From Holophagales bacterium (lineage in GTDB: Bacteria; Acidobacteriota; Thermoanaerobaculia; Multivoradales; Multivoraceae), in NCBI GenBank assembly GCA_009845425.1, contig VXZQ01000007.1, positions 124,001 through 188,000 of the forward strand: DNA of 64,000 nt. Reading direction: 5' to 3'. Below the pieces are notes generated by a model. It was not told where the DNA came from, did no database searches, and saw only the letters and a program-made list of their open reading frames with translations. Both the position numbers and the translations under genes were made by a program. This document shows positions 1 through 64,000 of this stretch, one piece after another. Position 1 is the stretch's first letter, and each line of letters begins with the position of its first letter.

Positions 1-459
1 GACCTCGGACTGCTGGAGCGTTCTGGCGGCGACCCGGTGGCGCTGGCCGGCCGGGCGATCGACCTGATCGAGGGCTTCTTCGACACGCGCATCCGGGCCG
101 CCAGCCCCCACATGCCGATGCGGTCGGGCCGGACGCTACGGATTCCCGGCGTCGTCGACGCCTACGACCCGCTCTACTTCGAACGGATCAAGTACCTCTC
201 CGACAGCACCCAGGTCTGGCGCGAGGGCGTGGTGACGTCGCTGCTCGACCGCTACGACCAGATCCAGCTCCTCACCCACGAGTACCACTGGACGGAGGGG
301 GGTCTGGGCTGGGACGAGCTGCTGTTGCTTGAGGCGGAGTTCAAGTACCGCCGGCTCAGGACCAGGGCCGAGGCGAACATCGAGCGCTTCCGGGAGGGCC
401 TGCGCCTGCGGGCCGAGCGCGACGAGGCGTTTCGGGCAGGGCGCGGCGGGTCGAAGTAG
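1..459 (+). CDS. Polysaccharide-deacetylase-like protein, C-terminal part (cut by window start)
   Basis: The reading frame is open from base 1, so only the last 152 residues are present and the start lies outside the window. The segment 'KYLSDSTQVWREG' followed by 'IQLLTHEYHW' resembles the end of polysaccharide-deacetylase-fold proteins, where an 'isDS...W' strand is followed by an 'iQlLtHP.WW' strand. The tail is rich in arginine and glutamate and probably helical. The next gene, a GNAT enzyme, starts 11 bases later, so the pair may belong to a surface-sugar modification cluster lying mostly upstream. The family call rests on a short C-terminal pattern only; the catalytic NodB motifs, if any, are not in view. 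Confidence 0.5.
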   Translation, partial: DLGLLERSGGDPVALAGRAIDLIEGFFDTRIRAASPHMPMRSGRTLRIPGVVDAYDPLYFERIKYLSDSTQVWREGVVTSLLDRYDQIQLLTHEYHWTEGGLGWDELLLLEAEFKYRRLRTRAEANIERFREGLRLRAERDEAFRAGRGGSK

Positions 460-462
460 CCT
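457..462 (+). promoter_or_regulatory. Possible -10 box (TAGCCT) for a near-leaderless GNAT gene
   Basis: TAGCCT overlaps the stop codon of the preceding gene and ends 8 bases before the ATG at 471. No Shine-Dalgarno sequence is visible in between. It fits the TANNNT-start spacing seen at stronger examples in this window, but the gene could equally be read from the upstream transcript. Confidence 0.3.
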
Positions 463-470
463 TCGGGTCG

Positions 471-1403
471 ATGGATCGGGTGCGTACGGTTCGGGACGTC
501 CTGCTGCGCCCGAGCACCGAGAGCGAGCTCCCTCGTCTCTCCGAACTGACCGAAGTCGTCTACGGCGTCCGGCGCGAGCCGGAGGTGCTGCGGTGGCTTC
601 TCTTCCATCCCGGTCCGGGGCCGGAGGTCGAGTCTTCCGTCGCCGAACGGCATGGGCGAATCGTCGGCCACGTGGCTTCGTTGCACTGCCGCTACTGGGT
701 CCATGGCGGAACGGTGACGGGTGCTCACCGGATGCTGTGGATGGTTGAACACGCTGCGCGAGGCAGGGCCGGCGTCCCCCTTGCCGGCCGGACGCCCGAT
801 ACGGATTTCGAGGTCGTGCTCGGCGGCACCGCCGCCACCAAGGCGATGCTGGTCATGCGCGGCTTTCGCGAGGCCGGCGAGGCGCTCGAAGTGCGTCTGA
901 GCACCGCGGCGGCGGGCTCCGCCACGACCAGGCCGACCGGCCTGGAGCTGGTCGACTTCGATCCTGCCGCGGCCGGCCCGGTCGCTCCTCCGGACACGCT
1001 GGTCAATCTCGCCGAGCCGGACCACCTGGCGTGGCTGGCGGCCTGCCCGGAGCACGACGGACTGCTGTTCACCCTGGAACGATCGGGGGAGCCGCTGGGT
1101 CCGGTCCTGCTCTACGTCAACCAGGCGAACGATCCGCCCACCGGCCGGATCGTCCACATGCCATGCCTGGAAGAGGATGCGGATCTGGTGCTACTCGCCA
1201 TTCTGGACCGGCTGGGCCGGGAAGGCTGCGCCGAGGCGACGGTCCTGGCCACGGAAGATGGCCTGTTGCGGGCCGCGGAGTCGCTTGGCGGCGAGGTCTT
1301 CTACCGGCGTCCGCTCTGGTTCCGCAACCCGAACCGCGCCGTGGAGCCAGTCCGGTTCTATCTCACCTACATGGAGGGGGATCTCGCCTACCGGCGGGTG
1401 TGA
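471..1403 (+). CDS. GNAT-family N-acyltransferase
   Basis: This 310-residue protein has features of the GNAT acyltransferase fold: an early 'LRPSTESELPRLSEL' strand-helix unit, then 'GRIVGHVAS' and 'MLWMVEHAARGRAGVPL', which resembles the GNAT motif A region where acyl-CoA pyrophosphate is bound after a basic R-G-x-G-like loop. The length suggests a second, degenerate acetyltransferase half, as in larger GNAT enzymes acting on sugars or peptides. The substrate cannot be read from the sequence. It starts 11 bases after a deacetylase-like gene, which would suit a role in modifying a surface polysaccharide. Another ATG is not needed; the first ATG gives a full domain. Confidence 0.65.
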   Translation: MDRVRTVRDVLLRPSTESELPRLSELTEVVYGVRREPEVLRWLLFHPGPGPEVESSVAERHGRIVGHVASLHCRYWVHGGTVTGAHRMLWMVEHAARGRAGVPLAGRTPDTDFEVVLGGTAATKAMLVMRGFREAGEALEVRLSTAAAGSATTRPTGLELVDFDPAAAGPVAPPDTLVNLAEPDHLAWLAACPEHDGLLFTLERSGEPLGPVLLYVNQANDPPTGRIVHMPCLEEDADLVLLAILDRLGREGCAEATVLATEDGLLRAAESLGGEVFYRRPLWFRNPNRAVEPVRFYLTYMEGDLAYRRV

Positions 1404-1412
1404 GGCGCCGCG

Positions 1413-2561
1413 CTAGGCATGCGGCGTGACGAGGAACTTCTCGCCGGTCGCCTGCTTCGCGTAGACCGCGATGGATGCCGGATCGAGGGCCTGGCGCAGG
1501 GTGACCGTCCTGGCGTAGCTCGACGCGAAGGTCGTTCTGATCTCCGCGGCGACTCGCTGCCGGAGGCGTTCCGAGGCCTCGTAACCGACGCGGCGCAGGA
1601 AGTGGGGCAGCAGCCAGCCGCCCAGGCCCCAGGCCATGCCGAAGTTGCGGGTCAGGACGGTCTGGCTGCGGTCGAGCCCGCCGTAGATGTAGACCTGCTT
1701 GAGGGTCGCCGAGCCGTAGCGGCTGTACTCGGGGGCGCTGGCGGAGAGTGCCGCCTCCATCGCGGTCAGGATCTGGCCGGCCAGCTTGCCGCCGCCAGTG
1801 GCGTCGAAGCCGAGCGTCGCGCCGGTGTCGGTGATCGCGGCGACGAGGTCGGCCATGAAGGTCTCGGTACTCAGGTTGACGACGTGGGTGGCGCCGATGC
1901 CGCGCAGGAGTTCCTCGTGTTCCGGCCGGCGGACGACGTTGACCAGCGGTACGCCGTCCTTGGTGCAGATCTTCTGGAGCATTTGGCCCAGGTTGGAGGC
2001 GGCGGCCGTGTGGACCAGGGCCGTGTGGCCCTCGAGCCGCATCGTCTCGACCATGCCCAGGGCGGTCAGGGGATTGACGAAGCAGGAGGCGCCTTCCGCG
2101 GGCGTCGTGCCTGCGGGCAGCGCCAGGCACTGCCGGGCCTCGGCCAGCCGGTACTCCGCGTACATCGAGCCGCCGAGGACGGCGACCGTGCGGCCGATCA
2201 GGGCCTGGGCGGCCGGCGACGAACCGGCGGCGACGACCACGCCGGCGCCCTCGTTGCCGGTCGGTATTGCCTGGCCGAGGCGACCGGCGACCAGCCGCGC
2301 CAGTCCCTTGGGGAGGTCGGCGACTACCACGGGGCCGTGTTCTCCGTCCGACGCGCGGACCGTGGAGACGTCGGCCGGCCCGAACAGCACGCCCAGGTCG
2401 GACGGGTTGATCGGCGACGCCTCGACCCGGATGACGACCTGGTCCGGACCGGGTTCCGGCACCGGGACCCTGACCAGCGCCAGTTCGACGGTGCCGCCGC
2501 CGCTGTCATCGGTACGGATCGTGGAGTGGAGGGCCAGGCCGTCGGCGGGGAGTTCGGTCAT
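1413..2561 (-). CDS. Medium-chain dehydrogenase/reductase, quinone-oxidoreductase-like
   Basis: This 382-residue protein has the two-domain MDR layout. The N-terminal GroES-like half carries 'EASPINPSDLGVL' and 'GNEGAGVVVAAG', and the Rossmann half carries 'ALVHTAAASNLGQMLQKI' followed by 'GATHVVNL'. The replacement of the usual GxGxxG by A-A-S-N-L-G is typical of the NADPH-dependent enoyl/quinone reductase branch, which does not use zinc; no obvious catalytic zinc ligand set is visible. The likely reaction is reduction of an activated alkene or quinone with NAD(P)H in the cytoplasm. It is transcribed away from the DNA repair pair that begins at 2650 and converges with the GNAT gene, ending 9 bases from it. 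Confidence 0.75.
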   Translation of the reverse strand: MTELPADGLALHSTIRTDDSGGGTVELALVRVPVPEPGPDQVVIRVEASPINPSDLGVLFGPADVSTVRASDGEHGPVVVADLPKGLARLVAGRLGQAIPTGNEGAGVVVAAGSSPAAQALIGRTVAVLGGSMYAEYRLAEARQCLALPAGTTPAEGASCFVNPLTALGMVETMRLEGHTALVHTAAASNLGQMLQKICTKDGVPLVNVVRRPEHEELLRGIGATHVVNLSTETFMADLVAAITDTGATLGFDATGGGKLAGQILTAMEAALSASAPEYSRYGSATLKQVYIYGGLDRSQTVLTRNFGMAWGLGGWLLPHFLRRVGYEASERLRQRVAAEIRTTFASSYARTVTLRQALDPASIAVYAKQATGEKFLVTPHA

Positions 2562-2633
2562 GAGTCGATTCCGGGGTTGGTTGAAGCGGTAAGCGGCGGC
2601 GAAGGCTATCGCGGCTCAAGCGCCTCGGACGAC

Positions 2634-2639
2634 TATGCT
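2634..2639 (+). promoter_or_regulatory. -10 box (TATGCT) of the alkA-ogt operon
   Basis: TATGCT ends 10 bases before the ATG at 2650 with no Shine-Dalgarno sequence in the gap. If this is the -10 element, the alternative ATG at 2635 lies inside the promoter and cannot be the start, which supports 2650. Confidence 0.45.
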
Positions 2640-2649
2640 CCCGCTCCGG

Positions 2650-3573
2650 ATGCCGCACGTCGTCTGCTCGCTCGAAGCGCCCTGCCGGCGGCCGTTCGAT
2701 GTCCGGGGCCTGCTCGAGTTCTTCGCGGCCCGCGCTTTGCCGGGCGTCGAGGTCGTCGACACGGAGCGCCTGCTCTACTGCCGGACGATCGACCTCGCGC
2801 GACTGTCGCCGGATGCGCCGGAAAGCGGTCCCCGGCTCGGCGTCCTGCGGGTCGACTTCGGCGGCTCCCGCCTGAGTGCGGAAGTACATGCCACTGCGGG
2901 TGGAGGGCTCGAATCATGCCGCGAGGAAGAGGTCGAACTGCGAGTGCGGCGACTGTTCGACCTCGACGCGAACCCGGACGCCATTCGTTCGGGCCTGAGC
3001 GACTACCCCGAACTGGTCTCGGGCGGCCAGCGCTCGGCAGGCGTGCGGATTCCGGGCGCCTGGTGCCGCTTCGAGACCGCGGTCCGGGCCGTGCTGGGTC
3101 AGCAGATCTCGGTGGCCGGCGCTCGCACACTGGCGGGCCGTCTGGTCGCGGCCGCGGGCCGGGAACCCCCCTCGGGGCTGATAGAGCCCGGCCTCGAGCG
3201 GACGTTCCCGCGCCCGGAGCAGGTCGCGTCCCTCGACCTCCGGACGATCGGTTTGCCCGGGTCTCGCGCCCGGGCGCTTGGAGACCTGGCGTCGGAGGTC
3301 GCAACCGGTGCGTTGAGGCTGAACGGCGATCCCCGGGAGGTCCGCCGCCAACTGCTCGACATCAAGGGCATCGGCCCCTGGACGGTCGAGTACATCGCGA
3401 TGCGCGCCCTGGGCGACCGCGACGCGTTTCCCGCCAGCGACCTGGGTTTGCGCAAGGCGATCGACAGGGCGGTGCCGCCCAGCGCCGCCGAGTTGGGGGC
3501 GATGGCGGAAGCCTGGCGCCCGCTGCGTGCCTACGCCGCGATCCTGTTGTGGCGCCGGGGTGGCGGCGGTTAG
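2650..3573 (+). CDS. alkA: DNA-3-methyladenine glycosylase, AlkA type
   Basis: This is a base-excision enzyme that removes alkylated purines from DNA. The N-terminal part matches the AlkA_N layout ('RPFDVRGLLEFFAARALPG' corresponds to the PYDW...FLAARA region of E. coli AlkA). The HhH-GPD domain follows: 'VLGQQISVAGARTLAGR' near residue 148, the hairpin 'IKGIGPWTVEYIAMRALGD' near 238, and the catalytic aspartate in 'FPASDLGL' at about residue 264. The length of 307 residues is slightly above the E. coli enzyme. I chose ATG 2650 over ATG 2635 because the latter falls in a likely -10 box. The methylguanine methyltransferase gene starts 26 bases downstream, so both branches of alkylation repair appear co-expressed. 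No Ada regulator is present here. Confidence 0.88.
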   Translation: MPHVVCSLEAPCRRPFDVRGLLEFFAARALPGVEVVDTERLLYCRTIDLARLSPDAPESGPRLGVLRVDFGGSRLSAEVHATAGGGLESCREEEVELRVRRLFDLDANPDAIRSGLSDYPELVSGGQRSAGVRIPGAWCRFETAVRAVLGQQISVAGARTLAGRLVAAAGREPPSGLIEPGLERTFPRPEQVASLDLRTIGLPGSRARALGDLASEVATGALRLNGDPREVRRQLLDIKGIGPWTVEYIAMRALGDRDAFPASDLGLRKAIDRAVPPSAAELGAMAEAWRPLRAYAAILLWRRGGGG

Positions 3574-3599
3574 GCTGGGTCCGCACGGAGCTGGGACCG

Positions 3600-4136
3600 A
3601 TGACCGCGATCTACCACGCCTTCGACACGCCCATCGGCACGCTCCGCCTGGTGGGCGGCGAGGACTCGATCGACTGCATCGACTTGCCGAACCGGGCCGT
3701 GGAACCACCGGATCCGGCCTGGACGGACTCCCATGGTGCACTGCCTGCGGCGCTTGGCGAAGCGAAACGGCAGATCCGGGAGTACTTCGCCGGCGAGCGG
3801 CGGGACTTCGACCTGCCGCTTTCTCCCCGCGGCACCGCGTTCCAGCGTCGCGTCTGGGCTGAACTGCGGCGCATCCCGTTCGGCGAGACGATCTCCTACG
3901 GTGAGCTGGCGGCGCGCATCGGCAAGCCGACGGCCTCGAGGGCGGTGGGCGCCGCGAATGGCCGCAACCCGCTGCCGGTCGTCGTGCCCTGCCATCGGGT
4001 GATCGGCAGCGACGGCCGACTTACCGGCTTCGGGGGCGGCCTGCCGACGAAGCAGGCGTTGCTGGACCTGGAACGGCGGGTGGCCGGAAGGCAGCTACTC
4101 CTTGCGCCGGTGCTAAGCTCGCGCGCGACTTCGTAG
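3600..4136 (+). CDS. ogt: Methylated-DNA--[protein]-cysteine S-methyltransferase
   Basis: This 178-residue suicide enzyme repairs O6-alkylguanine by moving the alkyl group to its own cysteine. The acceptor motif 'PVVVPCHRVIGSDG' is intact with the active cysteine at residue 131, preceded by 'GRAVGAANGRN'-type recognition-helix residues and followed by 'TGFGGGLPTKQALLDLE', all diagnostic of the C-terminal MGMT domain. The N-terminal part 'HAFDTPIGTLRLV' is the usual ribonuclease-like domain of Ogt, so this is a stand-alone Ogt without the Ada regulatory half. A GGAG sequence lies about 9 bases before the ATG. It follows the AlkA-like gene by 26 bases and probably shares its transcript. Confidence 0.92.
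   Translation: MTAIYHAFDTPIGTLRLVGGEDSIDCIDLPNRAVEPPDPAWTDSHGALPAALGEAKRQIREYFAGERRDFDLPLSPRGTAFQRRVWAELRRIPFGETISYGELAARIGKPTASRAVGAANGRNPLPVVVPCHRVIGSDGRLTGFGGGLPTKQALLDLERRVAGRQLLLAPVLSSRATS
4114..4119 (+). promoter_or_regulatory. Candidate -10 box (TAAGCT) for the exported propeller gene
   Basis: TAAGCT sits inside the end of ogt, about 59 bases before the ATG at 4178. No convincing -35 is seen. A GGAG ribosome binding site 7 bases before that ATG shows that this gene is translated from a normal leader rather than leaderless. Confidence 0.25.
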
Positions 4137-4177
4137 GCAGTTTCCCAGCCAGAGCGACCTCCACCTGGAGATTCCGG

Positions 4178-5548
4178 ATGCGCACATCTCGACTCGTGTT
4201 TACCGCGGCCACGGCCGTCCTTCTGTTCGCCGGCGCCGCCATCGCCGCGCCGCCGGCCACGGAGAACTGGCCGGCCTTCCGCGGCCCGGATGCGATGAGC
4301 GTCGCCGACGACGACCCCCGGCTGCCGGAGACCTGGAGCACGACGGAGAACGTGGCCTGGGTCGTCGATGTGCCGGGCCTGGGGTGGTCCTCGCCTATCG
4401 TGCAGGGCGCTCGCGTCTACCTGACCACGGTGTGGAGCGAGGGCGAGGTCGAGGAGCCGAAGAAGGGTCTCTACCTCGGCGGCAACCGGATGCAGCCGTC
4501 CGTCGACGAGCACCACTGGTCGGTCTACTGCTTGGAGGTGGAGACCGGCGAGAAGTGCTGGGAGCGTGAGGTACTGGTCGGGGCGCCGGACTTCCCGCGC
4601 CACCTGAAGAACACCTACGCCTCGGAGACTCCGGTCACGGACGGCGAGCGGATCTACGCCTACTTCGGCAACGTCGGAGTCTTCGCCTTCACGCTGGACG
4701 GCGAGCCGCTCTGGGAGCAGCGGTTCGAAGTGGTCAGGACGCGCTTCGGATGGGGCACGGCGGCGTCGCCGGTCGTTCACAACGGGCAGCTCTACGTCGT
4801 GAACGACAACGAGGACCAGTCCTTCCTGATGGCCCTCGACGCGGCGACCGGCGAGGAGCTGTGGCGCGACGCGCGCGACGAGGGGAGCAACTGGGCGACG
4901 CCCTTCGTGTGGGAGAACGAGCTCCGCACCGAGGTGATCACGCCGGGTACCGACCAGGTGCGCTCGTACGACGAGCAGGGGAATCTGCTGTGGCATTTCG
5001 GCGGCATGTCGTCCATCGCGATTCCGCAGCCGTTCTCGAAGTACGGCCTGCTCTACGTGTCGTCTGGCTACATCGGTGATCAGGTCCGTCCCGTCTACGC
5101 GATCAAGCCAGGCGCCGAAGGCGACATCACGCTCGAGAAGGATCAGCAGAGCAACCGCTGGGTGGTCTGGTACCAGCCACAGGCTGGCGCCTACAACCCG
5201 ACGCCGCTGATCTACCGCGACCGCTTCTACACCCTGCTCGACCGGGGCTTCTTCACCGCGCACGATCCGAAGACCGGTGCCGAGGTCTATGGCAAGCAGC
5301 GGATCGAACGCGGCTCGGGCGCCTTCACGGCGTCGCCCTGGGCTTACAACGGCAAGGTCTTCGTTCTCAGCGAGGACGGCGACACGTTCGTGATCGAGGC
5401 CGGCGACGAGTTCAAGGTCGTTGGCAAGAACTCGCTCGACGAGATGGCCATGTCGACGCCGGCGATCGCCGACGGCAGCCTCTACATCCGTACCCGGAGC
5501 AAGCTGTACCGGATCACGAATCAGGCGGGCGGCGCGAGCGGGCCCTGA
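4178..5548 (+). CDS. Exported PQQ-like beta-propeller protein
   Basis: The 456-residue product starts with a Sec signal peptide (basic 'MRTSRLVF', hydrophobic core, A-x-A cleavage near residue 24) and then 'NWPAFRGPDAMS', a hallmark of secreted PQQ-like repeat proteins. Repeats of the 'G.lyalD..tGeelW' kind follow ('ALDAATGEELWRDA', 'YCLEVETGEKCWERE', 'FTLDGEPLWEQR'), each forming a propeller blade of the BamB/quinoprotein-dehydrogenase type. There is no clear set of PQQ-binding or calcium-binding catalytic residues, so it may be a structural or binding propeller rather than a dehydrogenase. A GGAG site precedes the ATG. The next gene overlaps its stop codon and encodes an exported haem protein, suggesting a periplasmic partnership. 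Confidence 0.8.
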   Translation: MRTSRLVFTAATAVLLFAGAAIAAPPATENWPAFRGPDAMSVADDDPRLPETWSTTENVAWVVDVPGLGWSSPIVQGARVYLTTVWSEGEVEEPKKGLYLGGNRMQPSVDEHHWSVYCLEVETGEKCWEREVLVGAPDFPRHLKNTYASETPVTDGERIYAYFGNVGVFAFTLDGEPLWEQRFEVVRTRFGWGTAASPVVHNGQLYVVNDNEDQSFLMALDAATGEELWRDARDEGSNWATPFVWENELRTEVITPGTDQVRSYDEQGNLLWHFGGMSSIAIPQPFSKYGLLYVSSGYIGDQVRPVYAIKPGAEGDITLEKDQQSNRWVVWYQPQAGAYNPTPLIYRDRFYTLLDRGFFTAHDPKTGAEVYGKQRIERGSGAFTASPWAYNGKVFVLSEDGDTFVIEAGDEFKVVGKNSLDEMAMSTPAIADGSLYIRTRSKLYRITNQAGGASGP

Positions 5549-6753
5549 ACGCCGGGCCTGCTGCGGCCGCGCTCTGGCTCGGCCTGGCGGCTCTCGCCCA
5601 GCCGGCGGCCGCTGTCGACTTCGACGCGGTAGCGGAGGTGTTCCGCAGCCGCTGCGCCGGTTGTCACACGGAGGGCGGCCCGGCGCCGTTCGCGCTGCGG
5701 ACGTTCGAACAGGCGCGCGCCTGGTCGTCCTCGATCCGGCGCGCGGTCGCCTCGGGGGCGATGCCTCCGTGGCACGCCGACCCGCGCTACGGCGAGTTCG
5801 CGAACGACCGGCGTCTGCCGGCTTCGGAGCGAGCGCAGCTGCTGGGCTGGATCGATGGCGGCAGCCTGCCAGGGTCTTCTTTGCTCGAGGCAGCGCCGGA
5901 AGAACGGCCGGCATCTTCCGGGCGAACCGACTGGAGCATCGGCGTTCCCGATCTCGTCTTCGAGCTGCCGGAAGAGGTGACGGTACCCGCGGCCGGTGAG
6001 GTCCCGTACCACGGCTATCGGGTGGAAACGGGTCTGGCAGAGGACGTCTGGATCCAGGCGGCGGAGACGCGGCCCGGCAACCCGGCCGTGGTCCATCACA
6101 TCATCGTGCAGGCCTTCCCGGGTGCCGGCGCCGTCCGGGAACGCACCGGCGGCGATCCGCGCACGGCGGGCGATCTGGGCGGCTATGCGCCGGGCACCGG
6201 CCCCCTCGTCATGCCGCCGGGGGTCGGCCGCCGGCTTCCCGCTGGTGCCGTGCTTGACTTCCAGATGCACTACACGCCGACGGGAAGGGAAGAGACGGAC
6301 CAGAGCCGGATCGGCCTCCTCCTCGCGGCCGAGCCGCCTCGCCACGAGTCCCTCACGGCGCTCTGCTCGACGCCCTTCCTGTGGATTCCGGCGGGTGAGC
6401 GGGACGTCCGGTTCGAGGCGGACCTGACCTTCCCGCGCGCCACCCGCCTGCTGTCGCTCAGGCCTCACATGCACCTGCGCGGCGACACGTTCGAGTTCCG
6501 GGCGGAGTACCCGGACGGACGTTCCGAGATTCTGCTCCTGGTCACCGGGTACGACTTCAACTGGCAGACGACCTACCGGTTCGCGGAGCCCAGGTTGCTT
6601 CCCGCCGGGACGCGGCTCCGCTGCACGGCGACCTACGACAACAGCGGCACCAATCCGCTGAACCCCGATCCGACCCGGGACGTCTCCTGGGGACGCGAGA
6701 CGACGGACGAGATGATGATCGGTTTCGTCGACTACTACGAAGTGGAGGAGTAG
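5545..6753 (+). CDS. Exported c-type haem protein with copper type II monooxygenase-like fold
   Basis: A single haem c motif, C-A-G-C-H, is followed by a domain resembling the PHM/DBM ascorbate-dependent copper monooxygenase fold: 'AVVHHIIVQAFP', 'LDFQMHYTPTG', 'RPHMHLRGD', and 'YDNSGTNPLNPDPTRDVSWG'. These histidine and methionine clusters correspond to the copper-site regions of that fold. A start at GTG 5638 would place the haem motif at residue 6 with no export signal. The frame is open upstream and encodes 'ALWLGLAALAQPAAA', a signal peptide, if translation starts at CTG 5545, which overlaps the preceding TGA as CTGA. That gives 402 residues with the first haem cysteine at 37. Similar domain pairs occur in a second gene at 55.2-57.4 kb. 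Substrate unknown. Confidence 0.72.
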   Translation: MNAGPAAAALWLGLAALAQPAAAVDFDAVAEVFRSRCAGCHTEGGPAPFALRTFEQARAWSSSIRRAVASGAMPPWHADPRYGEFANDRRLPASERAQLLGWIDGGSLPGSSLLEAAPEERPASSGRTDWSIGVPDLVFELPEEVTVPAAGEVPYHGYRVETGLAEDVWIQAAETRPGNPAVVHHIIVQAFPGAGAVRERTGGDPRTAGDLGGYAPGTGPLVMPPGVGRRLPAGAVLDFQMHYTPTGREETDQSRIGLLLAAEPPRHESLTALCSTPFLWIPAGERDVRFEADLTFPRATRLLSLRPHMHLRGDTFEFRAEYPDGRSEILLLVTGYDFNWQTTYRFAEPRLLPAGTRLRCTATYDNSGTNPLNPDPTRDVSWGRETTDEMMIGFVDYYEVEE

Positions 6754-6818
6754 GTGCCGGCCTTGCGGCCGGCGCGTGCTCCTGGCCGCCTGCGGCGGCA
6801 GCGGGTCAGAGGACCCGC
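6754..6818. terminator. Tandem hairpins between convergent genes
   Basis: Three GC-rich stem-loops fill the gap between two convergent genes: GCCGGCC/GGCCGGC around a TTGC loop (6756-6773), a GCCGCC-type stem (about 6785-6799) and GCGGGTC/GACCCGC around AGAG (6801-6818). There is no T-tract on either strand, so these may stop transcription by structure alone or protect 3' ends. The first stem recurs at other convergent junctions in the window. Confidence 0.5.
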
Positions 6819-6833
6819 GTACCCAGTGGGCGC

Positions 6834-8081
6834 CTACGCGGGATTCCACTCGCCGCGGGCGACCGCGGGCACGAACTCGTCGAGGCCTTCGGGCGGGTAG
6901 TCGACGGCCCGGCCGAGTTCGGCGCTCACGTAGGCGGCCATCAGCAGGCGGGTGACCTCCAGGCCGTCCTCGAAGGTCTCCCGCGGCCGTTCGCCGCGCC
7001 GGAAGCTCTCCACCATGTGCCGGTTCTCGGCGTCGTAGCCGTAGGCGGCCGGCTCGTTCGGTAGCACCGGCATGAGACCCATCTCGGCGTTCTGCTTCTC
7101 GACCAGATCCTCGCCGGTGTGCTGCTCGAGGTCGCGGCTGAAGAAGAGTTCGAGTTCCGTGTCGAGGCTGTTGGCCCGCATCGAGTACTCCGGCCCCAGC
7201 AGCTCCATCGACAGCCGCAGGCCGGCTCCCACGTAGCTCCACGAGGTCGTCGCCTCGACCACCAGGGGCGAGCCGCTCTCGTCTTCGTACTCGACCATCG
7301 CCCGGGCGAAGTCCTCAGCCGGCCGCCGCGCGTAGTCGACGGCGTGTCCGTACTGATCACGCAGCTTCCGGGCGTACTCGGGACGCTGCCACTTCAGACA
7401 GTGGATCTGGGCATGGACACGCTTCGGCGTCAGGCTGTGGCGCGGCTTGCCGGGTTCGGTGAGCAGGAAGCGCGCCGCCTCGACCGAGTGGCACATCATG
7501 TCGTTCAGCACACCGCCGCCCTGGAGTTCGCCTTGCCAGAACCAGGCGTTGTGCGGGCCGGAGTGTTCTTCGGCCGCACGCGCCAGGTACGGACGTCCGG
7601 CTGCCCGGGCGCCGCGCTCCCAGGCCAGTTCGCGGCCTCTGACGACCGCGGGGCTGAACACCTGGTTCTCGAGGTAGCCGTCGAGGACGCCGATCTCGTT
7701 CACGAGTTCGACCATCCGCAGCGCTTCGCCGGCGTTGCGGGCGAGCGGCTTCTCGCAGGCGATGCCGACCAGGCGGCCGCGGCCGGCGGCGACGGCCTCG
7801 GCGATCTCCTCCATGTTGGCGATCCGCCGGTCGTTGCGGCCGCAGATCCAGATCGCGTCGATGGCATCGTCCGCAACCATCGCCGCGATCGACTCGTAGG
7901 CCCTCGCGTCCCCGACATCGAGTTCGGCGGCGAGCGCCGCCGCGGACTCGGCGCTTTCGCGGTTGGGGCTCCACACGCCCCGTACATCGGCGCCCCGAAC
8001 GGCAGTCCAGGAACGGATGTGGAAGCGGGTGATGAAGCCGCTGCCGACGAAACCGATGCCGAGAGGTCGCTGGGCAGGCAC
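6834..8081 (-). CDS. Gfo/Idh/MocA-family oxidoreductase
   Basis: This 415-residue protein has the N-terminal Rossmann fold with 'GIGFVGSGFITRFHI', and 'ACEKPLARNAGEA', the E-K-P motif that carries the catalytic lysine of this family. The C-terminal sheet domain includes 'GGGVLNDMMCHSVEAARFLL', equivalent to the GG...D...H segment that binds the sugar or polyol. Members oxidise or reduce hydroxyl groups of sugars, inositols or related compounds with NAD(P). No signal peptide is visible, so it should be cytoplasmic, unlike several exported members. The start is a GTG. It lies 13 bases downstream of the helix-hairpin-helix gene and could be the last gene of that transcript. Confidence 0.82.
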   Translation of the reverse strand: MPAQRPLGIGFVGSGFITRFHIRSWTAVRGADVRGVWSPNRESAESAAALAAELDVGDARAYESIAAMVADDAIDAIWICGRNDRRIANMEEIAEAVAAGRGRLVGIACEKPLARNAGEALRMVELVNEIGVLDGYLENQVFSPAVVRGRELAWERGARAAGRPYLARAAEEHSGPHNAWFWQGELQGGGVLNDMMCHSVEAARFLLTEPGKPRHSLTPKRVHAQIHCLKWQRPEYARKLRDQYGHAVDYARRPAEDFARAMVEYEDESGSPLVVEATTSWSYVGAGLRLSMELLGPEYSMRANSLDTELELFFSRDLEQHTGEDLVEKQNAEMGLMPVLPNEPAAYGYDAENRHMVESFRRGERPRETFEDGLEVTRLLMAAYVSAELGRAVDYPPEGLDEFVPAVARGEWNPA

Positions 8082-8094
8082 TACGTGTGCGGCC

Positions 8095-8499
8095 TCAGCC
8101 GGCCGCGTCCCTCAGTTCCTGCGCCTTCGCGATCCAGCGTTCTACCATCGATGCCGACGGTGCGCGGCGGCTCAGTTTCTTCTCCGCGTTGACGGCACTC
8201 ATCTTGAGCGCGAGGTTCAACGCTCGGCGGCGGCTCAAGTCCCGAACGGTACGGACGCCCGAGGCGACGAGCAGCTCCGCGAAGTCCGCGCCGACGCCGC
8301 GAATGCGCATCAGGTCGGCCCGGTTGACGAATCTCTGGATCTGGCGCTCGGGCAGTCCGGTGCGTTCCGACAGGAGCCGGCGTTCGCGGCGGTCGCGGCA
8401 GGCGCCGAGGAGACCGTCCGTGGTCCGAATTCCGGCCTTCGCCAGTTTGGCGGCAACTGCGGGACCGACGCCTCCGATCTTCCGGACGCCGTAGGGCAT
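8095..8499 (-). CDS. Helix-hairpin-helix protein, DUF4332-like
   Basis: This small protein of about 134 residues consists of repeated helix-hairpin-helix units: 'IGGVGPAVAAKLAKAGI' near the start and 'LMRIRGVGADFAELLVASGV' in the middle. The arrangement matches DUF4332 proteins, which resemble the DNA-binding HhH pairs of DNA polymerases and ligases, but the function of the family is not settled. A TTG three bases upstream is possible, but ATG 8499 makes the better start. It sits between the cupredoxin-like gene and the Gfo/Idh/MocA gene on the same strand, with 26 to 30 bases on either side. Nothing in the context points to a specific pathway. Confidence 0.65.
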   Translation of the reverse strand: MPYGVRKIGGVGPAVAAKLAKAGIRTTDGLLGACRDRRERRLLSERTGLPERQIQRFVNRADLMRIRGVGADFAELLVASGVRTVRDLSRRRALNLALKMSAVNAEKKLSRRAPSASMVERWIAKAQELRDAAG

Positions 8500-8528
8500 C
8501 AACCTACGGAGTGGAAGGGCGCCTTCAC

Positions 8529-9260
8529 CTACTCGACGCCTTCGAAGGTGAGGTTCAGGCCCTCGACGTCGGCGGTGACTTCGACTTCAACGGTCTGTTC
8601 GCCGAGCTTCTCGTGCCAGAACACGAGTTCATAGGAGCCGGCGGGAAGTGCGTCGATCTGGTACTTGCCATCGCTGCCGGTAGTGGAGTGGAACGAGTGT
8701 TCCATGACGAAGACAAAGGCGGACATCCAGGGATGGACGTCGCATTTCACCTGAATCGGCTTCTCGGCCGCCCGGAACGACTTTGTTCTCGTGCCGCGCG
8801 CGGGCTGGCCGATGTTAAAGGGGCGATTCGCCTTGGCCAGGGCGCGGACGTTGTGGAGAGTGGGGTCGTCGTTGACGATCTCGATGTCCTGCTCGACGCG
8901 TACGCCGATGATCCGAGGCGTGTAAAGGCAGCCGCGTTGCTCCAGCCGGACGGCTTCCTCGGGCGTGTCGCCGGCGGCGCCTTCGGGCGCCTCCCGGAGG
9001 TAGACGAAGACGTTCTCAACCGCGCCGTCGTTGCCGACCAGGTTGTCCCGGGAGAGAACGCGTTTCCCTTCGTACATCGCGGCGCAGTTCGGGTCGGCGT
9101 CCATGCGCAGCGGGTAGCGTTTGAGCGGTTCGCCCTCGTAGGTGACCGTGCCGCTGATGCTGAAGTCAGCGGCGGCGGCACTGCCGGAGATCAGGATGGC
9201 AGCGCCCAGCGCCCAGGCGGTGATGACAGGGCCTGAGCGGTGGGTGCGCAGGTTGAGCAT
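8529..9260 (-). CDS. Exported cupredoxin-like protein with carboxypeptidase-regulatory-like end
   Basis: The 243-residue product has a signal peptide ending near 'SGSAAAA'. A central region 'PTLHNVRALAK' followed by 'VKCDVHPWMSAFVFV' supplies H, C, H and M in the order of cupredoxin copper ligands. The C-terminal part 'DGKYQIDALPAGSYELVFWH' is a beta-sandwich of the carboxypeptidase regulatory (CNA-B-like) type. Such proteins are exported and often found near electron-transport genes; whether this one binds copper is inferred from the ligand pattern. It begins 20 bases after the S4 gene, so it may be co-transcribed with rpsD, an unusual partner for a ribosomal gene. Confidence 0.65.
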   Translation of the reverse strand: MLNLRTHRSGPVITAWALGAAILISGSAAAADFSISGTVTYEGEPLKRYPLRMDADPNCAAMYEGKRVLSRDNLVGNDGAVENVFVYLREAPEGAAGDTPEEAVRLEQRGCLYTPRIIGVRVEQDIEIVNDDPTLHNVRALAKANRPFNIGQPARGTRTKSFRAAEKPIQVKCDVHPWMSAFVFVMEHSFHSTTGSDGKYQIDALPAGSYELVFWHEKLGEQTVEVEVTADVEGLNLTFEGVE

Positions 9261-9280
9261 CGATCGTCGTTTCCCGGCCG

Positions 9281-9874
9281 TCAGCGGGAGTAGAACTCGA
9301 TGACCAGCGGCACTTCGCAGACGATCGGAACCTCGTCCCGAACCGGTGTGCTCCGCAGGGTCGCCTGATAGCCGGTTTCGTCCGTCTCCACATAGGTGGG
9401 GACCGTCACGCCGCGCGGCTCGTTGAAGCAGCGGAGTTTCCGGCTCTTCTCCCGCACCTCGACGACATCGCCTTCCTTCACGCCGTAGGACGGGATGTTG
9501 ACCCGCCGGCCGTTGACCAGGATGTGGCCGTGGCCGACGAACTGGCGCGCGGCGAACACGCTGGGCGCGAAGGCGCGATGGACGACCGAGTCGAGACGGG
9601 TCTCGAGTAGGCCGACCAGATTGTCGCCGGTCACGCCCCTCATCCGCGACGCCCGCTTGTAGTAGTTGCGGAGCTGGCGCTCACTGACGTTGTACTGGTA
9701 ACGCAACCGTTGCTTCTCAAGCAACTGCCGCCCGTAGTTGCTCTGGCGCCGCCGCCGCTTGAGGCCGTGCATGCCCGGCGGATGGCCCTTCTTTTCCATG
9801 TAGCGCGCGGCCTTGGGAGTCAGTGGTATGCCCAGCTTGCGCGAGAGCTTGACCTTGGGCCCGTTGAACTTCAC
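9281..9874 (-). CDS. rpsD: 30S ribosomal protein S4
   Basis: This is S4, an assembly-initiating protein of the small ribosomal subunit. The N-terminal segment with 'KLSRKLGIPLTPKAARYMEKK' and the S4 RNA-binding domain 'RLDSVVHRAFAPSVFAARQFVGHG...LVNGRRV' are diagnostic, and the C-terminal 'EVPLVIEFYSR' is the typical end. The start is GTG at 9874, with a GGAG site 9 bases upstream; the frame stays open further upstream but that part does not resemble S4. The 197-residue length is normal. It lacks the N-terminal cysteine cluster that binds zinc in some S4 proteins. The gene is not in a ribosomal operon here: the upstream neighbour is a radical SAM gene and the downstream one is cupredoxin-like. 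Confidence 0.95.
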   Translation of the reverse strand: MKFNGPKVKLSRKLGIPLTPKAARYMEKKGHPPGMHGLKRRRRQSNYGRQLLEKQRLRYQYNVSERQLRNYYKRASRMRGVTGDNLVGLLETRLDSVVHRAFAPSVFAARQFVGHGHILVNGRRVNIPSYGVKEGDVVEVREKSRKLRCFNEPRGVTVPTYVETDETGYQATLRSTPVRDEVPIVCEVPLVIEFYSR

Positions 9875-10032
9875 GTGGTGTATCTCCGAATGTCCTGTGC
9901 CGAATTTCCTGGGGTTCTGCGCCGCTCGGTCCGCGCGCGGGCACCGGGCCGATCTCTTGTCCCGATGGGTCGGTTCGACCGGCGTCGTGGCCCCTGGTCG
10001 CCTGGCCGGGGCTGGCTGGCGCCTGCAGCGGA
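9875..10032 (-). other. Long rpsD leader, candidate S4 autoregulatory region
   Basis: The stretch between the predicted start point and the GTG holds no reading frame of its own that resembles a protein. It contains several complementary GC tracts. I see no match to a named riboswitch. S4 autoregulation is known in other bacteria, usually for the alpha operon; applying it to this lone gene is inference. Confidence 0.35.
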
Positions 10033-10038
10033 GCGCGG

Positions 10039-10067
10039 ATTGTAGCAGCGAGTCGCCGCCGGCCCAA
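10039..10067 (-). promoter_or_regulatory. Predicted sigma70-type promoter of rpsD
   Basis: On the minus strand TTGGGC (10067-10062) and TACAAT (10044-10039) are separated by 17 bases, the best -35/-10 pair I found in the window. The start point would lie near 10032, giving an untranslated leader of roughly 155 bases that is GC-rich and able to fold. S4 commonly represses its own synthesis through such leaders. Confidence 0.55.
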
Positions 10068-10091
10068 GCCCGCATCCGGTCCCGTTTGGTT

Positions 10092-11201
10092 TCAGGGATG
10101 CGCCTCCGGGCCGGCCGTTTCGTCGAAGAGACTCCGCTGGCTCGCGCGACGCCGGAACGCCGCCGTCGATGGGCTCCCGGTGCGCCCGTTTCCGCCGCCG
10201 CCGAGCCCGACCCGGCGGCGCACCGTCTCGAACAGTCTGCCGATCTGTTCCGCGTACTCCCCGCCGCCCTTCATGCGGTGGTGAAAGCGGGGGTCGTTCA
10301 GGTTGCCGTCGCGCGCTTCCCGCAGCCGGTTCAGCACCCGGTCGCGGCGATCCGGGAAGTGAGTCGCAAGCCAGTCGGAGAAGAGCTCCCGAAGGCCGTG
10401 GGGCAGGCGCACCAGGATGTAGCCGGCCCGCCTCGCCCCGGCTTCGGCTGCCGATTCCAGTATGGCCGGGATCTGCTCGTCGTTCAGACCGGGGATGATC
10501 GGTGCCGCCATCACGCCGCAGGGAATGCCGGCGGCGCTCAGTTCGCGCAGCGCCTCGAACCGCCGCCGAGGAGTCGAGGCGCGTGGTTCCATTCGCGCCG
10601 AGAGCGAGGCGGAGACCGACGTGATCGAGAGGTAGACGCCGCAGGCCTGGAATCGGTTGAGCTCCATGAGCAGGTCGAGATCGCGGGTGACGAGGTGGTT
10701 CTTCGTGATGATCGCCACCGGGTTGCGGAACTCGGCAAGGACTTCCAGACAGCGCCGGGTGATTCGGAGCTTTCGTTCGATCGGCTGGTACGGATCGGTG
10801 ACGCCGGAGAGCACGATGACCTGGGGTTTCCAGCGCGGGCTAAGGAGCGCCTTCCGGAGCAGGTCCGGCGCACGCTCCTTGACGAGTATGCGGCTCTCGA
10901 AGTCGAGCCCGGCGGAAAAGCCGAGGTACTCGTGGGTCGGACGCGCGTAGCAGTAGATGCAGCCGTGCTCGCAACCGCGGTAGGGGTTCAGGCTGTACTC
11001 GAAGCCGATGTCCGGCGAGTCGTTGCGGGACAGGATGGTCTTCGAGTGGTCCCGGAACAACTCGGTCGCGGGTGACACGCCGCGCTCGGCGACGCTCTCG
11101 CCCGGCTCGAAGTCAATGTCGATCCGTTCGAAGCGGTTGCCGGGATTGGCGGCCGCACCGCGGCCACGCACTGCTCCGGAGGGCGTCCTGGAGACCTTCA
11201 C
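10092..11201 (-). CDS. PA0069-family radical SAM protein
   Basis: The 369-residue protein carries the radical SAM cluster motif C-x3-C-x2-C in 'NPYRGCEHGCIYCYARPTH', and 'VIVLSGVTDPYQPIERKL' and 'GVMAAPIIPGLND', all typical of the PA0069/spore-photolyase-like group. The barrel should bind a [4Fe-4S] cluster and S-adenosylmethionine; the substrate of this group is not known. The start is GTG 11201, with TAGGCT ending 9 bases before it and no Shine-Dalgarno sequence. A region rich in glycine and arginine at the C-terminus ('VGLGGGGNGRTG') follows the barrel. It lies between the S4 gene and the flavoprotein-SelD gene on the same strand but has its own predicted promoter. Confidence 0.85.
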   Translation of the reverse strand: MKVSRTPSGAVRGRGAAANPGNRFERIDIDFEPGESVAERGVSPATELFRDHSKTILSRNDSPDIGFEYSLNPYRGCEHGCIYCYARPTHEYLGFSAGLDFESRILVKERAPDLLRKALLSPRWKPQVIVLSGVTDPYQPIERKLRITRRCLEVLAEFRNPVAIITKNHLVTRDLDLLMELNRFQACGVYLSITSVSASLSARMEPRASTPRRRFEALRELSAAGIPCGVMAAPIIPGLNDEQIPAILESAAEAGARRAGYILVRLPHGLRELFSDWLATHFPDRRDRVLNRLREARDGNLNDPRFHHRMKGGGEYAEQIGRLFETVRRRVGLGGGGNGRTGSPSTAAFRRRASQRSLFDETAGPEAHP

Positions 11202-11210
11202 GAGGGACGC

Positions 11211-11216
11211 AGCCTA
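11211..11216 (-). promoter_or_regulatory. -10 box (TAGGCT) for the radical SAM gene
   Basis: TAGGCT on the minus strand ends 9 bases before the GTG at 11201. No Shine-Dalgarno sequence intervenes, consistent with a leaderless or nearly leaderless message. Confidence 0.4.
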
Positions 11217-11262
11217 CCACGACTTACGCCCTGTTTGCGGTCGGTGCGCGGGTCTGCCCGCC

Positions 11263-11300
11263 GCCGCCGAAGGCGGCCAGGAAACGTCGGGCGAAGCCCG
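11263..11300 (-). terminator. Two tandem hairpins after the SelD fusion gene
   Basis: GCCGCC/GGCGGC around GAA (11263-11277) and CGGGC/GCCCG around GAA (11288-11300) lie just downstream of the stop codon at 11315 on the minus strand. No T-tract follows. They probably end or protect the CoA transferase-SelD transcript before the separate radical SAM promoter. Confidence 0.4.
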
Positions 11301-11314
11301 TCGACTTTGCGCCG

Positions 11315-13564
11315 TCAAGCGAGTGTCAGGCGGGCTTTCCCGGAACGGGCCGCTCGCGCGCGAGCGATCACCGCAGCCGCGTGGAGGCCTTGGGCCTTCA
11401 GGTCGCTCAAGAGGACGTCGGCGCGTTTCGCATCGACCGCCAGTACGAGTCCACCGGCCGTCTGGGGATCGAAGGCAAGGTCCAGGCGCGCTCCCGGGGC
11501 GACAAGGCGCTCGACTTCGACCGGCAGCCGGGTGTTCTGATCGTGGCTCGTGCTGCGCTCGCCGCGGCCCAGCAGTTCAAGCGCGCCGGGAAGCGCGGGC
11601 AGGGCGGCGACATAGATCTCGAGATCCACGCCGCTCGCCTGCGCCATTTCGCCCAGGTGACCGGCCAGGCCGAAGCCGCTGACGTCGGTCGCGGCTGCCA
11701 CGCCGACTCGCCTGGCCGCCTCCATCGCGCCGCGGTTGCTCGTCTGCATCGAGGCGAGACAGGACCGCAGCCAGCGACCGGGACAGAGCCCCATCCGGTC
11801 GGCGGCGAGCAGTACGCCCGAGCCCAGTGGCTTGGTCAGGACCAGGGCCTCGCCGGGCCGGACCCGGCTCTTGAGCAGCAACTCACGGCCGTCTTCGGAC
11901 AGACCCTCGACGTGGAAGCCGACGACCAGTTCAGGCCCGGTGTTCGTGTGTCCGCCCAGGAGCTGGACGCCTTCCGGGTCGAGCGCCGCACGGGCCCCTG
12001 CCAGGACCTGGATCAGGAGTTCCTCGGCGGTCCTGCCGTCGGCCTCCTGGGGCAGCGTGACCAGAGCCTGCGCGAACCGGGGCGTTACGCCGGTGGCGTG
12101 GAGGTCGGAGCAGGCGTTGACGGCGGCTACCCGGCCCACGAGCCAGGGGTCGTCCGTGAAGGCGGGGAAGGCGTCCAGCGAGGCGACGATGCGATCGCCG
12201 GCCGGCGTCCGGTAGGCGACCGCATCGTCCGGCGTCCCAGTGTCCAGAATGATCTGGTCCAGGAGGATCTGGTCGCCGGCCTCGGGCCGGGCGTCCAGAC
12301 CTGCCCGCGCCAGGGCCCTGGCCAGCCGGTCGGGTCCTACCTTCGCCGCGCAGCCACCGCAGAACATCGGGGTCGACTGAGGCTCGCCGTTCGCCGTGTG
12401 CGCATCGGGGCCCGCCCTCATGGCGCCGAAGGCGGGCAGCGCCGCGCCTTCCGGGTCGAGCGCCTGGAAGCGTTCCATGAACCGGCGGTCGATCCGGTCC
12501 TTTAGCCGCATGACCCAACGACCTTCGAAGGCGGCGCCCCACTTGGCGCCGGCGGCGCGCCCGTCGCCGAGGTTCAGCAGAGCCAGGAAGTCACCCTGCG
12601 GCCGGTAGTGGCGGAGTCGCTGCCCCGTCTTCTGGCGCTCCAGGTTCTCGATCAGGTAGGGCCCCATGCGCACCGCGTAGACGCCGGCACGAGGCCGGTT
12701 CGGCTGGTCGATCAGGGTGGCGCAGTCGCCGACGGCGAAGATGTGGTCGTGGCCCTCCACCTGCAGAGTGGAACGGGTGCGGGCGAAGCCGCGATCGCAG
12801 AGGGGCAGGTCGGAGCCCCGGAAGATCGGCAGCGCGGCAGCGCCGGTCACCCAGAAGGTCAGGTCGGAGTCGAGTGTCCTGCCGTCTTCGAGACGCACGC
12901 CGTGCTCCTCGACGCCGGCGACGGTCGTGTCGACCAGGGTGCGGAGGCCGCGCTCGCGTGCCGCCGCCTCGATTCGCCGCGTCAGCGCCGGGTGGTAGCC
13001 GGGCAGGATGCGGTCGCCTGCCTCGACGATCGTGACCCGAGGTTCCAGATCCAGGCCGCGCAGCCGGGCGTCGATGCAGAACGCGAGTTCGATGCCGCCC
13101 GCTCCGCTACCGACGACGACCACGTTCGGCTGCTGGCTGGTCAGAGCCTCCACGCGGCCGGAGATGGCCGCCGCCAGCCGGTTGATCGGCCGCGTGGGGA
13201 CGGCGTGCTTGCGCACGCCGGGCAGCTCGAGGCCGGCCACGGTCGATCCAACGTCGAAGGAGGCGACGTCGAAGGGGAGCGGCTCGCGGCCCTCGACCAG
13301 AACGCGCCGGTTCGTCGCTTCGACGCCGGTGCAAGGCGCGAGAACCACCCGGACGCCCGCCCGGCGCGCCAGCGGCACCGCGTCGATCTCCAGTTCATGC
13401 CGCTCGTACTGTCCGGCAATCAGCCCCGGCGCCATGCCGGAGTAGACGGCAATGGGCGTGTCGACGACGAGGGTCGCCTCGACCGCGGGATCCGGGTGCA
13501 TCATCCAGTGGCGGAGGACCTGGATGTGGGTGTGCCCGGCGCCGACCAGGACGACCTGCGGCAT
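11315..13564 (-). CDS. selD: Fused NADH-dehydrogenase-like flavoprotein and selenide, water dikinase
   Basis: The 749-residue protein has two parts. Residues 1 to about 395 form a pyridine-nucleotide/FAD oxidoreductase: 'QVVLVGAGHTHIQVL' at the start, 'VVVGSGAGGIELAF' as the second dinucleotide site, and 'HIFAVGDCATLID' near its end. From about 400 the SelD part begins with 'MFCGGCAAKVG', containing the catalytic Cys/Lys pair, then 'AYRTPAGDRIVASLDAFPAF', 'GGHTNTGPELVVG' and 'ATDVSGFGLAGHLGEM'. SelD makes selenophosphate from selenide and ATP for selenocysteine or 2-selenouridine. The flavin half may reduce or supply the selenium species; that role is inferred from the fusion. Its ATG overlaps the stop of the CoA transferase gene by one base. 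Confidence 0.9.
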   Translation of the reverse strand: MPQVVLVGAGHTHIQVLRHWMMHPDPAVEATLVVDTPIAVYSGMAPGLIAGQYERHELEIDAVPLARRAGVRVVLAPCTGVEATNRRVLVEGREPLPFDVASFDVGSTVAGLELPGVRKHAVPTRPINRLAAAISGRVEALTSQQPNVVVVGSGAGGIELAFCIDARLRGLDLEPRVTIVEAGDRILPGYHPALTRRIEAAARERGLRTLVDTTVAGVEEHGVRLEDGRTLDSDLTFWVTGAAALPIFRGSDLPLCDRGFARTRSTLQVEGHDHIFAVGDCATLIDQPNRPRAGVYAVRMGPYLIENLERQKTGQRLRHYRPQGDFLALLNLGDGRAAGAKWGAAFEGRWVMRLKDRIDRRFMERFQALDPEGAALPAFGAMRAGPDAHTANGEPQSTPMFCGGCAAKVGPDRLARALARAGLDARPEAGDQILLDQIILDTGTPDDAVAYRTPAGDRIVASLDAFPAFTDDPWLVGRVAAVNACSDLHATGVTPRFAQALVTLPQEADGRTAEELLIQVLAGARAALDPEGVQLLGGHTNTGPELVVGFHVEGLSEDGRELLLKSRVRPGEALVLTKPLGSGVLLAADRMGLCPGRWLRSCLASMQTSNRGAMEAARRVGVAAATDVSGFGLAGHLGEMAQASGVDLEIYVAALPALPGALELLGRGERSTSHDQNTRLPVEVERLVAPGARLDLAFDPQTAGGLVLAVDAKRADVLLSDLKAQGLHAAAVIARARAARSGKARLTLA

Positions 13565-14784
13565 CAGTGCGTGTCTGCTGGGTCCGCGGCCCGCACCGCG
13601 CCGGACGCTTCGAGACCGGCAATCCGCTCCGCGCCGTAGCCCAACTCCGCGAGCACTTCGCCCGTGTGCTCGCCGAGACACGGCGCGGGCCTCCGGATCG
13701 TCCCCGGCGTCTGCGAGAAACGCCAGGGCACGCCGGCCATGCGCAGGTTGCCGAGTTGCGGGTGCCGAACGACCTGGCTCATCGCCATCGCCTCGACCTG
13801 CGGATCGTCGAAGAACTCCTCGGCTGAGCGGACGGCGGCGCAGGGAACGCCGACCGCGACCAGCTCCGCCTCCAGTTCCCGCGCCGGCCTCGACGCGACG
13901 ATCGGGTCGATCTCCGCGCTCAGTTCTGCGGCGCTGCCGACCCGCTGCGGGTTCGTCTCGTAGCGGGAGTCGTGGGCCAGGTCGTCGCGGCCGATCGCCT
14001 CGCAGAACAACCGCCAGAACTTGTCCGTGCCGGCGGCGATGAAGATCGGCCCGTCGGCGGCGGCGAACATCCGGTAGGGGAAGATGCCGGGAGGCCCGGT
14101 GATCTCGGCCTCGAGCGGCTGGAGGTAGGACTGCGCCTGGGCGGTCATGATCGCCTGCAGCAGAGAGGTCTCGATGTACTGGCCCTCCCCGGTGCGTTCG
14201 CGGTGGAGGAGGGCGGCGTTGATCGAGCACACGGTGAGCACGGCGGCCATGTAGTCGGAGACCGCCACCGGGCAGATCGCGGCGACGCCGTTCATGAGCT
14301 GCTGCAGGTGGGCCGCGCCGGCCATCGACTGGAGCACCGGGTCGTAGCCGGGCCGCTGGGCGTACGGCCCGCTGCCGCCGAAGGCGCTGGACGAGGCGTA
14401 TACCAGGCCCGGGTTGTGGCGGCTCAGGGTGTCGTAGTCGATGCCGAGCCTGGCCGCGACACCGGGACGGAAGTTCTCCATCGCCACGTCGGCTTCCCGG
14501 GCCAGGTCGTAGATCACCTGCCGGCCCTCCTCCGTCTTCAGGTTGACCGCGATACCGCGCTTGTTCCGGTTCCAGGCCTGGAACATCCGGCTCTCGCCTT
14601 CGATGAAGGGTCCCCAGTGGCGGGCGTTGTCGCCGCCAGGCGCTTCGATCTTCAGGACATCGGCGCCCATGTCGCCGAGCAGCATGGCCCCGTAGGAGCC
14701 GGCGATGAAGCTCGTGAAGTCGAGGACCCGGATGCCGTCGAGTGGACCGGCCGAACCGGACTCGGGCGAAGGCGTCTCAGACAT
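13564..14784 (-). CDS. CaiB/BaiF-family CoA transferase
   Basis: This 406-residue protein belongs to the class III CoA transferases, which move CoA between carboxylic acids through an aspartyl-CoA intermediate. 'DGIRVLDFTSFIAGSYGAML', 'GADVLKIEAPGGDNAR', 'NRNKRGIAVNLKT' and 'RPGYDPVLQSMAG' follow the family pattern; the aspartate in the last motif matches the catalytic one in formyl-CoA transferase. The start at ATG 14784 is six bases after a TACAAT box and needs no Shine-Dalgarno sequence. Its stop overlaps the ATG of the flavoprotein-SelD gene, so both are translated from one message. The acid substrate is not evident. Confidence 0.87.
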   Translation of the reverse strand: MSETPSPESGSAGPLDGIRVLDFTSFIAGSYGAMLLGDMGADVLKIEAPGGDNARHWGPFIEGESRMFQAWNRNKRGIAVNLKTEEGRQVIYDLAREADVAMENFRPGVAARLGIDYDTLSRHNPGLVYASSSAFGGSGPYAQRPGYDPVLQSMAGAAHLQQLMNGVAAICPVAVSDYMAAVLTVCSINAALLHRERTGEGQYIETSLLQAIMTAQAQSYLQPLEAEITGPPGIFPYRMFAAADGPIFIAAGTDKFWRLFCEAIGRDDLAHDSRYETNPQRVGSAAELSAEIDPIVASRPARELEAELVAVGVPCAAVRSAEEFFDDPQVEAMAMSQVVRHPQLGNLRMAGVPWRFSQTPGTIRRPAPCLGEHTGEVLAELGYGAERIAGLEASGAVRAADPADTH

Positions 14785-14790
14785 TCGGCG

Positions 14791-14796
14791 ATTGTA
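14791..14796 (-). promoter_or_regulatory. -10 box (TACAAT) for a leaderless CoA transferase-selD message
   Basis: TACAAT on the minus strand ends exactly six bases before the ATG at 14784. This spacing puts the likely transcription start on or next to the A of the start codon. It is one of the clearest leaderless signatures in the window. Confidence 0.6.
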
Positions 14797-14818
14797 GCCG
14801 CGCCGAACCTCCTCGGGC

Positions 14819-16609
14819 CTACTCCACCAGCTCGACGTTGTCGATCTCGATCCAGAAGGCGCCGAGTTGCGTCGGCCCGCCGATGAAGAACGCCCAGGCA
14901 CCCGAGGGATCGAGACCGCTGAACGAGGACAGCGGAATCTCGATCCGGCCCCATTCCTCTCCGGCCTCGAAGGAGGCGGCGGCCGGCCGCATTCCCAGGC
15001 TCTCGGCGAACGCCATCGCCTGGTAGGTCGCGCCCTCGCCGCGGGCGTCGAAGGCCAGGGCGCGGATGCCGCCGGCGTCGACGGGGTCGTTGAACTGAGA
15101 ACCGAGCAGGACCATGACCCCGGACCACGGGAAGGCGAAGCCCTCCTTGATCTCGCCCTCGATCCGCAGGGCGTTGCCGCTCCGGTCGCGGGACACCGCG
15201 CCGGTTGTCACCGTCGACTTGCCGCCGGCGAAGGCGTCGGTCGAGTGCGACCACTTGGGGGGCAGCGTACGGGCGGCCAGATCCTCGAAGTCGCTGAGCA
15301 GTGTGGGTTCAAGGCGGGGCCGGCCGGTCGCGGGTTCGGCCTTCGTGCGCTCGAAGCGGGTCCCGTCCTTCCAGATCGCCGCGATGTCGCGAGTGGCGCG
15401 CACGTCCGCGGTCGCGTCGCCGCGAACCAGGATCAGGTCGGCCTTGAGGCCTGCCGCGATCCGGCCGCGGTCGCCCAGATCGAATGCGTCGACGGGCGCG
15501 GCGGTGGCCGCTCGCAGCGCCTCAACCGGAGTCAGACCGGCGCGGACCAGCAGCTCGAGTTCCCGATGGACGCTCGCGCCATGGGAGGTACCAGGATTCG
15601 GCGCGTCCGAGCCGGCCAGGATCGGCACTCCGGCGGCGTGCAGCGCTCCGACATCGGCCAGGATGTTCGCCATCAACTCGGGGTCCGGTTCCCGGCCGAA
15701 GTCCCGATCCAGACCGCCTCGTTGCTCAGGCGTGAGGAAGGGAGCGATCAGCGGATCCGCCGCCAGCTCCGGACCGCCACCGGTAGCCGCGATCGTTTCG
15801 AGCACGGCGAGCGTGGGGACGACGAAGATTCCGGCCTGGCGGGCCGCTTCGACGACCTCCGCGCCTCCGGCGCCTTCGAAGTACATGTGGACCAGGCCGT
15901 CGGCGTCCGCGGCGATGACCTCCCCAGCCGCTTCCGCCGTGCTGATGTGGAAGACGGCCAGCAGGTCGTGACTGTGCGCGGCTGCCACGATCCGGGGCAG
16001 GGTCGAGACCGCGAACGTGGGTAGCGGGCGTCCGGCGGTTCCGGCTTCGTAGATCACCTTGATGAAGTCGGCCCCCGCCGCCACCCGGTCGGCGATGAAG
16101 GCCTCGGTCTGCTCCGGGTCGTCCAGAGTGGGCAACGCGACGCCGAACTGCGTGCCGTGACCGCCCACGACGGTGACGGGACCGCCGGCGAAGACGTCGG
16201 CCCGGTCGGGAACCGGTCCCGCTGCCTGCTGCCGTCGCCAGTGGGCCGCCATGGCTTCCGCGGTGAGCATGTCCAGAACGGTCGTGACGCCGAAGTTCAG
16301 CGCCTGCTCCAGCGCCGGCCCGAAGTTGTGGGTATGGCTGTCGATCAGCCCAGGCAGCAGCGTCATCCCTGCGCCGTCGATGACCTCCGCTTGGACGCCG
16401 GCGGACGCTGGACTGTCGGCGCCCGGCGTCACCGACTCGATCGTGCGGCCGCGGATGACAACGGTGGCTGTCGGAAGCACCTCGTCGCCCGTGAAGACGC
16501 GCGCACCCTGGATCACCGTGGCCTGCGCGAGGGCGACGCCGGCGAATGCGGTCAGACCGGAGACCGCGACGGCGGCGATGCGGAGAAGGCGGAGCAGCGC
16601 GGGCTTCAT
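14819..16609 (-). CDS. Exported amidohydrolase fused to a CIA30-like domain
   Basis: The 596-residue protein has a signal peptide ending at 'GVALA-QA'. The metal-dependent hydrolase barrel follows, with 'GLIDSHTHNFG' (H-x-H), 'FIKVIYEAG' (lysine), 'LLAVFHIS' and 'GLVHMYFEG' (histidines) and 'ILAGSDAPN' (aspartate), the complete ligand set of a dinuclear or mononuclear amidohydrolase. After about residue 430 a beta-sandwich begins with 'SDFEDLAAR' and ends 'AFWIEIDNVELVE', resembling the CIA30/galactose-binding-like fold. Such enzymes act on imides, ureas or dipeptides outside the cytoplasm; the CIA30 part may bind substrate or partner. The start has a GGTG site and lies 69 bases from a divergent small gene. 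Confidence 0.83.
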   Translation of the reverse strand: MKPALLRLLRIAAVAVSGLTAFAGVALAQATVIQGARVFTGDEVLPTATVVIRGRTIESVTPGADSPASAGVQAEVIDGAGMTLLPGLIDSHTHNFGPALEQALNFGVTTVLDMLTAEAMAAHWRRQQAAGPVPDRADVFAGGPVTVVGGHGTQFGVALPTLDDPEQTEAFIADRVAAGADFIKVIYEAGTAGRPLPTFAVSTLPRIVAAAHSHDLLAVFHISTAEAAGEVIAADADGLVHMYFEGAGGAEVVEAARQAGIFVVPTLAVLETIAATGGGPELAADPLIAPFLTPEQRGGLDRDFGREPDPELMANILADVGALHAAGVPILAGSDAPNPGTSHGASVHRELELLVRAGLTPVEALRAATAAPVDAFDLGDRGRIAAGLKADLILVRGDATADVRATRDIAAIWKDGTRFERTKAEPATGRPRLEPTLLSDFEDLAARTLPPKWSHSTDAFAGGKSTVTTGAVSRDRSGNALRIEGEIKEGFAFPWSGVMVLLGSQFNDPVDAGGIRALAFDARGEGATYQAMAFAESLGMRPAAASFEAGEEWGRIEIPLSSFSGLDPSGAWAFFIGGPTQLGAFWIEIDNVELVE

Positions 16610-16678
16610 GGTCACCTCGGTCGGTTCGGACTTGCGGCGAAGGCGTATGCTAGCGACGGTCGGACGAAGGGAGAAACC

Positions 16679-16909
16679 GTGAAGATCAAGCTCGATATCG
16701 ACTGCACGCCCGAGGAGGCGCGGGCCTTTCTCGGCCTTCCCGACGTCGCCGGGGTTCAGAACGAGATGCTCGAGAAGGTCCGCGACCGCATGGTCGCCAA
16801 CCTGAAGTACGCCGACCCGCAGGAGATGTTCCGGTTCTGGTTCCCGGGCACCGCGTCGCGCATCGCGGCGCGGAGCGCTTCCGGAACCGACTCCGAGGAC
16901 GGCGAGTAG
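16679..16909 (+). CDS. DUF6489 family small protein
   Basis: This 76-residue protein starts at GTG 16679, seven bases after a GGGAG site. 'IDCTPEEARAFLGLPDV' near the N-terminus followed by 'MVANLKYADPQEMFRFWFPG' matches the conserved layout of the DUF6489 family, small acidic proteins of unknown function found mainly in lipid-accumulating proteobacteria. It is transcribed away from the amidohydrolase gene and converges with the GNAT gene at the end of the lipid-storage operon, ending 8 bases from it. Its proximity to a phasin-like gene could be meaningful because both are small helical proteins, but that link is only inference. Confidence 0.72.
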   Translation: MKIKLDIDCTPEEARAFLGLPDVAGVQNEMLEKVRDRMVANLKYADPQEMFRFWFPGTASRIAARSASGTDSEDGE

Positions 16910-16917
16910 GGCGCCGG

Positions 16918-17487
16918 CTACGCTCCGGCCCCCGCCTCCAGCCCCGTCACGTCGTACGACATGAGGATCAGGTCGTGCGTGGCGTCGTTCGGGTCGATCA
17001 CCCAGTCGGCCAGCAGGGCCTCCACCGAGAAGCCCAGGTTCTGGAACATCTGACGGGCTCCGCGCTGCTCGCGGGCCATCTGGGCGACGATCTTGGTCAG
17101 CCCGATCTGCTGGGCCAGATGGAACACGTCGTGTGCCAGTTGGCCGCCGAGGCCCGCCTGACGGACCTCGGGCAGGACCATGATCCGGATCTCGCCGAGG
17201 TGCCTCATCCAGGACGACTCGCGCCGGTTCAGGCTGCCGTAGCCGACGAGACGATCGCCGAGATGTGCGAGCACGGCGACGCGGGTTCCGGCCGCGGCGC
17301 CCTCGACCCAGTTGTCGACGACCTTCGGATCCGTCATGTCGACGCGCAGGAAGCGGAGGTCCTCTTCCGGCAGAGCACGCGCAAAGGCGAGCACGTCGTC
17401 GCGGTCCTCCTGCCTCAGAAGGCTGAACTGGAAGGACTGGTTCTTGAGGCGGACCGTCCGCGGGTACTGGGTCGCCATGTCGTTCAC
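16918..17487 (-). CDS. GNAT-family acetyltransferase, last gene of lipid-storage operon
   Basis: The 189-residue product has a GNAT fold: 'RVAVLAHLGDRLVGYGSL' (beta strands 2-3), 'EIRIMVLPEVRQAGLGGQLAHDVF' (strand 4 and the acyl-CoA binding loop R-x-x-G-L-G), and 'QMFQNLGFSVEA' (C-terminal strand). It may acetylate a small molecule or protein; the substrate is unknown. Translation can start at GTG 17487, which overlaps the phasin stop as GTGA, or at ATG 17478. The coupling indicates that it is made together with the phasin-like protein, though a role in storage granules is not shown by its sequence. Confidence 0.75.
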   Translation of the reverse strand: MNDMATQYPRTVRLKNQSFQFSLLRQEDRDDVLAFARALPEEDLRFLRVDMTDPKVVDNWVEGAAAGTRVAVLAHLGDRLVGYGSLNRRESSWMRHLGEIRIMVLPEVRQAGLGGQLAHDVFHLAQQIGLTKIVAQMAREQRGARQMFQNLGFSVEALLADWVIDPNDATHDLILMSYDVTGLEAGAGA

Positions 17488-17843
17488 TCGACTGTCTCCT
17501 CTTGGGCTTGGGGCTCGGGTGGGGCTTGCTCGGTTGCCTCGTCGCCGTCGGCGAGGCGGTCGAGATAGCTGGTGACGGCATCGAATGATCCGTCGATCGT
17601 GTTCTTGAACTGGCGCTGACCTTCCTGGGCGGCGCCCCGCCAGGTCTGGATCAGATCACGCGCCTCGTCGGGGAGGTTCGGGACCTGGTTCATCATCCGG
17701 TCGGCGAGTTCGAGCTGACGGTCCTGGAGGGCGACGATCGCGTCGTAGCCGTTCTCGAACGCGGCTCTCTGGAACTCGAGGACCTGCCTCTGGAAGGCAA
17801 GCACCTGTCTGGGGATGTTGCTCGGGATGTTGGCTCGATTCAT
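17484..17843 (-). CDS. Phasin-like granule-associated protein
   Basis: This 119-residue protein is almost wholly helical and amphipathic, beginning 'IPSNIPRQVLAFQRQVLEFQ' and continuing 'AFENGYDAIVALQDRQLEL', with an acidic and glutamine-rich tail. The size, the pattern of F/Q/A heptads and the 'W.......F' region resemble phasins, which coat polyhydroxyalkanoate or lipid inclusions. It has a good GGAGAG site before ATG 17843, suggesting strong translation. It lies between a WS/DGAT-family gene (14 bases upstream) and a GNAT gene. In this setting it more likely coats wax ester or triacylglycerol bodies, since no PHA synthase is in the window; that is inference. Confidence 0.68.
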   Translation of the reverse strand: MNRANIPSNIPRQVLAFQRQVLEFQRAAFENGYDAIVALQDRQLELADRMMNQVPNLPDEARDLIQTWRGAAQEGQRQFKNTIDGSFDAVTSYLDRLADGDEATEQAPPEPQAQEETVE

Positions 17844-17856
17844 GGTCTCTCCAGGT

Positions 17857-19230
17857 TTATGAAACTGCGGCGGTTCGGATCGGGACGGAAACGCTACGCA
17901 TCCGACGGCGGGGAGTTCGGCCTGCCGCTTCGAGGAGTTCGTCCAACGACTCCACGAACAGGTCGGGCAGCACGCCGGCGTCGGGACAGGCTCGTTCGTC
18001 CACCGTGACGCCGACGTGCAGCGCCTGGTTGTAGGCGAAGAAAGCGCAGGAAACGCCCTGGCCGTAGCCGATGGGCCACGAGGGCGTGTAGCCGGCAAGC
18101 GGTCGGCCGGCCAGGAACTGAGGGATCTGGGGGCCGTTCGCGTTGGCGACGGTCAGGTGGAACGGCGGCCGCACCGAGGACGTCATCGCTGTCGCGGCCG
18201 CCGCCAGCGGGCCGGCGGCGCTCTGTACGCCGGCGAAACGCGACAGCACGTCGGCCACCCTGGCTGTTCGCATCAGGCGCGCGAGCTGGTGAACGGTGCG
18301 CAGCCGGTCTCCGGCGCCGATGCTCAGGGGAACTTCGATGGGCAGGAGGCTTCGCCGTTTCCGGTCGCGTTCGGGAAGGTCGGTTGCCAGCGCCACGCGC
18401 AGACTTCGGCCCCGGGTCGAGACGCCTCTGAGGTCCAGATAGCGCTCGAGAGCGCCGCCGGCCAGGGCGACGACCACATCGGAGAGCGCGCCGCCCAGCC
18501 GGGCGCGGATCATCCGGATGTCCCTGTAGGAGAAGGCGCACCGGATCAGGCGCCGCCGTCCGCCCAGTCTTCGGTTGAACGGCAGGGGCACCGGAGGCAG
18601 TGCGAGATCGGGCATCGTCTCGTTCAGCGTCAGGAGGGCGGTCCGGGTGTCTTCCGAGGAGAGCTCCTGGAGGGCTGCCGCCAGATCCTGGCCGATCCGT
18701 GTCCAGTTCTGGAGCCACTCCGCCCCTCGTGCGCCGCAGCGGGCGCCGTTCGACGCCGGTTCGCCGGCCTTCTTCTCCTCGACTGTCGTGCCGCTGGCAA
18801 ACAGTGCGTGGAAGAGGTCGCCGGTGGCCAGCCCGTCGACGGCGACCAGGTGGGATTTGACCAGCAGGGCGTCGCCGCCCTCGTGGTAACCGGGCGCCAG
18901 GTGGAACTCCCACAGCGGCCGGCGGGGATCGAGCGGCTTGCCGAGGGCTTCGTCGAACGCGGAAGCAGGTTCGCCGTTCGAGACGACGTGGAGGTGCTCG
19001 GCGAGTTCGAACGGCGCCGGGCGCCAGCGCGGGGGGCCATAGGGCGGCCCGTCGACACGGAGGCTGAACCGCGGAAGCCTCCGCAGCCGACCCATCCAGT
19101 GGAGGAGTTCCTGCCGGTCGATCTCGCCATCGACGAGCGCCAGGCCCGCGACGTGCAGTCCGGGGCTGCGGCGCTCGAGGTTCCACAGGACCGCCTGGTC
19201 GGGCGCCAGGAGGGTGTTGGATGCGGTCAC
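17857..19230 (-). CDS. WS/DGAT-family protein with altered active-site motif
   Basis: The 457-residue protein has the WS/DGAT fold: 'LAPDQAVLWNLE' at the start, 'PLDPRRPLWEFHLAPG' before the active site, 'GALSDVVVALAGGALERYL' and 'LRVALATDLPERDRK' in the second half, and 'VTVDERACPD' near the end. The catalytic HHxxxDG motif of the family is here H-L-V-A-V-D-G (residues 127-133), so the second histidine, usually regarded as the base, is leucine. It may be inactive, have changed chemistry, or serve as a partner of the intact paralogue encoded two genes upstream. The GTG start overlaps the preceding stop as GTGA, so translation is coupled. Confidence 0.82.
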   Translation of the reverse strand: MTASNTLLAPDQAVLWNLERRSPGLHVAGLALVDGEIDRQELLHWMGRLRRLPRFSLRVDGPPYGPPRWRPAPFELAEHLHVVSNGEPASAFDEALGKPLDPRRPLWEFHLAPGYHEGGDALLVKSHLVAVDGLATGDLFHALFASGTTVEEKKAGEPASNGARCGARGAEWLQNWTRIGQDLAAALQELSSEDTRTALLTLNETMPDLALPPVPLPFNRRLGGRRRLIRCAFSYRDIRMIRARLGGALSDVVVALAGGALERYLDLRGVSTRGRSLRVALATDLPERDRKRRSLLPIEVPLSIGAGDRLRTVHQLARLMRTARVADVLSRFAGVQSAAGPLAAAATAMTSSVRPPFHLTVANANGPQIPQFLAGRPLAGYTPSWPIGYGQGVSCAFFAYNQALHVGVTVDERACPDAGVLPDLFVESLDELLEAAGRTPRRRMRSVSVPIRTAAVS

Positions 19231-20048
19231 GTGGCGGCCTCCGCGGTGAGCGCGGGGCTCGGGTGGCGCTTCAGAAACCGGGCGAGGTGGTAGTAGGCGA
19301 GGGCGTTGGCGGCCAGGCCGGAATGTGTGCCGAGGACTTCCCGGTTCAGCGAGGGGTGGTGGAGCCGGGTGTAGCGCCAGGCGACGACGCCGTCCCGCCG
19401 CGTGAAGATGGCGAGCTGCGGCACCTCTTCCGGGAACGGGCTTTGCACCGAGCGCACCAGGTCGCAGCGGCAGTCACCCGAGAAGCAGGCGGGCTCCCGG
19501 GCGCCGTCCCGTTCGACGACGCGGCGGCGCACTGCCTCCGCCAGCCGCATCACCATGGGATGGGAGCGGACACCCCGGATCGGTGAGCCCATCGTCGTGA
19601 CGGATGCGACCAGATCGGGACGCAGGGTCGTCACACCGCGCGACAGCATGCCGCCCAGGCTGTGGCCGACCACGTGAACGCGCCGGCCGGTCTCGTCCGC
19701 CGCCTTCTGGAGCGTTCCGATCAGCCGGTTGCCCAGCCGGTCGAGACAGTCGGCGTTCTGCCCGATGGCCGAACGGTAGGGGCGGTAGCCGATGCGGCCG
19801 AGCCAGCCGCGCATCGGGCCCAGGTAGCCGTCGGTGCCGGTGAAGCCCGGAACGACGATCACCGCGGCGCCGTCGCCGCGCGGCACGCCGATGCCGTGGT
19901 AGATCGGCGTGAACGGCAGGAAGGCGAACTCGGCGGCCGCGAACGGTTCGCGCCACAGCGGCAGCGCGGCCGGCACGGAGTCCCGCAGGAGACGCGGGTT
20001 CGCGCTCCAGATCGGATTGGCCTGGCGCCGCCGGGCCGCCGCGGTCAC
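19227..20048 (-). CDS. Alpha/beta hydrolase, lipase-like
   Basis: This 273-residue hydrolase has 'VIVVPGFTGTDGYLGPMRGW' (oxyanion-hole region), the nucleophile elbow 'VHVVGHSLGGMLSRG', and later 'LAIFTRRDGVVAW' and 'VLGTHSGLAANALAYYHLARF', which supply candidate acid and histidine residues. The lack of an export signal suggests a cytoplasmic enzyme. Its position between two WS/DGAT-family genes, overlapping both (TAGTG with the upstream gene, GTGA with the downstream one), points to a role in turning over stored acylglycerols or wax esters. Substrate preference cannot be read from sequence. Confidence 0.82.
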   Translation of the reverse strand: MTAAARRRQANPIWSANPRLLRDSVPAALPLWREPFAAAEFAFLPFTPIYHGIGVPRGDGAAVIVVPGFTGTDGYLGPMRGWLGRIGYRPYRSAIGQNADCLDRLGNRLIGTLQKAADETGRRVHVVGHSLGGMLSRGVTTLRPDLVASVTTMGSPIRGVRSHPMVMRLAEAVRRRVVERDGAREPACFSGDCRCDLVRSVQSPFPEEVPQLAIFTRRDGVVAWRYTRLHHPSLNREVLGTHSGLAANALAYYHLARFLKRHPSPALTAEAAT

Positions 20049-21559
20049 TAGGCGACTCCTCGCAGTGACGAGTCGGAGTCGGGCGTGGCGGTGGCCTCTT
20101 CGGCCTCTGGCAACTCAACCTGGGGTGACGCCGCCGCAAAGCAGAGTGCGCCGGTCGGTTCCTCGCCCTCTACGCCGGCCGCCTCCCGCAGTTCCGCGTA
20201 GGAGTCTTCGAGGCATTGGGCGAGGGACCAGGGGTCGGGGATCAGCCTGGCGTCCACCGTCATTCCCAGGGTGATGCGCTGGTTGTAGCTCAGGATGGCG
20301 ACGAACAGGCCGATGTTGTTCGAGACGATTCCGAGTGGCAGCCAGTCGACCAGCTTGTGAGGTCCGAAGTAGAGCGGGATCATGGGGCCGGGCACGTTGG
20401 TCGAGACCGTGTTGAACAGGGTCTGGGAAAAGGGCATCGTCGCGGCGACCGCGGCCATGAGCGGCGGCACCCGGTCGCCGAACTGGGTCAGTTGGTAGAA
20501 GGCCTTCGCCTGGCCGGCCTCCTTCAGCTTGTTCATCGCGTCCCGTTCGCTGCCAAGGCGCTTGACCGGGTCGTCGACCCCGACGAAGAGCGGAGCGATC
20601 ATGTTCGAGACGAGATTCCCGAGCTGGCCCCGTTCGTCCTGCTGGCGCATGCTGACGGGGCACATGGCCCGCAACTCGAGTCCCTTCGTGTCCTGGCCGC
20701 GCTCGCGCAGGTAGCGACCGATGCCGCCGGCGAGCACGGTGAGGACGACGTCGTTCACGGTGCCGCTCAGCGCAGACTTGACGGCGCGCAGTTCAGGGAA
20801 GGAGAACTGGGCCCATGCGAAACCCCGCTCCTTGCTGACCGGTCGATTGAAGACGGTGCGCGGCGCCGGGGCAGCGGAGACCGGCAGGGTCGCGGAGCTG
20901 GCCGCCACCATCTCACGCACGCGGTCTGCGATCAGGCGGGGGCGCGCGGCATCGAAGGCGGCGTTCGTCCAGGACTCGTTGAGTTGTCCGAGGCGATGCT
21001 GCATCGCTTCCTGGAGGAGGCTCAGGGAGTCCGGCAGCGGCTTCGGCGCCCAGGGTTCGGCGGGTGCCTCCGGCAACTTTTCCGTGGGCGAGAAGTCGCT
21101 CAGCACCATCGACAGGTCGACGCCGGAGACGCCGTCGACCATCGCGTGGTGGATCTTCCAGACGACCGCGGTGTGTCCGGGGATGCCGCGGAGCAGAATC
21201 CCCTTCCACAGCGGTCGGTTTCGGTCGAGCATGCCGCTGTAAGCCTCGGCGGCAGCACGAGCGAGGACCTGATGGTCGCTGTCCTCCGGGATCCAGACCT
21301 CCTCGACGTGGTTCTCAAGATTGAACGCCGGGTCGTCGACCCACACCGGGTGCGAGACGAGGAAGGGCGGGAACAGCACACGCTGGCGGTAGCGCGGCAG
21401 CAAGTGCATGCGGGCGGCGAGCTGTTCGACCATGTACTCGCGGGAGAACTCGCCTTCGTAGACCATGCAGCCGCCGATGTGCATCGTCTCGTTGGGGCGT
21501 TCGACATAGAGGAAGGCGGCGTCGAGAGGGGTCAGGAATCGGTTCAGTTCCGTGGCCAT
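20048..21559 (-). CDS. Wax ester synthase/diacylglycerol acyltransferase
   Basis: This 503-residue enzyme is a full-length WS/DGAT, which joins acyl-CoA to long-chain alcohols or diacylglycerol to make wax esters or triacylglycerol at the membrane. 'PLDAAFLYVERPNETMHIG' is the N-terminal motif, 'HHAMVDGVSG' holds the intact active site with His137-His138, 'VNDVVLTVLAGGIGRYLRERG' and 'VSTNVPGPMIPLYFG' are the conserved second-half motifs. It is the first gene of a five-gene operon ending at the GNAT gene, has a GGAG site 8 bases before ATG, and is preceded by two palindromes that look like operators. Confidence 0.92.
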   Translation of the reverse strand: MATELNRFLTPLDAAFLYVERPNETMHIGGCMVYEGEFSREYMVEQLAARMHLLPRYRQRVLFPPFLVSHPVWVDDPAFNLENHVEEVWIPEDSDHQVLARAAAEAYSGMLDRNRPLWKGILLRGIPGHTAVVWKIHHAMVDGVSGVDLSMVLSDFSPTEKLPEAPAEPWAPKPLPDSLSLLQEAMQHRLGQLNESWTNAAFDAARPRLIADRVREMVAASSATLPVSAAPAPRTVFNRPVSKERGFAWAQFSFPELRAVKSALSGTVNDVVLTVLAGGIGRYLRERGQDTKGLELRAMCPVSMRQQDERGQLGNLVSNMIAPLFVGVDDPVKRLGSERDAMNKLKEAGQAKAFYQLTQFGDRVPPLMAAVAATMPFSQTLFNTVSTNVPGPMIPLYFGPHKLVDWLPLGIVSNNIGLFVAILSYNQRITLGMTVDARLIPDPWSLAQCLEDSYAELREAAGVEGEEPTGALCFAAASPQVELPEAEEATATPDSDSSLRGVA

Positions 21560-21615
21560 TTAGGGGTCTCCAGAACGGGCGGAGCGCATTTGGGGAGGGA
21601 CTTTGCTGCACTGCT

Positions 21616-21630
21616 TGCTGCAACGCAGCA
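21616..21630. promoter_or_regulatory. PhaR-like palindromic operator before the lipid-storage operon
   Basis: TGCTGC-AAC-GCAGCA is a perfect 15-base palindrome, 57 bases before the WS/DGAT start codon. Its core fits CTGC-N3-GCAG, the sequence I recall for the PhaR repressor of phasin genes in Paracoccus. A half-site copy, TGCTGC, lies just beside it. No regulator gene is within the window. Confidence 0.5.
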
Positions 21631-21636
21631 GAAGCC

Positions 21637-21654
21637 TCGCACAGAAACGTGCGA
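21637..21654. promoter_or_regulatory. Second dyad in the storage-operon promoter region
   Basis: TCGCAC and GTGCGA form perfect six-base arms around six bases, immediately next to the PhaR-like palindrome. The region upstream of the WS/DGAT gene has no reading frame of note, so both dyads are likely control elements. Confidence 0.4.
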
Positions 21655-21671
21655 TTGGCAAGGGCCGCCCC

Positions 21672-23639
21672 CTAGGCAGGCCGCCGCCAGCGGAACGTGG
21701 TGACGTCGATGACCTCGCGCGCCGGCTCGACCAGGATCCGTACCGGCGACTGCGGTACCTCGAAACGCGGAGTCAGACAGCGGCGCCGTTCCCTGCCTCT
21801 CTGGGTGTGCCGGCACGGCAGCGGATTGCCGTCAACTTCGATGGAGATCCCCACCGCGTCGCGTGAGGGCGTGCGTACCGCGATCTCCAGCGACACGAGG
21901 GTTCCGGCCGCGTCGACCGCGTCGGCCTCGGCGTGGAGCGCAGTCGGGTCGACGTCGTAGAGCCCCTCGCCCGCCTGGGAGAAGGCGGCGGTTGTGGGCG
22001 GTCCCAGGGAGGCGAAGGACCGGCGAACGAGGACTACCGGTTCTCCGCGCAGCCGGAAGAGACTCGGTTCGAAGCGCTGGACGATGGCCCCGGGCTGTTC
22101 CGCGGTCAGGTCCTGATAGATGGAGTCCTGGCCGGACTCAAGTCGCGATGCCGAGAAGAGCAGGACGTCGGCCGCCTCCCGCTCCGACCTGGACTCGGCC
22201 GCGATGCTGTCCGTGCGGATCAGTGTGGAGACGTAGTTCCCGTTCCAGATGCGGGGGTCGAAGTCCTGGATCCCGAGCGGCAGTTCGGTGATGAAGGTCC
22301 GTCCCCTGAGCGGTTTCGGCCTCCCGGCCGTTCGGGCGGCCTCCGCCGAAGTCAGCGGGACGTTCTCTTCGTACACCGAGGCGTGGACGAAGCCAGCCTT
22401 GTCGAGTCCGGCGAGTCCGGCGACGACAGCCAGGATGGCGAGGGCGACGACCGTCAGCCGGCGTTCGGGCAGGGCGCGAGCGGCGCGTACCAGCTTGCCG
22501 AGGAACCAGGCGCCGGCCAGGGCGACGACTGGGGCGACGATCAACCAGTTGGGCGGCTTCGGATACCGGGTAACGACCCAGAGGGAGGCGACGTAGCCGC
22601 CGAAGAAGACGGCCAGGACGAGCGCGTCGGCGACCGTTGCGCCGCGTTGTTCGCCCGGCAACGGCCCCCGGATCTCGCGCCGGGCGCGCAGCGCGAGAAG
22701 GAGCATCCAGCCCAGGCCGAGCAGCCCGCACGCGCCCAGTACCGGGCTGAAGTAGACGCTTCCGGCGAGGCTGGTCACCGCGTTCAGCGGCTGATCGAAG
22801 AGCCCGGCGCCCGCTTCGGCGAGTCGCTCCCGGTAGTGGTTCACGGTCGATCCGAGGTGGCGCCGGTACATCTCGGGGGCGAGCACCAGCCAGGGATTGA
22901 GCAGGAGCAGCACCACGGCGCCGCCGGCGGCCGCGGCCGCGGTACGGCGGACCAGCAGACCGAGGTCGCGGACACCGCCCAGGGCGATCGCGACGAGCAG
23001 CGGCAACGCCAGCGCCGCGCCGTTCCACTTGGCGGCGGCGGTGGCTCCGACCAGGGCGCCGGCGATCGCGTACCCTCGGAGGCTCTCGCTTCGCCGCGCG
23101 GCGAGAATCGCGTAGAGGGTCAGCACGGCGGTCAGGACCAGCATGATGTCGGGCTTGAACACCCCCGACTGGCGCATGTGCCAGGGGGCGACGGCGAGCA
23201 GGAAGGCCGCGCCCAGACCGACCCAGGGGCCGAACAGCCGCCGGCCGATCAGGAACACGACGAACAGGGACGCGGTACCCACGAGGGTCTGGATGATCCG
23301 GGAGACACGGACGGCGATTCGGGTGAGATAGGGCCGTCCATCCGGTGCGATCCCGAACGTGGTCGGCAGGGAGGAGAGCCATGGCAACGAGCGCGCCGTC
23401 TCGTACACCTTGAGAGTCGCCGCGTGGGGCAGGTAGGAGAGCGTCGGGTAGTGCGTGCGCACCGGCCGCCACTGGTCGTGAGCCAGGATCGCGGCGACGT
23501 TGCCGGCGTTGTAGCGCTCGTCCCAGAGCCGGTTCATCGTCGGGTCCGGCCAACTGAAGAGTACGCGGACGGCAAGCGCCCACAGGAGCAGCAGCCCGAG
23601 CAGCCACTTCTGCAGGCTCGTCGGCTCTACCGCGCTCAT
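21672..23639 (-). CDS. GT39/ArnT-like membrane glycosyltransferase
   Basis: The 655-residue protein has about ten to twelve hydrophobic segments and a soluble C-terminal part, the GT-C layout of protein O-mannosyltransferases and ArnT. The first external loop has 'NRLWDERYNAGNVAAIL', with the acidic D-E pair that serves as catalytic base in this superfamily, and 'PTLSYLPHAATLKVYE' follows. Such enzymes move a sugar from a polyprenyl-phosphate donor to protein, lipid A or glycan on the outer face of the membrane. The C-terminal 190 residues form a predicted beta-rich domain. It is the last gene of a four-gene operon; its ATG overlaps the preceding stop as ATGA. Confidence 0.8.
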   Translation of the reverse strand: MSAVEPTSLQKWLLGLLLLWALAVRVLFSWPDPTMNRLWDERYNAGNVAAILAHDQWRPVRTHYPTLSYLPHAATLKVYETARSLPWLSSLPTTFGIAPDGRPYLTRIAVRVSRIIQTLVGTASLFVVFLIGRRLFGPWVGLGAAFLLAVAPWHMRQSGVFKPDIMLVLTAVLTLYAILAARRSESLRGYAIAGALVGATAAAKWNGAALALPLLVAIALGGVRDLGLLVRRTAAAAAGGAVVLLLLNPWLVLAPEMYRRHLGSTVNHYRERLAEAGAGLFDQPLNAVTSLAGSVYFSPVLGACGLLGLGWMLLLALRARREIRGPLPGEQRGATVADALVLAVFFGGYVASLWVVTRYPKPPNWLIVAPVVALAGAWFLGKLVRAARALPERRLTVVALAILAVVAGLAGLDKAGFVHASVYEENVPLTSAEAARTAGRPKPLRGRTFITELPLGIQDFDPRIWNGNYVSTLIRTDSIAAESRSEREAADVLLFSASRLESGQDSIYQDLTAEQPGAIVQRFEPSLFRLRGEPVVLVRRSFASLGPPTTAAFSQAGEGLYDVDPTALHAEADAVDAAGTLVSLEIAVRTPSRDAVGISIEVDGNPLPCRHTQRGRERRRCLTPRFEVPQSPVRILVEPAREVIDVTTFRWRRPA

Positions 23640-24535
23640 CCCAGGATGGGAAAGCCGCTCACGGCGGTCAGCTCGCGGAACAGACCCTGCAGCCGCTCGA
23701 GCACGGGCCGATCGGTGCCGCCGATCGGGCGGCCGTCCACCTCCGCGACCGCCACGAGTTCGCCCATCGTGCCGGTACAGAAGGCCTCGTCGGCACGGTA
23801 GAGCTCGGCCTGGGTGAAGTCGGCGACTTCATGGGGGATGCCGTTGTTCCGGCAGAGTTCGAGCACGGTCGATCGGGTCACGCCCTCCGGGCAGGCGTGG
23901 CAATGGCTGGTCACCACGACCCCATCGCGCACCAGGAAGACGTGGGTCGCGTTCGTTTCCGCCACGAAGCCCTGGCGGTCGAGCATCAGGGCGTCGTCGG
24001 CGCCGGCGGCGTTCGCCTCGATCTTGGCCAGGATGGACTGGATCAGGTTGTTGTGGTGGATCTTCGGATCCATGCAGTCGGGCGGAAAGCGGCGGATCGA
24101 GGAGGTCATCAACCGGATCGGCTCTGAGCCGTAGACCGGCGCCTTGTGTTCGGCGAGGACGATCAGGGTGGGACCGGACGTGTTGAGCCGCGGATCCATG
24201 CCGGACGTGATCTTGACGCCCCTGGTCAGGGTCAGACGGATGTGGACGTCGTCCCGCATCCCGTTCGCCTCGAGGGTGCGCCGGATCTCGTCGATGAGCT
24301 CCTCTCGCTGTGGGATTTCCGCGAAGGCCAGAGCCAGCGCCGAGTGGCGGAGGCGGTCCAGGTGCTGCTCGAGCTTGAAGATGCGGCCGTCGTACAGGCG
24401 CAGCCCCTCCCAGACGGCGTCGCCGCCCTGGACGGCGGAATCGAAGGGGCTGATGCCCGCCTGGTCGCGGTGGATCAGGTCGCCGTTGATGTTGATCAGC
24501 AGGTCCCGGTTTTGGGGGTTGGCCTTCTGGAGCAT
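23636..24535 (-). CDS. Class IV aminotransferase (branched-chain or D-amino acid type)
   Basis: This 299-residue PLP enzyme shows the fold-type IV pattern: 'AGISPFDSAVQGGDAVWEGLR' near the start, 'DPKIHHNNLIQSILAKIEA' with the candidate PLP lysine, 'FVAETNATHVFLV' (the E-T-N motif that supports the cofactor), and 'DEAFCTGTMGELVAVAEV' near the end. The branch covers branched-chain aminotransferases, D-amino acid aminotransferases and aminodeoxychorismate lyases; specific assignment needs more than these motifs. ATG 24535 gives the natural N-terminus 'MLQKANPQNRDLLININGDL'. It lies 40 bases after the sulfotransferase gene and overlaps the glycosyltransferase gene, pointing to a shared pathway. 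Confidence 0.83.
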   Translation of the reverse strand: MLQKANPQNRDLLININGDLIHRDQAGISPFDSAVQGGDAVWEGLRLYDGRIFKLEQHLDRLRHSALALAFAEIPQREELIDEIRRTLEANGMRDDVHIRLTLTRGVKITSGMDPRLNTSGPTLIVLAEHKAPVYGSEPIRLMTSSIRRFPPDCMDPKIHHNNLIQSILAKIEANAAGADDALMLDRQGFVAETNATHVFLVRDGVVVTSHCHACPEGVTRSTVLELCRNNGIPHEVADFTQAELYRADEAFCTGTMGELVAVAEVDGRPIGGTDRPVLERLQGLFRELTAVSGFPILG

Positions 24536-24575
24536 GACGGGTTCGCTGGCGGTTGGGGCGGGGCGGGCTCTCGGT

Positions 24576-25319
24576 TCAGAAGACGAGGCGCTGGGTGGCG
24601 AGGTGATCGTAGTGCCGCTGGCACTCCTCGAGCACGCCCGCGAGGAACTCCGGAACCGGCTCGTTCTTGGGTCGGTACGGCGCGAAGCCGGTGCTCTTTT
24701 CGACCGCACCGTACCAGTGCGGCGCCCAGATGCCGTCCGTCTCGCGGCGGCCGGGCGGCCAGTTCAGCATCGCTTCGTCGAAGTCGGCGCCGACCGCGCG
24801 GCAGAGACTCTCGAGGCCCGCGCGGGGGTTCCGCAACATGTCGGCCGAGTCGATGACCGCCGGAGCCCGGCCGAGTCGCTCGCATTCCAGGTCGAAGAGC
24901 TCCCGCTGCTGGGGCAGGCCGGTATCGGACAGCTTCGGTTCCGGGAGGATGTGGATCAGCGACGTCAGCATCTCCGCCGGATCACGGATCAGGAAGACGT
25001 TGATGAGTTTCGCCACCCAGGACCGGTCCGTTTCCGGCAGCAGGTGGTGCGCCATGTGCTTCTGGTAGAAGACCGCTCGGTCAAAGGAGGTGTCCACCGT
25101 CAACCAGTGGACGACCCGCTCCAGGTCACTGTCGTGGTGGGTGAGGATCTCGTCCCGGCCGGGATGATCGAGCCCGTGCTCGAGCAGGTAGTTCGCGTAG
25201 AGCGGCTCGTCGCACACGAAGGTGTCGTCGCGGTTCCCCCAGGCCCGCAGCATCGCAGTCGAGATGTTCCGGGGCCCGGACCACATCGCGATCCTCAGCA
25301 CCTGTCGTTGGCTGGACAC
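24576..25319 (-). CDS. Sulfotransferase-family protein
   Basis: This 247-residue protein begins at GTG 25319 and shows 'MWSGPRNISTAMLRAWGNR' near the N-terminus, a PAPS phosphosulfate-binding loop variant of the bacterial sulfotransferase family, and 'NVFLIRDPAEMLTSLIH', the second PAPS-binding motif with R-D-P. Sulfotransferases move a sulfo group from PAPS to a hydroxyl or amine. The acceptor is unknown. The start is 8 bases after the oxygenase gene, so the two are co-transcribed and probably act in sequence on the same molecule. Confidence 0.72.
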   Translation of the reverse strand: MSSQRQVLRIAMWSGPRNISTAMLRAWGNRDDTFVCDEPLYANYLLEHGLDHPGRDEILTHHDSDLERVVHWLTVDTSFDRAVFYQKHMAHHLLPETDRSWVAKLINVFLIRDPAEMLTSLIHILPEPKLSDTGLPQQRELFDLECERLGRAPAVIDSADMLRNPRAGLESLCRAVGADFDEAMLNWPPGRRETDGIWAPHWYGAVEKSTGFAPYRPKNEPVPEFLAGVLEECQRHYDHLATQRLVF

Positions 25320-25327
25320 TTCGCCGC

Positions 25328-26173
25328 CTACGAAGGTGCCGCCGCTGCCGCTTCGCCGGCCGTTCCGTACCCGGCCGGCATCCGGGCGAACAGGGCGGTC
25401 ATGTCGTCGTGCGTGGCCTCGGTCAGGAAGCGCTGCGTCCACATGATCCTCGGCGTCGCCGACACGTTCGGAGCGGGTGAGTGCAGCACACGCATGTCGA
25501 TCAGGTAGACGTCCCCGCGCCGGCCGGTCAGCTCGACGACCCGGAGGTCGCCGTCGCCGCCGCGCACGGCTTCGTTCAGGAACCGGCCGCGGTCCTTCAC
25601 CTGCTTCGACATGAGTTGCCGGAAGTAGGGCTCCCGGCGCAGCCGGTACGTGATCTGCTTCGAACCGAGCCACGGAATGTCGTAGAGAAGCCGGTGAGCG
25701 CCCTGGACGACGACCGTGCCGCCGCCGCCCGGCTCGACCGTGTCGAGCACGGCGAACGCCTGCACGCCTGGAGTGGTCCGGCGATTGGGCAGTTTCGGCA
25801 AGTCGACGTGCCAGGTGGTCTCGGGCAGGGACCAGGGGCCCGGTTCGGGGAACGAGAAGAGGAGCTGCGGCCACTTCATCATGGGTCTGGCCGGGCCGCC
25901 CGCGGCTGCCTCGACCGCCGCCTCGAGTTCCGGGGTCACCAAATCGGCCAGCACCCGGGCGTGTCGTATTCCCTCGAGCAGCCGCTTGTTGTGGCGCTGG
26001 ACAGGCTCGTCGGTCAGTTGGTCCAGTAGCCAGACGCCGTTCCGGCGGACTCCCGCCTGCTCCGACTTCTCGTAGACGAGCTGCAACGCGCGGCGGGTCA
26101 GCTCGTCCGGGAGAAGCCCGGGCAACTTGACCAGTCCGGCGGCCTCGAATCGTTCGCGGTCGGTCCGGTTCAT
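25328..26173 (-). CDS. Phytanoyl-CoA dioxygenase-family oxygenase
   Basis: The 281-residue protein is a non-haem Fe(II)/2-oxoglutarate oxygenase. 'ETTWHVDLPKLP' holds the H-x-D pair, 'DMRVLHSPAPNVSATPRIMW' the distal histidine and the arginine that binds 2-oxoglutarate, and 'GGGGTVVVQGAHRLLY' the conserved strand before them. Family members hydroxylate or halogenate small molecules; the substrate is not evident. ATG 26173 is chosen because it starts the family-like 'RERFEAAGLVKLPGLLPDEL'. A TATGCT box lies 15 bases upstream. It is the first gene of the operon with a sulfotransferase, an aminotransferase and a glycosyltransferase, and diverges from a kinase-fold gene. Confidence 0.85.
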   Translation of the reverse strand: MNRTDRERFEAAGLVKLPGLLPDELTRRALQLVYEKSEQAGVRRNGVWLLDQLTDEPVQRHNKRLLEGIRHARVLADLVTPELEAAVEAAAGGPARPMMKWPQLLFSFPEPGPWSLPETTWHVDLPKLPNRRTTPGVQAFAVLDTVEPGGGGTVVVQGAHRLLYDIPWLGSKQITYRLRREPYFRQLMSKQVKDRGRFLNEAVRGGDGDLRVVELTGRRGDVYLIDMRVLHSPAPNVSATPRIMWTQRFLTEATHDDMTALFARMPAGYGTAGEAAAAAPS

Positions 26174-26188
26174 GGCGTCCTCAGGGCA

Positions 26189-26194
26189 AGCATA
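26189..26194 (-). promoter_or_regulatory. Candidate -10 box (TATGCT) for the oxygenase operon
   Basis: TATGCT on the minus strand ends 15 bases before ATG 26173, giving a very short leader. The same 52-base gap holds the divergent kinase-fold promoter. Confidence 0.35.
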
Positions 26195-26212
26195 TGGCGT
26201 TCCCCCCGGTGA

Positions 26213-26218
26213 TAGCTT
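26213..26218 (+). promoter_or_regulatory. -10 box (TAGCTT) for a leaderless kinase-fold message
   Basis: TAGCTT ends exactly six bases before ATG 26225 with no Shine-Dalgarno sequence between, matching the leaderless pattern seen at other genes here. Confidence 0.5.
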
Positions 26219-26224
26219 GCGCCG

Positions 26225-27349
26225 ATGAGCCGGCGGGCCGAGTTCGAGGCTGAGCACCCGGAAGTGCACGTCCTGTCGGCCGACCAGGCGGGTCGAGTGG
26301 ACCTGGTGATGGGCGCGGTCGGCTGGTTGGGCGAGGAGGAGCAGGTCACGACCTGCGCCTCCCTGGGCGGCGAGTCGAGCACGGTGATGCGCGTCGAGCT
26401 CCAGGAACTGCGGGGGGGCTGGCGCACCGCGGTTCTGAAGCAGTCGCTTCCATGGCTGCGACGGGACGAGTCCGTCGCGATGCCGGCCGGTCGCTGGCAC
26501 GGCGAGCGCGCGTTCTATGCGGAGGTAGCTCGTGTTCCCGAGGCCGCGGCCCACATGCCGCGCCTGATGGCCGCCAACGAAGCGAGGTCCCTGTTGCTGC
26601 TCGAGGACTTCCGCGGCGCGTCGAATCTCGGGTCGCTCTACCAGGGCGGTTCGCTTGCCGATGAGGCCGCGCAGGCCCTGGGCGCGTTCCTTCGGGCTCT
26701 TCGCCTCGGTACGCGCGGCAAGGAGCAACCGGACCCCGCGAACGCTCGCATGAAGGCTCTGAACCACCGCATGCTGTTCGAGGCGCCGTTCCGTTCGGCG
26801 AGAGCCGCGGGCGATGGCTTCGGGCCTGACGGTTCGGCGCCGGACGATGCCGCCCTCGACGCGACCGAACCGGGACTCGGCGAGGCTGCGGCGGCCCTGC
26901 GGTCGGATCGCGCGTTCACGGAGGCCGTGTCGGAGCTGGGCAGCCGCTTCCTGGCCGTCGGGGCTTCCCTGGTTCACGGCGCGTTCCATCCCGCCAACTG
27001 GCTGCTCGTGCCGGACGGCGGTGTTCGCGTGGTGGACCCGCAGTACGGCGGCTGGGGCGATGCGGAGTTCGACACCGGCACCGGGCTCGCTCATCTGCTG
27101 CTCGCGCGTCAGCCGGAGGAGGTTGCCGCGGCGTTCCTGTCGGCGGCCGTTGGCCCGGAGGACGCCGAAGAAGTCGAGTCCGGCGTCGACCGGCCACTCG
27201 TGGCCCGCTACGCCGGAGTCGAGATCGTCCGCCGACTGATCGGCGGCGGACAACTGCCGCTCGAGGCGGAGGCCGGCTTTCGTTGCGGTCTGCTCGAGAC
27301 GGCCCGGACGGCGGTCGTCTCGGGCCGCCTGGAGGTACTGGAGACATGA
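26225..27349 (+). CDS. Aminoglycoside-phosphotransferase-fold protein lacking the catalytic aspartate
   Basis: This 374-residue protein resembles the APH/methylthioribose-kinase fold: 'WRTAVLKQSLPWL' with the ATP-binding lysine, 'ARSLLLLEDFRG' at the hinge, 'ASLVHGAFHPANWLL' at the catalytic loop and 'RVVDPQYGGWGDAEFDTGTG' with the metal-binding aspartate (about 271). The catalytic loop normally reads HGD; here alanine (residue 253) replaces the aspartate. The protein may be a pseudokinase that binds nucleotide or ligand, or use another base. It starts six bases after a TAGCTT box and overlaps the next gene, a secreted peptidase, as ATGA. Confidence 0.72.
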   Translation: MSRRAEFEAEHPEVHVLSADQAGRVDLVMGAVGWLGEEEQVTTCASLGGESSTVMRVELQELRGGWRTAVLKQSLPWLRRDESVAMPAGRWHGERAFYAEVARVPEAAAHMPRLMAANEARSLLLLEDFRGASNLGSLYQGGSLADEAAQALGAFLRALRLGTRGKEQPDPANARMKALNHRMLFEAPFRSARAAGDGFGPDGSAPDDAALDATEPGLGEAAAALRSDRAFTEAVSELGSRFLAVGASLVHGAFHPANWLLVPDGGVRVVDPQYGGWGDAEFDTGTGLAHLLLARQPEEVAAAFLSAAVGPEDAEEVESGVDRPLVARYAGVEIVRRLIGGGQLPLEAEAGFRCGLLETARTAVVSGRLEVLET

Positions 27350-28740
27350 GTCGATCCGTCGCACGCCGCCTGACCGCTGCGCTCGGTCTGTTCGCGCTGG
27401 CAGCAACGTCCGTTCTCGCCCAGAGCGCCAACTTCGAACAGGGACGGGTACTCGACGGCCCCGGCCACGTGCTGCCGCACAGGGACCGGGTGGAGCCCTT
27501 CAACCGCATGCTCGAAGAGCGGCTGAACGAGCTTCTGCCGCGGCTGATGCGCGAGACCGGGATCGACATGTGGCTCGTCATCAACCGGGAGTACAACGAG
27601 GACCCGGTGTTCTTCAGCCTGGTCCCGCGGCCCGTGTTCGCCGCGCGCCGGACGACGATGCTCGTGTTCTTCGACCGCGGGCCGGACCACGGCGGCGTGG
27701 AGCTCCTGACGGTCAACCGCTACCCCTACGGCGCGCTCTACGAGTCGGCCTGGGAGGGCGGCGACCTGGAGGAACAGTGGCTGGGACTGGGCGAGGTGAT
27801 CGCCGCTCGGGACCCGAGGCGAATCGGCGTCAACGTCTCGCGCCACTGGCCTGTCGCGGACGGGTTGTCGGCGGCGCTCCACGAGCGGCTCCTCGAAGTG
27901 CTGACGCCCGAGCTCGAGGAGCGGGTGACCAGCGCCGAGGAGTTGGTCGTGCGCTGGATCGAGACGCGCAGCCCGTTGCAGATGGAGGCCTATCCGCAAA
28001 TCGTCTCCCTGGCGCGCGGCGTGATAGCGGAGGCGTTTTCGGAACGGGTGATCACCGCTGGGGCCACGACGACGGACGATGTCGTCTGGTACATCGCCCA
28101 GCGCTTCCGGGATCTCGGTCTCGACATCTGGTTCCTCCCGTCCGTCAACGCTCAGCGCCGGGCGTCCGACGGGGACGAGGCCTGCGACCCGGGCGAGCCC
28201 TTCTGCGGCGGCAGCGGCGCATTCGTGATCCAGCGCGGCGACGTGCTGCACACGGATGTCGGCATCTGCTACGTCGGTCTGTGTACGGACACCCAGGAGA
28301 TGGGCTACGTGCTGCGTCTGGGCGAGAGTGAAGCCCCGGCGGAGCTACAGGCGGCTCTCGCCGCCGGCAACCGCTGGCAGGACATCCTCACCGGCGAGTT
28401 CCGGACCGGCCGTACAGGCAACGAGATCCTGGCGGCGACGATCTCGGTCGCCACGGACGAGGGCCTCCGTTCCAGCACCTACACCCACCCGCTTGGCGTG
28501 TTCGGCCACGCGCCCGGGCCGACGATCGGCATGTGGGACAACCAGGGACCGACGCCGATCCGGGGCGACTGGCCGCTGTACCCGGATACCGCCTACGCGA
28601 TCGAGGGCAACGTCAAGGTCGAACTCGAGATGTGGGGCGGCCAGGACGTCCAGATCAAGCTGGAACAGAGCGCCGTCTACGACGGCGAGCAGGTGCTCTA
28701 CCTGGCGGGTCGCCAGACCGAGTGGCACCTGGTCCATTAG
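27346..28740 (+). CDS. Secreted M24-family metallopeptidase (Xaa-Pro aminopeptidase-like)
   Basis: The 464-residue protein starts with a Sec signal peptide ending 'SVLA-QS'. The C-terminal creatinase-like domain carries the metal ligands of M24 enzymes: the first aspartate in 'DVLHTDVGICYVGLCTDTQE' with a second further on, a histidine in 'HPLGVFGHAPG', and glutamates in 'AIEGNVKVELE' and 'IKLEQSAVYDG'. A non-catalytic N-terminal domain precedes it. It probably cleaves N-terminal residues before proline, or a related amide bond, in the periplasm. Translation starts at ATG 27346, overlapping the kinase-fold stop codon as ATGA. A strong hairpin follows the stop. Confidence 0.83.
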   Translation: MSRSVARRLTAALGLFALAATSVLAQSANFEQGRVLDGPGHVLPHRDRVEPFNRMLEERLNELLPRLMRETGIDMWLVINREYNEDPVFFSLVPRPVFAARRTTMLVFFDRGPDHGGVELLTVNRYPYGALYESAWEGGDLEEQWLGLGEVIAARDPRRIGVNVSRHWPVADGLSAALHERLLEVLTPELEERVTSAEELVVRWIETRSPLQMEAYPQIVSLARGVIAEAFSERVITAGATTTDDVVWYIAQRFRDLGLDIWFLPSVNAQRRASDGDEACDPGEPFCGGSGAFVIQRGDVLHTDVGICYVGLCTDTQEMGYVLRLGESEAPAELQAALAAGNRWQDILTGEFRTGRTGNEILAATISVATDEGLRSSTYTHPLGVFGHAPGPTIGMWDNQGPTPIRGDWPLYPDTAYAIEGNVKVELEMWGGQDVQIKLEQSAVYDGEQVLYLAGRQTEWHLVH

Positions 28741-28742
28741 CT

Positions 28743-28778
28743 GGGTGCGCCGGCCGTTGCGCGGGCCTTCTGGCCCGC
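28743..28778. terminator. Hairpin after the M24 peptidase gene
   Basis: GCGGGCC and GGCCCGC pair around TTCT (28761-28778), preceded by GTGCGCCGGCC (28745-28755), which is the reverse complement of the arm found after the VWFA-like gene at 35.6 kb. It lies between convergent genes and has no T-tract. Confidence 0.45.
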
Positions 28779-28819
28779 GATCCGGGCGATGCCGCGGAGC
28801 GGCGAGCGCGAACTCTCTC

Positions 28820-29098
28820 CTAGAAGATCGCGCTCAGCAGGCCGAATCCGGCGCAAACGACGGCCACCAGGCCGCCGACGACCAGCAGCACGACGCCGAC
28901 GGCGAGGGTCACTGGCAGGGCCACGATGGCGATCGGAATCAGGACCGCGGCCAGCAGGGTCGCGGCGATGAAACCGATGATCTTGAACGGCAGCAGCACC
29001 AGCTTGAACGCGATCTTCGCGACGAACGCGACGACGGCGAAAACGGCAAGCAGTCCGAGGGCGATCGCCCCGAGAGTCAGGATGGTCAGGACTTCCAT
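28820..29098 (-). CDS. Small membrane protein of unknown function
   Basis: I do not recognise a family. The 92-residue protein is nearly all hydrophobic and should cross the membrane about three times: 'LTLGAIALGLLAVFAVVAFV', a middle segment after 'KIAFKLVLLPFK', and a final valine-rich segment 'GVVLLVVGGLVAVVCAGF'. A short basic loop (K-I-A-F-K, P-F-K) separates the first two. A GGAGG-type site lies upstream, so translation is likely efficient. It converges with the M24 peptidase gene and diverges from the TIM-barrel gene. Such small proteins are often envelope or stress proteins, but nothing here settles the role. Confidence 0.6.
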   Translation of the reverse strand: MEVLTILTLGAIALGLLAVFAVVAFVAKIAFKLVLLPFKIIGFIAATLLAAVLIPIAIVALPVTLAVGVVLLVVGGLVAVVCAGFGLLSAIF

Positions 29099-29161
29099 TT
29101 CGAGTTGCACTCCTCCTGCCTCAGGACTACGGAGATCAGGCGTAGAGGTTTCGTGGCGCGC

Positions 29162-29167
29162 TACACT
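29162..29167 (+). promoter_or_regulatory. -10 box (TACACT) for a leaderless TIM-barrel message
   Basis: TACACT ends exactly six bases before ATG 29174. No Shine-Dalgarno sequence is present in the gap. Confidence 0.55.
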
Positions 29168-29173
29168 GCCCGG

Positions 29174-30202
29174 ATGAAGATCGACCGCAGACGTTTTCTG
29201 CAAACCGGAGCCGTGCTGGGCGCCGCGGCCGCCGCCGGCTGCATGGACGGCGAGGCCGGTTCCGGTGACGAGGAGGCGCAGGCCGCCGAGACCGCGGTCG
29301 AGCCCCTCTACCGCATCTCCCTGGCCGAGTGGTCCTACTTCCGTGAACTCTTCGGTGAGGGTGGCCGGGAGGCGCTGAGGGAGGGCACGTTCGGGGAAGT
29401 GCTCGGCAGCGACCCTCGTTCGCTCTACGGGGGCGAGCTGGATCACCTGGACTTCCCGGCGCGCGCTCGCGGCCTGGGGATCGACGCGGTCGAGTACGTG
29501 AACACGTTCTTCTTCGACCGCGCCCGCGACGATGAGTACCTGGCGGAGCTCAAGTCGCGCTGCGACGCCGAAGGGGTGACCAGCCTCCTCATCATGTGCG
29601 ACGCCGAAGGCGACATCGGGGCTCCCGATGCTGCGGCCCGCACACAAACGGTCGAGAACCACCACAAGTGGGTCGAGGCGGCGGCCTTCCTCGGCTGCCA
29701 TTCGGTGCGGGTCAACGCCGCCAGCGCGGGATCCTTCGAGGAGCAGCAGAAACTGGCCGCCGACGGTCTGCGCCAGTTGTGCGAGTACGCGGACGGCTAC
29801 GGCGTCGATGTCCTGGTCGAGAACCACGGCGGCATCTCGAGCAACGGCGAGTGGCTGGCCGGCACGCTCGCCATGGTCGATCACCCCCGCATCGGATCCC
29901 TGCCGGACTTCGGCAACTTCCGGGTCTCCTACGAGCCGGAGGAGTGGTACGACAGGTACCAGGGCGTTACCGAGCTGATGCCCTTCGCCCGCGCGGTCAG
30001 CGCCAAGAGCTACGACTTCGATGAGAACGGCGACGAGACAACGATCGACTATGAGCAGATGATGCGGATCGTCCTCGACGCGGGTTACCGAGGCTGGGTC
30101 GGCATCGAGTTCGAGGGGCCGATGGCCGCCGACGACGGCATCGTGAAGACGAAGGAACTGCTCGAGCGCCTGCGCGAAGACCTCGCGCCCGAGTACGCCT
30201 GA
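29174..30202 (+). CDS. Tat-exported sugar phosphate isomerase/epimerase-like TIM barrel lipoprotein
   Basis: The 342-residue protein starts with a twin-arginine signal, 'RRRFLQTG', and a lipobox-like 'AAAAGC' near residue 22, so it is probably a folded lipoprotein. The body is an AP-endonuclease-2-like TIM barrel: 'GLGIDAVEYVNTFFF', 'CHSVRVNAAS', 'VLVENHGGISS' with the E/H metal ligands, 'IGSLPDFGNF', and 'WVGIEFEGPMA' with the final glutamate. These supply the metal site of xylose-isomerase-like epimerases. The reaction is likely isomerisation of a sugar or hydroxypyruvate-type compound in the periplasm. It ends 4 bases from the convergent flavoenzyme gene. Confidence 0.83.
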   Translation: MKIDRRRFLQTGAVLGAAAAAGCMDGEAGSGDEEAQAAETAVEPLYRISLAEWSYFRELFGEGGREALREGTFGEVLGSDPRSLYGGELDHLDFPARARGLGIDAVEYVNTFFFDRARDDEYLAELKSRCDAEGVTSLLIMCDAEGDIGAPDAAARTQTVENHHKWVEAAAFLGCHSVRVNAASAGSFEEQQKLAADGLRQLCEYADGYGVDVLVENHGGISSNGEWLAGTLAMVDHPRIGSLPDFGNFRVSYEPEEWYDRYQGVTELMPFARAVSAKSYDFDENGDETTIDYEQMMRIVLDAGYRGWVGIEFEGPMAADDGIVKTKELLERLREDLAPEYA

Positions 30203-30206
30203 GCTC

Positions 30207-31667
30207 CTACGCCGGCAGCCGGACGCTGGCGGCGGCGTGCGAGCCCGTCTGTGGGGCACCCTCCGCCTCGAACACTCGCCCAGGGTTGAGGATGCCCCTC
30301 GGGTCGAGAGTCCGCTTGAGCGTCTTCATCAGGGCGATCTCCTCAGGCGTACGGCTACGGCCCAGGTGGGCCCGCTTCTCGAAGCCGATGCCGTGTTCGG
30401 CCGACACCGAGCCGCCGATCGGCTCGAGGCCTCCGTAAACGACTTCCTCGACCGCGGTGCGCGCCTCAGGAGAACCGTCGCCGACGGCGACCACGACATG
30501 CAGGTTGCCGTCACCGAGGTGGCCGAAGACGACGCACTGGCTTTCCGGCCAGCGCTCGGTCAGGGCGGCCCTGATCCCTGCGACGTAGCTTTCCATGTCG
30601 GCGATCCGGAGGCTGACGTCGAACGTGAAGATCGGCGCCAGGTGGTTGAGCTGTTCGACGTCGTCGCGCAGCGCCCAGATCTCGTCGCGCTCCGCCCTGG
30701 ACCGGCCAAGCACCGCGTCGCCGATCAGGCCGGCTTCCATGCACTCGCCGAGCGTCTCCTCGAACTGCGCCGCGTCCTGCTCGGGCCGCGCACCCAGCGA
30801 CTCGACCAGCACGTAGTAGGGGTCGCCGTGCGGAATCGGCGGCGCCGTCCTGGCTTGCGGGCCGGTGACCAGCTCGTAGAATTCGCGCCACATGACCTCG
30901 AAGGCGCTCATCGAGCCGCCGATCTCCTCTTCCAGCCGGCGCAGCAGCTCGACCACCTCGGTGAAGCCCGGAACCGCGAGCAGGGCGCAGTCGTGGCTGC
31001 GGGGCCGCCGTTCCAGGCGCAGGACGACGCGGGTGACGATTCCCAGGGTGCCCTCGGAACCGACGAAGAGGTGCTTCAGGTCGTAGCCCGCGTTGTTCTT
31101 GACCATCTTGTTCAGGCTCGAGAGCACCGTGCCGTCGGCCAGCACGGCCTCCAGGCCGAGCACCGAATCGCGGGTCATGCCATAGCGGATCGTCCTGTTG
31201 CCCCCGGCGTTGGTCGCCACGTTGCCGCCGATCGTGCACGAGCCGCGCGCGCCCAGGTCGAGCGGGAAGAGCAACCCTTCGGCTTCGGCCGCCCCCTGAA
31301 TGCTCTGCAGCGCGGCGCCCGCCTGAACGGTCATCGTCCGACCTACCGGATCGATCTCCTCGATCGCAGTCATCCGCTCAAGGGTGATCGCGACCTCGAG
31401 ATCGCCGGCGACGCCGCCGCCGACGAGACCGGTCAGCCCGCCCTGCGGCACGACCGGCTGGCTTGCACGATGGCAGGCCGCGAGAGCCGCTGAAAGCTGC
31501 TGCGTTGTCCGCGGCCGTAGCACCGCCCGGGCGGCGCACGGCACCGTGCCCGAACCGTCGCCGGCCCTCGCCGTTACTTCGTCGCCGACGAGGACTCCGT
31601 CATCTCCGAGGGCGTCGCGGAGTTCGGCGAGAAGAGCGTCGCTGGAGCGACGTGGGTGATCGGTCAT
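30207..31667 (-). CDS. FAD-linked oxidase of the GlcD/D-lactate dehydrogenase type
   Basis: This 486-residue flavoenzyme oxidises D-2-hydroxy acids such as D-lactate or glycolate. The PCMH FAD-binding part has 'PQGGLTGLVGGGV' and 'GGNVATNAGGNRTIRYGMTRD'; the C-terminal catalytic part has 'VVFGHLGDGNLHVVV' and 'SVSAEHGIGFEKR' and ends 'LDPRGILNPGRVF', all conserved in the family. There is no iron-sulfur extension, so electrons must pass to a quinone or another carrier through partner proteins. A TATGAT box lies 29 bases before the ATG. It follows the thioesterase gene by 44 bases and the group also contains a D-amino-acid enzyme, suggesting joint handling of D-acids. Confidence 0.87.
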   Translation of the reverse strand: MTDHPRRSSDALLAELRDALGDDGVLVGDEVTARAGDGSGTVPCAARAVLRPRTTQQLSAALAACHRASQPVVPQGGLTGLVGGGVAGDLEVAITLERMTAIEEIDPVGRTMTVQAGAALQSIQGAAEAEGLLFPLDLGARGSCTIGGNVATNAGGNRTIRYGMTRDSVLGLEAVLADGTVLSSLNKMVKNNAGYDLKHLFVGSEGTLGIVTRVVLRLERRPRSHDCALLAVPGFTEVVELLRRLEEEIGGSMSAFEVMWREFYELVTGPQARTAPPIPHGDPYYVLVESLGARPEQDAAQFEETLGECMEAGLIGDAVLGRSRAERDEIWALRDDVEQLNHLAPIFTFDVSLRIADMESYVAGIRAALTERWPESQCVVFGHLGDGNLHVVVAVGDGSPEARTAVEEVVYGGLEPIGGSVSAEHGIGFEKRAHLGRSRTPEEIALMKTLKRTLDPRGILNPGRVFEAEGAPQTGSHAAASVRLPA

Positions 31668-31696
31668 GGCAGTCCAGGGGAGCGCGTGGAGCGCGG

Positions 31697-31702
31697 ATCA
31701 TA
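31697..31702 (-). promoter_or_regulatory. Candidate -10 box (TATGAT) for the GlcD-type oxidase
   Basis: TATGAT on the minus strand lies 29 bases before the ATG at 31667 in a 44-base intergenic gap. No good -35 is seen. It may allow separate expression of the last gene of this cluster. Confidence 0.35.
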
Positions 31703-31711
31703 GCGAGCCGG

Positions 31712-32590
31712 TCACCCCGCGACGCTGTGCTCCCGCTCCCGCAACCGGATCAGGCACTCCTGGCTTGCCGAGGCGACGAGTTCGCCGTCCCGGTTGAACA
31801 CGTGGCCGCGGACGAAGCCGCGGGCGCGGGCGGCGGTCGGGCTCTCCTTGCTGAACAGGAGCCACTCGTCGGCGCGGAAGGGGCGGTGGAACCAGAGAGC
31901 GTGGTCGAGGCTGGCTCCCTGGATCCGGTAGCCCTTCATCGACGGGCCGTGCGGCTGCATCGAGACGGCCATGAAGTCCAGGTCCGACATGTAGGCGAGG
32001 AAGGAGAGGTGGACAGTGTGGTCGTCGGGCAGCCGTTCCCGGCAGCGGAGCCAGGTGTTCTTACGCGGTTCCGTGGCTTGGCGGCCCTCGCGCGGCAGCA
32101 TCTGGATTCCCTCGACCTGGCGGCTGTCGATCACTTCGAAGCGGTGGGCGAAGCGCCTGTAGGACGGGTCGTCCTTCGCCATCTTCCGGTAGATGTCCCC
32201 GTCCGAGGCCAGATCGTCGGGCGGCGGCACGTCCGGCATGTCGGACTGGTGCTCCAGACCGCCTTCCTCGACCTGGAAGGATGAGGACATGTTGAAGATG
32301 GCCCGGCCGTGCTGGATACCGACGACGCGGCGGGTGGTGAAGCTCCTCCCGTCGCGGATGCGGTCGACGTCGAAGAGAATCGGCCGCTCCGGATCGCCGC
32401 GGCGCAGGAAGTAGGCGTGGATGGAGTGCAGGTGGCGGTTCTCGACCGTCTTCGAGGCGGCGACGATGGCCTGACCGAGCACCTGGCCGCCGAAGACGTG
32501 GTTGCCCGGACCGTTCTGCGCCCGGAACAGGTTCTCCTCGATCTGCTCCATCTGCAGCAGGTCGACCATCTCCTGGACCGCGCCGTTCAT
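31712..32590 (-). CDS. tesB: Acyl-CoA thioesterase II
   Basis: This 292-residue double-hotdog thioesterase hydrolyses acyl-CoA to free acid and CoA. The N-terminal hotdog has 'HVFGGQVLGQAIVAASKTV' and 'HSIHAYFLRRGDPERPI', and 'DGRSFTTRRVVGIQHGRAIF'; the second half has 'LSFLAYMSDLDFMAV' and 'GASLDHALWFHRPFRADEW', with the aspartate of the catalytic D/T/Q triad in 'SLDHALW'. The end, 'LVASASQECLIR', is typical. Its ATG overlaps the stop codon of the LOG-like gene as ATGA, so the two are translated together. It could limit acyl-CoA flow into storage lipid, but that is speculation. Confidence 0.92.
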   Translation of the reverse strand: MNGAVQEMVDLLQMEQIEENLFRAQNGPGNHVFGGQVLGQAIVAASKTVENRHLHSIHAYFLRRGDPERPILFDVDRIRDGRSFTTRRVVGIQHGRAIFNMSSSFQVEEGGLEHQSDMPDVPPPDDLASDGDIYRKMAKDDPSYRRFAHRFEVIDSRQVEGIQMLPREGRQATEPRKNTWLRCRERLPDDHTVHLSFLAYMSDLDFMAVSMQPHGPSMKGYRIQGASLDHALWFHRPFRADEWLLFSKESPTAARARGFVRGHVFNRDGELVASASQECLIRLREREHSVAG

Positions 32591-33165
32591 CGAGGCGGGA
32601 TGGTAACGGTGCGGCGCAGCCAGTCGACGAGCTGGTCCAGATCGGTGAAGAGGCGCGCGCCGGCCGCGGCCGCGGCGGTCGACTGGGCGCTGTCGCCGGG
32701 CGGCCGGTCGAAGACGGCCAGTGGTCGCCGGTAGCGGAGCGACAGCTCGATCTCGCTCCAGGTGCCGGCGCTGCCCGGCAGGGCGACCACGGCGTCGGCG
32801 GAGAGGACGTTGATGTGGTTGCGCGAGAAGGGACCGGTGCCTGCCGCGCCGGACAGCGGCAGGTGGGTGCGGATCACGACCTCCACCCACGGGTTCGGGT
32901 AACCGTCGGGCGAGCCGTCGCCGTCCTGCTGGCACGGAACGACTCCCAGGCACAGGCCCACCCGATCCTCGGTTTCGGCGAAGGCCTGGCTCGTGGCCGT
33001 CATCGTGCCGCGGCCGGCGCCGGTCAGCAGATGCCAGCCGTTCCCGGCGATCGCGTGGCCCAGGGGCGCGGCCAGATCTTCGTGGCTTTCGGTGCCGGAA
33101 CCCATCACGCCGACGATGGGGAGCCGCTCGACTACTGGGACTTGCCCCGGGCGCTGATCGGCCAC
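32587..33165 (-). CDS. TIGR00725/LOG-like nucleotide-binding-fold protein
   Basis: The 192-residue protein has a Rossmann-like fold with 'LPIVGVMGSGTESHEDLAAPLG' at the N-terminus, 'GWHLLTGAGRGTMTATSQ' and 'VVALPGSAGTWSEIELSLRY'. The last matches the P-G-G-x-G-T-x-x-E motif of LOG and molybdenum-cofactor-carrier proteins, with serine in place of the second glycine. LOG enzymes release ribose-phosphate from cytokinin nucleotides or related nucleotides. The first Rossmann strand needs the GTG 33165 start, which makes the gene overlap the upstream coding region by 34 bases. It is coupled to the thioesterase downstream. Confidence 0.75.
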   Translation of the reverse strand: MADQRPGQVPVVERLPIVGVMGSGTESHEDLAAPLGHAIAGNGWHLLTGAGRGTMTATSQAFAETEDRVGLCLGVVPCQQDGDGSPDGYPNPWVEVVIRTHLPLSGAAGTGPFSRNHINVLSADAVVALPGSAGTWSEIELSLRYRRPLAVFDRPPGDSAQSTAAAAAGARLFTDLDQLVDWLRRTVTIPPR

Positions 33166-34370
33166 AGTTCCTCCACCCGGCCGTCCCGTACCGGGTAGTA
33201 AACGTCGTAGAGGTTGACCGTCGGGTCGCAGTGGGGGGTGATGCAGCGGAGCCGGTCGCCGAGTTGCACGGGCCTGGTCGCCTCGGCGATCCGGAGAATG
33301 CCGTGCTCGTCGCCGCCCCAGCCGTAGACCACGCCGCCGACATCGGCGAGCTGCGGGCGGTCGGCGTCCGAGGCGAACGCCTTGTAGCCGCCGTCGGTCG
33401 TGATCAGGTCGGGCACCGGCTGGCTGATCGCCGTCACCTGCACAAAGAGCGAGGTCTCGAAGTCGTCGAAGACGTCTCCGTTGCGACCGCCGATCCGCAG
33501 GTACTGCTCGTCCATGAACAGGTAGGAACCGACCTGGAGATCGGTCATGCCATCGACCTCCGAGTCGATGTCCCAGGTGCCCGTGCCGCCGCCGCTCAAC
33601 ACGCTGACGGAGATGCCGTCGGCCTCGATCAGCCGCCTCGTCTCGACCGCGGCCTCGAGTGCCTCGAGGGACCGGGCCTGCCGCTCGGCGTGGCCGTGGA
33701 CGTGCATCAGGTGGCCGGCGTAGGCCTGAAGGCCGCGCAGGTCGAGATTGGGCAGACCGTCGATCGTCCGCGCCAGTTCGAGCGCCGGCTCACCGGTGGC
33801 GACGCCGGTACGCCGGGTGCCGACATCGAGGTCGACCAGGACGCGCTGGGTGGCGCTCTCGGCGACCGCCGCCTGGTGGAGCCGTTCGGCCGCGGCCCGG
33901 TTGTCGACCACCAGGGTGACCTCCGGGCTCTGCTTCGAGAGGGCGACGACGCGCCCGATCTTGTCGTCGGTGACGACCGGCGAGGTGATCAGGACCTCGT
34001 CGACGCCTGCCTCGACCATGACCTCCGCCTCGCTGACCTTGGCGCAGCAGACGCCGACCGCGCCGAGTTCCATCTGGCGTTTCGCCAGGAGCGGGCACTT
34101 GTGGGTCTTCGTGTGGGGGCGCAGTGAGATGCCCCGTTCCTCGGCGTGGGCGGCCATCTTCGCCAGGTTCAACTCCATCCTGGCGACGTCGATGAGCAGG
34201 GCCGGCGTCGGCACGTTCTCGACCGGGAGTGGCGTGTCGAGTGGAATCGGCTCGTGGCTCAACGCGGGCTCCGCGGAACGGACGGTTACACCGGAACTGC
34301 AGGCGACGGTCGCGCCGCCGGCCGCTCCGACCGCGCCCAGGAACGCGCGTCGCGTGGTGTGGTGCGCCAT
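33132..34370 (-). CDS. Exported D-threonine aldolase/D-serine deaminase-like PLP enzyme
   Basis: The 412-residue protein has a twin-arginine signal 'TRRAFLGAVG' and a lipobox-like 'TVACSS', so it appears to be folded before export and lipid-anchored. The alanine-racemase-like barrel has 'LRPHTKTHKCPLLAKRQ', where the lysine binds PLP, 'VLVDLDVGTRRTGVATG' and 'VLSGGGTGTWDID'; the end has 'CITPHCDPTVNLYDVYYP', whose H-C-D residues bind a divalent metal in the DSD1 and D-threonine aldolase family. It acts on D-amino acids with a beta-hydroxyl or similar. A TATAGT box lies 11 bases before ATG. It is the first gene of a cluster with LOG-like, TesB and GlcD-type genes. Confidence 0.87.
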   Translation of the reverse strand: MAHHTTRRAFLGAVGAAGGATVACSSGVTVRSAEPALSHEPIPLDTPLPVENVPTPALLIDVARMELNLAKMAAHAEERGISLRPHTKTHKCPLLAKRQMELGAVGVCCAKVSEAEVMVEAGVDEVLITSPVVTDDKIGRVVALSKQSPEVTLVVDNRAAAERLHQAAVAESATQRVLVDLDVGTRRTGVATGEPALELARTIDGLPNLDLRGLQAYAGHLMHVHGHAERQARSLEALEAAVETRRLIEADGISVSVLSGGGTGTWDIDSEVDGMTDLQVGSYLFMDEQYLRIGGRNGDVFDDFETSLFVQVTAISQPVPDLITTDGGYKAFASDADRPQLADVGGVVYGWGGDEHGILRIAEATRPVQLGDRLRCITPHCDPTVNLYDVYYPVRDGRVEELWPISARGKSQ

Positions 34371-34381
34371 TCGAAGCTGCG

Positions 34382-34387
34382 ACTATA
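34382..34387 (-). promoter_or_regulatory. -10 box (TATAGT) for the D-amino acid enzyme cluster
   Basis: TATAGT on the minus strand ends 11 bases before ATG 34370. No Shine-Dalgarno sequence is visible, so the leader would be only a few bases long. Confidence 0.45.
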
Positions 34388-34411
34388 GCGGCGCTCCTAG
34401 GTTAGGCCCGG

Positions 34412-34417
34412 TAGTCT
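34412..34417 (+). promoter_or_regulatory. -10 box (TAGTCT) for the VWFA-like gene
   Basis: TAGTCT ends 10 bases before ATG 34428, again with no Shine-Dalgarno sequence. The 57-base divergent gap therefore holds two start-proximal -10 boxes back to back. Confidence 0.4.
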
Positions 34418-34427
34418 GGTCCGGCCC

Positions 34428-35597
34428 ATGAAGATCGCCGCAGGTTCCCTGGTCCTGTTCGCCGCGGCTCTGCCTGCCCAGCCGCCGCCGGACCGGACGT
34501 TCACCGACGCGGTCGAGGTGGCGGAGTCGTCGGTGGTCATCGAACTGCCGCGGCTGCGCGGCGTGAAGCCGTCGGACTTCGAACCGGGCGACTTCGTCGT
34601 GGAGGTGGCCGGCGAGCGGCGCCGCGTGACCGGCGTGTCCGCACTCGATCTGAAGGCGAATCCTCGGCCGGTGCTCGTCTATGTGGACGCCATGCTGGCC
34701 AAGGCGGAGACGGTGCGCCTCGGTGCGGAGGCGCTGGCGAGACACGCGAGGCGGCTGGTGGCGCTGGGGCCGGTCGAAGTCGCCCTTGACGACGGTGCGC
34801 CTGGAGGCGCGGAACAGCGGCTCGCCGCGACGACGGAGCCGGGAGCCGTTGAGGCGGCGCTGGAGCAGATTGCCGGGGAAGGCCTGGGCCGCGACGCCTA
34901 CTTCGAGGCCGGGAACCGTCCGCTGGACCTGCCGACCTACGCCGAGGTCGTGCGTGAATCGGCGGCGCGCCTCCTGGAAGAGACCAGTTCGCGCTGCGCC
35001 GATCCGCCGTGCTTCCTGTTCTGGCTGAGCGACGGGTTTCCCGCCCTGGACGATGCCGGCGTACGGGCCGCCGGCGACCTGGAGGCCGGGCTGGCCGCGG
35101 ACGGCTGGATCGTGGTTGCCATGGCGCTTCACGTACCAACGCCGGATCCCGACGTCGGCGAGCCGCGGCCGGTCAGCTACGAGCAGTGGAAGGCGATGAC
35201 GCCAGGAGTCAAGATGGCGCCGTCGCCGGGCGAGATCAGCCGTCTGCAGGGGCTCTCGGCCAGTAGCTTCGACCTCTACGTCGAGCCGAGGTACGAGCCG
35301 CTGCGGCTTGCGGCGATCGCCTCCTGTGGAGCGGCGCTGCGTGTCGAGCACCAGCTCGCGGCAGAGTTCGAGCGGCTGGAGCGGAGGCTCCTGCTGCGCT
35401 TCGCCTCCGAGGCCGGGGGGACGGACCGGGAGGCCCTGGCGGCGATGCGGTTCCTGCCGGTGGAGGTCCGCCTGGCGGAGGTGTCGCGGTTCGCGGATCG
35501 ACGGAAGTTCAAGCGGTGGCTGGGACTGGTGCCGCAGGAGGAGCGGCTGCGCTTCGGGCGGTGGGTGCATGCTCGCCGCTTCGCGGCATCGCGCTAA
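34428..35597 (+). CDS. Exported VWFA-related protein
   Basis: The 389-residue product has a short signal peptide ending 'ALPAQ'. It resembles the VWFA-related proteins common in acidobacteria: 'FTDAVEVAESSVVIELPRL' at the start, where a beta-domain before the VWA part begins, 'VLVYVDAMLAKAETVRLG' as the first VWA strand, and 'PCFLFWLSDGFPALDDAG' as the later strand-turn with the D-G-F motif. The metal-ion-dependent adhesion site is weak: I see no clean D-x-S-x-S, since 'VDAMLAKAE' occupies that place. The C-terminal half is rich in arginine and glutamate and mostly helical. Binding partner unknown. A hairpin follows the stop codon. Confidence 0.65.
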   Translation: MKIAAGSLVLFAAALPAQPPPDRTFTDAVEVAESSVVIELPRLRGVKPSDFEPGDFVVEVAGERRRVTGVSALDLKANPRPVLVYVDAMLAKAETVRLGAEALARHARRLVALGPVEVALDDGAPGGAEQRLAATTEPGAVEAALEQIAGEGLGRDAYFEAGNRPLDLPTYAEVVRESAARLLEETSSRCADPPCFLFWLSDGFPALDDAGVRAAGDLEAGLAADGWIVVAMALHVPTPDPDVGEPRPVSYEQWKAMTPGVKMAPSPGEISRLQGLSASSFDLYVEPRYEPLRLAAIASCGAALRVEHQLAAEFERLERRLLLRFASEAGGTDREALAAMRFLPVEVRLAEVSRFADRRKFKRWLGLVPQEERLRFGRWVHARRFAASR

Positions 35598-35621
35598 GTG
35601 CCGGCCGGAAGGCCGGCGCAC
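35598..35621. terminator. Hairpin between the VWFA-like gene and the Mrp operon
   Basis: CCGGCC and GGCCGG pair around GGAA (35601-35616), flanked by GTG and CGCAC. The same arm, GTGCCGGCC...GGCCGGCGC, is found at 6754-6775, and the inverse arm at 28745-28755. Located between convergent genes; no T-tract. Confidence 0.45.
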
Positions 35622-35642
35622 CGACAGTCAGTCGTCGCTTGG

Positions 35643-37130
35643 CTAGAAGCTGAGCAGTGTGGCCAGTTCACCGGCGACGAAGAACAGGGCCAGCGAAAGC
35701 AGCGCCGTCAGCACCAGAGGCGCAACGCAGAGGAACGGCGCTTCGGCGATCGGCTTCCGATCGCCGCCGGCGCTGCCGCTTGGGCCGGCGGTGGGCGAGG
35801 TCGCGAAGAAGCCGCGAACGACCACCGGCATCAGGTAGAAGACGGCGAGCAGGGAACTCACCATCAGCACCCCCAGAAACGCGGCTTGCCACGCGAATCC
35901 GGTCTCGAGCGCGCCGACCATCAGGTACCACTTGGCCCAGGATCCGCCCAGCGGCGGGATGCCGATGATCGAGAGCGAGGCGAGGAAGAAGGCGGCGAAG
36001 GTCCAGGGCATGGTGCGGCCGAGCCCGTCGAGTTCGCTCACCTTCTTCTTGTGGGTGGCGACCAGGATGGCGCCGGCGCAGAAGAAGAGGGTGATCTTGC
36101 CGGCGGCGTGCATCGCGATCTGCAGTCCGCCGGCGAGAACGCCCGTGGCCGTGGCCATCGCCGCGCCGAGGACGATGTAGGCGAGCTGGCTGATCGTCGA
36201 GTAGGCGAGCCGCGCCTTCAGGTTGTCCTGGCGGATGGCGACGACTGCCGCCATCAGCATCGTGAACGAGGCGATCGTCATCAGCGCGAGCGACGCGTTG
36301 CTGCCGGCGAGCAGGTCGAGGCCGAAGACGTAGACGACGACCTTGAGGATCGCGAACACGCCCGCCTTGACCACCGCGACCGCGTGCAGCAGCGCGCTGA
36401 CCGGGGTCGGCGCCACCATGGCGTTCGGGAGCCAGCGGTGGAAGGGCATGAGCGCCGCCTTGCCGGCGCCGAAGGCGTAGAGCAGCAGGAGCACCGTGAC
36501 CATCCCGGAACTCGGTTCGGAACCCAGGATGCCGCCGGGGGTGAACTCGATCGTGCCGGTCAGCCGCCAGGTGAACAGGATGGCGAACAGCAGGAAGGAG
36601 ATCGAGGTGAAGAGGAGGATGCCCAGATAGACGCGTCCCGCGCGCCTCGCCTCGTTTGTCCCGTGGTGGGTGACGAGCGGGAAGGTGAGAAGCGTCAGCG
36701 CTTCGTAGAAGAGGAACAGCGTGAACAGGTTGCGGGCGAACGCGATGCCGAGCGCGGCGAAGATGGAGAGGGCGAAGAAGGTGAAGAACCGCGTCTGGTT
36801 GTGCTCGTGGTGGCCGCGCATGTAGCCGACGGCGTAGATCGAGGTCACGATCCAGAGGCCGCTCGCCACCAGGCCGTAGAGCAGCCCCAGAGGCTCGACC
36901 TGGAACGCGAGTTCCACCCCCGGCAGCACCTCGAGCAGGACGAGTTCCGGCCGGCCGCCGCGCAGAACGTCGTCGCCGAGTTGCCAGACGGCGACGAACG
37001 TGCCGGCGCCGACCAGCGGCGTGGCGACGTCACGCAGGTTCGGATGCCCGAGGCGGCCGAAGATCTGGCAGGAGACCGCCGCCACCACGGGCAGCAGCAG
37101 AGCGACCAGAATCGTCGTCCCGGAACTCAT
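35643..37130 (-). CDS. Proton-conducting antiporter subunit, second MrpD/NuoM-like protein
   Basis: This 495-residue protein has about fourteen membrane segments of the ND2/4/5 antiporter type. 'LFLFYEALTLLTFPLV' supplies the TM5 glutamate, 'GAGKAALMPFHRWLPNAMVAPTPVSALLHAVAVVKAG' spans the TM7 lysine and the TM8 histidine-lysine pair (positions about 225-260), and 'MHAAGKITLFFCAGA' the TM12 lysine. These residues form the proton channel. It is the last gene of the eight-gene operon, 7 bases after the mrpD gene. It might replace the N-terminal half of MrpA, which is absent, or make a separate ion path; a hydrogenase or complex I origin is also possible. Confidence 0.85.
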   Translation of the reverse strand: MSSGTTILVALLLPVVAAVSCQIFGRLGHPNLRDVATPLVGAGTFVAVWQLGDDVLRGGRPELVLLEVLPGVELAFQVEPLGLLYGLVASGLWIVTSIYAVGYMRGHHEHNQTRFFTFFALSIFAALGIAFARNLFTLFLFYEALTLLTFPLVTHHGTNEARRAGRVYLGILLFTSISFLLFAILFTWRLTGTIEFTPGGILGSEPSSGMVTVLLLLYAFGAGKAALMPFHRWLPNAMVAPTPVSALLHAVAVVKAGVFAILKVVVYVFGLDLLAGSNASLALMTIASFTMLMAAVVAIRQDNLKARLAYSTISQLAYIVLGAAMATATGVLAGGLQIAMHAAGKITLFFCAGAILVATHKKKVSELDGLGRTMPWTFAAFFLASLSIIGIPPLGGSWAKWYLMVGALETGFAWQAAFLGVLMVSSLLAVFYLMPVVVRGFFATSPTAGPSGSAGGDRKPIAEAPFLCVAPLVLTALLSLALFFVAGELATLLSF

Positions 37131-37137
37131 CGTCGAC

Positions 37138-38622
37138 TCAGATTCCACCCGCGAGCAGGAGTTCGGCCGCTTCCCTGGCGACACCGTAGGTCCAGTTCGT
37201 GGTGAGGCCGAAGAAGACCGCCGCCGCGGCGAGTACCCATGTCGGCGCGAGCATTCCGAAGGGAGCCTCCCGTACATGGTCGATCGGCTGCGTCTCGGGC
37301 GGCTTGCGGAAGTAGACGACCTCGACCACCTTGCCGACGTAGACCAGGGCCAGCAGCGAGCTCAGCAGGATGAGCACCGCGGCCGCGGTCCAGCCGCGCT
37401 CCAGCACGCCGGATACCAGGTACCACTTGCTGACGAAGCCGACCGTGCCCGGAACGCCGATCAGGCTCAGGCCCGCGATGACCAGCGCGGCCGAAGTGAG
37501 CGGCATGCGGCGGCCGATGCCGGCGAGCGCGTCGATGTGGACCGAGCCGACCCGGTAGAGCAGGCAGGCGACGACCAGGAACAATCCCCCCTTCATCACC
37601 GCGTGGTTGAACAGGTGGACCAGGCCGCCGGCCAGGCCGGTCGCGTTGGCGGTCGAGAGGCCGAGGGTCATGTAGCCGATCTGGGCGACGCTCGAGTAGG
37701 CCAGCAGCCGCCGCAGGTCGGTCTGGAAGATCGCGGCGCCGGAGGCCAGGAACATCGCGAGGATGGAGAGCGGCAGCAGCACGGCCTGGAGCCGCAGTTC
37801 CTCGAACACGAAGGGCGCGCCGAAGATCGTGAACAGGATCATCGCCAGCAGGTAGAAGGAGACCTTGGTCGCCGTCGCGGCAAGAAAGGCGCTGACCTTG
37901 GGCGGCGCGAACGAGTAGGCGTTCGGTAGCCAGTGGTGCAGCGGGAACACCGCCAGCTTGATCGAGATGCCGACGACCAGAAGCGCCAGGGCGAGCACGG
38001 TGCCGCGATCGTCGAGCGACGGCTCGAGGCGGACGGCGATGTCGCGCAGGTTCAGGGTGCCCGTCACCTGGTAGAGGAGGCCGACGCCCAGCATGAAGAA
38101 GACGCCGCCGATCGTGCCCATGACCAGGTAGTAGAAGGCAGACAGCACGGCGCGCCGGTGGCCGCCGAGGCTGACCAGGATGTAGGACGACAGCGACGAG
38201 ATCTCGAGAAACACGAAGATGTTGAAGGCGTCGCCGGTGATCGTCATGCCGAGCAGACCGGAGATGCAGAGCAGGAACACCGCGTAGTAGAGGTGCTTGC
38301 GCTGCTCCGGCACGCGCGGCGGACCGCCACGGGAGTCGAAGCTCAGGACCACCAGGGCCATCGCGGTGACCAGGGCGAGCAGATAGGCGTTGACGGTCGA
38401 AACCCGGTGCTCGATTCCCAGCGGCGGCGGCCAGCCGCCGAGCTGGTAGGAGATCACGCCGCCGCCCCGCACTTCGAGCAGCACGGCGACCGCGATCGCG
38501 AAGCAGAGCGCGACGACGCCGAGACTGAACAGGCGACAGAGCCGCGGGTGGCGCACCAGCACGCAAACGGGCGCGGCGAGCAGCGGCAGGACGACCTCGA
38601 GGACGACGATCTTCTCGATCAC
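37138..38622 (-). CDS. mrpD: Mrp antiporter subunit D
   Basis: The 494-residue subunit has the ND-type fold: 'FVFLEISSLSSYILVSLGG' with the TM5 glutamate, 'VVGISIKLAVFPLHHWLPNAY' with the TM7 lysine, and 'HAVMKGGLFLVVACLLY' with the TM12 lysine. The motif 'SYSFAPPKVSAFLAA'-like stretch and 'RLLAYSSVAQIGYM' are typical of MrpD. It should move protons in exchange for sodium or potassium as part of the Mrp complex. The exact start is uncertain: GTG 38622 gives a natural N-terminus but no good Shine-Dalgarno sequence. It follows mrpC by 28 bases and precedes a second ND-type gene by 7. Confidence 0.9.
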   Translation of the reverse strand: MIEKIVVLEVVLPLLAAPVCVLVRHPRLCRLFSLGVVALCFAIAVAVLLEVRGGGVISYQLGGWPPPLGIEHRVSTVNAYLLALVTAMALVVLSFDSRGGPPRVPEQRKHLYYAVFLLCISGLLGMTITGDAFNIFVFLEISSLSSYILVSLGGHRRAVLSAFYYLVMGTIGGVFFMLGVGLLYQVTGTLNLRDIAVRLEPSLDDRGTVLALALLVVGISIKLAVFPLHHWLPNAYSFAPPKVSAFLAATATKVSFYLLAMILFTIFGAPFVFEELRLQAVLLPLSILAMFLASGAAIFQTDLRRLLAYSSVAQIGYMTLGLSTANATGLAGGLVHLFNHAVMKGGLFLVVACLLYRVGSVHIDALAGIGRRMPLTSAALVIAGLSLIGVPGTVGFVSKWYLVSGVLERGWTAAAVLILLSSLLALVYVGKVVEVVYFRKPPETQPIDHVREAPFGMLAPTWVLAAAAVFFGLTTNWTYGVAREAAELLLAGGI

Positions 38623-38650
38623 GACGATTCTCTCGATGCCGGAAGGCGCC

Positions 38651-39049
38651 TCAACTGTGGTCCATGTCGTAGGCCACGGCCTCGTCCTCTTCGGCGGTGC
38701 GGTAGTCGCCGTGAATGCGCACCGCCAGCGCAAGCGCCAGGGCGGTGGTGGCGACGCCGACCACGATCGCGGTCAGCATCAGCACGTGCGGCAACGGGTT
38801 CGAGTAGAGGATCTCGTGTCCTCCATGGCCGCCGGGATGGGCGGGGTCGTGCGGCACGATCGGCGCGGTGCCCCCGGTCACCTTGGCCATCGTCACGTAG
38901 AAGAGGATGGCAGCCGCCTGGAAGATGTTGAGCCCCATCACCTTCTTGATCAGGTTGTCGCGGGCGATGACGATGTAGAGCCCGACCATCATCAGCGCGA
39001 TGATCAGCCAGTAGGCCCAGAGCCCGGAGAACGACTGGACCGAACTCAC
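38651..39049 (-). CDS. mrpC: Mrp antiporter subunit C (NuoK-like)
   Basis: This 132-residue membrane protein has three hydrophobic segments and the NuoK/MrpC motifs 'VGLYIVIARDNLIKKVMGLNIFQAAAILF' (residues about 22-50) and 'DPLPHVLMLTAIVVGVA'-like 'NPLPHVLMLTAIVVGV'. A glycine-histidine-rich external loop 'HPGGHGGHE' lies between the second and third segments. It links MrpA and MrpD in the complex. Its GTG start overlaps the preceding stop as GTGA. The C-terminus is acidic ('EEDEAVAYDMDHS'). Confidence 0.92.
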   Translation of the reverse strand: MSSVQSFSGLWAYWLIIALMMVGLYIVIARDNLIKKVMGLNIFQAAAILFYVTMAKVTGGTAPIVPHDPAHPGGHGGHEILYSNPLPHVLMLTAIVVGVATTALALALAVRIHGDYRTAEEDEAVAYDMDHS

Positions 39050-39546
39050 GGCGTCCCTTCGCCCGGTTCGGCGCCCAGGGCCGGCTCCGTCGCTTCACCG
39101 TCACCGTCTAGGCGGCGGCCGACGAACGCGTAGTAGACGCGCATGATCGTCGCCGCGACGGCGATGCCGACGCCCAGTTCGATGGCGATGATGCCGAGGT
39201 GCTGGCCGTGATGGCCGGTCGTCAGCGGATCGAGCGCCGAGTAGTTCAGGAACTCCCCGCCCAGGAACATCGCCAGGATGCCGACCGCGCCGTAGAGCAG
39301 CACGCCCGCGGCCATCAGGCGCTCCGTCAGCACGACGGAAACGACCTGCCGCAGCGCCTCCACCCCGAAGGTCAGGGCGAAGATGATGAGCCCCGCGGCG
39401 AAGATGACGCCGGCCTGGAAGCCTCCGCCGGGGCCGAAGTCTCCGTGGAACTGCACGTAGAGACCGAACAGGAGAATGACCGGCACCAGAGCCCGGGCGA
39501 TGACCCGGAGGATCGGCATCTCGCGGACTCTGGACGGCGGCCTCAC
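39046..39546 (-). CDS. mrpB: Mrp antiporter subunit B
   Basis: The 166-residue protein carries 'VILLFGLYVQFHGDFGPGGGFQAGVIFAAG', whose GxxxPGGGFQ core is the signature of MrpB (residues about 22-52), and 'VEALRQVVS' and 'GVGIAVAATIMRVYY' in later membrane segments. It is a small membrane subunit of the Mrp cation/proton antiporter. GTG 39546 overlaps the preceding stop as GTGA; ATG 39519 ('MPILRVIAR') is an alternative. The C-terminal tail is acidic and not conserved. Confidence 0.92.
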   Translation of the reverse strand: MRPPSRVREMPILRVIARALVPVILLFGLYVQFHGDFGPGGGFQAGVIFAAGLIIFALTFGVEALRQVVSVVLTERLMAAGVLLYGAVGILAMFLGGEFLNYSALDPLTTGHHGQHLGIIAIELGVGIAVAATIMRVYYAFVGRRLDGDGEATEPALGAEPGEGTP

Positions 39547-40106
39547 GACTCCTCCTCGGTGCCGGCATCGCGGCGTCGCAGACCGAGTCCGCCCAGGAGC
39601 AGCGCAACTCCGACGCCGGCGGTGAAGATCACGACGACCTCACCCAGCGTGTCGTAGCCGCGAAAGCTGGCAAGGATGGCGGTGACGATGTTCGGGATGT
39701 GGATCTTCTCTTCCGTCTCGGCGATCAGGTCCGGCGCCAGGTGGTGGTGGATGACGGCGTCGGGATCGCCATAGGCCGGCATGTCCCAGGTGCCGTAGAT
39801 CAGCGCCGCGCCCGTGGCGACGACGATCACGATCGGCAGGATCCGCAGGATCCGCGTCCGTTCCTGCTGCTTCTCACGCCGCGAGGTCAGGCTGAGCGCC
39901 CCGAGGAAGAGCACCGTGCTGACGCCGGCGCCGACCGCGGCCTCGGTGAAGGCGACGTCTACGGCGTCCATCAGGACGAAGAGCCCGGCCGCGAGCAGGC
40001 TCGCGATTCCGGTCAGCATGGCGGCGGCGAACAGGTCCTTGAGTCGAGCCACGACGATGACCGTGGCGAGCAGCAGCAGCATGAGGAGGAGTTCAACCGG
40101 CGGCAT
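39543..40106 (-). CDS. MrpA C-terminal/MbhD-MbhE-like subunit (DUF4040)
   Basis: The 187-residue protein corresponds to the C-terminal part of MrpA that is separate in group 2 Mrp systems and archaeal membrane-bound hydrogenases. 'RLKDLFAAAMLTGIASLLAAG' and 'DVAFTEAAVGAGVSTVLFLGAL' are the DUF4040 (MbhD) signatures with the conserved aspartate and glutamate; the remaining part, 'AILASFRGYDTLGEVVVIFTAG', matches MbhE. So two small subunits are fused. It overlaps mrpG by 14 bases and mrpB by 4. The presence of this module without the large NuoL-like MrpA half is notable. Confidence 0.88.
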   Translation of the reverse strand: MPPVELLLMLLLLATVIVVARLKDLFAAAMLTGIASLLAAGLFVLMDAVDVAFTEAAVGAGVSTVLFLGALSLTSRREKQQERTRILRILPIVIVVATGAALIYGTWDMPAYGDPDAVIHHHLAPDLIAETEEKIHIPNIVTAILASFRGYDTLGEVVVIFTAGVGVALLLGGLGLRRRDAGTEEES

Positions 40107-40434
40107 CGCCGTCCCTCCCGGGCTCGTCTTCGATTTCGAGCTCGAGCGCCAGCCCGTGGCCGTGAGCCGCCTTGACCAGTGCGTGCGCGATCGCCGGGCT
40201 GCTGAAGAGGAGAAAGGCGAGCACCAGGACCAGCTTCAGCGTGACCATGGAGAGGCCGCCCTGGAACATCAGGCCCACGAGCATCAGTCCGGCCCCCGCG
40301 GTGTCGGTGACGCTCGCCGCGTGGGTGCGCTGGTAGAAGTCGGAGAAGCGGTGCAGACCGATGCCGCCGACGACGCAGAAGAACCCGCCGGCAACCAGCA
40401 GCACCGTGGTCACGATGTCCAGCGCGCCGTTCAT
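40093..40434 (-). CDS. mrpG: Mrp antiporter subunit G
   Basis: This 113-residue membrane protein has 'FFCVVGGIGLHRFSDFYQRTHAASVTDTAGAGLML' (residues about 18-52), the MrpG/PhaG signature with the R-x-H-A...D motif, and a third segment 'TLKLVLVLAFLLFSSPAIAHAL'. It is required for Mrp complex assembly. Its ATG overlaps the mrpF stop as ATGA, and its end overlaps the next gene by 14 bases. The tail is acidic. Confidence 0.92.
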   Translation of the reverse strand: MNGALDIVTTVLLVAGGFFCVVGGIGLHRFSDFYQRTHAASVTDTAGAGLMLVGLMFQGGLSMVTLKLVLVLAFLLFSSPAIAHALVKAAHGHGLALELEIEDEPGRDGDAAG

Positions 40435-40712
40435 GACCGGTCCGCCTTTCGGTCGTCCCTCGCCAGGTTTCCGAAGCGCGCGAAGCGCAGCACCGCCAGC
40501 GTGCCGGTGAAGTTGACCAGCGTGTAGACGATCGCGAGGTCGAGCCACTCGGGGCGCCCGGTGAGAAAGCCGGCCACCGCGATCAGCAGCACGGTCTTCG
40601 TCCCGAACATGTTGACGGCCAGGATGCGGTCGAACACGGTAGGGCCGATCGCGGCGCGGGCGAGCGCCAGGAACATCGTCACGACGATCGCCGCCATTCC
40701 CGCCACGTACAT
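40431..40712 (-). CDS. mrpF: Mrp antiporter subunit F
   Basis: The 93-residue protein has three hydrophobic segments with 'ARAAIGPTVFDRILAVNMFGTKTVLL' (residues about 18-43), the MrpF signature 'GPt..DRilA.n..gt', and 'LDLAIVYTLVNFTGTLAVLRF'. It is a small structural subunit of the antiporter. I take ATG 40712, whose first base is shared with the mrpE stop; a TTG three bases upstream is also possible. The end overlaps mrpG by 4 bases. Confidence 0.92.
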   Translation of the reverse strand: MYVAGMAAIVVTMFLALARAAIGPTVFDRILAVNMFGTKTVLLIAVAGFLTGRPEWLDLAIVYTLVNFTGTLAVLRFARFGNLARDDRKADRS

Positions 40713-41203
40713 CAATCCGGGCCTCCTTCGAGCCGCAGCACGTCACGGTCCATCGAGCCATCCATGACGTCCGCCTCGCTCTCCGCGTCGAGGGCGTAGA
40801 CGAGCAGTTCGTCGTCCCGGAGGTCCAGGGTGATCGTCCCGGGGGTGAGGGTAATGAAGTTCGCGTAGAGGACCTGGCCGAAGGACGTCTTCTGGCTCGC
40901 GGGCACGCGCCGGAGACGGGTGTGGAGTTCGATCTTCGGCGCCAGGATGAGCTTCGTGGTGTGGAGGTTGGCGGCCGCCACCTTGAGCGCGAAGGCGACC
41001 AGGAACCTCGGCAGCCGCAGCCAGGAGGAGGCGCGGAAGAACTCGGAATCGCCGCCCGCCGCCCGGTCGAGGGCGACGTAGAGGCGCCAGACGAACGCTA
41101 CGGAGACGACGCCGAAGGCGAAGATCAGCCACTCGTGCACGGTGTACGGCCCGGACAGGGACAGCCACACCGCCGCCAGTAGCGCGAGGACGCCCAGTCT
41201 CAC
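40712..41203 (-). CDS. mrpE: Mrp antiporter subunit E, first gene of the operon
   Basis: The 163-residue product has two N-terminal membrane segments followed by a cytoplasmic domain. 'RFLVAFALKVAAANLHTTKLIL' and 'ANFITLTPGTITLDL' are the MrpE signatures (the latter is 'N.iTLTPGT.t.d'). The final 30 residues are acidic. The start is GTG with a GGAG about 10 bases upstream. It opens an operon in the order E, F, G, MbhD/E-like, B, C, D, D2. Expression control is not evident; the 135-base region upstream holds the terminator-like hairpin of the preceding operon. Confidence 0.9.
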   Translation of the reverse strand: MRLGVLALLAAVWLSLSGPYTVHEWLIFAFGVVSVAFVWRLYVALDRAAGGDSEFFRASSWLRLPRFLVAFALKVAAANLHTTKLILAPKIELHTRLRRVPASQKTSFGQVLYANFITLTPGTITLDLRDDELLVYALDAESEADVMDGSMDRDVLRLEGGPD

Positions 41204-41289
41204 GGCGGCGTCGGCTCCGGCCGCTCGGGCCAGCTAGAGCCGCCAAACCTGTCGCAGGCTCCATGTTTGGCCCCAGCCCCCACCTCGCC

Positions 41290-41340
41290 AGGAGCTTGCG
41301 CGGCAGCACTTGCTCGCGGCGTTTCGCCGCGCAAGCTCCT
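41290..41340. terminator. Long hairpin after the S9 peptidase-lipoprotein operon
   Basis: Perfect 15-base arms, 41290-41304 and 41326-41340, enclose a 21-base loop that can itself form a short GCGGC/GCCGC stem with the 3' arm. The 3' arm overlaps the stop codon of the lipoprotein gene on the minus strand. The strong stem suggests a terminator or mRNA-end protector, or a mobile palindromic repeat. Rest of the gap to the mrpE start (41204-41289) shows nothing else. Confidence 0.55.
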
Positions 41341-41770
41341 AGCCGTCCGCATACGACTGCTTCCCCTTCAGGATGGTCAGGCTCCATTTGCCGGTGGCCC
41401 GGATTCTGAGCGTGTGGACACCCGCTTCCGGCACGAAGAAGGTCGTGATCCCCGACCACTCTTCCGCGTTCTGCGAGATGTCGACTGGCGGTCCCACGGA
41501 GAACACACCGCGGTTGTCTTCGACGGAGGCGGTGGCAGTGTGGTCGCCGCCGGCCATCTGGAACCGTACCGTGGCGTTGCCTTCGCCCTCGATGCAGCCA
41601 ACACCGCAGGGTTTCGGCGGCGGCGCCGGCGCCGGCGGCTTCCACGTCGGGCGTTCGACGACGGGCGGGGCGGGTTCGACAGCGTCCTCGGCGCATCCGG
41701 CCATGCCGAGCGCCAGGAGGCCGGCGAGCACGCGGATGCCCGCCCCGGCAAGCGGGAAACGTCGTTTCAC
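41339..41770 (-). CDS. Lipoprotein of unknown function
   Basis: I do not recognise a family. The 143-residue protein has a lipoprotein signal ending in the lipobox 'LGMAGC' (cysteine near residue 26), then a proline-rich linker ('PAPPVVERPTWKPPAPAPPP') and a beta-rich domain with 'RFQMAGGDHTATASVED' and 'FFVPEAGVHTLRIRATG'. A Cys pair in 'PCGVGCIEG' may form a disulfide. The domain resembles small jelly-roll or carbohydrate-binding folds but the match is weak. GTG 41770 overlaps the stop codon of the S9 peptidase as GTGA, so the two are made together and may act at the same place in the periplasm. Confidence 0.7.
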   Translation of the reverse strand: MKRRFPLAGAGIRVLAGLLALGMAGCAEDAVEPAPPVVERPTWKPPAPAPPPKPCGVGCIEGEGNATVRFQMAGGDHTATASVEDNRGVFSVGPPVDISQNAEEWSGITTFFVPEAGVHTLRIRATGKWSLTILKGKQSYADG

Positions 41771-43908
41771 TCTCCGCCGCCCGTCGACTCGGCGTCCGGG
41801 GTTGCGGCTTCCTCGTCGGCGTCGTCGCCGCTCTCGGCCCAGGGCAGGTAGGCGGCGTAGTCGAGCTCGTGCGGCGGCGGGTCGCCGCCGGGGCCCTGGA
41901 GGTAGTGCTCCATCCAGCGCAGCGTACGAAGCATGTAGTCGAGGCGGGCCGCCGAGCGCCGGTTGCCGTGGCCCTCGCCGGGGTAGAGGACCAGCCGCAC
42001 GGGCGCCTGCCCGAGGGTCTTCAGGTGCCGGTGGAGCTCCAGCGACTGGCTGGGATGGACCCGGGGGTCCTCCTTGCCGTGCAGGATCAGGGTCGGCGTG
42101 CGGTTGCGCTTGACGTAGTAGATGGGGCTGCTCTTCTCGAAGTAGTCCCAGTCGTCCCAGAGCGTGGTGCGGTGATGGACCAGTTCCATCTCCAGCGGGA
42201 TGTCCGTCGTCCCCAGCTTGGAGATGTTGTTCGAGATGCCGACGAAGGGAATCGCCGCGGCGAAACGGTCGGAGTAGTAGGTCGCGCCCCAGGCCGAGGC
42301 GTAGCCGCCGTAGGAGCCGCCGGTGATGCCGACCCGGTCGCCGTCGACGAGGCCGATCTCGATCAGGTGGTCGACCGCGACGATCAGGTCGTCGAACTCG
42401 GGACCGGCGGCCGCGTGTTGGCCGAGCTTCGAGAACTCGACGCCGCGGCCCGTGCTGCCGCGGTAGTTCGGGTAGAAGGAGGCGAAGCCGCGGGCGGCGG
42501 CGAGCTGCGCGAAGTTCGAGTAGCTGGTCAGCCATCCGTTGCTGTGGTGGCTCTCAGGGCCGCCGTGGACGAACAGGATCAGCGGATAGCGCCGGCCCTC
42601 CTCGTAGCCGAGCGGGTAGATCAGCAACCCCTCGAGCTCGAGTCCGTCCGGCGCTACGTGCCGGACGACCTCCTGGGGGGCGAGGTCGACGTCGTCGAGC
42701 CAGGGGTTCGAGTTCGTCATCCGCACCGGCGGCGCCCGCGGCTCCGCCGGGTCGTAGCGGTAGATCTCTCTCGGATGGTCGGGGCTGTCCGCGACCAGCG
42801 CCGCCGCGCCGCCGCCGCGCGGCAGCCTGAAGCTGAGGCCGATCGGGCCGCCCGGTTCGATCAGGGTTTCCGCCTCGCCGCCGGTGGACACCCTGCCCAG
42901 GGTGCTCCAGACGCCGACGGAGGCGGTGTACAGGAGGTGCTCGTCGTCCTCCCAGGCGAACGAGGCGACGTGACCCTCGAGTTCCGGCAGCAGATCGCTG
43001 AAGGCGTCTGCGCCGCCTACGAGCATCAGTCTGCCGGCCGCCGGGTCGTGCTGGTCGGCGGCCGATACGGCGGCGACCTGCTCGCCGTTCGGGCTGAACC
43101 CGATCTGGCCTAGCTTGCCGATCGCCTTGACCTTCGAGACCACGGGGAAGTCGTCCGTCGACGCGTCCACGATCACGACGGACTTGCTCGTGTAGGAGTC
43201 GTCGATCAGGGCGGTCGGCGTGGTCACCGCGGCGAGGCGTTGGCCGCCGGGGCTCCAGACGGCGGAGATGACGTGCCCGTCGACCGACTCGACCAGGACG
43301 GGCTTCGACTCGCCGTCGCTACGGTCGGCATCGAGCGCCGGAACGTCCGCGATCCAGAGCCGGGTCAGGGGCCGGTCCTCCTCGTAGATCTCCTGGTTGA
43401 AGCCCTTCTCGCGGAGCGTCTTCAGTTCCTTAGCGGTTTCCTGGCGGGCCAGGAACGCGACCCGGCTGCCGTCCGGCGACAGGACGTAGGAGCCGACGCC
43501 GTTCGCGTGCTCGACCAGCTTGCGGCTTTCGCCGCCGCCGACCGGGATGCCGTAGAGGGCGGAGGCCTTGTCCGAGCCGCGGCGCGAGGTGAACAGGATC
43601 TCGTCGTTGCCGCGGAAGCTGGGCCGGCCGACGTTCACGGGGCCGGCGACGAAGGGCCGGGAGGATCCGGGCTCGGCCATGTCAAGCACGTGCAGTTCGG
43701 TCCACGAGCCGCCGCTGTCCTCGTCCAGCGGCCGCCTCGGGACGCTCAGCAGGTAGGCCGCGAGACTGCCGTCGGCCGACACCTCTACCGTGCCGACGCT
43801 GCGCAGCGTGGCGATGTGGTGCGGCTCGATCGGGTTCGTCTCCTGGGCCGTGACTGCGACCGGCGCGGCCAGTGCGACGGCGACGGTGAAAGCGATGTTC
43901 CGGTTCAT
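41767..43908 (-). CDS. Secreted S9-family prolyl oligopeptidase-like peptidase
   Basis: The 713-residue protein has a signal peptide 'MNRNIAFTVAVALAAPVAVTA'-like (21 residues, cleavage before Q-E) and a beta-propeller N-terminal half followed by an alpha/beta hydrolase. The catalytic serine is in 'GITGGSYGGYASAWG', the aspartate in 'LHGKEDPRVHPSQS' and the histidine in 'YPGEGHGNRRSAARLDY', the full triad of S9 peptidases. It should cleave oligopeptides, often after proline or dipeptides, in the periplasm. A strong AGGAGAGAG site precedes ATG 43908. It lies 13 bases after the adenosine-kinase-like gene. Confidence 0.92.
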   Translation of the reverse strand: MNRNIAFTVAVALAAPVAVTAQETNPIEPHHIATLRSVGTVEVSADGSLAAYLLSVPRRPLDEDSGGSWTELHVLDMAEPGSSRPFVAGPVNVGRPSFRGNDEILFTSRRGSDKASALYGIPVGGGESRKLVEHANGVGSYVLSPDGSRVAFLARQETAKELKTLREKGFNQEIYEEDRPLTRLWIADVPALDADRSDGESKPVLVESVDGHVISAVWSPGGQRLAAVTTPTALIDDSYTSKSVVIVDASTDDFPVVSKVKAIGKLGQIGFSPNGEQVAAVSAADQHDPAAGRLMLVGGADAFSDLLPELEGHVASFAWEDDEHLLYTASVGVWSTLGRVSTGGEAETLIEPGGPIGLSFRLPRGGGAAALVADSPDHPREIYRYDPAEPRAPPVRMTNSNPWLDDVDLAPQEVVRHVAPDGLELEGLLIYPLGYEEGRRYPLILFVHGGPESHHSNGWLTSYSNFAQLAAARGFASFYPNYRGSTGRGVEFSKLGQHAAAGPEFDDLIVAVDHLIEIGLVDGDRVGITGGSYGGYASAWGATYYSDRFAAAIPFVGISNNISKLGTTDIPLEMELVHHRTTLWDDWDYFEKSSPIYYVKRNRTPTLILHGKEDPRVHPSQSLELHRHLKTLGQAPVRLVLYPGEGHGNRRSAARLDYMLRTLRWMEHYLQGPGGDPPPHELDYAAYLPWAESGDDADEEAATPDAESTGGGE

Positions 43909-43921
43909 GGTCTCTCTCCTG

Positions 43922-44974
43922 TCATTGGACCGCCGCGGCCTGCCGCTGTTCGATCGCCGTTAGCCGTTCCCGGATGTCGGGCGACAGCTTGACGCCCAGG
44001 TGCGTGATCGTATCCGCCGCCATGGCGATGCCGATCTCGCAGCAGGTGCGGATCGACAGCCCCCGCAGCAGGCCGTAGAGGAAACCGGCGGCGAAGCAGT
44101 CGCCGGCGCCGGTCGTGTCGACAACGTCGACCTGGTGCGCGGGAACGCGGTGGACTTCGTCGCCGCGGCGCACCCAGGCGCCGCGGACACCGTCCTTGAC
44201 CGCGACCACATCGATCGTCTTCGCCAGCTCGCGGGCCGCGGCTTCCGGCCCGAGACCGGTCATCATCCGCGCCTCCTCGGCGTTGGCGAACAGGATGTCG
44301 AAACCTTGCTCCTTGTGCCGCATGAGGTGGTCGCGCGAGCGGCGGACCGCGAACGGATCGGCGACGTCGATTGCCAGTTTGGCCCCGGCAGCACGGGCGA
44401 CTTCGATGGCGTGTTCGATCGCGTCGATCTGGTTCGGGGTGTCCCAGATGTAACCCGTGGTGAAGAAGATACGGGACTTCCGGACGTCCTCCTCGGGCAC
44501 GTGCTCCGGGCGGTACTTCCGGCAGACGCCCAGGTGCGTGTTCATCGTCCGCTCGCCGTCGGGCGTCACAAGGACGACCGACGTGCCGGTGACGCCGTCG
44601 ATCCGCGCCAGCCGGTTCCGGACCCGGCTCGCGTTCAGACCGCGCTCGAACAGGCGGCCGGTGTCGTCGCCGGCGACCGCCGAGCTGTAGCTCGCGTCCA
44701 CGCCCAGCAGGGACGCGGCCCGCAGCACGTTGGCGCAGGAACCGCCGGCCTCGATCTCGGGTTGCAGGATCTCGCCGTCGCGGTTCAGCACGTGATCGAG
44801 GATCGCCTCCTGCTCCTCCGCGGTGACGAGCTTCATGATCCCCTTGTCGAGGCCCATCTCGTCGAGGTGCCGGTCCTCTACCCGGACCAGGAGGTCGAGG
44901 ATCGCGTTCTCGATCCCGACCAGTTCGGGGTGGGCCCCTTCGCGGCCGGTTCCTGCCCGCGGCGGCTTCGCCAC
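43922..44974 (-). CDS. PfkB-family kinase, adenosine kinase-like
   Basis: The 350-residue kinase shows 'VGIENAILDLLVRVED' at the start, 'EAGGSCANVLRAASLLG' (usually G-G-S-A-N) and 'SSAVAGDDTGRLFE', then 'VDVVDTTGAGDCFAAGF' with the catalytic aspartate and anion hole of the PfkB family. The first motif is typical of the adenosine kinase branch, which phosphorylates adenosine or similar nucleosides with ATP. It starts at GTG, 7 bases after the acyl-CoA-ligase-like gene, and is followed by the S9 peptidase 13 bases on. A link between these genes is not evident from the sequences. Confidence 0.85.
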   Translation of the reverse strand: MAKPPRAGTGREGAHPELVGIENAILDLLVRVEDRHLDEMGLDKGIMKLVTAEEQEAILDHVLNRDGEILQPEIEAGGSCANVLRAASLLGVDASYSSAVAGDDTGRLFERGLNASRVRNRLARIDGVTGTSVVLVTPDGERTMNTHLGVCRKYRPEHVPEEDVRKSRIFFTTGYIWDTPNQIDAIEHAIEVARAAGAKLAIDVADPFAVRRSRDHLMRHKEQGFDILFANAEEARMMTGLGPEAAARELAKTIDVVAVKDGVRGAWVRRGDEVHRVPAHQVDVVDTTGAGDCFAAGFLYGLLRGLSIRTCCEIGIAMAADTITHLGVKLSPDIRERLTAIEQRQAAAVQ

Positions 44975-44981
44975 GGTCCGC

Positions 44982-46511
<1,530 letters not shown>

Positions 46512-46565
46512 TGTGGGCGGGGCTTCTGCCGGGGAGCGAACCGGCGCGCACTTTATCAACGTCTG

Positions 46566-46571
46566 TAGACT
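46566..46571 (+). promoter_or_regulatory. -10 box (TAGACT) for a leaderless S1/P1 nuclease message
   Basis: TAGACT ends exactly six bases before ATG 46578 and no Shine-Dalgarno sequence lies between. It is one of four exact six-base cases in the window. Confidence 0.55.
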
Positions 46572-46577
46572 CCTCTC

Positions 46578-47630
46578 ATGCGCTCCCAACGAGTCGTTCT
46601 GGCCGCACTCGCGGCCGCCCTCCTGGCCGGCGCGCCCAGCCATGCCTGGAACGACTTCGGCCACGAGGTCGTGGCCCGCATCGCGTGGCAGGAACTCGAA
46701 CCTGAGGTCCGTAGCCGGGTCCTGGCGTTGTTCCGACAGGCGCCTCGGGACAGCCTGATGCACTGCCTCGATCTGAACCAGGATCGGCGTCGGGGCTGCG
46801 GGCGGTTCGCTTATCGCTTGAGGGACGCTGACAGCGCCGAAGATGCCGACCGCATCCTGTTCGAGCGGGCCGCCTACTGGCCCGATCTGGCGCGGCAGCT
46901 GGACAAGTACAACCGTCCGACCTGGCACTACATCGGCTGGACCTGGCGGCAGGGCGCCGACGGGACCGCCCACGACACGGATCTGCCGGTGCCCGAGCCG
47001 AATGCCGTGAGCCAGTTGGTCGAACTCGCGCGCTCGGTCGCCGACACTTCCGGCCGGCCGGGCAAGCGCGCCATCCATCTGGCCTGGATCTTCCACCTCG
47101 TAGGCGACGTCCACCAGCCCCTTCACGCCGCGTCCCGGGTCACGGAGCGGCGCGACGAACGGGAAGGCGATCGTGGCGGCAACGGTTTCGGTCTTGACCA
47201 GTGGAACCGCAACCTCCACGCCTTCTGGGATGGCGCCCTCGACGGCCGGTTCAGGGCTGAACACAGGGATCGGGCCCTGGCTCGACTCGACGCGCCTACC
47301 GACGGGCCGCCGCCCGAGCAGTTCTGGAGGTTCTTCGGAGAGGCCCGCGACCGAGAGTACGAGGCCCACAAGGACCGGGTCGCAGCCGAGGCTCGCGCGC
47401 GTCACCCGCTCGACGACGCCGTCCGGGCCAGCCTCAAGTCAGGTGATTTCGAAGCCTGGGCAGCGGAGTCCAACCGGATCGTCCGGAACGCCCTCTATCC
47501 TCCCGACCTCGAACGGGGCCAGGCACCGTCCGGCGCCTATGCCGACCGGGCCTACGACATCTCCCTACAGCGCGCCGCCCTCGCCGGTTATCGCCTGGCT
47601 GACCTGCTCACCAACCTCCTGGCGCCGTAG
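46578..47630 (+). CDS. Secreted S1/P1-family nuclease
   Basis: This 350-residue zinc nuclease is exported: the signal peptide ends so that the mature protein begins 'WNDFGHEVVARIA', where the N-terminal tryptophan amine and the nearby histidine are zinc ligands in this family. 'TWHYIGWTW', 'HLVGDVHQPLHAAS' (H-x-x-G-D-x-H-Q-P-L-H), 'GDRGGNGF' and 'NLHAFWDGAL' complete the three-zinc site. It should degrade single-stranded DNA or RNA, or mononucleotide 3'-phosphates, in the periplasm for nutrient scavenging. The end of the gene overlaps no other gene; the RNA ligase follows after 64 bases. Confidence 0.9.
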   Translation: MRSQRVVLAALAAALLAGAPSHAWNDFGHEVVARIAWQELEPEVRSRVLALFRQAPRDSLMHCLDLNQDRRRGCGRFAYRLRDADSAEDADRILFERAAYWPDLARQLDKYNRPTWHYIGWTWRQGADGTAHDTDLPVPEPNAVSQLVELARSVADTSGRPGKRAIHLAWIFHLVGDVHQPLHAASRVTERRDEREGDRGGNGFGLDQWNRNLHAFWDGALDGRFRAEHRDRALARLDAPTDGPPPEQFWRFFGEARDREYEAHKDRVAAEARARHPLDDAVRASLKSGDFEAWAAESNRIVRNALYPPDLERGQAPSGAYADRAYDISLQRAALAGYRLADLLTNLLAP

Positions 47631-47676
47631 GCGCATCTCACGATCGCTTCCGTGCGCTGCCGCGCCACTACGGGCT

Positions 47677-47693
47677 GCGGGGAGTAACCCCGC
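47677..47693 (+). other. Hairpin covering the thpR ribosome binding site
   Basis: GCGGGG and CCCCGC pair around AGTAA, directly before the TTG start at 47695. The GGGGAG ribosome binding site is in the stem and loop, so translation may be limited or coupled to something that melts the hairpin. It could also act as a terminator for the nuclease transcript. Confidence 0.4.
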
Positions 47694-47694
47694 G

Positions 47695-48249
47695 TTGCCC
47701 CGCCTGTTCGTTGCCCTCGATCTGCCTCCGGAGTTGAAGGCGGCTGTCCGAAGCCTGCAGTTCGGCGTTCGCAACGCCCGCTGGCTGGACGACGCCGGTC
47801 TGCATCTCACGCTGGCGTTCGTCGGCGAGGTCGACGGTTCGGCCGTGGAGCGGGTCGAAGGTGCTCTGGCCGAGGTCGAGGCCGACCCGATCCATGTCGA
47901 ACTTCACGGCCTCGGCTGCTTTCCCGGACGCGGTGCCCCGCGGGTGCTCTGGACGGGCGCGTCGCCGAAGGCCGAGCTTGCAGACCTTGCCAGTGCCGTT
48001 ACGCGGGGCCTACGGCGGGCCGGCGTGGCTCTGAAGCGCCGGAGATTCACTCCCCACGTCAGCCTGGTTCGATTCCGCCGGCCGCCGCCGCGCGTTGACC
48101 TGGAGAGGTACCTGGCGGCCCACTCCCTCTTCCGGAGCCCAGTCTGCGAAGTCGCTTCGTTCCATCTGTACTCGAGCATCCTGCACCCGTCGGGAGCGCG
48201 CTACACGATCGAGGCGACCTACCCGCTGGGACCGTTCGTCCGCCACTGA
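47695..48249 (+). CDS. thpR: RNA 2',3'-cyclic phosphodiesterase (2'-5' RNA ligase family)
   Basis: The 184-residue protein is a 2H phosphoesterase: 'LPRLFVALDLPPELKAAV' at the start, the first H-x-T motif in 'LHLTLAFVGEVDG' and the second, H-x-S, in 'FTPHVSLVRFRRP'. It opens RNA 2',3'-cyclic phosphates and can join tRNA halves. The natural start is TTG 47695 because the ThpR-like sequence begins there; the GGGGAG site eight bases upstream lies in a hairpin. It is 64 bases downstream of the nuclease gene and is followed by a regulatory-looking region before a lipoprotein gene. Confidence 0.88.
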   Translation: MPRLFVALDLPPELKAAVRSLQFGVRNARWLDDAGLHLTLAFVGEVDGSAVERVEGALAEVEADPIHVELHGLGCFPGRGAPRVLWTGASPKAELADLASAVTRGLRRAGVALKRRRFTPHVSLVRFRRPPPRVDLERYLAAHSLFRSPVCEVASFHLYSSILHPSGARYTIEATYPLGPFVRH

Positions 48250-48328
48250 GCGCGACGGCCGGGCGATACGGGTCGCTGTTGGGCGACGATAGGGCGACGG
48301 GTCTCCTGGCACGTCGGTTGCACTGGGG

Positions 48329-48369
48329 TTGTTGGCGATGAACGAACGACGTTCACGATGAACCAACAA
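48329..48369 (+). promoter_or_regulatory. Nested palindrome upstream of a small lipoprotein gene
   Basis: TTGTTGG (48329-48335) and CCAACAA (48363-48369) flank two direct copies of CGATGAAC (48336-48343 and 48356-48363) and a central GAACGACGTTC (48344-48354). The whole lies 17 bases before a strong AGGAGGAG ribosome site's start codon region. It looks like an operator or leader hairpin. The central element resembles a LexA box but has three spacer bases instead of four. Confidence 0.45.
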
Positions 48370-48385
48370 TAGGAGGAGAACTCCA

Positions 48386-48832
48386 ATGAAGAAGATTCTG
48401 ATGCCCGTGTTCCTGATCATGGCCCTCGCCGCCTGCGACAACTTCCGCAGCCCGACCGAAGGGGGAGAGGGAGCGGAAGGGAGCGGACACAGCGAGAGCG
48501 GTGAAGGGGGTGAGGGGGACGGCGGCGAGCTCGGTGAGTCCGGAACGCGCTACAACGTGGGCGACACGGCTCACGAAAGCCGCCAGGGCGTCGACCTCGT
48601 CATGTCGCACTACGGGCCTGGAGACCGGTTCGAAGGGACGGTCATGAACACGACCGGCAGTCCGATCTCCAACGTCCGGGTCGAGATCCACCTTTCGAAC
48701 GGAACGGAGCTGGGCCCCACGCCCAACGTCACCTTAGGTGCCGGCGAGATGCAGGAGGTCGTTCTTGCCGCCGCCGGCGAGAGCTTCGCCTGGTGGTCGG
48801 TGCACGTTGAGATCGGAAGCAGCGGCTCCTAG
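48386..48832 (+). CDS. Small exported lipoprotein with FxLYD-like domain
   Basis: The 148-residue protein has a lipoprotein signal with lipobox 'ALAAC' (cysteine at residue 17), a low-complexity glycine-glutamate stretch rich in 'GEGG' and 'ESGE', and a beta-rich domain with 'GDRFEGTVMNTTGSPISNVRVEIHLSNG' (about residues 75-105), which resembles FxLYD-type domains that describe 'extra- or intracellular' contact surfaces. The ribosome binding site, AGGAGGAG, is unusually strong, and a nested palindrome lies just upstream, so expression is likely high and regulated. Codon use in the leader looks less GC-rich. Its stop overlaps the end of the convergent hydrolase by 4 bases. Function unknown. 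Confidence 0.68.
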   Translation: MKKILMPVFLIMALAACDNFRSPTEGGEGAEGSGHSESGEGGEGDGGELGESGTRYNVGDTAHESRQGVDLVMSHYGPGDRFEGTVMNTTGSPISNVRVEIHLSNGTELGPTPNVTLGAGEMQEVVLAAAGESFAWWSVHVEIGSSGS

Positions 48833-49767
48833 AGCCGTTCCATGAAGCCCCGGATCGACTCGACGAGGCGATCCGGGGCGTCGTAGTGGACCATGTGGCC
48901 GGCGCCTTCGATCTCTTCGTGCCGGCCCCCGCGAAAGAGGGCGACGCGGCGGGCGATCTCTTCGGGTTCAGGGGTGGCGTGCTGTTCGTCGATGCCGCGG
49001 CGGCTGCTCCAGAACTCGTTGGCGAGGGCCGCGGTGAGGATGAGGGTGGGGCAGGTGACCCAGCTCCAGCGTTCCTCTGAGGCTTCCGGCACGTTCGACA
49101 TCCAGGTCGTCACGACTTGGGGATCCCACTTCCACTCCAGGCCGCCAGAAGCCAGAGGGCGGGTGCCCAGGTCCACGAACTCAAGCGCGCGGTCCGGGTC
49201 GAGGCGGGGATGGACGCGCTTCAGCAGGTCCCAGGCGTGGTTCCTGGACGCGACCATCCGATGCTTGCGCGGGTGGGTCAGCGACTCGACCCCCATCCTG
49301 GCCCGTTTCTGCTTGACCTCCTCGGGGAAGCGGTTCAGGGCGTAGGGCGGACCGAGACCCTCGATCAGCACGATGGCCCGTGGCAGTTCGGAGAAGATGC
49401 CCGCCCATTGGGCCACGACCTGGCCTCCGAGGCTGTGGCCAATGACGATCGGCTGCTCGAGTTCGCAGTCGAGGAACACGGCGTGGAGGTCGGCGATGTG
49501 GTGGGCCATCGTGTAGATGCCGGGATGCGCACTCTCGCCGTGACCGCGCAGGTCGTAGGCGATGACCCGGTGGTCGGCCGCTAAAGCCTCGGCGACCGGC
49601 GCGAGCGTGAGCGCGAAGTCCTGGATGCCGTGCGCCAGCAGGATCGCGGGGCCGTCGGCCGGACCCCATTCGTAGATCTCGAGCTCGGTGCCGCTGGCTT
49701 CGATGCGTCGCTGCCGGTGGGTCGCCGGCTCGAAGCGTGGCGGAGCCTGGGATGCGGTCAGGGTCAA
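48829..49767 (-). CDS. Alpha/beta hydrolase
   Basis: This 312-residue hydrolase has 'AILLAHGIQDFALTLAPVAEA' (oxyanion region), 'HRVIAYDLRGHGESAHPG', the nucleophile 'PIVIGHSLGGQVVAQW' and the histidine in 'IEGAGHMVHYDAP'. It has no signal peptide. The family covers esterases, epoxide hydrolases, dehalogenases and C-C hydrolases; no feature selects one. The start overlaps the last bases of the large Asp-box protein's gene (stop at 49764) as ATGA, so they are translated from one transcript. It converges with the small lipoprotein gene. Confidence 0.82.
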   Translation of the reverse strand: MTLTASQAPPRFEPATHRQRRIEASGTELEIYEWGPADGPAILLAHGIQDFALTLAPVAEALAADHRVIAYDLRGHGESAHPGIYTMAHHIADLHAVFLDCELEQPIVIGHSLGGQVVAQWAGIFSELPRAIVLIEGLGPPYALNRFPEEVKQKRARMGVESLTHPRKHRMVASRNHAWDLLKRVHPRLDPDRALEFVDLGTRPLASGGLEWKWDPQVVTTWMSNVPEASEERWSWVTCPTLILTAALANEFWSSRRGIDEQHATPEPEEIARRVALFRGGRHEEIEGAGHMVHYDAPDRLVESIRGFMERL

Positions 49768-52700
49768 GGAGGAGCCACCAGCAGGAAACCGCTGTCGGCG
49801 AGCGTCCGGTTCAGGTCCGCCAGCGGGCCGGCAAGAGTAGCGTCGAAACGGTCTTCCTGTGCGGCGAGTTCGTCGCTGAGCATCCGCCAGACCGCGGCCT
49901 GCTGATCCGTGGGCCGGACGTCGGCCTGCCCGACCGAGCGCGCCAGGTAGGTGAGTCGAGCGTAGAGCCGGCGCGGCCAGCGCAGGGAGTCCTGGCCGGT
50001 GCCTGTCAGGCGCAGGTCGAAGAACTCTCCCTCGATTGCGCGAAGTTCCTCGCGTAGCGTGCCGGCCTGGTTGGTGGCTCTGAAGACGTCGATGTCGCCC
50101 CCGCTCTCCGACAGGCGATCCTCGAGCTGCCGCAGGTCGCGGCGGAGACGCTCGGCTTCGTTGATGAGGTCGGCGGCTCGTTCGATGCCGTCGCGGATCT
50201 GGACGAGCAGGGCTTGCTGCGCCGCCAGCTCGCTGGCCGACGCGGTGGAGTCCGGGTCGAGCAGGAGATCCATCTCGACCGTTGACGCCGGCTCGCCCTC
50301 GTCCGGCTCGTCGCCGCCGGTCGGGAGGACCAGTTCGAGCAGGTAGCTGCCCGGAGCGGCCAGCATCGAGAAGCGACCGCCGTCGGGCAGCGGACGCCAG
50401 CCCCGCTCGGGCATCTCCCAGTCAGGCCGCTCGTCGGGCCTGGTGCGTAGCCGCACCTCGGTCGTGGACTCATGACGCAGGTCCCAGGTCACGCGATGGA
50501 GGCCCGCCGCCGAGGGGAGATCGTCGAGCGTGCGGACGAGGTTGCCCTCGGCGTCGTGAATACGGATCGTGGCTCCGCTCTCGTTGCCGTTCCCGGCGGC
50601 CGCGTCGTCCCCGGCGGCCGATTCCGGGATCCAGTAGTGGAGCAGGGCGCCGTAGGGCGGGTTCGTCCCGGTCGCCGGCACGTCGGGTTGGGCCATCGGC
50701 GCGCCGCGGGTGCGGAAGCGGTACGTGATTCGGGGCGCCAGCAGCGTCGGATCGCGGCTCGTCAGACCGCGCGCGATCTCGCGCAGTGGCGTCAGGTCGT
50801 CCAGAACCCAGATGCCGCGGCCGTAGGTGGCGACCACCAGGTCGTCGAAGTGCTCCTGGACCTCGATCCAGTGGACGGGCGCCGGCGGCAGGTTCGGGGC
50901 GCCGTCGCCGCGCCGGGAGAGGCTCCGCCAGTTCGCGCCGTCGTCGAAGGAGACGTGGAGCGCGTTCTCGCTACCTAGGAACAGGAGCCCGGCCTGTTCG
51001 GGATCCTCGCGGACGGTGTGGACGTTGGCGAGCGGTCCGCGCGGCAGGCCGGCCGCGAGATCGGTCCAGGTTTCGCCGTAGTCGTTCGTTCGGAACACGT
51101 AGGGGGTCGTGTCGCCCTCCTGGTGACGGTCGATCGCGACGTAGGCCGCGCCGCTGTCGACGTCCGACGGGTCGATGTTCCTCACGGTGCCGAGAGGCGG
51201 CAGGCCGGGGAGATTCGCGGTCACGTTCGTCCAGGTCTCGCCGCCGTCGCGGGTCAACTGGACCTGGCCGTCGTTCGTGCCGGCCCAGATCAGCCCGGGC
51301 TCGAGCGGGCTCTCGGCGATCGCGAACACGACCGGCGCGATCGTCGGGCCGGCGTCGTCTAGGGTCAGGCCGCCGGTGCGCCGCATGAGCGCCGGGTCGG
51401 CGGTGGTGAGGTCGGGCGAGATCCGCTCCCAGCTCTGGCCCCGGTCGCGGCTCCTGTGGACGTACTGGCTGCCGGCGTAGACGGCCTCCGGATCGTGCGG
51501 CGACGTGGCAAAGGGCGCGGTCCACTGGAAGCGGTACTCGAGATCCGACGCCGGCGAACTCTCGATGGCCAAGGGCCAGACGCTGACGTCGCGGGACTGG
51601 CCCGAGCGCAGGTCGTAGAGGTCGAGCTGGCCGTCGTAGCAGCCGGTCCAGACCAGGTCGGTGTCGGCCCGGTGGACCATCGAGAAGCCGACCTCGCAGC
51701 CGCCGACGGAGTGCCATTCGCCGACCGGGATGCCCTGGGTGCGTCCTCCGTAGAGGACGCGGCTCGGCCCGCGCATCGAGGGTCCGTCCTGACGGTTGCC
51801 GTAGACGTGGTAGGGCACCCGGTCGTCGGTCGACACGTGGTACATCTGGGCGATCGGCAACTGGGGCCGGTACCAGGAGCGCTCACGGTCGCTCGTGATG
51901 CTGACGCCGCCGTCGTGGCCGACGATCCGCCGGTCGGCGTCGAGCGGATCGATCCAGATGTCGTGGTGGTCCCAGCCCGGCTGTTCGTAACCCTCGCTCT
52001 CGACCGTGCGACCACCGTCGAGCGAGACCGACTGACGGGTGGCGGCGAAGGTGATCTCGTCCGCGCGGTCGGGCGCCGCGGCCATGCGCGTGTAGTAGAG
52101 CGGCCGGGTGATCAGGTTGAGGTCGCGGCTGATCAGCCGCCACGAGTCGCCCCGGTCGTCCGAGCGCCAGAGGACGCCGGCGAAGGGATCGGAGGGGGCG
52201 AAGTCGCGGTTCGAGCTCGTCTCGATCAGGGCGTAGACGCGGTCCGGATCGTCGGCCGACACGGCGAGTCCGATCTTGCCGAGCGGCGGCTCGGGCAGGC
52301 CCGCGCCTTCGAGACGCACCCAGGTGTCGCCGCCGTCCCTGGAGCGGTAGATCCCGCTGCCCGGACCGCCGCTGGTGCGGCCGGAGGTGCGGATCTCGAT
52401 CTGCCAGGCCGCGGCGTAGACGAAGCGCGGGTTGTCGGGCGCGAAGGCGAGGTCGACGACGCCGGTGTCCGCGTCGACGAACAGGACGTGCTCCCAGGTC
52501 GCGCCGCCGTCGGTCGTGCGAAAGACGCCGCGGGCGGCTTCGGTCTCCTCCTGCGGCCCGTAGGCGTGGCCGAGCGCGGCGACGAAGGCGGTGTCCGGGT
52601 CTCCCGGGTGGACCAGGATGCGGCCGATCCGGCCGCTGGCTTTGAGTCCCAGGTGTGCGAAGCTGTCGCCGCGGTCGGTGGAGCGGTAGACGCCGTTACC

Positions 52701-53048
52701 GATCGAGATGTTGCTGCGGATGAAGCTCTCGCCGGTGCCGACCCAGACCACGTTCGGGTCGGACGGAGCTACTGCAATCGAGCCGATCGAAGCCGCCTCC
52801 TGCCGGTCGAAGATCGGCTGCCAGCCGACACCGCCGTCGGTGCTGCGCCAGAGACCGCCCGAAGCGGCGCCGGCGTAGTAGACGCTTCGGTCGCGCGGAA
52901 CCCCGGCTACCGCCGAGACCCGGTTGCCGATCGGTCCGATGTGGCGGAACGAGAACGCGTCGAGAAGCCGTGGCGGCGCCTCCGCGGCCGGTTGGGCGGC
53001 CGCGGCTGCAACGAAGAACAGGAGGGCGAGGAACGCTCTGTGACGCAA
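49764..53048 (-). CDS. Large exported Asp-box (BNR/sortilin-type) propeller protein
   Basis: The 1094-residue protein has a signal peptide 'FLALLFFVAAAAAQPAA'-like and then at least eight Asp-box repeats of the S-x-D-x-G-x-T-W kind: 'STDGGVGW', 'STDRGDSF', 'TTDGGATWEH', 'SRDGGDTWV', 'SDDRGDSWR', 'SRDRGQSWER', 'TRDGGETWT' and 'TNDYGETWT'. These form one or two ten-bladed beta-propellers as in sortilin (VPS10) and sialidases. A C-terminal helical region follows ('LINEAERLRRDLRQLEDRLSE'). The enzyme active site of sialidases is not seen, so it is likely a binding protein at the cell surface. The start codon is TTG at 53048, immediately after an AGGAGG tract, an awkward spacing. It follows the dehydrogenase gene by 4 bases. 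Confidence 0.85.
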   Translation of the reverse strand: MRHRAFLALLFFVAAAAAQPAAEAPPRLLDAFSFRHIGPIGNRVSAVAGVPRDRSVYYAGAASGGLWRSTDGGVGWQPIFDRQEAASIGSIAVAPSDPNVVWVGTGESFIRSNISIGNGVYRSTDRGDSFAHLGLKASGRIGRILVHPGDPDTAFVAALGHAYGPQEETEAARGVFRTTDGGATWEHVLFVDADTGVVDLAFAPDNPRFVYAAAWQIEIRTSGRTSGGPGSGIYRSRDGGDTWVRLEGAGLPEPPLGKIGLAVSADDPDRVYALIETSSNRDFAPSDPFAGVLWRSDDRGDSWRLISRDLNLITRPLYYTRMAAAPDRADEITFAATRQSVSLDGGRTVESEGYEQPGWDHHDIWIDPLDADRRIVGHDGGVSITSDRERSWYRPQLPIAQMYHVSTDDRVPYHVYGNRQDGPSMRGPSRVLYGGRTQGIPVGEWHSVGGCEVGFSMVHRADTDLVWTGCYDGQLDLYDLRSGQSRDVSVWPLAIESSPASDLEYRFQWTAPFATSPHDPEAVYAGSQYVHRSRDRGQSWERISPDLTTADPALMRRTGGLTLDDAGPTIAPVVFAIAESPLEPGLIWAGTNDGQVQLTRDGGETWTNVTANLPGLPPLGTVRNIDPSDVDSGAAYVAIDRHQEGDTTPYVFRTNDYGETWTDLAAGLPRGPLANVHTVREDPEQAGLLFLGSENALHVSFDDGANWRSLSRRGDGAPNLPPAPVHWIEVQEHFDDLVVATYGRGIWVLDDLTPLREIARGLTSRDPTLLAPRITYRFRTRGAPMAQPDVPATGTNPPYGALLHYWIPESAAGDDAAAGNGNESGATIRIHDAEGNLVRTLDDLPSAAGLHRVTWDLRHESTTEVRLRTRPDERPDWEMPERGWRPLPDGGRFSMLAAPGSYLLELVLPTGGDEPDEGEPASTVEMDLLLDPDSTASASELAAQQALLVQIRDGIERAADLINEAERLRRDLRQLEDRLSESGGDIDVFRATNQAGTLREELRAIEGEFFDLRLTGTGQDSLRWPRRLYARLTYLARSVGQADVRPTDQQAAVWRMLSDELAAQEDRFDATLAGPLADLNRTLADSGFLLVAPP

Positions 53049-53052
53049 CCTC

Positions 53053-54081
53053 CTAGTAGCCGACCTGCTTGTCGACGACGTTGCGCAGCGGCCTGCCGGT
53101 CGCGAAGCGCGTGATGTTGTCGCGCAGGAGCCGCGTTCGCCGCTCCTCGAGCCGGTCGGAAATCGTCGCCAGGTGCGGCGTGATCGTCACGTTCGACATC
53201 GTCCACAGCGGGTGTCCGGTGGGCAGCGGCTCGGGATCGGTCACGTCGAGGCCGGCGGCGCGGACCTTGCCGCTCTCGAGCGCCGCGACCAGGGCGTTCG
53301 TGTCGACGACTTTGCCGCGGGAGATGTTGATGAAGTAGACGTCCTGCTTCATCAACTCGAACTGGCGGGCGCCAAACAGGCCCTCCGTGGCTGGCGTGTG
53401 CGGGACGGACGAGAAGACGACATCGGCGCGCGGCAGCAGATCGTCGAGTTCGTCCGGCTTGCCGACGTAGGCCACGTCGCGGTGGATCGGTATGTCCTTG
53501 GGGTCGACGGCGAGCACGGTCATGCCGAAGGCCGCGGCCCGCTGCGCGATCTGGGTGCCGATGCCGCCGAGGCCGATGACCAGCGCCGTCTTGCCCCGCA
53601 GCTCGATCATCGGCAGCTCGCGGTCCGTGTTCCAGCCCTCCGCCATCCGGGCGTTGAACGCCTTCAGGTTGCGCGTGAAGTTCAGGAGCAGGGCGAAGGC
53701 GTGGTCGGCGATCTCCGGGCCCTGGATGATCTTCGCGTTGGTCAGGACGATGTCGCTGTCGCGCAGGTCCGGGATCTCGAGAAACCCCTCGACTCCGGCG
53801 GAGTTGCTCTGGATCCAGCGCAGCTTGCTGTCGGCCGTCAGGTACTGCTCGACCCCCCGGTAGCCCGCGATCAGCCCGTCGCAGATGTTGGGGTCGAGAT
53901 CGTCGTCGATGCCGACCAGGCGGAGGTTCCCGTGCTGATCCTCGAGGTCCGCCAGCGCGTCCATGAAGAACGCCGGCATGCACACGGTGACGGGCTGGGC
54001 GACCGTGCCGGAGGCCGCGAAGGCGAGGAGAAGAGCGGTGAGCAGAACCGGTCGAAGATCCAGCGCTGGACGGTGGAGCAT
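53053..54081 (-). CDS. Exported D-2-hydroxyacid dehydrogenase
   Basis: The 342-residue protein has the 2-hydroxyacid dehydrogenase fold with 'TALVIGLGGIGTQIAQRAAAFG' (NAD-binding), 'INISRGKVVDTNAL' (catalytic arginine), 'GLDVTDPEPLPTGHPLW' (glutamate) and 'VTITPHLATIS' (histidine). The N-terminus is 'LLTALLLAFAASGTVAQ', a clear signal peptide with an A-x-A site, unlike the usual cytoplasmic members of this family. Either the enzyme works outside the cytoplasm on an NAD source there, or the fold has another role. ATG 54081 is chosen to include the signal. It is followed by the Asp-box protein gene 4 bases on, so the two may form a periplasmic or surface pair. Confidence 0.85.
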   Translation of the reverse strand: MLHRPALDLRPVLLTALLLAFAASGTVAQPVTVCMPAFFMDALADLEDQHGNLRLVGIDDDLDPNICDGLIAGYRGVEQYLTADSKLRWIQSNSAGVEGFLEIPDLRDSDIVLTNAKIIQGPEIADHAFALLLNFTRNLKAFNARMAEGWNTDRELPMIELRGKTALVIGLGGIGTQIAQRAAAFGMTVLAVDPKDIPIHRDVAYVGKPDELDDLLPRADVVFSSVPHTPATEGLFGARQFELMKQDVYFINISRGKVVDTNALVAALESGKVRAAGLDVTDPEPLPTGHPLWTMSNVTITPHLATISDRLEERRTRLLRDNITRFATGRPLRNVVDKQVGY

Positions 54082-54228
54082 GGGCGTGTCTCCCTGGTGC
54101 GATGAACGATGGCGATGAGGGAAGGACGGAGCGTACCAGCGCACCCTGCCGGCGCCCGATCCAGGTGTTACCATGCCGCCGCCTTCGGCCCCTGAGACTC
54201 ACCCCAGGACCCACAGGAAGCGAGCCAG

Positions 54229-54795
54229 ATGACCACCGACGCCCTCCGCGAACGCGGCGATTCACTGGAGGATGCCTTCTTCCGGAACATGGACAGGAAG
54301 CTGATCGACGACCTCCGCGCGAAGAAGGAGCGTGAGGACCAACTCGATGAGCTGGCCGCGGCTTCGGGCATCGCACACCGTGAGGTTCTCGGCGCCCTGC
54401 TCGACGCGGGCATGCACGGCGAGGCGCTGGTGGCGGCGGGTCTGGTGCCGTTGATCGAGGTTGCGTGGTCGGACCACGCAATGGATGCCTCGGAGCGTGA
54501 CGCGATCATGCAAGCCGCGAGGGATGCCGGAGTGACCCGTGGGTCGACCGCGGCCGAACTGCTCTCCGCCTGGCTGGAGCGGCGTCCGGGAGCGGAACTG
54601 CTCGAGGCCTGGAAGGGCTATGCCGCCGCGCTGGTCGCGGAACTCGACGAAGCGGACGCCACGGCGGTGCGCGGCGACATCATGAGCCGGGCGCAGGCCG
54701 TCGCTGAAGCCGCCGGCGGCTTCCTCGGCCTCGGCAGCGTGTCCCGCGAGGAGCGGCGGATGCTCGCTGAGCTGTCCGCGGCGCTCGGCGGCTGA
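54229..54795 (+). CDS. TerB-like protein of unknown function
   Basis: The 188-residue protein has a helical, glutamate- and arginine-rich N-terminus ('FFRNMDRKLIDDLRAKKERED') and a TerB-like bundle with 'LVPLIEVAWSDHAMDASERDAIM', close to the 'ALADG.iD..E...I' motif of tellurite-resistance TerB and related metal-sensing bundles. No transmembrane segment or signal peptide is present. The ATG has a GGAAG site nine bases upstream. The gene diverges from the exported dehydrogenase, with 147 bases between them, and converges with rpsN, ending 4 bases from it. Function of such proteins is often unknown; metal or stress sensing is a guess. Confidence 0.6.
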   Translation: MTTDALRERGDSLEDAFFRNMDRKLIDDLRAKKEREDQLDELAAASGIAHREVLGALLDAGMHGEALVAAGLVPLIEVAWSDHAMDASERDAIMQAARDAGVTRGSTAAELLSAWLERRPGAELLEAWKGYAAALVAELDEADATAVRGDIMSRAQAVAEAAGGFLGLGSVSREERRMLAELSAALGG

Positions 54796-54799
54796 GGCG

Positions 54800-55105
54800 C
54801 TACCAGCTCGCCTTGATCACGCCCGGGAGCTCGCCCCGCAGCGCGAGGTCCCGAAGGGCGATCCGCGAGAGACCGAACTTCCGGTAGTAGCCGCGCGGCC
54901 GGCCGCTGACGGCGCAGCGGTTGCGGACGCGGACCGGGCTGGAGTCGCGGGGGAGCTTGTTCAGCAGGCGCTGGGCCTCGAAGCGCTGGTCGGGCGGCAG
55001 ACGCTCGTCCTTCGCCAGCGCCCGCAACTCGTCGCGGCGCTCCTTGTATCTCTCGACGATCTTCTTTCGGCGGTCGTTCTTGGCGACTGATGCCTTGGTG
55101 GCCAT
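54800..55105 (-). CDS. rpsN: 30S ribosomal protein S14 (long, zinc-free form)
   Basis: The 101-residue protein matches S14: '[27 protein letters not shown]' (residues about 60-86) and the end '[13 protein letters not shown]' are diagnostic. Unlike the short zinc form it lacks the CxxC...CxxC cluster, having a single cysteine. The gene stands alone, not in the spc operon, as some bacteria do with a zinc-independent copy expressed under zinc limitation. A GGAAC site precedes ATG 55105. Whether a second S14 gene exists elsewhere in the genome cannot be told from the window. It converges with the TerB-like gene. Confidence 0.95.
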
Positions 55106-55225
55106 CTTGTTCCGTGTTTCCCTTGGCTGATTCCGATGCCGACTTTGCCTGTCCGGCGCGTCCGCCGTCGCGGCGCGCAGGGAGCGCGTACCTTAGCAGG
55201 TTTGGCGGCCTCCTGGGTCCGCCGG

Positions 55226-57448
55226 TCAGGGCTCGATTAGATCGACCAGTTCCCGGACTCCGCCGTCGAAACGCTCGAACGCTCGCTGGGCCCGGGCGCG
55301 GTCGGCCAGGTCGCCGCTGCGGTCGAGTTCCGCCGCACTCTGCATGACGCGTCCGATCGCCTGTCGCGCCTGGCCCCGCTCCCGGGCGCTCAGACCGTCC
55401 AGTCGGTCCAGCAGCGCTTCGGCGAGGTCCCGCGCGTCGAAGGCGGGCACGTAGAGCGTCAGCCACTCGCCGCTCTCGATCTGGGACCGGACACGGTCGC
55501 GTTTGAGCGCCATCAGCGCGGTGATCGCGACCGGATACTCCGGGATCGTCATCGGCGGCCGCTCGTGGCTGTGCGGCCCGGCGCGAATGGCGCCGCCGCC
55601 GCGGAAAGCGCCGCCGACCGGCTCCACCGTCGTCTCCTCGAAGTAGAAGTCGTAGCGCTGCTGTTCGCCGGCCAGCCAGACGTGGGCAAAGAACTCGCTG
55701 GGAAGTTCTTCCGGGATCTGCGAGATCAGGTGGTCGCTGCCGATCGCCGGCGCCATCGGAAAACGGGTTTCGTCCCAGTCTTCGGTTTCCTCGTTCCAGG
55801 CCTCGAACACGACGTCGCCGCCAAAGTTCCGCGGGTCGACCGGTTGCTTGAAGTCGTCGTAGATGTAGAGGCGAAACTCGCCGGCATTCGGCAGCGCTCC
55901 CTCCAGGTGGTGGTAGTTGTTGGCCGCCATGAAGAACTGGCCGCCGTGGAGCGGGTTGTGGTCCATGTGGGCGGCGGCGTTCGGGTCGGCCGGGTTGGGC
56001 GCGATTCCCGGTACGCCTCCGCCTTCGCCGCCGTCCGGCAGATCGGTGCCGCCGAGGCCGGCTGCCAGCATGCCGCCGCGGGACTGGGGCTCGTCGCGCG
56101 GCACGAAGATCTCCGGCAGGACGAGGTGGTCGTCCAGCTCGTAGTCGACGTGGAGCGCGAAGGGCTGGGCGATCGTCTCCTTGCCCTTGCCGACGTCGAA
56201 GGATCCGATCAGTTCAACCCGCGTGCCCGGCGGTGCGTGAATCGCCTCCTCGAACAGGTAGCTCGCCGGAAACTCGGGGTCGTACGCGGGGACGTAGAGC
56301 ACGGTCTGCACGCGCTGGTCGGGGAAGTGGACACGGACCTCCATGCTGGCGAGCCGGTCGCCGACATGCGGATGCAGGCCGATCAGGCGGGCGCGTTCGG
56401 TGAGCGTCAGGCTGGCCGTCTGCGGCCGGGCAGCGCGCCGACCCTTCAGGGCGACGTCGTCGCCGGCCCGCGCGCTCTCGACCCAGAGCTCGACCTCGTC
56501 CTCGGTCTGATTGAGGAACAGGCCCAGGTTCGAACGGTCGCGGACCTCGATCCGCGAGTCGTCGTTGGGGCGTCGCCGGTACTCGACGACGAGTTCAACC
56601 TTCGAACCGGCCCGGAGCCGCTTGCCGGCGCCGTCCGGGAGCAGGACCGGGTCGTCGCCGCGCAGCCACTGGCCGAGGAAGTGCGGGCCGGCCCGGCCGG
56701 TGCGCATCCGGGTCGGCTCCGGCTCGTCCTCGTCGCGGAAGGGGTCGTAGGGAACCTGGACCTCGACCTCGAGCTGTTCCGGCTCGACGTCCTCGGGCTC
56801 GTGGATCCAGGCCGCCATCCGGTAGACGACGCCGGGGTGCTGGGGCCGGAACTCGTAGCCGGTGATCCAGGCGTCCTCCTCGAGTTCGACGGCGAGCACC
56901 TCGCGGTGTGAGGCGATCTGTTGTCCCGGTTCGACGACCGTCTCGGCGGACGGCTCGAGCACCAGGTCGGGGTAGCCGAGGACCCACTCCTCCTCGGTGA
57001 ACTCCAGTGGCGGCGGGAGGTTGCGCCGGGGCCCCTGAGGCCCGCCGCCCTGGACCCAGGCGACGAGGATGTCGATCTCCTGTTGGCTCATCCGTCGCGA
57101 GTTCCGGAAGTGGTCGTAGCGGGCGTCGGCGGTCCACGGCGGCATGCGGCCGGTCATGAGTTCTTCTTCGATCGCCACCGCCCAGGCGCGGGCGCCGGGC
57201 TTCGCGTCGTTGCCGTAGGTGGTCAGGTCGATGTAGTCCGGCGCCGAGCCCTTCGGGTTGTGGCACGGCATGCAGTAGCGGCGGAGGATCGGGCGGACAT
57301 CGTCGGCGAAGTTGATGTCGGTCGTGATCCGCACGTGGGCCGGGGCCGGGTCGGTGGCGATTCCGGTCAGTGTCAGCGCGGCAAGCGCGACCGTGGCCGC
57401 GGCGGCGGCAACGCGTCTGCCGGCTCGCCTCGCTCGTTGGCGTCTCAC
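55226..57448 (-). CDS. Large exported haem c protein with copper monooxygenase-like fold
   Basis: The 740-residue protein has an N-terminal hydrophobic signal and then 'VRPILRRYCMPCHNPKGSAPD', a C-x2-C-H haem c motif in a cytochrome module ('GRMPPWTADARYDHFRNSRRMS' follows). The larger part resembles copper type II monooxygenase folds: 'QHPGVVYRMAAWIHEPED', 'MDHNPLHGGQFFMAANNYHHLEG' and 'LHPHVGDRLASMEVRVHFP'. The histidines could bind copper. It likely acts in the periplasm on an organic substrate or as an electron-transfer protein. GTG 57448 overlaps the pyrE stop as GTGA. A second haem/copper-fold gene is at 5.5 kb; they are divergent paralogues in architecture. Confidence 0.78.
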   Translation of the reverse strand: MRRQRARRAGRRVAAAAATVALAALTLTGIATDPAPAHVRITTDINFADDVRPILRRYCMPCHNPKGSAPDYIDLTTYGNDAKPGARAWAVAIEEELMTGRMPPWTADARYDHFRNSRRMSQQEIDILVAWVQGGGPQGPRRNLPPPLEFTEEEWVLGYPDLVLEPSAETVVEPGQQIASHREVLAVELEEDAWITGYEFRPQHPGVVYRMAAWIHEPEDVEPEQLEVEVQVPYDPFRDEDEPEPTRMRTGRAGPHFLGQWLRGDDPVLLPDGAGKRLRAGSKVELVVEYRRRPNDDSRIEVRDRSNLGLFLNQTEDEVELWVESARAGDDVALKGRRAARPQTASLTLTERARLIGLHPHVGDRLASMEVRVHFPDQRVQTVLYVPAYDPEFPASYLFEEAIHAPPGTRVELIGSFDVGKGKETIAQPFALHVDYELDDHLVLPEIFVPRDEPQSRGGMLAAGLGGTDLPDGGEGGGVPGIAPNPADPNAAAHMDHNPLHGGQFFMAANNYHHLEGALPNAGEFRLYIYDDFKQPVDPRNFGGDVVFEAWNEETEDWDETRFPMAPAIGSDHLISQIPEELPSEFFAHVWLAGEQQRYDFYFEETTVEPVGGAFRGGGAIRAGPHSHERPPMTIPEYPVAITALMALKRDRVRSQIESGEWLTLYVPAFDARDLAEALLDRLDGLSARERGQARQAIGRVMQSAAELDRSGDLADRARAQRAFERFDGGVRELVDLIEP

Positions 57449-58053
57449 CGTCCGTCTCCGGAGTAGAGCGTCAGGTCGCCTTCGCTGTCGGCGACGAACA
57501 GCGGCCGGAAGTCGTAGCCGAGGCTCCGCAGACGGTCACCGCCGCCCTCCTGCCGGTCGACCACCGCCGACACCGCGGCGACCTCGCAGCCCTCGGCTTC
57601 CACTGCCTCGATCGCGCGCAGGATCGAGCCGGCCGACGTGACGACGTCGTCGACGACGGCCACCCGCCGGCCCGCGACGATCAGCTTGCGGCCGTCCGGA
57701 TGGTACGAGGCGTCGATCCGGGCGCTGGTGCCATGGCCCTTCGCCTTGTTGCGCACGAGAAACCCGAAGAGCGGCCGCCCGTCCAGGTCGCTCGCCACCG
57801 ATGCCGCGGTCGCCAGATAGGCACCGCCGACTTCGGGCCCGCCGACCGCATCGACGGCGAAGGGTCTTAGCTGCTCGCACAGTGCTTCACCGATCAGCCG
57901 CGAGCCCCGCGGCGACAGCACCGTCGCCTTCGTGTCGCAGTAGTAGTGCGAGCGCGCACCGGAGGTCAGGACGAAGTCTCCCTTGGCGATGCTCCGCTCC
58001 TGGAGCAGCTCCCGCAGTTCGTGCAATCGCGAGTCGTTCTTCGGGTCCGGCAC
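57445..58053 (-). CDS. pyrE: Orotate phosphoribosyltransferase
   Basis: The enzyme joins orotate to PRPP to make orotidine monophosphate in pyrimidine synthesis. 'SIAKGDFVLTSGARSHYYCDTK' and 'GGPEVGGAYLATAASVAS' are typical N-terminal and orotate-site motifs, and 'VAVVDDVVTSAGSILRAIEAVE' is the PRPP-binding motif. I start it at GTG 58053 (202 residues), because TACCCT ends 8 bases before that codon; a TTG six codons upstream lies in or before this box. It overlaps the haem protein gene by GTGA, an unusual partner for pyrE. It diverges from mogA with only 44 bases between the start codons. Confidence 0.9.
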   Translation of the reverse strand: MPDPKNDSRLHELRELLQERSIAKGDFVLTSGARSHYYCDTKATVLSPRGSRLIGEALCEQLRPFAVDAVGGPEVGGAYLATAASVASDLDGRPLFGFLVRNKAKGHGTSARIDASYHPDGRKLIVAGRRVAVVDDVVTSAGSILRAIEAVEAEGCEVAAVSAVVDRQEGGGDRLRSLGYDFRPLFVADSEGDLTLYSGDGR

Positions 58054-58061
58054 GGCCGGAG

Positions 58062-58067
58062 AGGGTA
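58062..58067 (-). promoter_or_regulatory. -10 box (TACCCT) for pyrE
   Basis: TACCCT on the minus strand ends 8 bases before GTG 58053, with no Shine-Dalgarno sequence, matching the leaderless pattern. Confidence 0.45.
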
Positions 58068-58084
58068 TCAACGAGCAGCAGGGA

Positions 58085-58090
58085 TAGGCT
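58085..58090 (+). promoter_or_regulatory. -10 box (TAGGCT) for mogA
   Basis: TAGGCT ends 7 bases before GTG 58098. The pyrE and mogA promoters are therefore back to back within 45 bases, each giving an mRNA with almost no leader. Confidence 0.5.
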
Positions 58091-58097
58091 GCGTCGA

Positions 58098-58667
58098 GTG
58101 GCGGATCAAGGCACGTCAGGCGCTCCTGCTCGTATCGGCATCGTGACCGTCTCGGACCGCGCGTCGCGCGGCGTGTACGAGGATCGCGGTGGTCCCGCGA
58201 TCCGCGAATACCTGGCGGAGATCCTGACCTCGGCGTGGGAGCCGTCCGCGCGGGTCGTCGAGGACGAGGTCGAACAGATCGCGGCGGCGTTGCGGGAGCT
58301 CTGTGACGACGAGGACTGCTGCCTGGTCGTGACCACGGGCGGCACCGGGCCAGCGCTTCGCGACGTGACGCCGGAGGCCACTCTGGCGGTGTGCGAGAAG
58401 GAGATGGCGGGCTTCGGCGAGTTGATGCGGCAGGTGTCGCTCCGGGCCGTGCCGACGGCGATCCTGTCGCGCCAGACGGCGGGGATCCGTGGCTCGTCGC
58501 TCATCGTCAATCTTCCGGGGCAGCCCAAGGCGATCGGCGAGTGTCTGGACGCCGTGTTTCCGGCGATTCCGTACTGCGTCGACCTGATCGGCGGGCCGTA
58601 TCTGACGACGGACGAAGGGCGAATCAAGGCGTTCCGGCCGAAGTCGGCGAAGAAGCCGGCGGGCTGA
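58098..58667 (+). CDS. mogA: Molybdopterin adenylyltransferase
   Basis: The 189-residue enzyme adenylates molybdopterin before molybdenum insertion. 'ARIGIVTVSDRASRGVYEDRGG' at the start, 'CCLVVTTGGTGPALRDVTPEAT' with the catalytic D-V-T-P motif, 'GFGELMRQVSLRAVPTAILSR' and 'SSLIVNLPGQPKAIGE' are all conserved in MogA/MoaB. The GTG 58098 lies 7 bases after a TAGGCT box. The penicillin-acylase-family gene follows 11 bases after the stop. No molybdoenzyme is in the window, so its targets are elsewhere. Confidence 0.92.
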   Translation: MADQGTSGAPARIGIVTVSDRASRGVYEDRGGPAIREYLAEILTSAWEPSARVVEDEVEQIAAALRELCDDEDCCLVVTTGGTGPALRDVTPEATLAVCEKEMAGFGELMRQVSLRAVPTAILSRQTAGIRGSSLIVNLPGQPKAIGECLDAVFPAIPYCVDLIGGPYLTTDEGRIKAFRPKSAKKPAG

Positions 58668-58678
58668 GGAGGATCGTG

Positions 58679-60892
58679 GTGTCGAAACAAGGCGTCTGGC
58701 CGGCTCTGTTTGCGCCGCTCTTCACGCTGATCGCGGCCTGCGCGCCGCCCGGCGGAGGCGGCGAGGAGGCGATCGTCTACCGGGACACCTGGGGCGTCCC
58801 TCATATCTACGCCGAGTCCGCGGAGGCCGGTCTCTACGCATCCGGCTGGGCGATGGCGGAGGACCGGCTGTCGCAACTGCTCGAAAACTACCTTTTCGGA
58901 CTCGGCGAGTACGCCGCTGCTTTCGGCCCCGGCAACAACGACGCCTGGGTGCGGTCCGATCTCGAGTCGCGGATGTGGGACCACTACGGCACGGCGAAGC
59001 GTCACTACGAGGCCAAGCTGAACCCGGAACTCCGCCGGCACCTGGCGGCGTTCATTGCGGGAATCAACGACTATCTCGACGCGCATCCCGACGAGGTGCC
59101 GGGCTGGTGGGGCGACCGCCCGGTCGACGTCTACATGCCGGTCGCGTTCAGCCGCCAGTTCATCTGGAGCTGGCCGGCGGGGCAGGCGCGCTCCGACTTG
59201 CGGGCGGTCGGCATCGAGCCGAGCTTCGACGTCGATCTGCGGGCCTCCAACGAGATCGCGCTGGCGCCGGACCAGACGACCTTCGGCGCGGCGGCGCTGA
59301 TCATCGATCCGCACCTCTCCTGGCTTGGTCGCCACCGCTACTGGGAACTGCGGCTCCACGCCGGCGACATCCACATCAGCGGCTTCGCTACGTCGGGCTT
59401 CCCCTACGTCAACCTGGGCCACAACGAACACGTCGCCTGGGCCCACACGACCGGCGGCCCGGACACGGCCGACGTCTACGAACTGAGCCTCGATCCGGAG
59501 GATCCCAGCCGCTACCTCTACGACGGCGAGTGGCGGCAGATGGAGGGCCGCACGGTCGAAGTTTCGGTCGCCGGCGAGGCGAAGCCGCGCGAGGCGACGT
59601 TCTGGTTCTCGCACCACGGCCCGATCGTCGCCCGTCGCGGCGACCGCGCCTACGCCGCGGCCCTCGCCTACGAGGAGGAGATCGGCTACCTGGAGTCCAA
59701 GTACTGGTTCATGGTCGCGGAGGACTACCAGGGCGCGGCCGCGGCACTGGACGTGCGCCAGATCATGCCGCAGAACGTGATGATCGCGGACACCGCCGGC
59801 AACATCTACTACCAGCGCACCGGCCGGGTCCCGATCCGGCCGGAGGGCTACGACTGGAGCCGGCCCGTCGACGGATCCACGTCCGAAACCGAATGGCTGG
59901 GCATCCACCCGGCGTCGGAGCTGATGTCCCTGCTCAACCCCGAGCGGGGCTACATGCAGAACAACAACATCGGCCCGGACACGATGCTGGTCGGGTCGCC
60001 GCTCGTGCCGGAGCGCTATCCGGCGTACCTCTACAATCAGCCCGCCCTCTACACCCATCAACGGGGCGCCGCCGCCGTGGCGCTGCTCGAGGCGAAGCGG
60101 GAAGACGGCGCCAAGTGGAGCGAGGAGGAGATCGTCGAACTGGCGCTCAACCGCTCGGTCTACCAGTTCGAGCGCTGGGTCGAGGAGCTGCGACGCGCCG
60201 AGGCCGCGGTCACCGGCAAGCGCTCGAAGGAGCACGCCGAGGTCGTCCGCCGGATCGAGGAGTGGAACGGCGTCTCCGAGCCGGACTCCCGGGGCGCGCT
60301 CGCCTACTTCCGCTGGCGTGAAGCTCTCCGGGAGCTGGTTGGCCGCGACGAGATGAGTCAGATGACGTCGAGGGTCAACGACTACCTGGAGTTGTTGCGC
60401 GAGGCGCCGGAACCACCCGGCCTGCGAGACGACGACCTGCCGGCCCTGGTCGAGGCGATCGACGCTGCGGCGGATGCACTGCGCTCGGGCCCGGGCGGCT
60501 TCGATGCGACCTACGGCGATGTGTTCCGCGTCGGCCGCCAGGACTCGAACGACGAAGTGTCCTGGCCCGTCGGCGGCGGTTCGCTCAACGACGCCGGGAT
60601 GGCGACCATGCGTGCGGTCGGCTTCAGCCCGCCGCGCGCCGACGACCGCCGCTGGGGCAACCGCGGCCAGACCTCGACTGAGGTCGTCATCCTCAGCAAC
60701 CCGATCCGCAGCTACACCCAGCCCCCGATCGGCCAGAGCGACCGCCCCGACTCGCCGCACTACCGCGACCAGGCCGAGAAGCTGTTCTCGGCCGGCGCCA
60801 TGAAGCCGAGCTGGTTCGCCCGCGAGGAACTGCTCGCCGACGGCGGCAAGAACGTCGTGTCCGAGATGCGGCTGGTCTACGAGCCGGAGTAG
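58679..60892 (+). CDS. Penicillin acylase-family lipoprotein (Ntn hydrolase)
   Basis: The 737-residue protein has a lipoprotein signal with 'LIAAC' near residue 21. It then shows 'YRDTWGVPHIYAESAEAGLYASGWAMAEDRLSQL' (the N-terminal penicillin acylase signature, residues about 34-68), and the autocatalytic site 'RASNEIALAPDQT', whose serine at about residue 190 becomes the N-terminal nucleophile after self-cleavage. Later 'SGFPYVNLGHNEHVAWAHT' and 'VGGGSLNDAGMATMRAVG' fit the beta chain. Enzymes of this family cleave amides such as beta-lactam side chains or acyl-homoserine lactones. A GGAGG site precedes GTG 58679, preferred to GTG 58676 for spacing. The next gene starts 10 bases after it. 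Confidence 0.88.
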   Translation: MSKQGVWPALFAPLFTLIAACAPPGGGGEEAIVYRDTWGVPHIYAESAEAGLYASGWAMAEDRLSQLLENYLFGLGEYAAAFGPGNNDAWVRSDLESRMWDHYGTAKRHYEAKLNPELRRHLAAFIAGINDYLDAHPDEVPGWWGDRPVDVYMPVAFSRQFIWSWPAGQARSDLRAVGIEPSFDVDLRASNEIALAPDQTTFGAAALIIDPHLSWLGRHRYWELRLHAGDIHISGFATSGFPYVNLGHNEHVAWAHTTGGPDTADVYELSLDPEDPSRYLYDGEWRQMEGRTVEVSVAGEAKPREATFWFSHHGPIVARRGDRAYAAALAYEEEIGYLESKYWFMVAEDYQGAAAALDVRQIMPQNVMIADTAGNIYYQRTGRVPIRPEGYDWSRPVDGSTSETEWLGIHPASELMSLLNPERGYMQNNNIGPDTMLVGSPLVPERYPAYLYNQPALYTHQRGAAAVALLEAKREDGAKWSEEEIVELALNRSVYQFERWVEELRRAEAAVTGKRSKEHAEVVRRIEEWNGVSEPDSRGALAYFRWREALRELVGRDEMSQMTSRVNDYLELLREAPEPPGLRDDDLPALVEAIDAAADALRSGPGGFDATYGDVFRVGRQDSNDEVSWPVGGGSLNDAGMATMRAVGFSPPRADDRRWGNRGQTSTEVVILSNPIRSYTQPPIGQSDRPDSPHYRDQAEKLFSAGAMKPSWFAREELLADGGKNVVSEMRLVYEPE

Positions 60893-60902
60893 AGGAGTCC
60901 TG

Positions 60903-61586
60903 ATGCGTCACCGTCGAAGTCTCTGCTCCGCAGCCGGAATCGTGGCTGCGATTCTCGTGACGCCTGTCGCCGTCTCCGCCCAGTCAGGCCACAACCTGGA
61001 GCGTCCCGAACACTGGAAGGTCCGGTACGACGGCTCCGACGAAGCGGCCGAGCGCAACTTCGTCGTCATGCGACCCGGCTGGCACGTCTACGCCGGCCCC
61101 GGCAGCCTGCTCTGGGACCCGGGCCGCTTCGCCTCCGGCAACTACGCCGTCAAGAGCACGATCTACCTGTTCCCGAAAGGCGACCCCGAACGATCCGGCT
61201 CAACCCGCGTCGACACCCCCTTCGGCCTCTTCCTAGGCGGCCGCGACCTCGAAGGGGACAAGCCAACGTACGTTTCTTTCCTGATCGACAACACCGGCCG
61301 GTTCCACATAGCCCGACACACCGGCGACGACATCGAAGAGTTCGTGCCCTGGACTACCCACGACGCCCTCACCGTCCTCGACGACCCGGCCACCTCACCC
61401 GCGGAGAACGTCCTCGAAGTGGACATCCGAGGCGAACAGACGTTCTTCCACATCGGTGGAGAAGTCGTAGCGCAGCTTCCCTCCGACGAACTCGATCTCA
61501 ATGGCCTCATCGGCCTGAGCGCCGGCGACGGCCTCAGCCTCCACATCACCGAGATCGAGATCGGCCCGAACCGCCGAAACGAGTAG
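60903..61586 (+). CDS. Exported DUF1080/LamG-like protein of unknown function
   Basis: The 227-residue protein has a signal peptide ending 'AVSAQS'. Beta-rich segments follow: 'WKVRYDGSDEAAERNFV', 'WHVYAGPGSLLWDPGRFASGNYAVKSTIYLFPKG' (about residues 58-92), 'FGLFLGGRDLEGDKPTYVSFLID', and 'NVLEVDIRGEQTFFHIGGEVV'. The arrangement resembles concanavalin-like folds of DUF1080 and LamG proteins that bind or cleave glycans, but key residues cannot be assigned. An AGGAG site lies five bases before ATG. It follows the acylase-family gene by 10 bases and is probably co-transcribed. Confidence 0.65.
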   Translation: MRHRRSLCSAAGIVAAILVTPVAVSAQSGHNLERPEHWKVRYDGSDEAAERNFVVMRPGWHVYAGPGSLLWDPGRFASGNYAVKSTIYLFPKGDPERSGSTRVDTPFGLFLGGRDLEGDKPTYVSFLIDNTGRFHIARHTGDDIEEFVPWTTHDALTVLDDPATSPAENVLEVDIRGEQTFFHIGGEVVAQLPSDELDLNGLIGLSAGDGLSLHITEIEIGPNRRNE

Positions 61587-61597
61587 CCCGACGCCGT

Positions 61598-61783
61598 CCC
61601 GCCGGTCCGGGGTCCGCGGGGGGTGGGGTCCCAGCGGACTCGAAGCGAGCGACGCCCGGCGCCCCCACATTAAACGACGACCGACCGGAGCGAGCGTAGT
61701 GGAGCGAGCGCCGACCCCTCATTCACTTCTTGAGCGTGAGCGGCCGCTGGGACCCCACCCCCCGCGGGCCCCGGACCGGCGGG
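61598..61783. repeat. Long inverted repeat: 40-base arms, one mismatch
   Basis: Bases 61598-61637 and 61744-61783 are reverse complements of each other over 40 bases except one (T against G pairing position). The 106-base interior holds no coding frame of note, some repeats of GGAGCGAGCG, and the sequence ACTTCTTGAG. It lies between convergent genes. The near-perfect arms are far longer than a normal terminator, suggesting a small palindromic or mobile repeat element. Bases 61587-61801 are otherwise non-coding. Confidence 0.7.
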
Positions 61784-61801
61784 TGCTACGCCAGCTACCG
61801 C

Positions 61802-62872
61802 CTACTCGCCGCCGGTGCTGGCCGCCTTGCCGGCGCGCCAGTCGTCCTCGAGGATCCGCGCGCCGCGTAGCGTGCCGCCCATCGAGTAGTTGCCTTCGTG
61901 GCAGGCGTACTCGTAGACGCGTTCTGCATCGCGCTTCCAGATGTACTCGCCGGACCAGGGGGCCTCCCAGGTGGCCGGGTCGTTCATCGTGAAGTGGTAG
62001 AGGATGTTGCCGTCCGGCTGGAGCGTCAGGCGCTCCGTGACGTGGAGGTCCTTCGTCGCGCCGCGCAGGAAGCCGTCGGGCCGGAAGTGCACCGAGTCGA
62101 TGACTAGCGTGTCGCCTTCCCACCAGCCGATCGAATCGCCCAGCCAGCGCCGTTCCTCGGGGCTCGGGTGCTCGTCGTTCAGGCGGATGATCCGGGCGTC
62201 GTGGACCATCTCGATCAGGATCATGATGTGGTCCTCGGTCTGCACGACCCGCTTGTAGTTGTTGTAGCCGCTCGGGAACGTCGGCGTGGCGCCGGTGAAA
62301 CCGAGGATGCAGCGCTCGCTGATCGGCAGCGACTCCGGGCCGTCGTAGGGGCCGGCGATGTCGAGTTCGAGCCACCATGCGGTGCCGGTGTTCGGCCGCC
62401 GCAGCTTGGCGCGCTCCGCGAACCTCGCCTTTGCCGCATCGGTCGTTTCCGGCATGCGGCCGTTCGGCGGGTCGATGATGATCGACGTCCGGAACTTGCC
62501 GTCCACCGCGAACGTGTCCACGCCCCGGTCGAGCCAGAAGCTGTTGTAGCCGCCGACGTTGCCGGCAGCACCGGGTGAGCCGTCTCCGCCTTCCGGCGGC
62601 GCCTCACGGTTCGGGTCGGAGACCTGGTGGCGGTCAGCGCGAGCCTTCGCCGCGTCGGCCGCGATCTTCTCCGCCTCTTCCGGCGTCAGGTACAGGTTCT
62701 CACCGTACTCCTCCGGCCGCTGGAGCGGCGTCAGCGTGGCGGCGTCGTAGGTGCCGGTCAGATCGGGCTTGCCGTTGGCGGCTCGCTTGATCTCGCCTTC
62801 GGCCGCGAAGGCTGGCGCCGCGAGCAGCAGCACGAGGATGGCGGCCACGGCCGCGGGAACTCGGACTTTCAT
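61802..62872 (-). CDS. Exported protein of unknown function, first of two tandem paralogues
   Basis: I do not know a function for this 356-residue protein. It has a signal peptide ending 'APAFA-AE', then a polar region with 'GKPDLTGTYDAATLTPLQRP' and 'EEAEKIAADAAKARADRHQ', and a beta-rich body with 'RTSIIIDPPNGRMPET', 'VVQTEDHIMILIEMVHDARII', 'GWWEGDTLVIDSVHF' and 'HVTERLTLQPDGNILYHFT', ending 'YEYACHEGNYSMGGTL'. This pattern is found in many exported proteins of acidobacteria and planctomycetes, where it is unassigned. Tryptophans and paired charged residues suggest a ligand-binding lipocalin- or jelly-roll-like fold. An AGGAGG site precedes the ATG. The next gene encodes a close paralogue. 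Confidence 0.75.
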   Translation of the reverse strand: MKVRVPAAVAAILVLLLAAPAFAAEGEIKRAANGKPDLTGTYDAATLTPLQRPEEYGENLYLTPEEAEKIAADAAKARADRHQVSDPNREAPPEGGDGSPGAAGNVGGYNSFWLDRGVDTFAVDGKFRTSIIIDPPNGRMPETTDAAKARFAERAKLRRPNTGTAWWLELDIAGPYDGPESLPISERCILGFTGATPTFPSGYNNYKRVVQTEDHIMILIEMVHDARIIRLNDEHPSPEERRWLGDSIGWWEGDTLVIDSVHFRPDGFLRGATKDLHVTERLTLQPDGNILYHFTMNDPATWEAPWSGEYIWKRDAERVYEYACHEGNYSMGGTLRGARILEDDWRAGKAASTGGE

Positions 62873-62904
62873 TCTGCGTCCTCCTGTTTCGACTGGAAGC
62901 CGAG

Positions 62905-62910
62905 AGTGTA
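62905..62910 (-). promoter_or_regulatory. Candidate -10 box (TACACT) between the tandem paralogues
   Basis: TACACT on the minus strand lies 32 bases before ATG 62872, between the two paralogous genes, followed by an AGGAGG ribosome site. It may give the downstream copy its own promoter. Confidence 0.35.
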
Positions 62911-62939
62911 GCGGAGGACGCCCCCTGCGGTGCAGCCTT

Positions 62940-64000
62940 CTAGTCGTTGCCGCCGCCGGTGCTCCCGGCCTCCGCGGCCGCCGCGTCGGCCTCGAGAATC
63001 CGCGCGCCGCGCAACGTGTTACCCATCGCGTAGTTGCCCTCGTGGCAGGCGTACTCATAGACGAGTTCCGGACGGTTCCTCCAGATGTACTCGCCGGACC
63101 AGGGCGTCTCCCAGGTGGCCGGGTCGGTCATCGTGAACCGGTAGAGGATGTCGCCGTTCGGCTGCAGGGTCAGGCGCTCCGTGACATGAAGCTCCTGGGT
63201 CGATCCGCGAAGGAACGTGCGGGGGTGGAAGTTCACCGAGTCGATGACCAGGGTGTCGCCCTCCCACCAGCCGACCGAGTCGCCGAGCCACTTGCGCTCT
63301 TCGGGACTGGGGTGCTCGTCGTTCAGGCGGATGATCCTGGCGTCGTGGTTCATCTCGATCAGGATCATGATGTGGTCTTCGGTCTGCACCACGCGCTTGT
63401 AGTTGTTGTAGGCGCTCGGAAGCGTCGGTGTGGCGCCGGTGAAGCCGACGATGCAGCGTTCGGTGATCGGCAGCGACTCGGGGCCGTCGTAGGGGCCGGG
63501 GCCGTCGATGTCGAGCCACCAGGCGGAGCCGTCGTTCGGCTTGCGGAGCTTGTCGCGGGCGGCCCTCCTCGCCTTGGCCGCGGGTGTCGTCTCCGGCATG
63601 CGGCCGTTCGGGGGGTCGACGATGATCGACGTGCGGAACTTGCCGTCCACCGAGAACGCCTCGGTGCCGATGTCCAGCCAGAAGAAGTTGTAACCGCCGA
63701 CGTTGCCGGCGCCGCCGCCCGAGCCGTCGCCGCCGATCGGTGGGGGCTCGCGGTCCGGGTCGCTGACCTGGTGGCGGTCGGCGCGGCGCTTGGCCGCGTC
63801 GGCCTCGATCTTCTCGGCCTCTTCCCTGCTCAGGAGCAGGTTGTCACCGTACTTCTCGGGCCGCTGCAGCGGCGTCAGCGTGGCCGCGTCGTAGTTGCCG
63901 TGCAGGTCGGGCCGGCCGCTGGGCATGCGCTTGATGTCGTTCTGGGCTCCGACCACGGGCGCCGTGATCAGCAGCAGGACGATGGCGGTCAGGGCCGACG
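62940..64000 (-). CDS. Exported protein of unknown function, second tandem paralogue (cut by window end)
   Basis: This gene closely matches the neighbour at 61.8-62.9 kb: both have 'GRPDL/GKPDL', 'YDAATLTPLQRPE', 'GNVGGYN', 'DPPNGRMPETT', 'GWWEGDTLVIDSV' and 'YEYACHEGNYAMG'. The internal GTG 63956 is not the true start, because the frame stays open to the window edge and encodes the hydrophobic core 'ALTAIVLLLITAPVVG' of a signal peptide. The real start codon therefore lies just outside. In the 13 residues where they differ most, the second copy is shorter near the C-terminus. Function unknown; a recent tandem duplication is likely. Confidence 0.75.
   Translation of the reverse strand, partial: SALTAIVLLLITAPVVGAQNDIKRMPSGRPDLHGNYDAATLTPLQRPEKYGDNLLLSREEAEKIEADAAKRRADRHQVSDPDREPPPIGGDGSGGGAGNVGGYNFFWLDIGTEAFSVDGKFRTSIIVDPPNGRMPETTPAAKARRAARDKLRKPNDGSAWWLDIDGPGPYDGPESLPITERCIVGFTGATPTLPSAYNNYKRVVQTEDHIMILIEMNHDARIIRLNDEHPSPEERKWLGDSVGWWEGDTLVIDSVNFHPRTFLRGSTQELHVTERLTLQPNGDILYRFTMTDPATWETPWSGEYIWRNRPELVYEYACHEGNYAMGNTLRGARILEADAAAAEAGSTGGGND

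Follow-up and report, generated by a model that had tools for sequence, protein, structure and literature searches.

Which store does a gene cluster serve when it encodes WS/DGAT-family proteins alongside a phasin-like protein, and what controls such a cluster? To our knowledge, the way in which carbon is divided between PHA and triacylglycerol (TAG) in bacteria that make both is an open question. We analyzed a cluster of this kind that lies within the window, by which we mean the whole stretch of 64,000 nucleotides of DNA under study. The host bacterium is probably sponge-associated, to judge by what is known of such MAGs. All genomes compared here are MAGs of uncultured bacteria; the close relatives with named records are labeled Holophagales, Acidobacteriota, or Thermoanaerobaculia, and one of them is Candidatus Multivorans thiocomprendens.

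Gene content and conservation of the cluster

The preliminary description had reported five co-directional genes that overlap or nearly overlap, and the coordinates and spacings of five minus-strand open reading frames at positions 16918 to 21671 of the window agree with it. These genes, and a convergent neighbor, are as follows (window coordinates).

16679 to 16909, plus strand: DUF6489 gene (PF20099, 2.7e-11), convergent with the GNAT gene
16918 to 17487, minus strand: GNAT A, an N-acetyltransferase (PF00583, 9.1e-10); paralogue of the GNAT encoded after phaC
17484 to 17843, minus strand: phasin A, a small protein of two helices, paralogous to the phasin-like gene in the PHA operon
17857 to 19230, minus strand: WSD2, WS/DGAT-like (PF03007 and PF06974), with HL[VA]AxDG in place of HHxxxDG
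19227 to 20048, minus strand: hyd, an alpha/beta hydrolase with a GHSLGG motif; a triacylglycerol-lipase relative by profile similarity and invariant residues
20048 to 21559, minus strand: WSD1, the first gene of the operon, a WS/DGAT (TIGR02946, PF03007, PF06974) with the motif HHAMVDG

Read 5' to 3' in operon order, the intergenic spacings are -1, -4, +13, and -4 nt, and the stretch up to position 21671 includes a 112-bp intergenic region 5' of WSD1. Searching relatives for the five-gene neighborhood, as had been proposed, recovered the same gene order and strand in congeners wherever the cluster is contiguous (19 loci); a 20th congener (G016), in which the five genes are spread over two contigs, falls outside this set. 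The 4-nt overlaps between the hydrolase gene and WSD2 and between the small protein gene and the GNAT gene are retained in every one of the 19. Pairwise dN/dS values of 0.04 to 0.36 across all five genes indicate purifying selection and, thus, a cluster that is more than a chance arrangement. The GNAT gene is the most constrained (0.04 to 0.11) and WSD2 mostly the least (0.17 to 0.36). The idea of a single storage-lipid operon that combines lipid synthesis with a hydrolase of the lipase family and a candidate granule-coat protein gains support from this genus-wide conservation.

Within the same family, G022 has a looser form of the five-gene cluster, G023 carries WSD1 and the GNAT gene on one contig and a phasin-lipase-WSD cluster on another, and in G021 the GNAT gene adjoins a WS/DGAT gene. 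The pairing of a WS/DGAT gene with an adjoining lipase relative was found in other families of the same order as well. The DUF6489 gene, present in one copy per genome in the genus and located within the cluster in G022, is a possible associate. A PMT-type gene upstream was rejected as a member, since it is absent in one locus (L042) and displaced in another (L039). Scans for sigma-70 promoters and terminators gave nothing above chance.

WSD1 and WSD2 are the only two WS/DGATs in the genome of the window, and both are in the operon. The preliminary description of the first as intact is borne out by its HHxxxDG motif (HHAMVDG) and by its TIGR02946 score of 384.8 bits, which exceeds the cut-off of 309.95; its PF03007 and PF06974 domains are also above their curated cut-offs. 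WSD1 is predicted to make a neutral lipid, probably TAG (or wax ester). A search for a fatty acyl-CoA reductase with PF07993 returned only generic NAD-binding matches, so the product may be either. In the WSD1 tree, the closest relatives outside the family are Binatia enzymes (100/99) rather than those enzymes from its own order that are linked to lipases, a placement that fits either horizontal transfer or ancient paralogy.

WSD2 retains both Pfam halves, scores below the same TIGR02946 cut-off (184.1 bits), and has the changed motif that had been noted for the second family member: HLVAVDG in the window, against HHAMVDG in WSD1, and HL[VA]AxDG in the genus, with the second histidine replaced by leucine in every WSD2 examined there. 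Counterparts that adjoin the phasin and lipase genes have lost this histidine too. It is an arginine in G022, where the DG is also lost, and the G023 motif reads HQALVET, although long branches in the tree make the orthology of both counterparts to WSD2 unsure. Both histidines of HHxxxDG are essential, to go by the title of Stoveken 2009 as cited in PMC9113324 and PMC5407786. WSD2 is thus probably not a working synthase, and a conserved non-catalytic role would be the simplest reading.

The remaining two enzymes likewise match what had been proposed for them. The hydrolase matches Burkholderia lipases at 2e-13 in a profile comparison, around the GHSLGG nucleophile, and its S130, D219, and H242, which are invariant in the alignment, form a putative catalytic triad. 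No obvious N-terminal signal sequence was seen in this protein, which is therefore probably cytoplasmic. GNAT A exceeds the PF00583 cut-off, and R109, G112, and G114 of its acetyl-CoA binding motif (R-x-x-G-x-G) are invariant.

A PHA operon with paralogous genes

The statement that no PHA synthase is in view holds for the window but not for the genome, which has phaC, a synthase subunit gene, and phaR about 56 kb beyond the window end. This PHA operon consists of phaR, phasinB, a phaE-like gene, phaC, and GNAT_B, with an acyl-CoA ligase gene after GNAT_B. The phasinB gene lies between the divergent phaR (PF07879) and the gene for a PhaE/PhaR-type subunit, which exceeds the PF09712 cut-off. Next comes a class III-type PhaC, whose match to TIGR01836 (336.7 bits, E 1.4e-100) is below the curated cut-off of 365.3. 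The same phaR/phasinB/subunit/phaC arrangement was seen in eight further congeners, and phaR was present as one gene per genome in the 31 genomes searched.

Every congener searched has a second copy of the phasin-like gene, about 30 to 38% identical, which adjoins the PHA synthase gene in the genomes examined. GNAT A and GNAT_B are also related (37% identity over 171 aa, 1e-38), and GNAT_B follows phaC in G021 and G022 too. Since the lipid operon and the PHA operon share paralogous phasin-like and GNAT genes, they are partial twins. A third GNAT paralogue is encoded elsewhere, and it lies, like members in other families, away from storage genes; the idea that these GNATs form a storage-specific family was rejected on that account.

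How well does the label "phasin-like" fit the small protein? Neither phasin A nor phasinB matched the phasin profiles PF05597, PF09361, and TIGR01837, a PF09361 search of the window's genome gave no match, and a plasmid search for named phasin relatives found none. The AlphaFold model of phasin A is a two-helix hairpin (mean pLDDT, 80.7) for which a fold search and a search of solved structures returned generic helical matches only; no grouping with unrelated coiled-coil families emerged. A weak WXG100 match (E of about 0.01) was below cut-offs, and that identity was rejected. The label thus fails at the level of profiles and stands at the level of context: phasinB is small and helical and its gene lies among PHA genes next to phaR, and the family is phasin-like because this paralogue sits between phaR and the phaE-like and phaC genes. 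In the phasin tree, a lipid-operon group is separate from a PHA group, and G022 has one member in each (99/98). Deeper placements are unsure because of long branches, that of L048 above all; the tree indicates that the split between the two copies is old.

The lack of a profile match and of a specific fold match favors an alternative in which the small protein is no granule coat and is instead an unrelated helical hairpin or a subunit, either of the WS/DGAT or, as a PhaE/PhaR-type protein, of a PHA synthase. However, the PHA operon already has a separate PhaE-like subunit gene adjoining the paralogue, and the PhaE-like protein aligns with phasin A at chance level (27% over 37 aa, E 0.043) and does not match phasinB. 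In addition, the paralogue adjoins phaR, and PhaR classically acts on phasin genes (PMC6201568). We consider a non-coat role quite improbable and continue to treat phasin A as a candidate coat protein.

A predicted PhaR operator upstream of WSD1

The 112-bp intergenic region contains two further features.

21616 to 21630, minus strand: predicted PhaR operator, the dyad TGCTGC-GTT-GCAGCA, 57 to 71 bp before the WSD1 ATG
21604 to 21615, minus strand: second PhaR-like box, AGCAGTGCAGCA, directly downstream of the dyad, with one mismatch to the consensus

The PhaR-binding consensus TGCRNYGCASMA was derived from Bradyrhizobium footprints and bound promoters (PMC6201568). This independently published 12-mer, which comes from another phylum, matches both strands of the gap upstream of WSD1, where the two matches overlap to form the dyad, and another TGCRNYGCASMA dyad lies in the intergenic region between phaR and phasinB. 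Of 20 species of the genus, 16 have an exact dyad upstream of WSD1, and four have a dyad with a single mismatch. Its arms (TGCTGC and GCAGCA) are fixed and its center is variable, the pattern that would be expected of a protein-binding site.

Single TGCRNYGCASMA matches occur genome-wide at background (30, compared to 36 for the reversed motif), and dyads number three: one at the WSD1 promoter, one at the phaR/phasinB promoter, and one within a coding sequence. Within 475 kb of genus sequence, each of the 25 exact dyads is at one or the other of the two promoters; this sequence was taken around both operons, however, which makes the count over the whole genome a fairer control. A pattern derived from both promoters, TGCTGCRYTGCASMA, is partly circular as evidence and was set aside, and the argument therefore rests on the published 12-mer. 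In G021, G022, and other families, no operator was found upstream of the WS/DGAT genes or clusters, but G023 carries an exact PhaR box upstream of the phasin gene in its phasin-lipase-WSD cluster. We predict that the WSD1 promoter belongs to the PhaR regulon.

This predicted operator bears on what the operon is for. Given the PhaR-type operator in front of the lipid operon and the place of phasin A's paralogue in the PHA operon, phasin A and the GNAT could act on PHA granules or on granules of mixed PHA and lipid; the operon would then co-express lipid enzymes with one more phasin for PHA and would not define a lipid body of its own. However, the two phasin-like and two GNAT lineages are separated by context, which points to two targets, and overlaps lock the genes for phasin A and GNAT A into the lipid operon in 19 loci; we judge shared granules to be unlikely. 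It is also general knowledge that the substrates of WS/DGAT relatives can vary, which would allow an operon for remodeling of membrane or exported lipid (ester). We hold that use to be very unlikely, as the phasin-like partner, the lipase partner, the PhaR-type operator, and the twin PHA operon all indicate storage.

A model for the operon and its relation to known systems

Collectively, the gene content, conservation, paralogy, motif loss, and operator match that can be read from the DNA make it reasonably probable that the cluster is an operon for neutral-lipid (probably TAG) bodies, that it includes a phasin of its own, and that the PHA regulator PhaR controls it. In this model, WSD1 would make triacylglycerol (or wax ester) from acyl-CoA, phasin A, as a diverged phasin, would coat the lipid bodies, and the hydrolase would mobilize the stored lipid. 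WSD2 would probably act as a non-catalytic partner, for example as a scaffold or lipid binder, and the GNAT may modify or regulate some storage protein. A phasin on lipid bodies is plausible, as R. eutropha PhaP1 was targeted to TAG inclusions in Rhodococcus according to the title of Hanisch 2006, cited in PMC5972917. Abundant dedicated coat proteins are said to be missing from bacterial TAG inclusions (PMC5972917).

A single PhaR repressor would keep both the lipid and PHA operons off until storage starts. In the R. eutropha/Bradyrhizobium model, PhaR represses in the absence of storage polymer and leaves the DNA once granules appear (PMC6201568); such a departure would free the lipid operon too. 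We see about an even chance that one PhaR directly controls the PHA and neutral-lipid stores via matching operators, that each of these stores relies on a phasin paralogue and a GNAT paralogue of its own, and that carbon is coupled or partitioned by a single granule-titrated switch.

The shared PhaR-type operator suggests that two reserves, fat and PHA, are controlled together, and its presence before a WS/DGAT operon that contains a phasin-like paralogue makes the choice of carbon between PHA and TAG testable. If the model is correct, it would assign a function to a phasin-like family not recognized by current models and would suggest that GNATs are unrecognized members of storage operons. 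No paper found in the open-access literature describes a neutral-lipid operon controlled by PhaR; as a sign of novelty, this is weak.

The individual parts have precedents. The hydrolase resembles the lipase family I triacylglycerol lipases of Burkholderia (1hqd/1ys1) in the GHSLGG region and in its invariant Ser, Asp, and His; its best alignment to them, however, spans only about 100 of 272 profile positions. Bacterial WS/DGAT clusters, such as the atf9 operon of Rhodococcus jostii, share with this operon a WS/DGAT with lipid-metabolism neighbors; in Woeseia a WS/DGAT adjoins an alpha/beta hydrolase, and one betaproteobacterial scaffold has a WS/DGAT with a putative phasin (PMC10351704). Operons of the atf9 type center on Kennedy-pathway acyltransferases, whereas the conserved unit described here combines a PhaR-type operator with genes for a phasin-like protein, a degenerate WS/DGAT, and a GNAT.

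The PhaR-controlled phasin/PHA operons of Ralstonia eutropha and Bradyrhizobium diazoefficiens (PMC6201568) have in common with the present genome a phaR gene beside a phasin-like gene and an exact consensus in the promoter. The present genome differs in having a further matching operator in front of a WS/DGAT operon and in that its phasin-like family is missed by current phasin models. The PhaP1 case in Rhodococcus (Hanisch 2006, as it is cited in PMC5972917) was engineered and heterologous, whereas the phasin-like gene studied here occurs natively in an operon with a WS/DGAT. The parts of the lipid operon are known, and their combination with a PhaR-type operator appears to be new.

Neighbouring gene and GNAT paralogue

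The operon is flanked by a gene encoding a DUF6489 protein, which occurs as a single copy per genome in the window's genus and is there usually no more than about 2 kb away from the five genes. A third GNAT paralogue of the genus is found at a distinct locus.

Window 16679-16909, + strand: gene with the DUF6489 domain (PF20099); it and the GNAT gene are convergent
L163 6083-6640 (G000:C8): third GNAT paralogue, away from storage genes

In G022, from the same family but another genus, the DUF6489 gene sits within the cluster and on its strand. Beyond the family, no DUF6489 gene was found among the 60 relatives searched.

WS/DGAT and PHA genes in relatives

In G021 and G022, also of this family and outside the genus, phaR adjoins a PHA-type phasin gene, with several PhaR-like boxes (L098, L099), and phaE-phaC-GNAT_B is located at another place in the genome (L165, L167). 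In other families of the order (L049-L055), a WS/DGAT gene adjoins a lipase-relative gene, often with a 4-nt overlap; these pairs have neither a phasin-like gene nor a PhaR box. The Binatia loci L075-L080 are a case from another phylum of a WS/DGAT paired with a PHA-synthase-like gene: about 1 kb downstream of WSD1 homologues (47-49% identical) lie a PhaC-like gene (350-361 aa) and a CBS-domain-like gene.

Lys/Ala-rich tails

Lys/Ala-rich C-terminal tails (L045, L046, L047), not present in the window's genus, are carried by the WS/DGATs of G021, G022, and G023 (same family) and by the G022 phasin. These tails recall histone-H1-like or PhaF-type tails.
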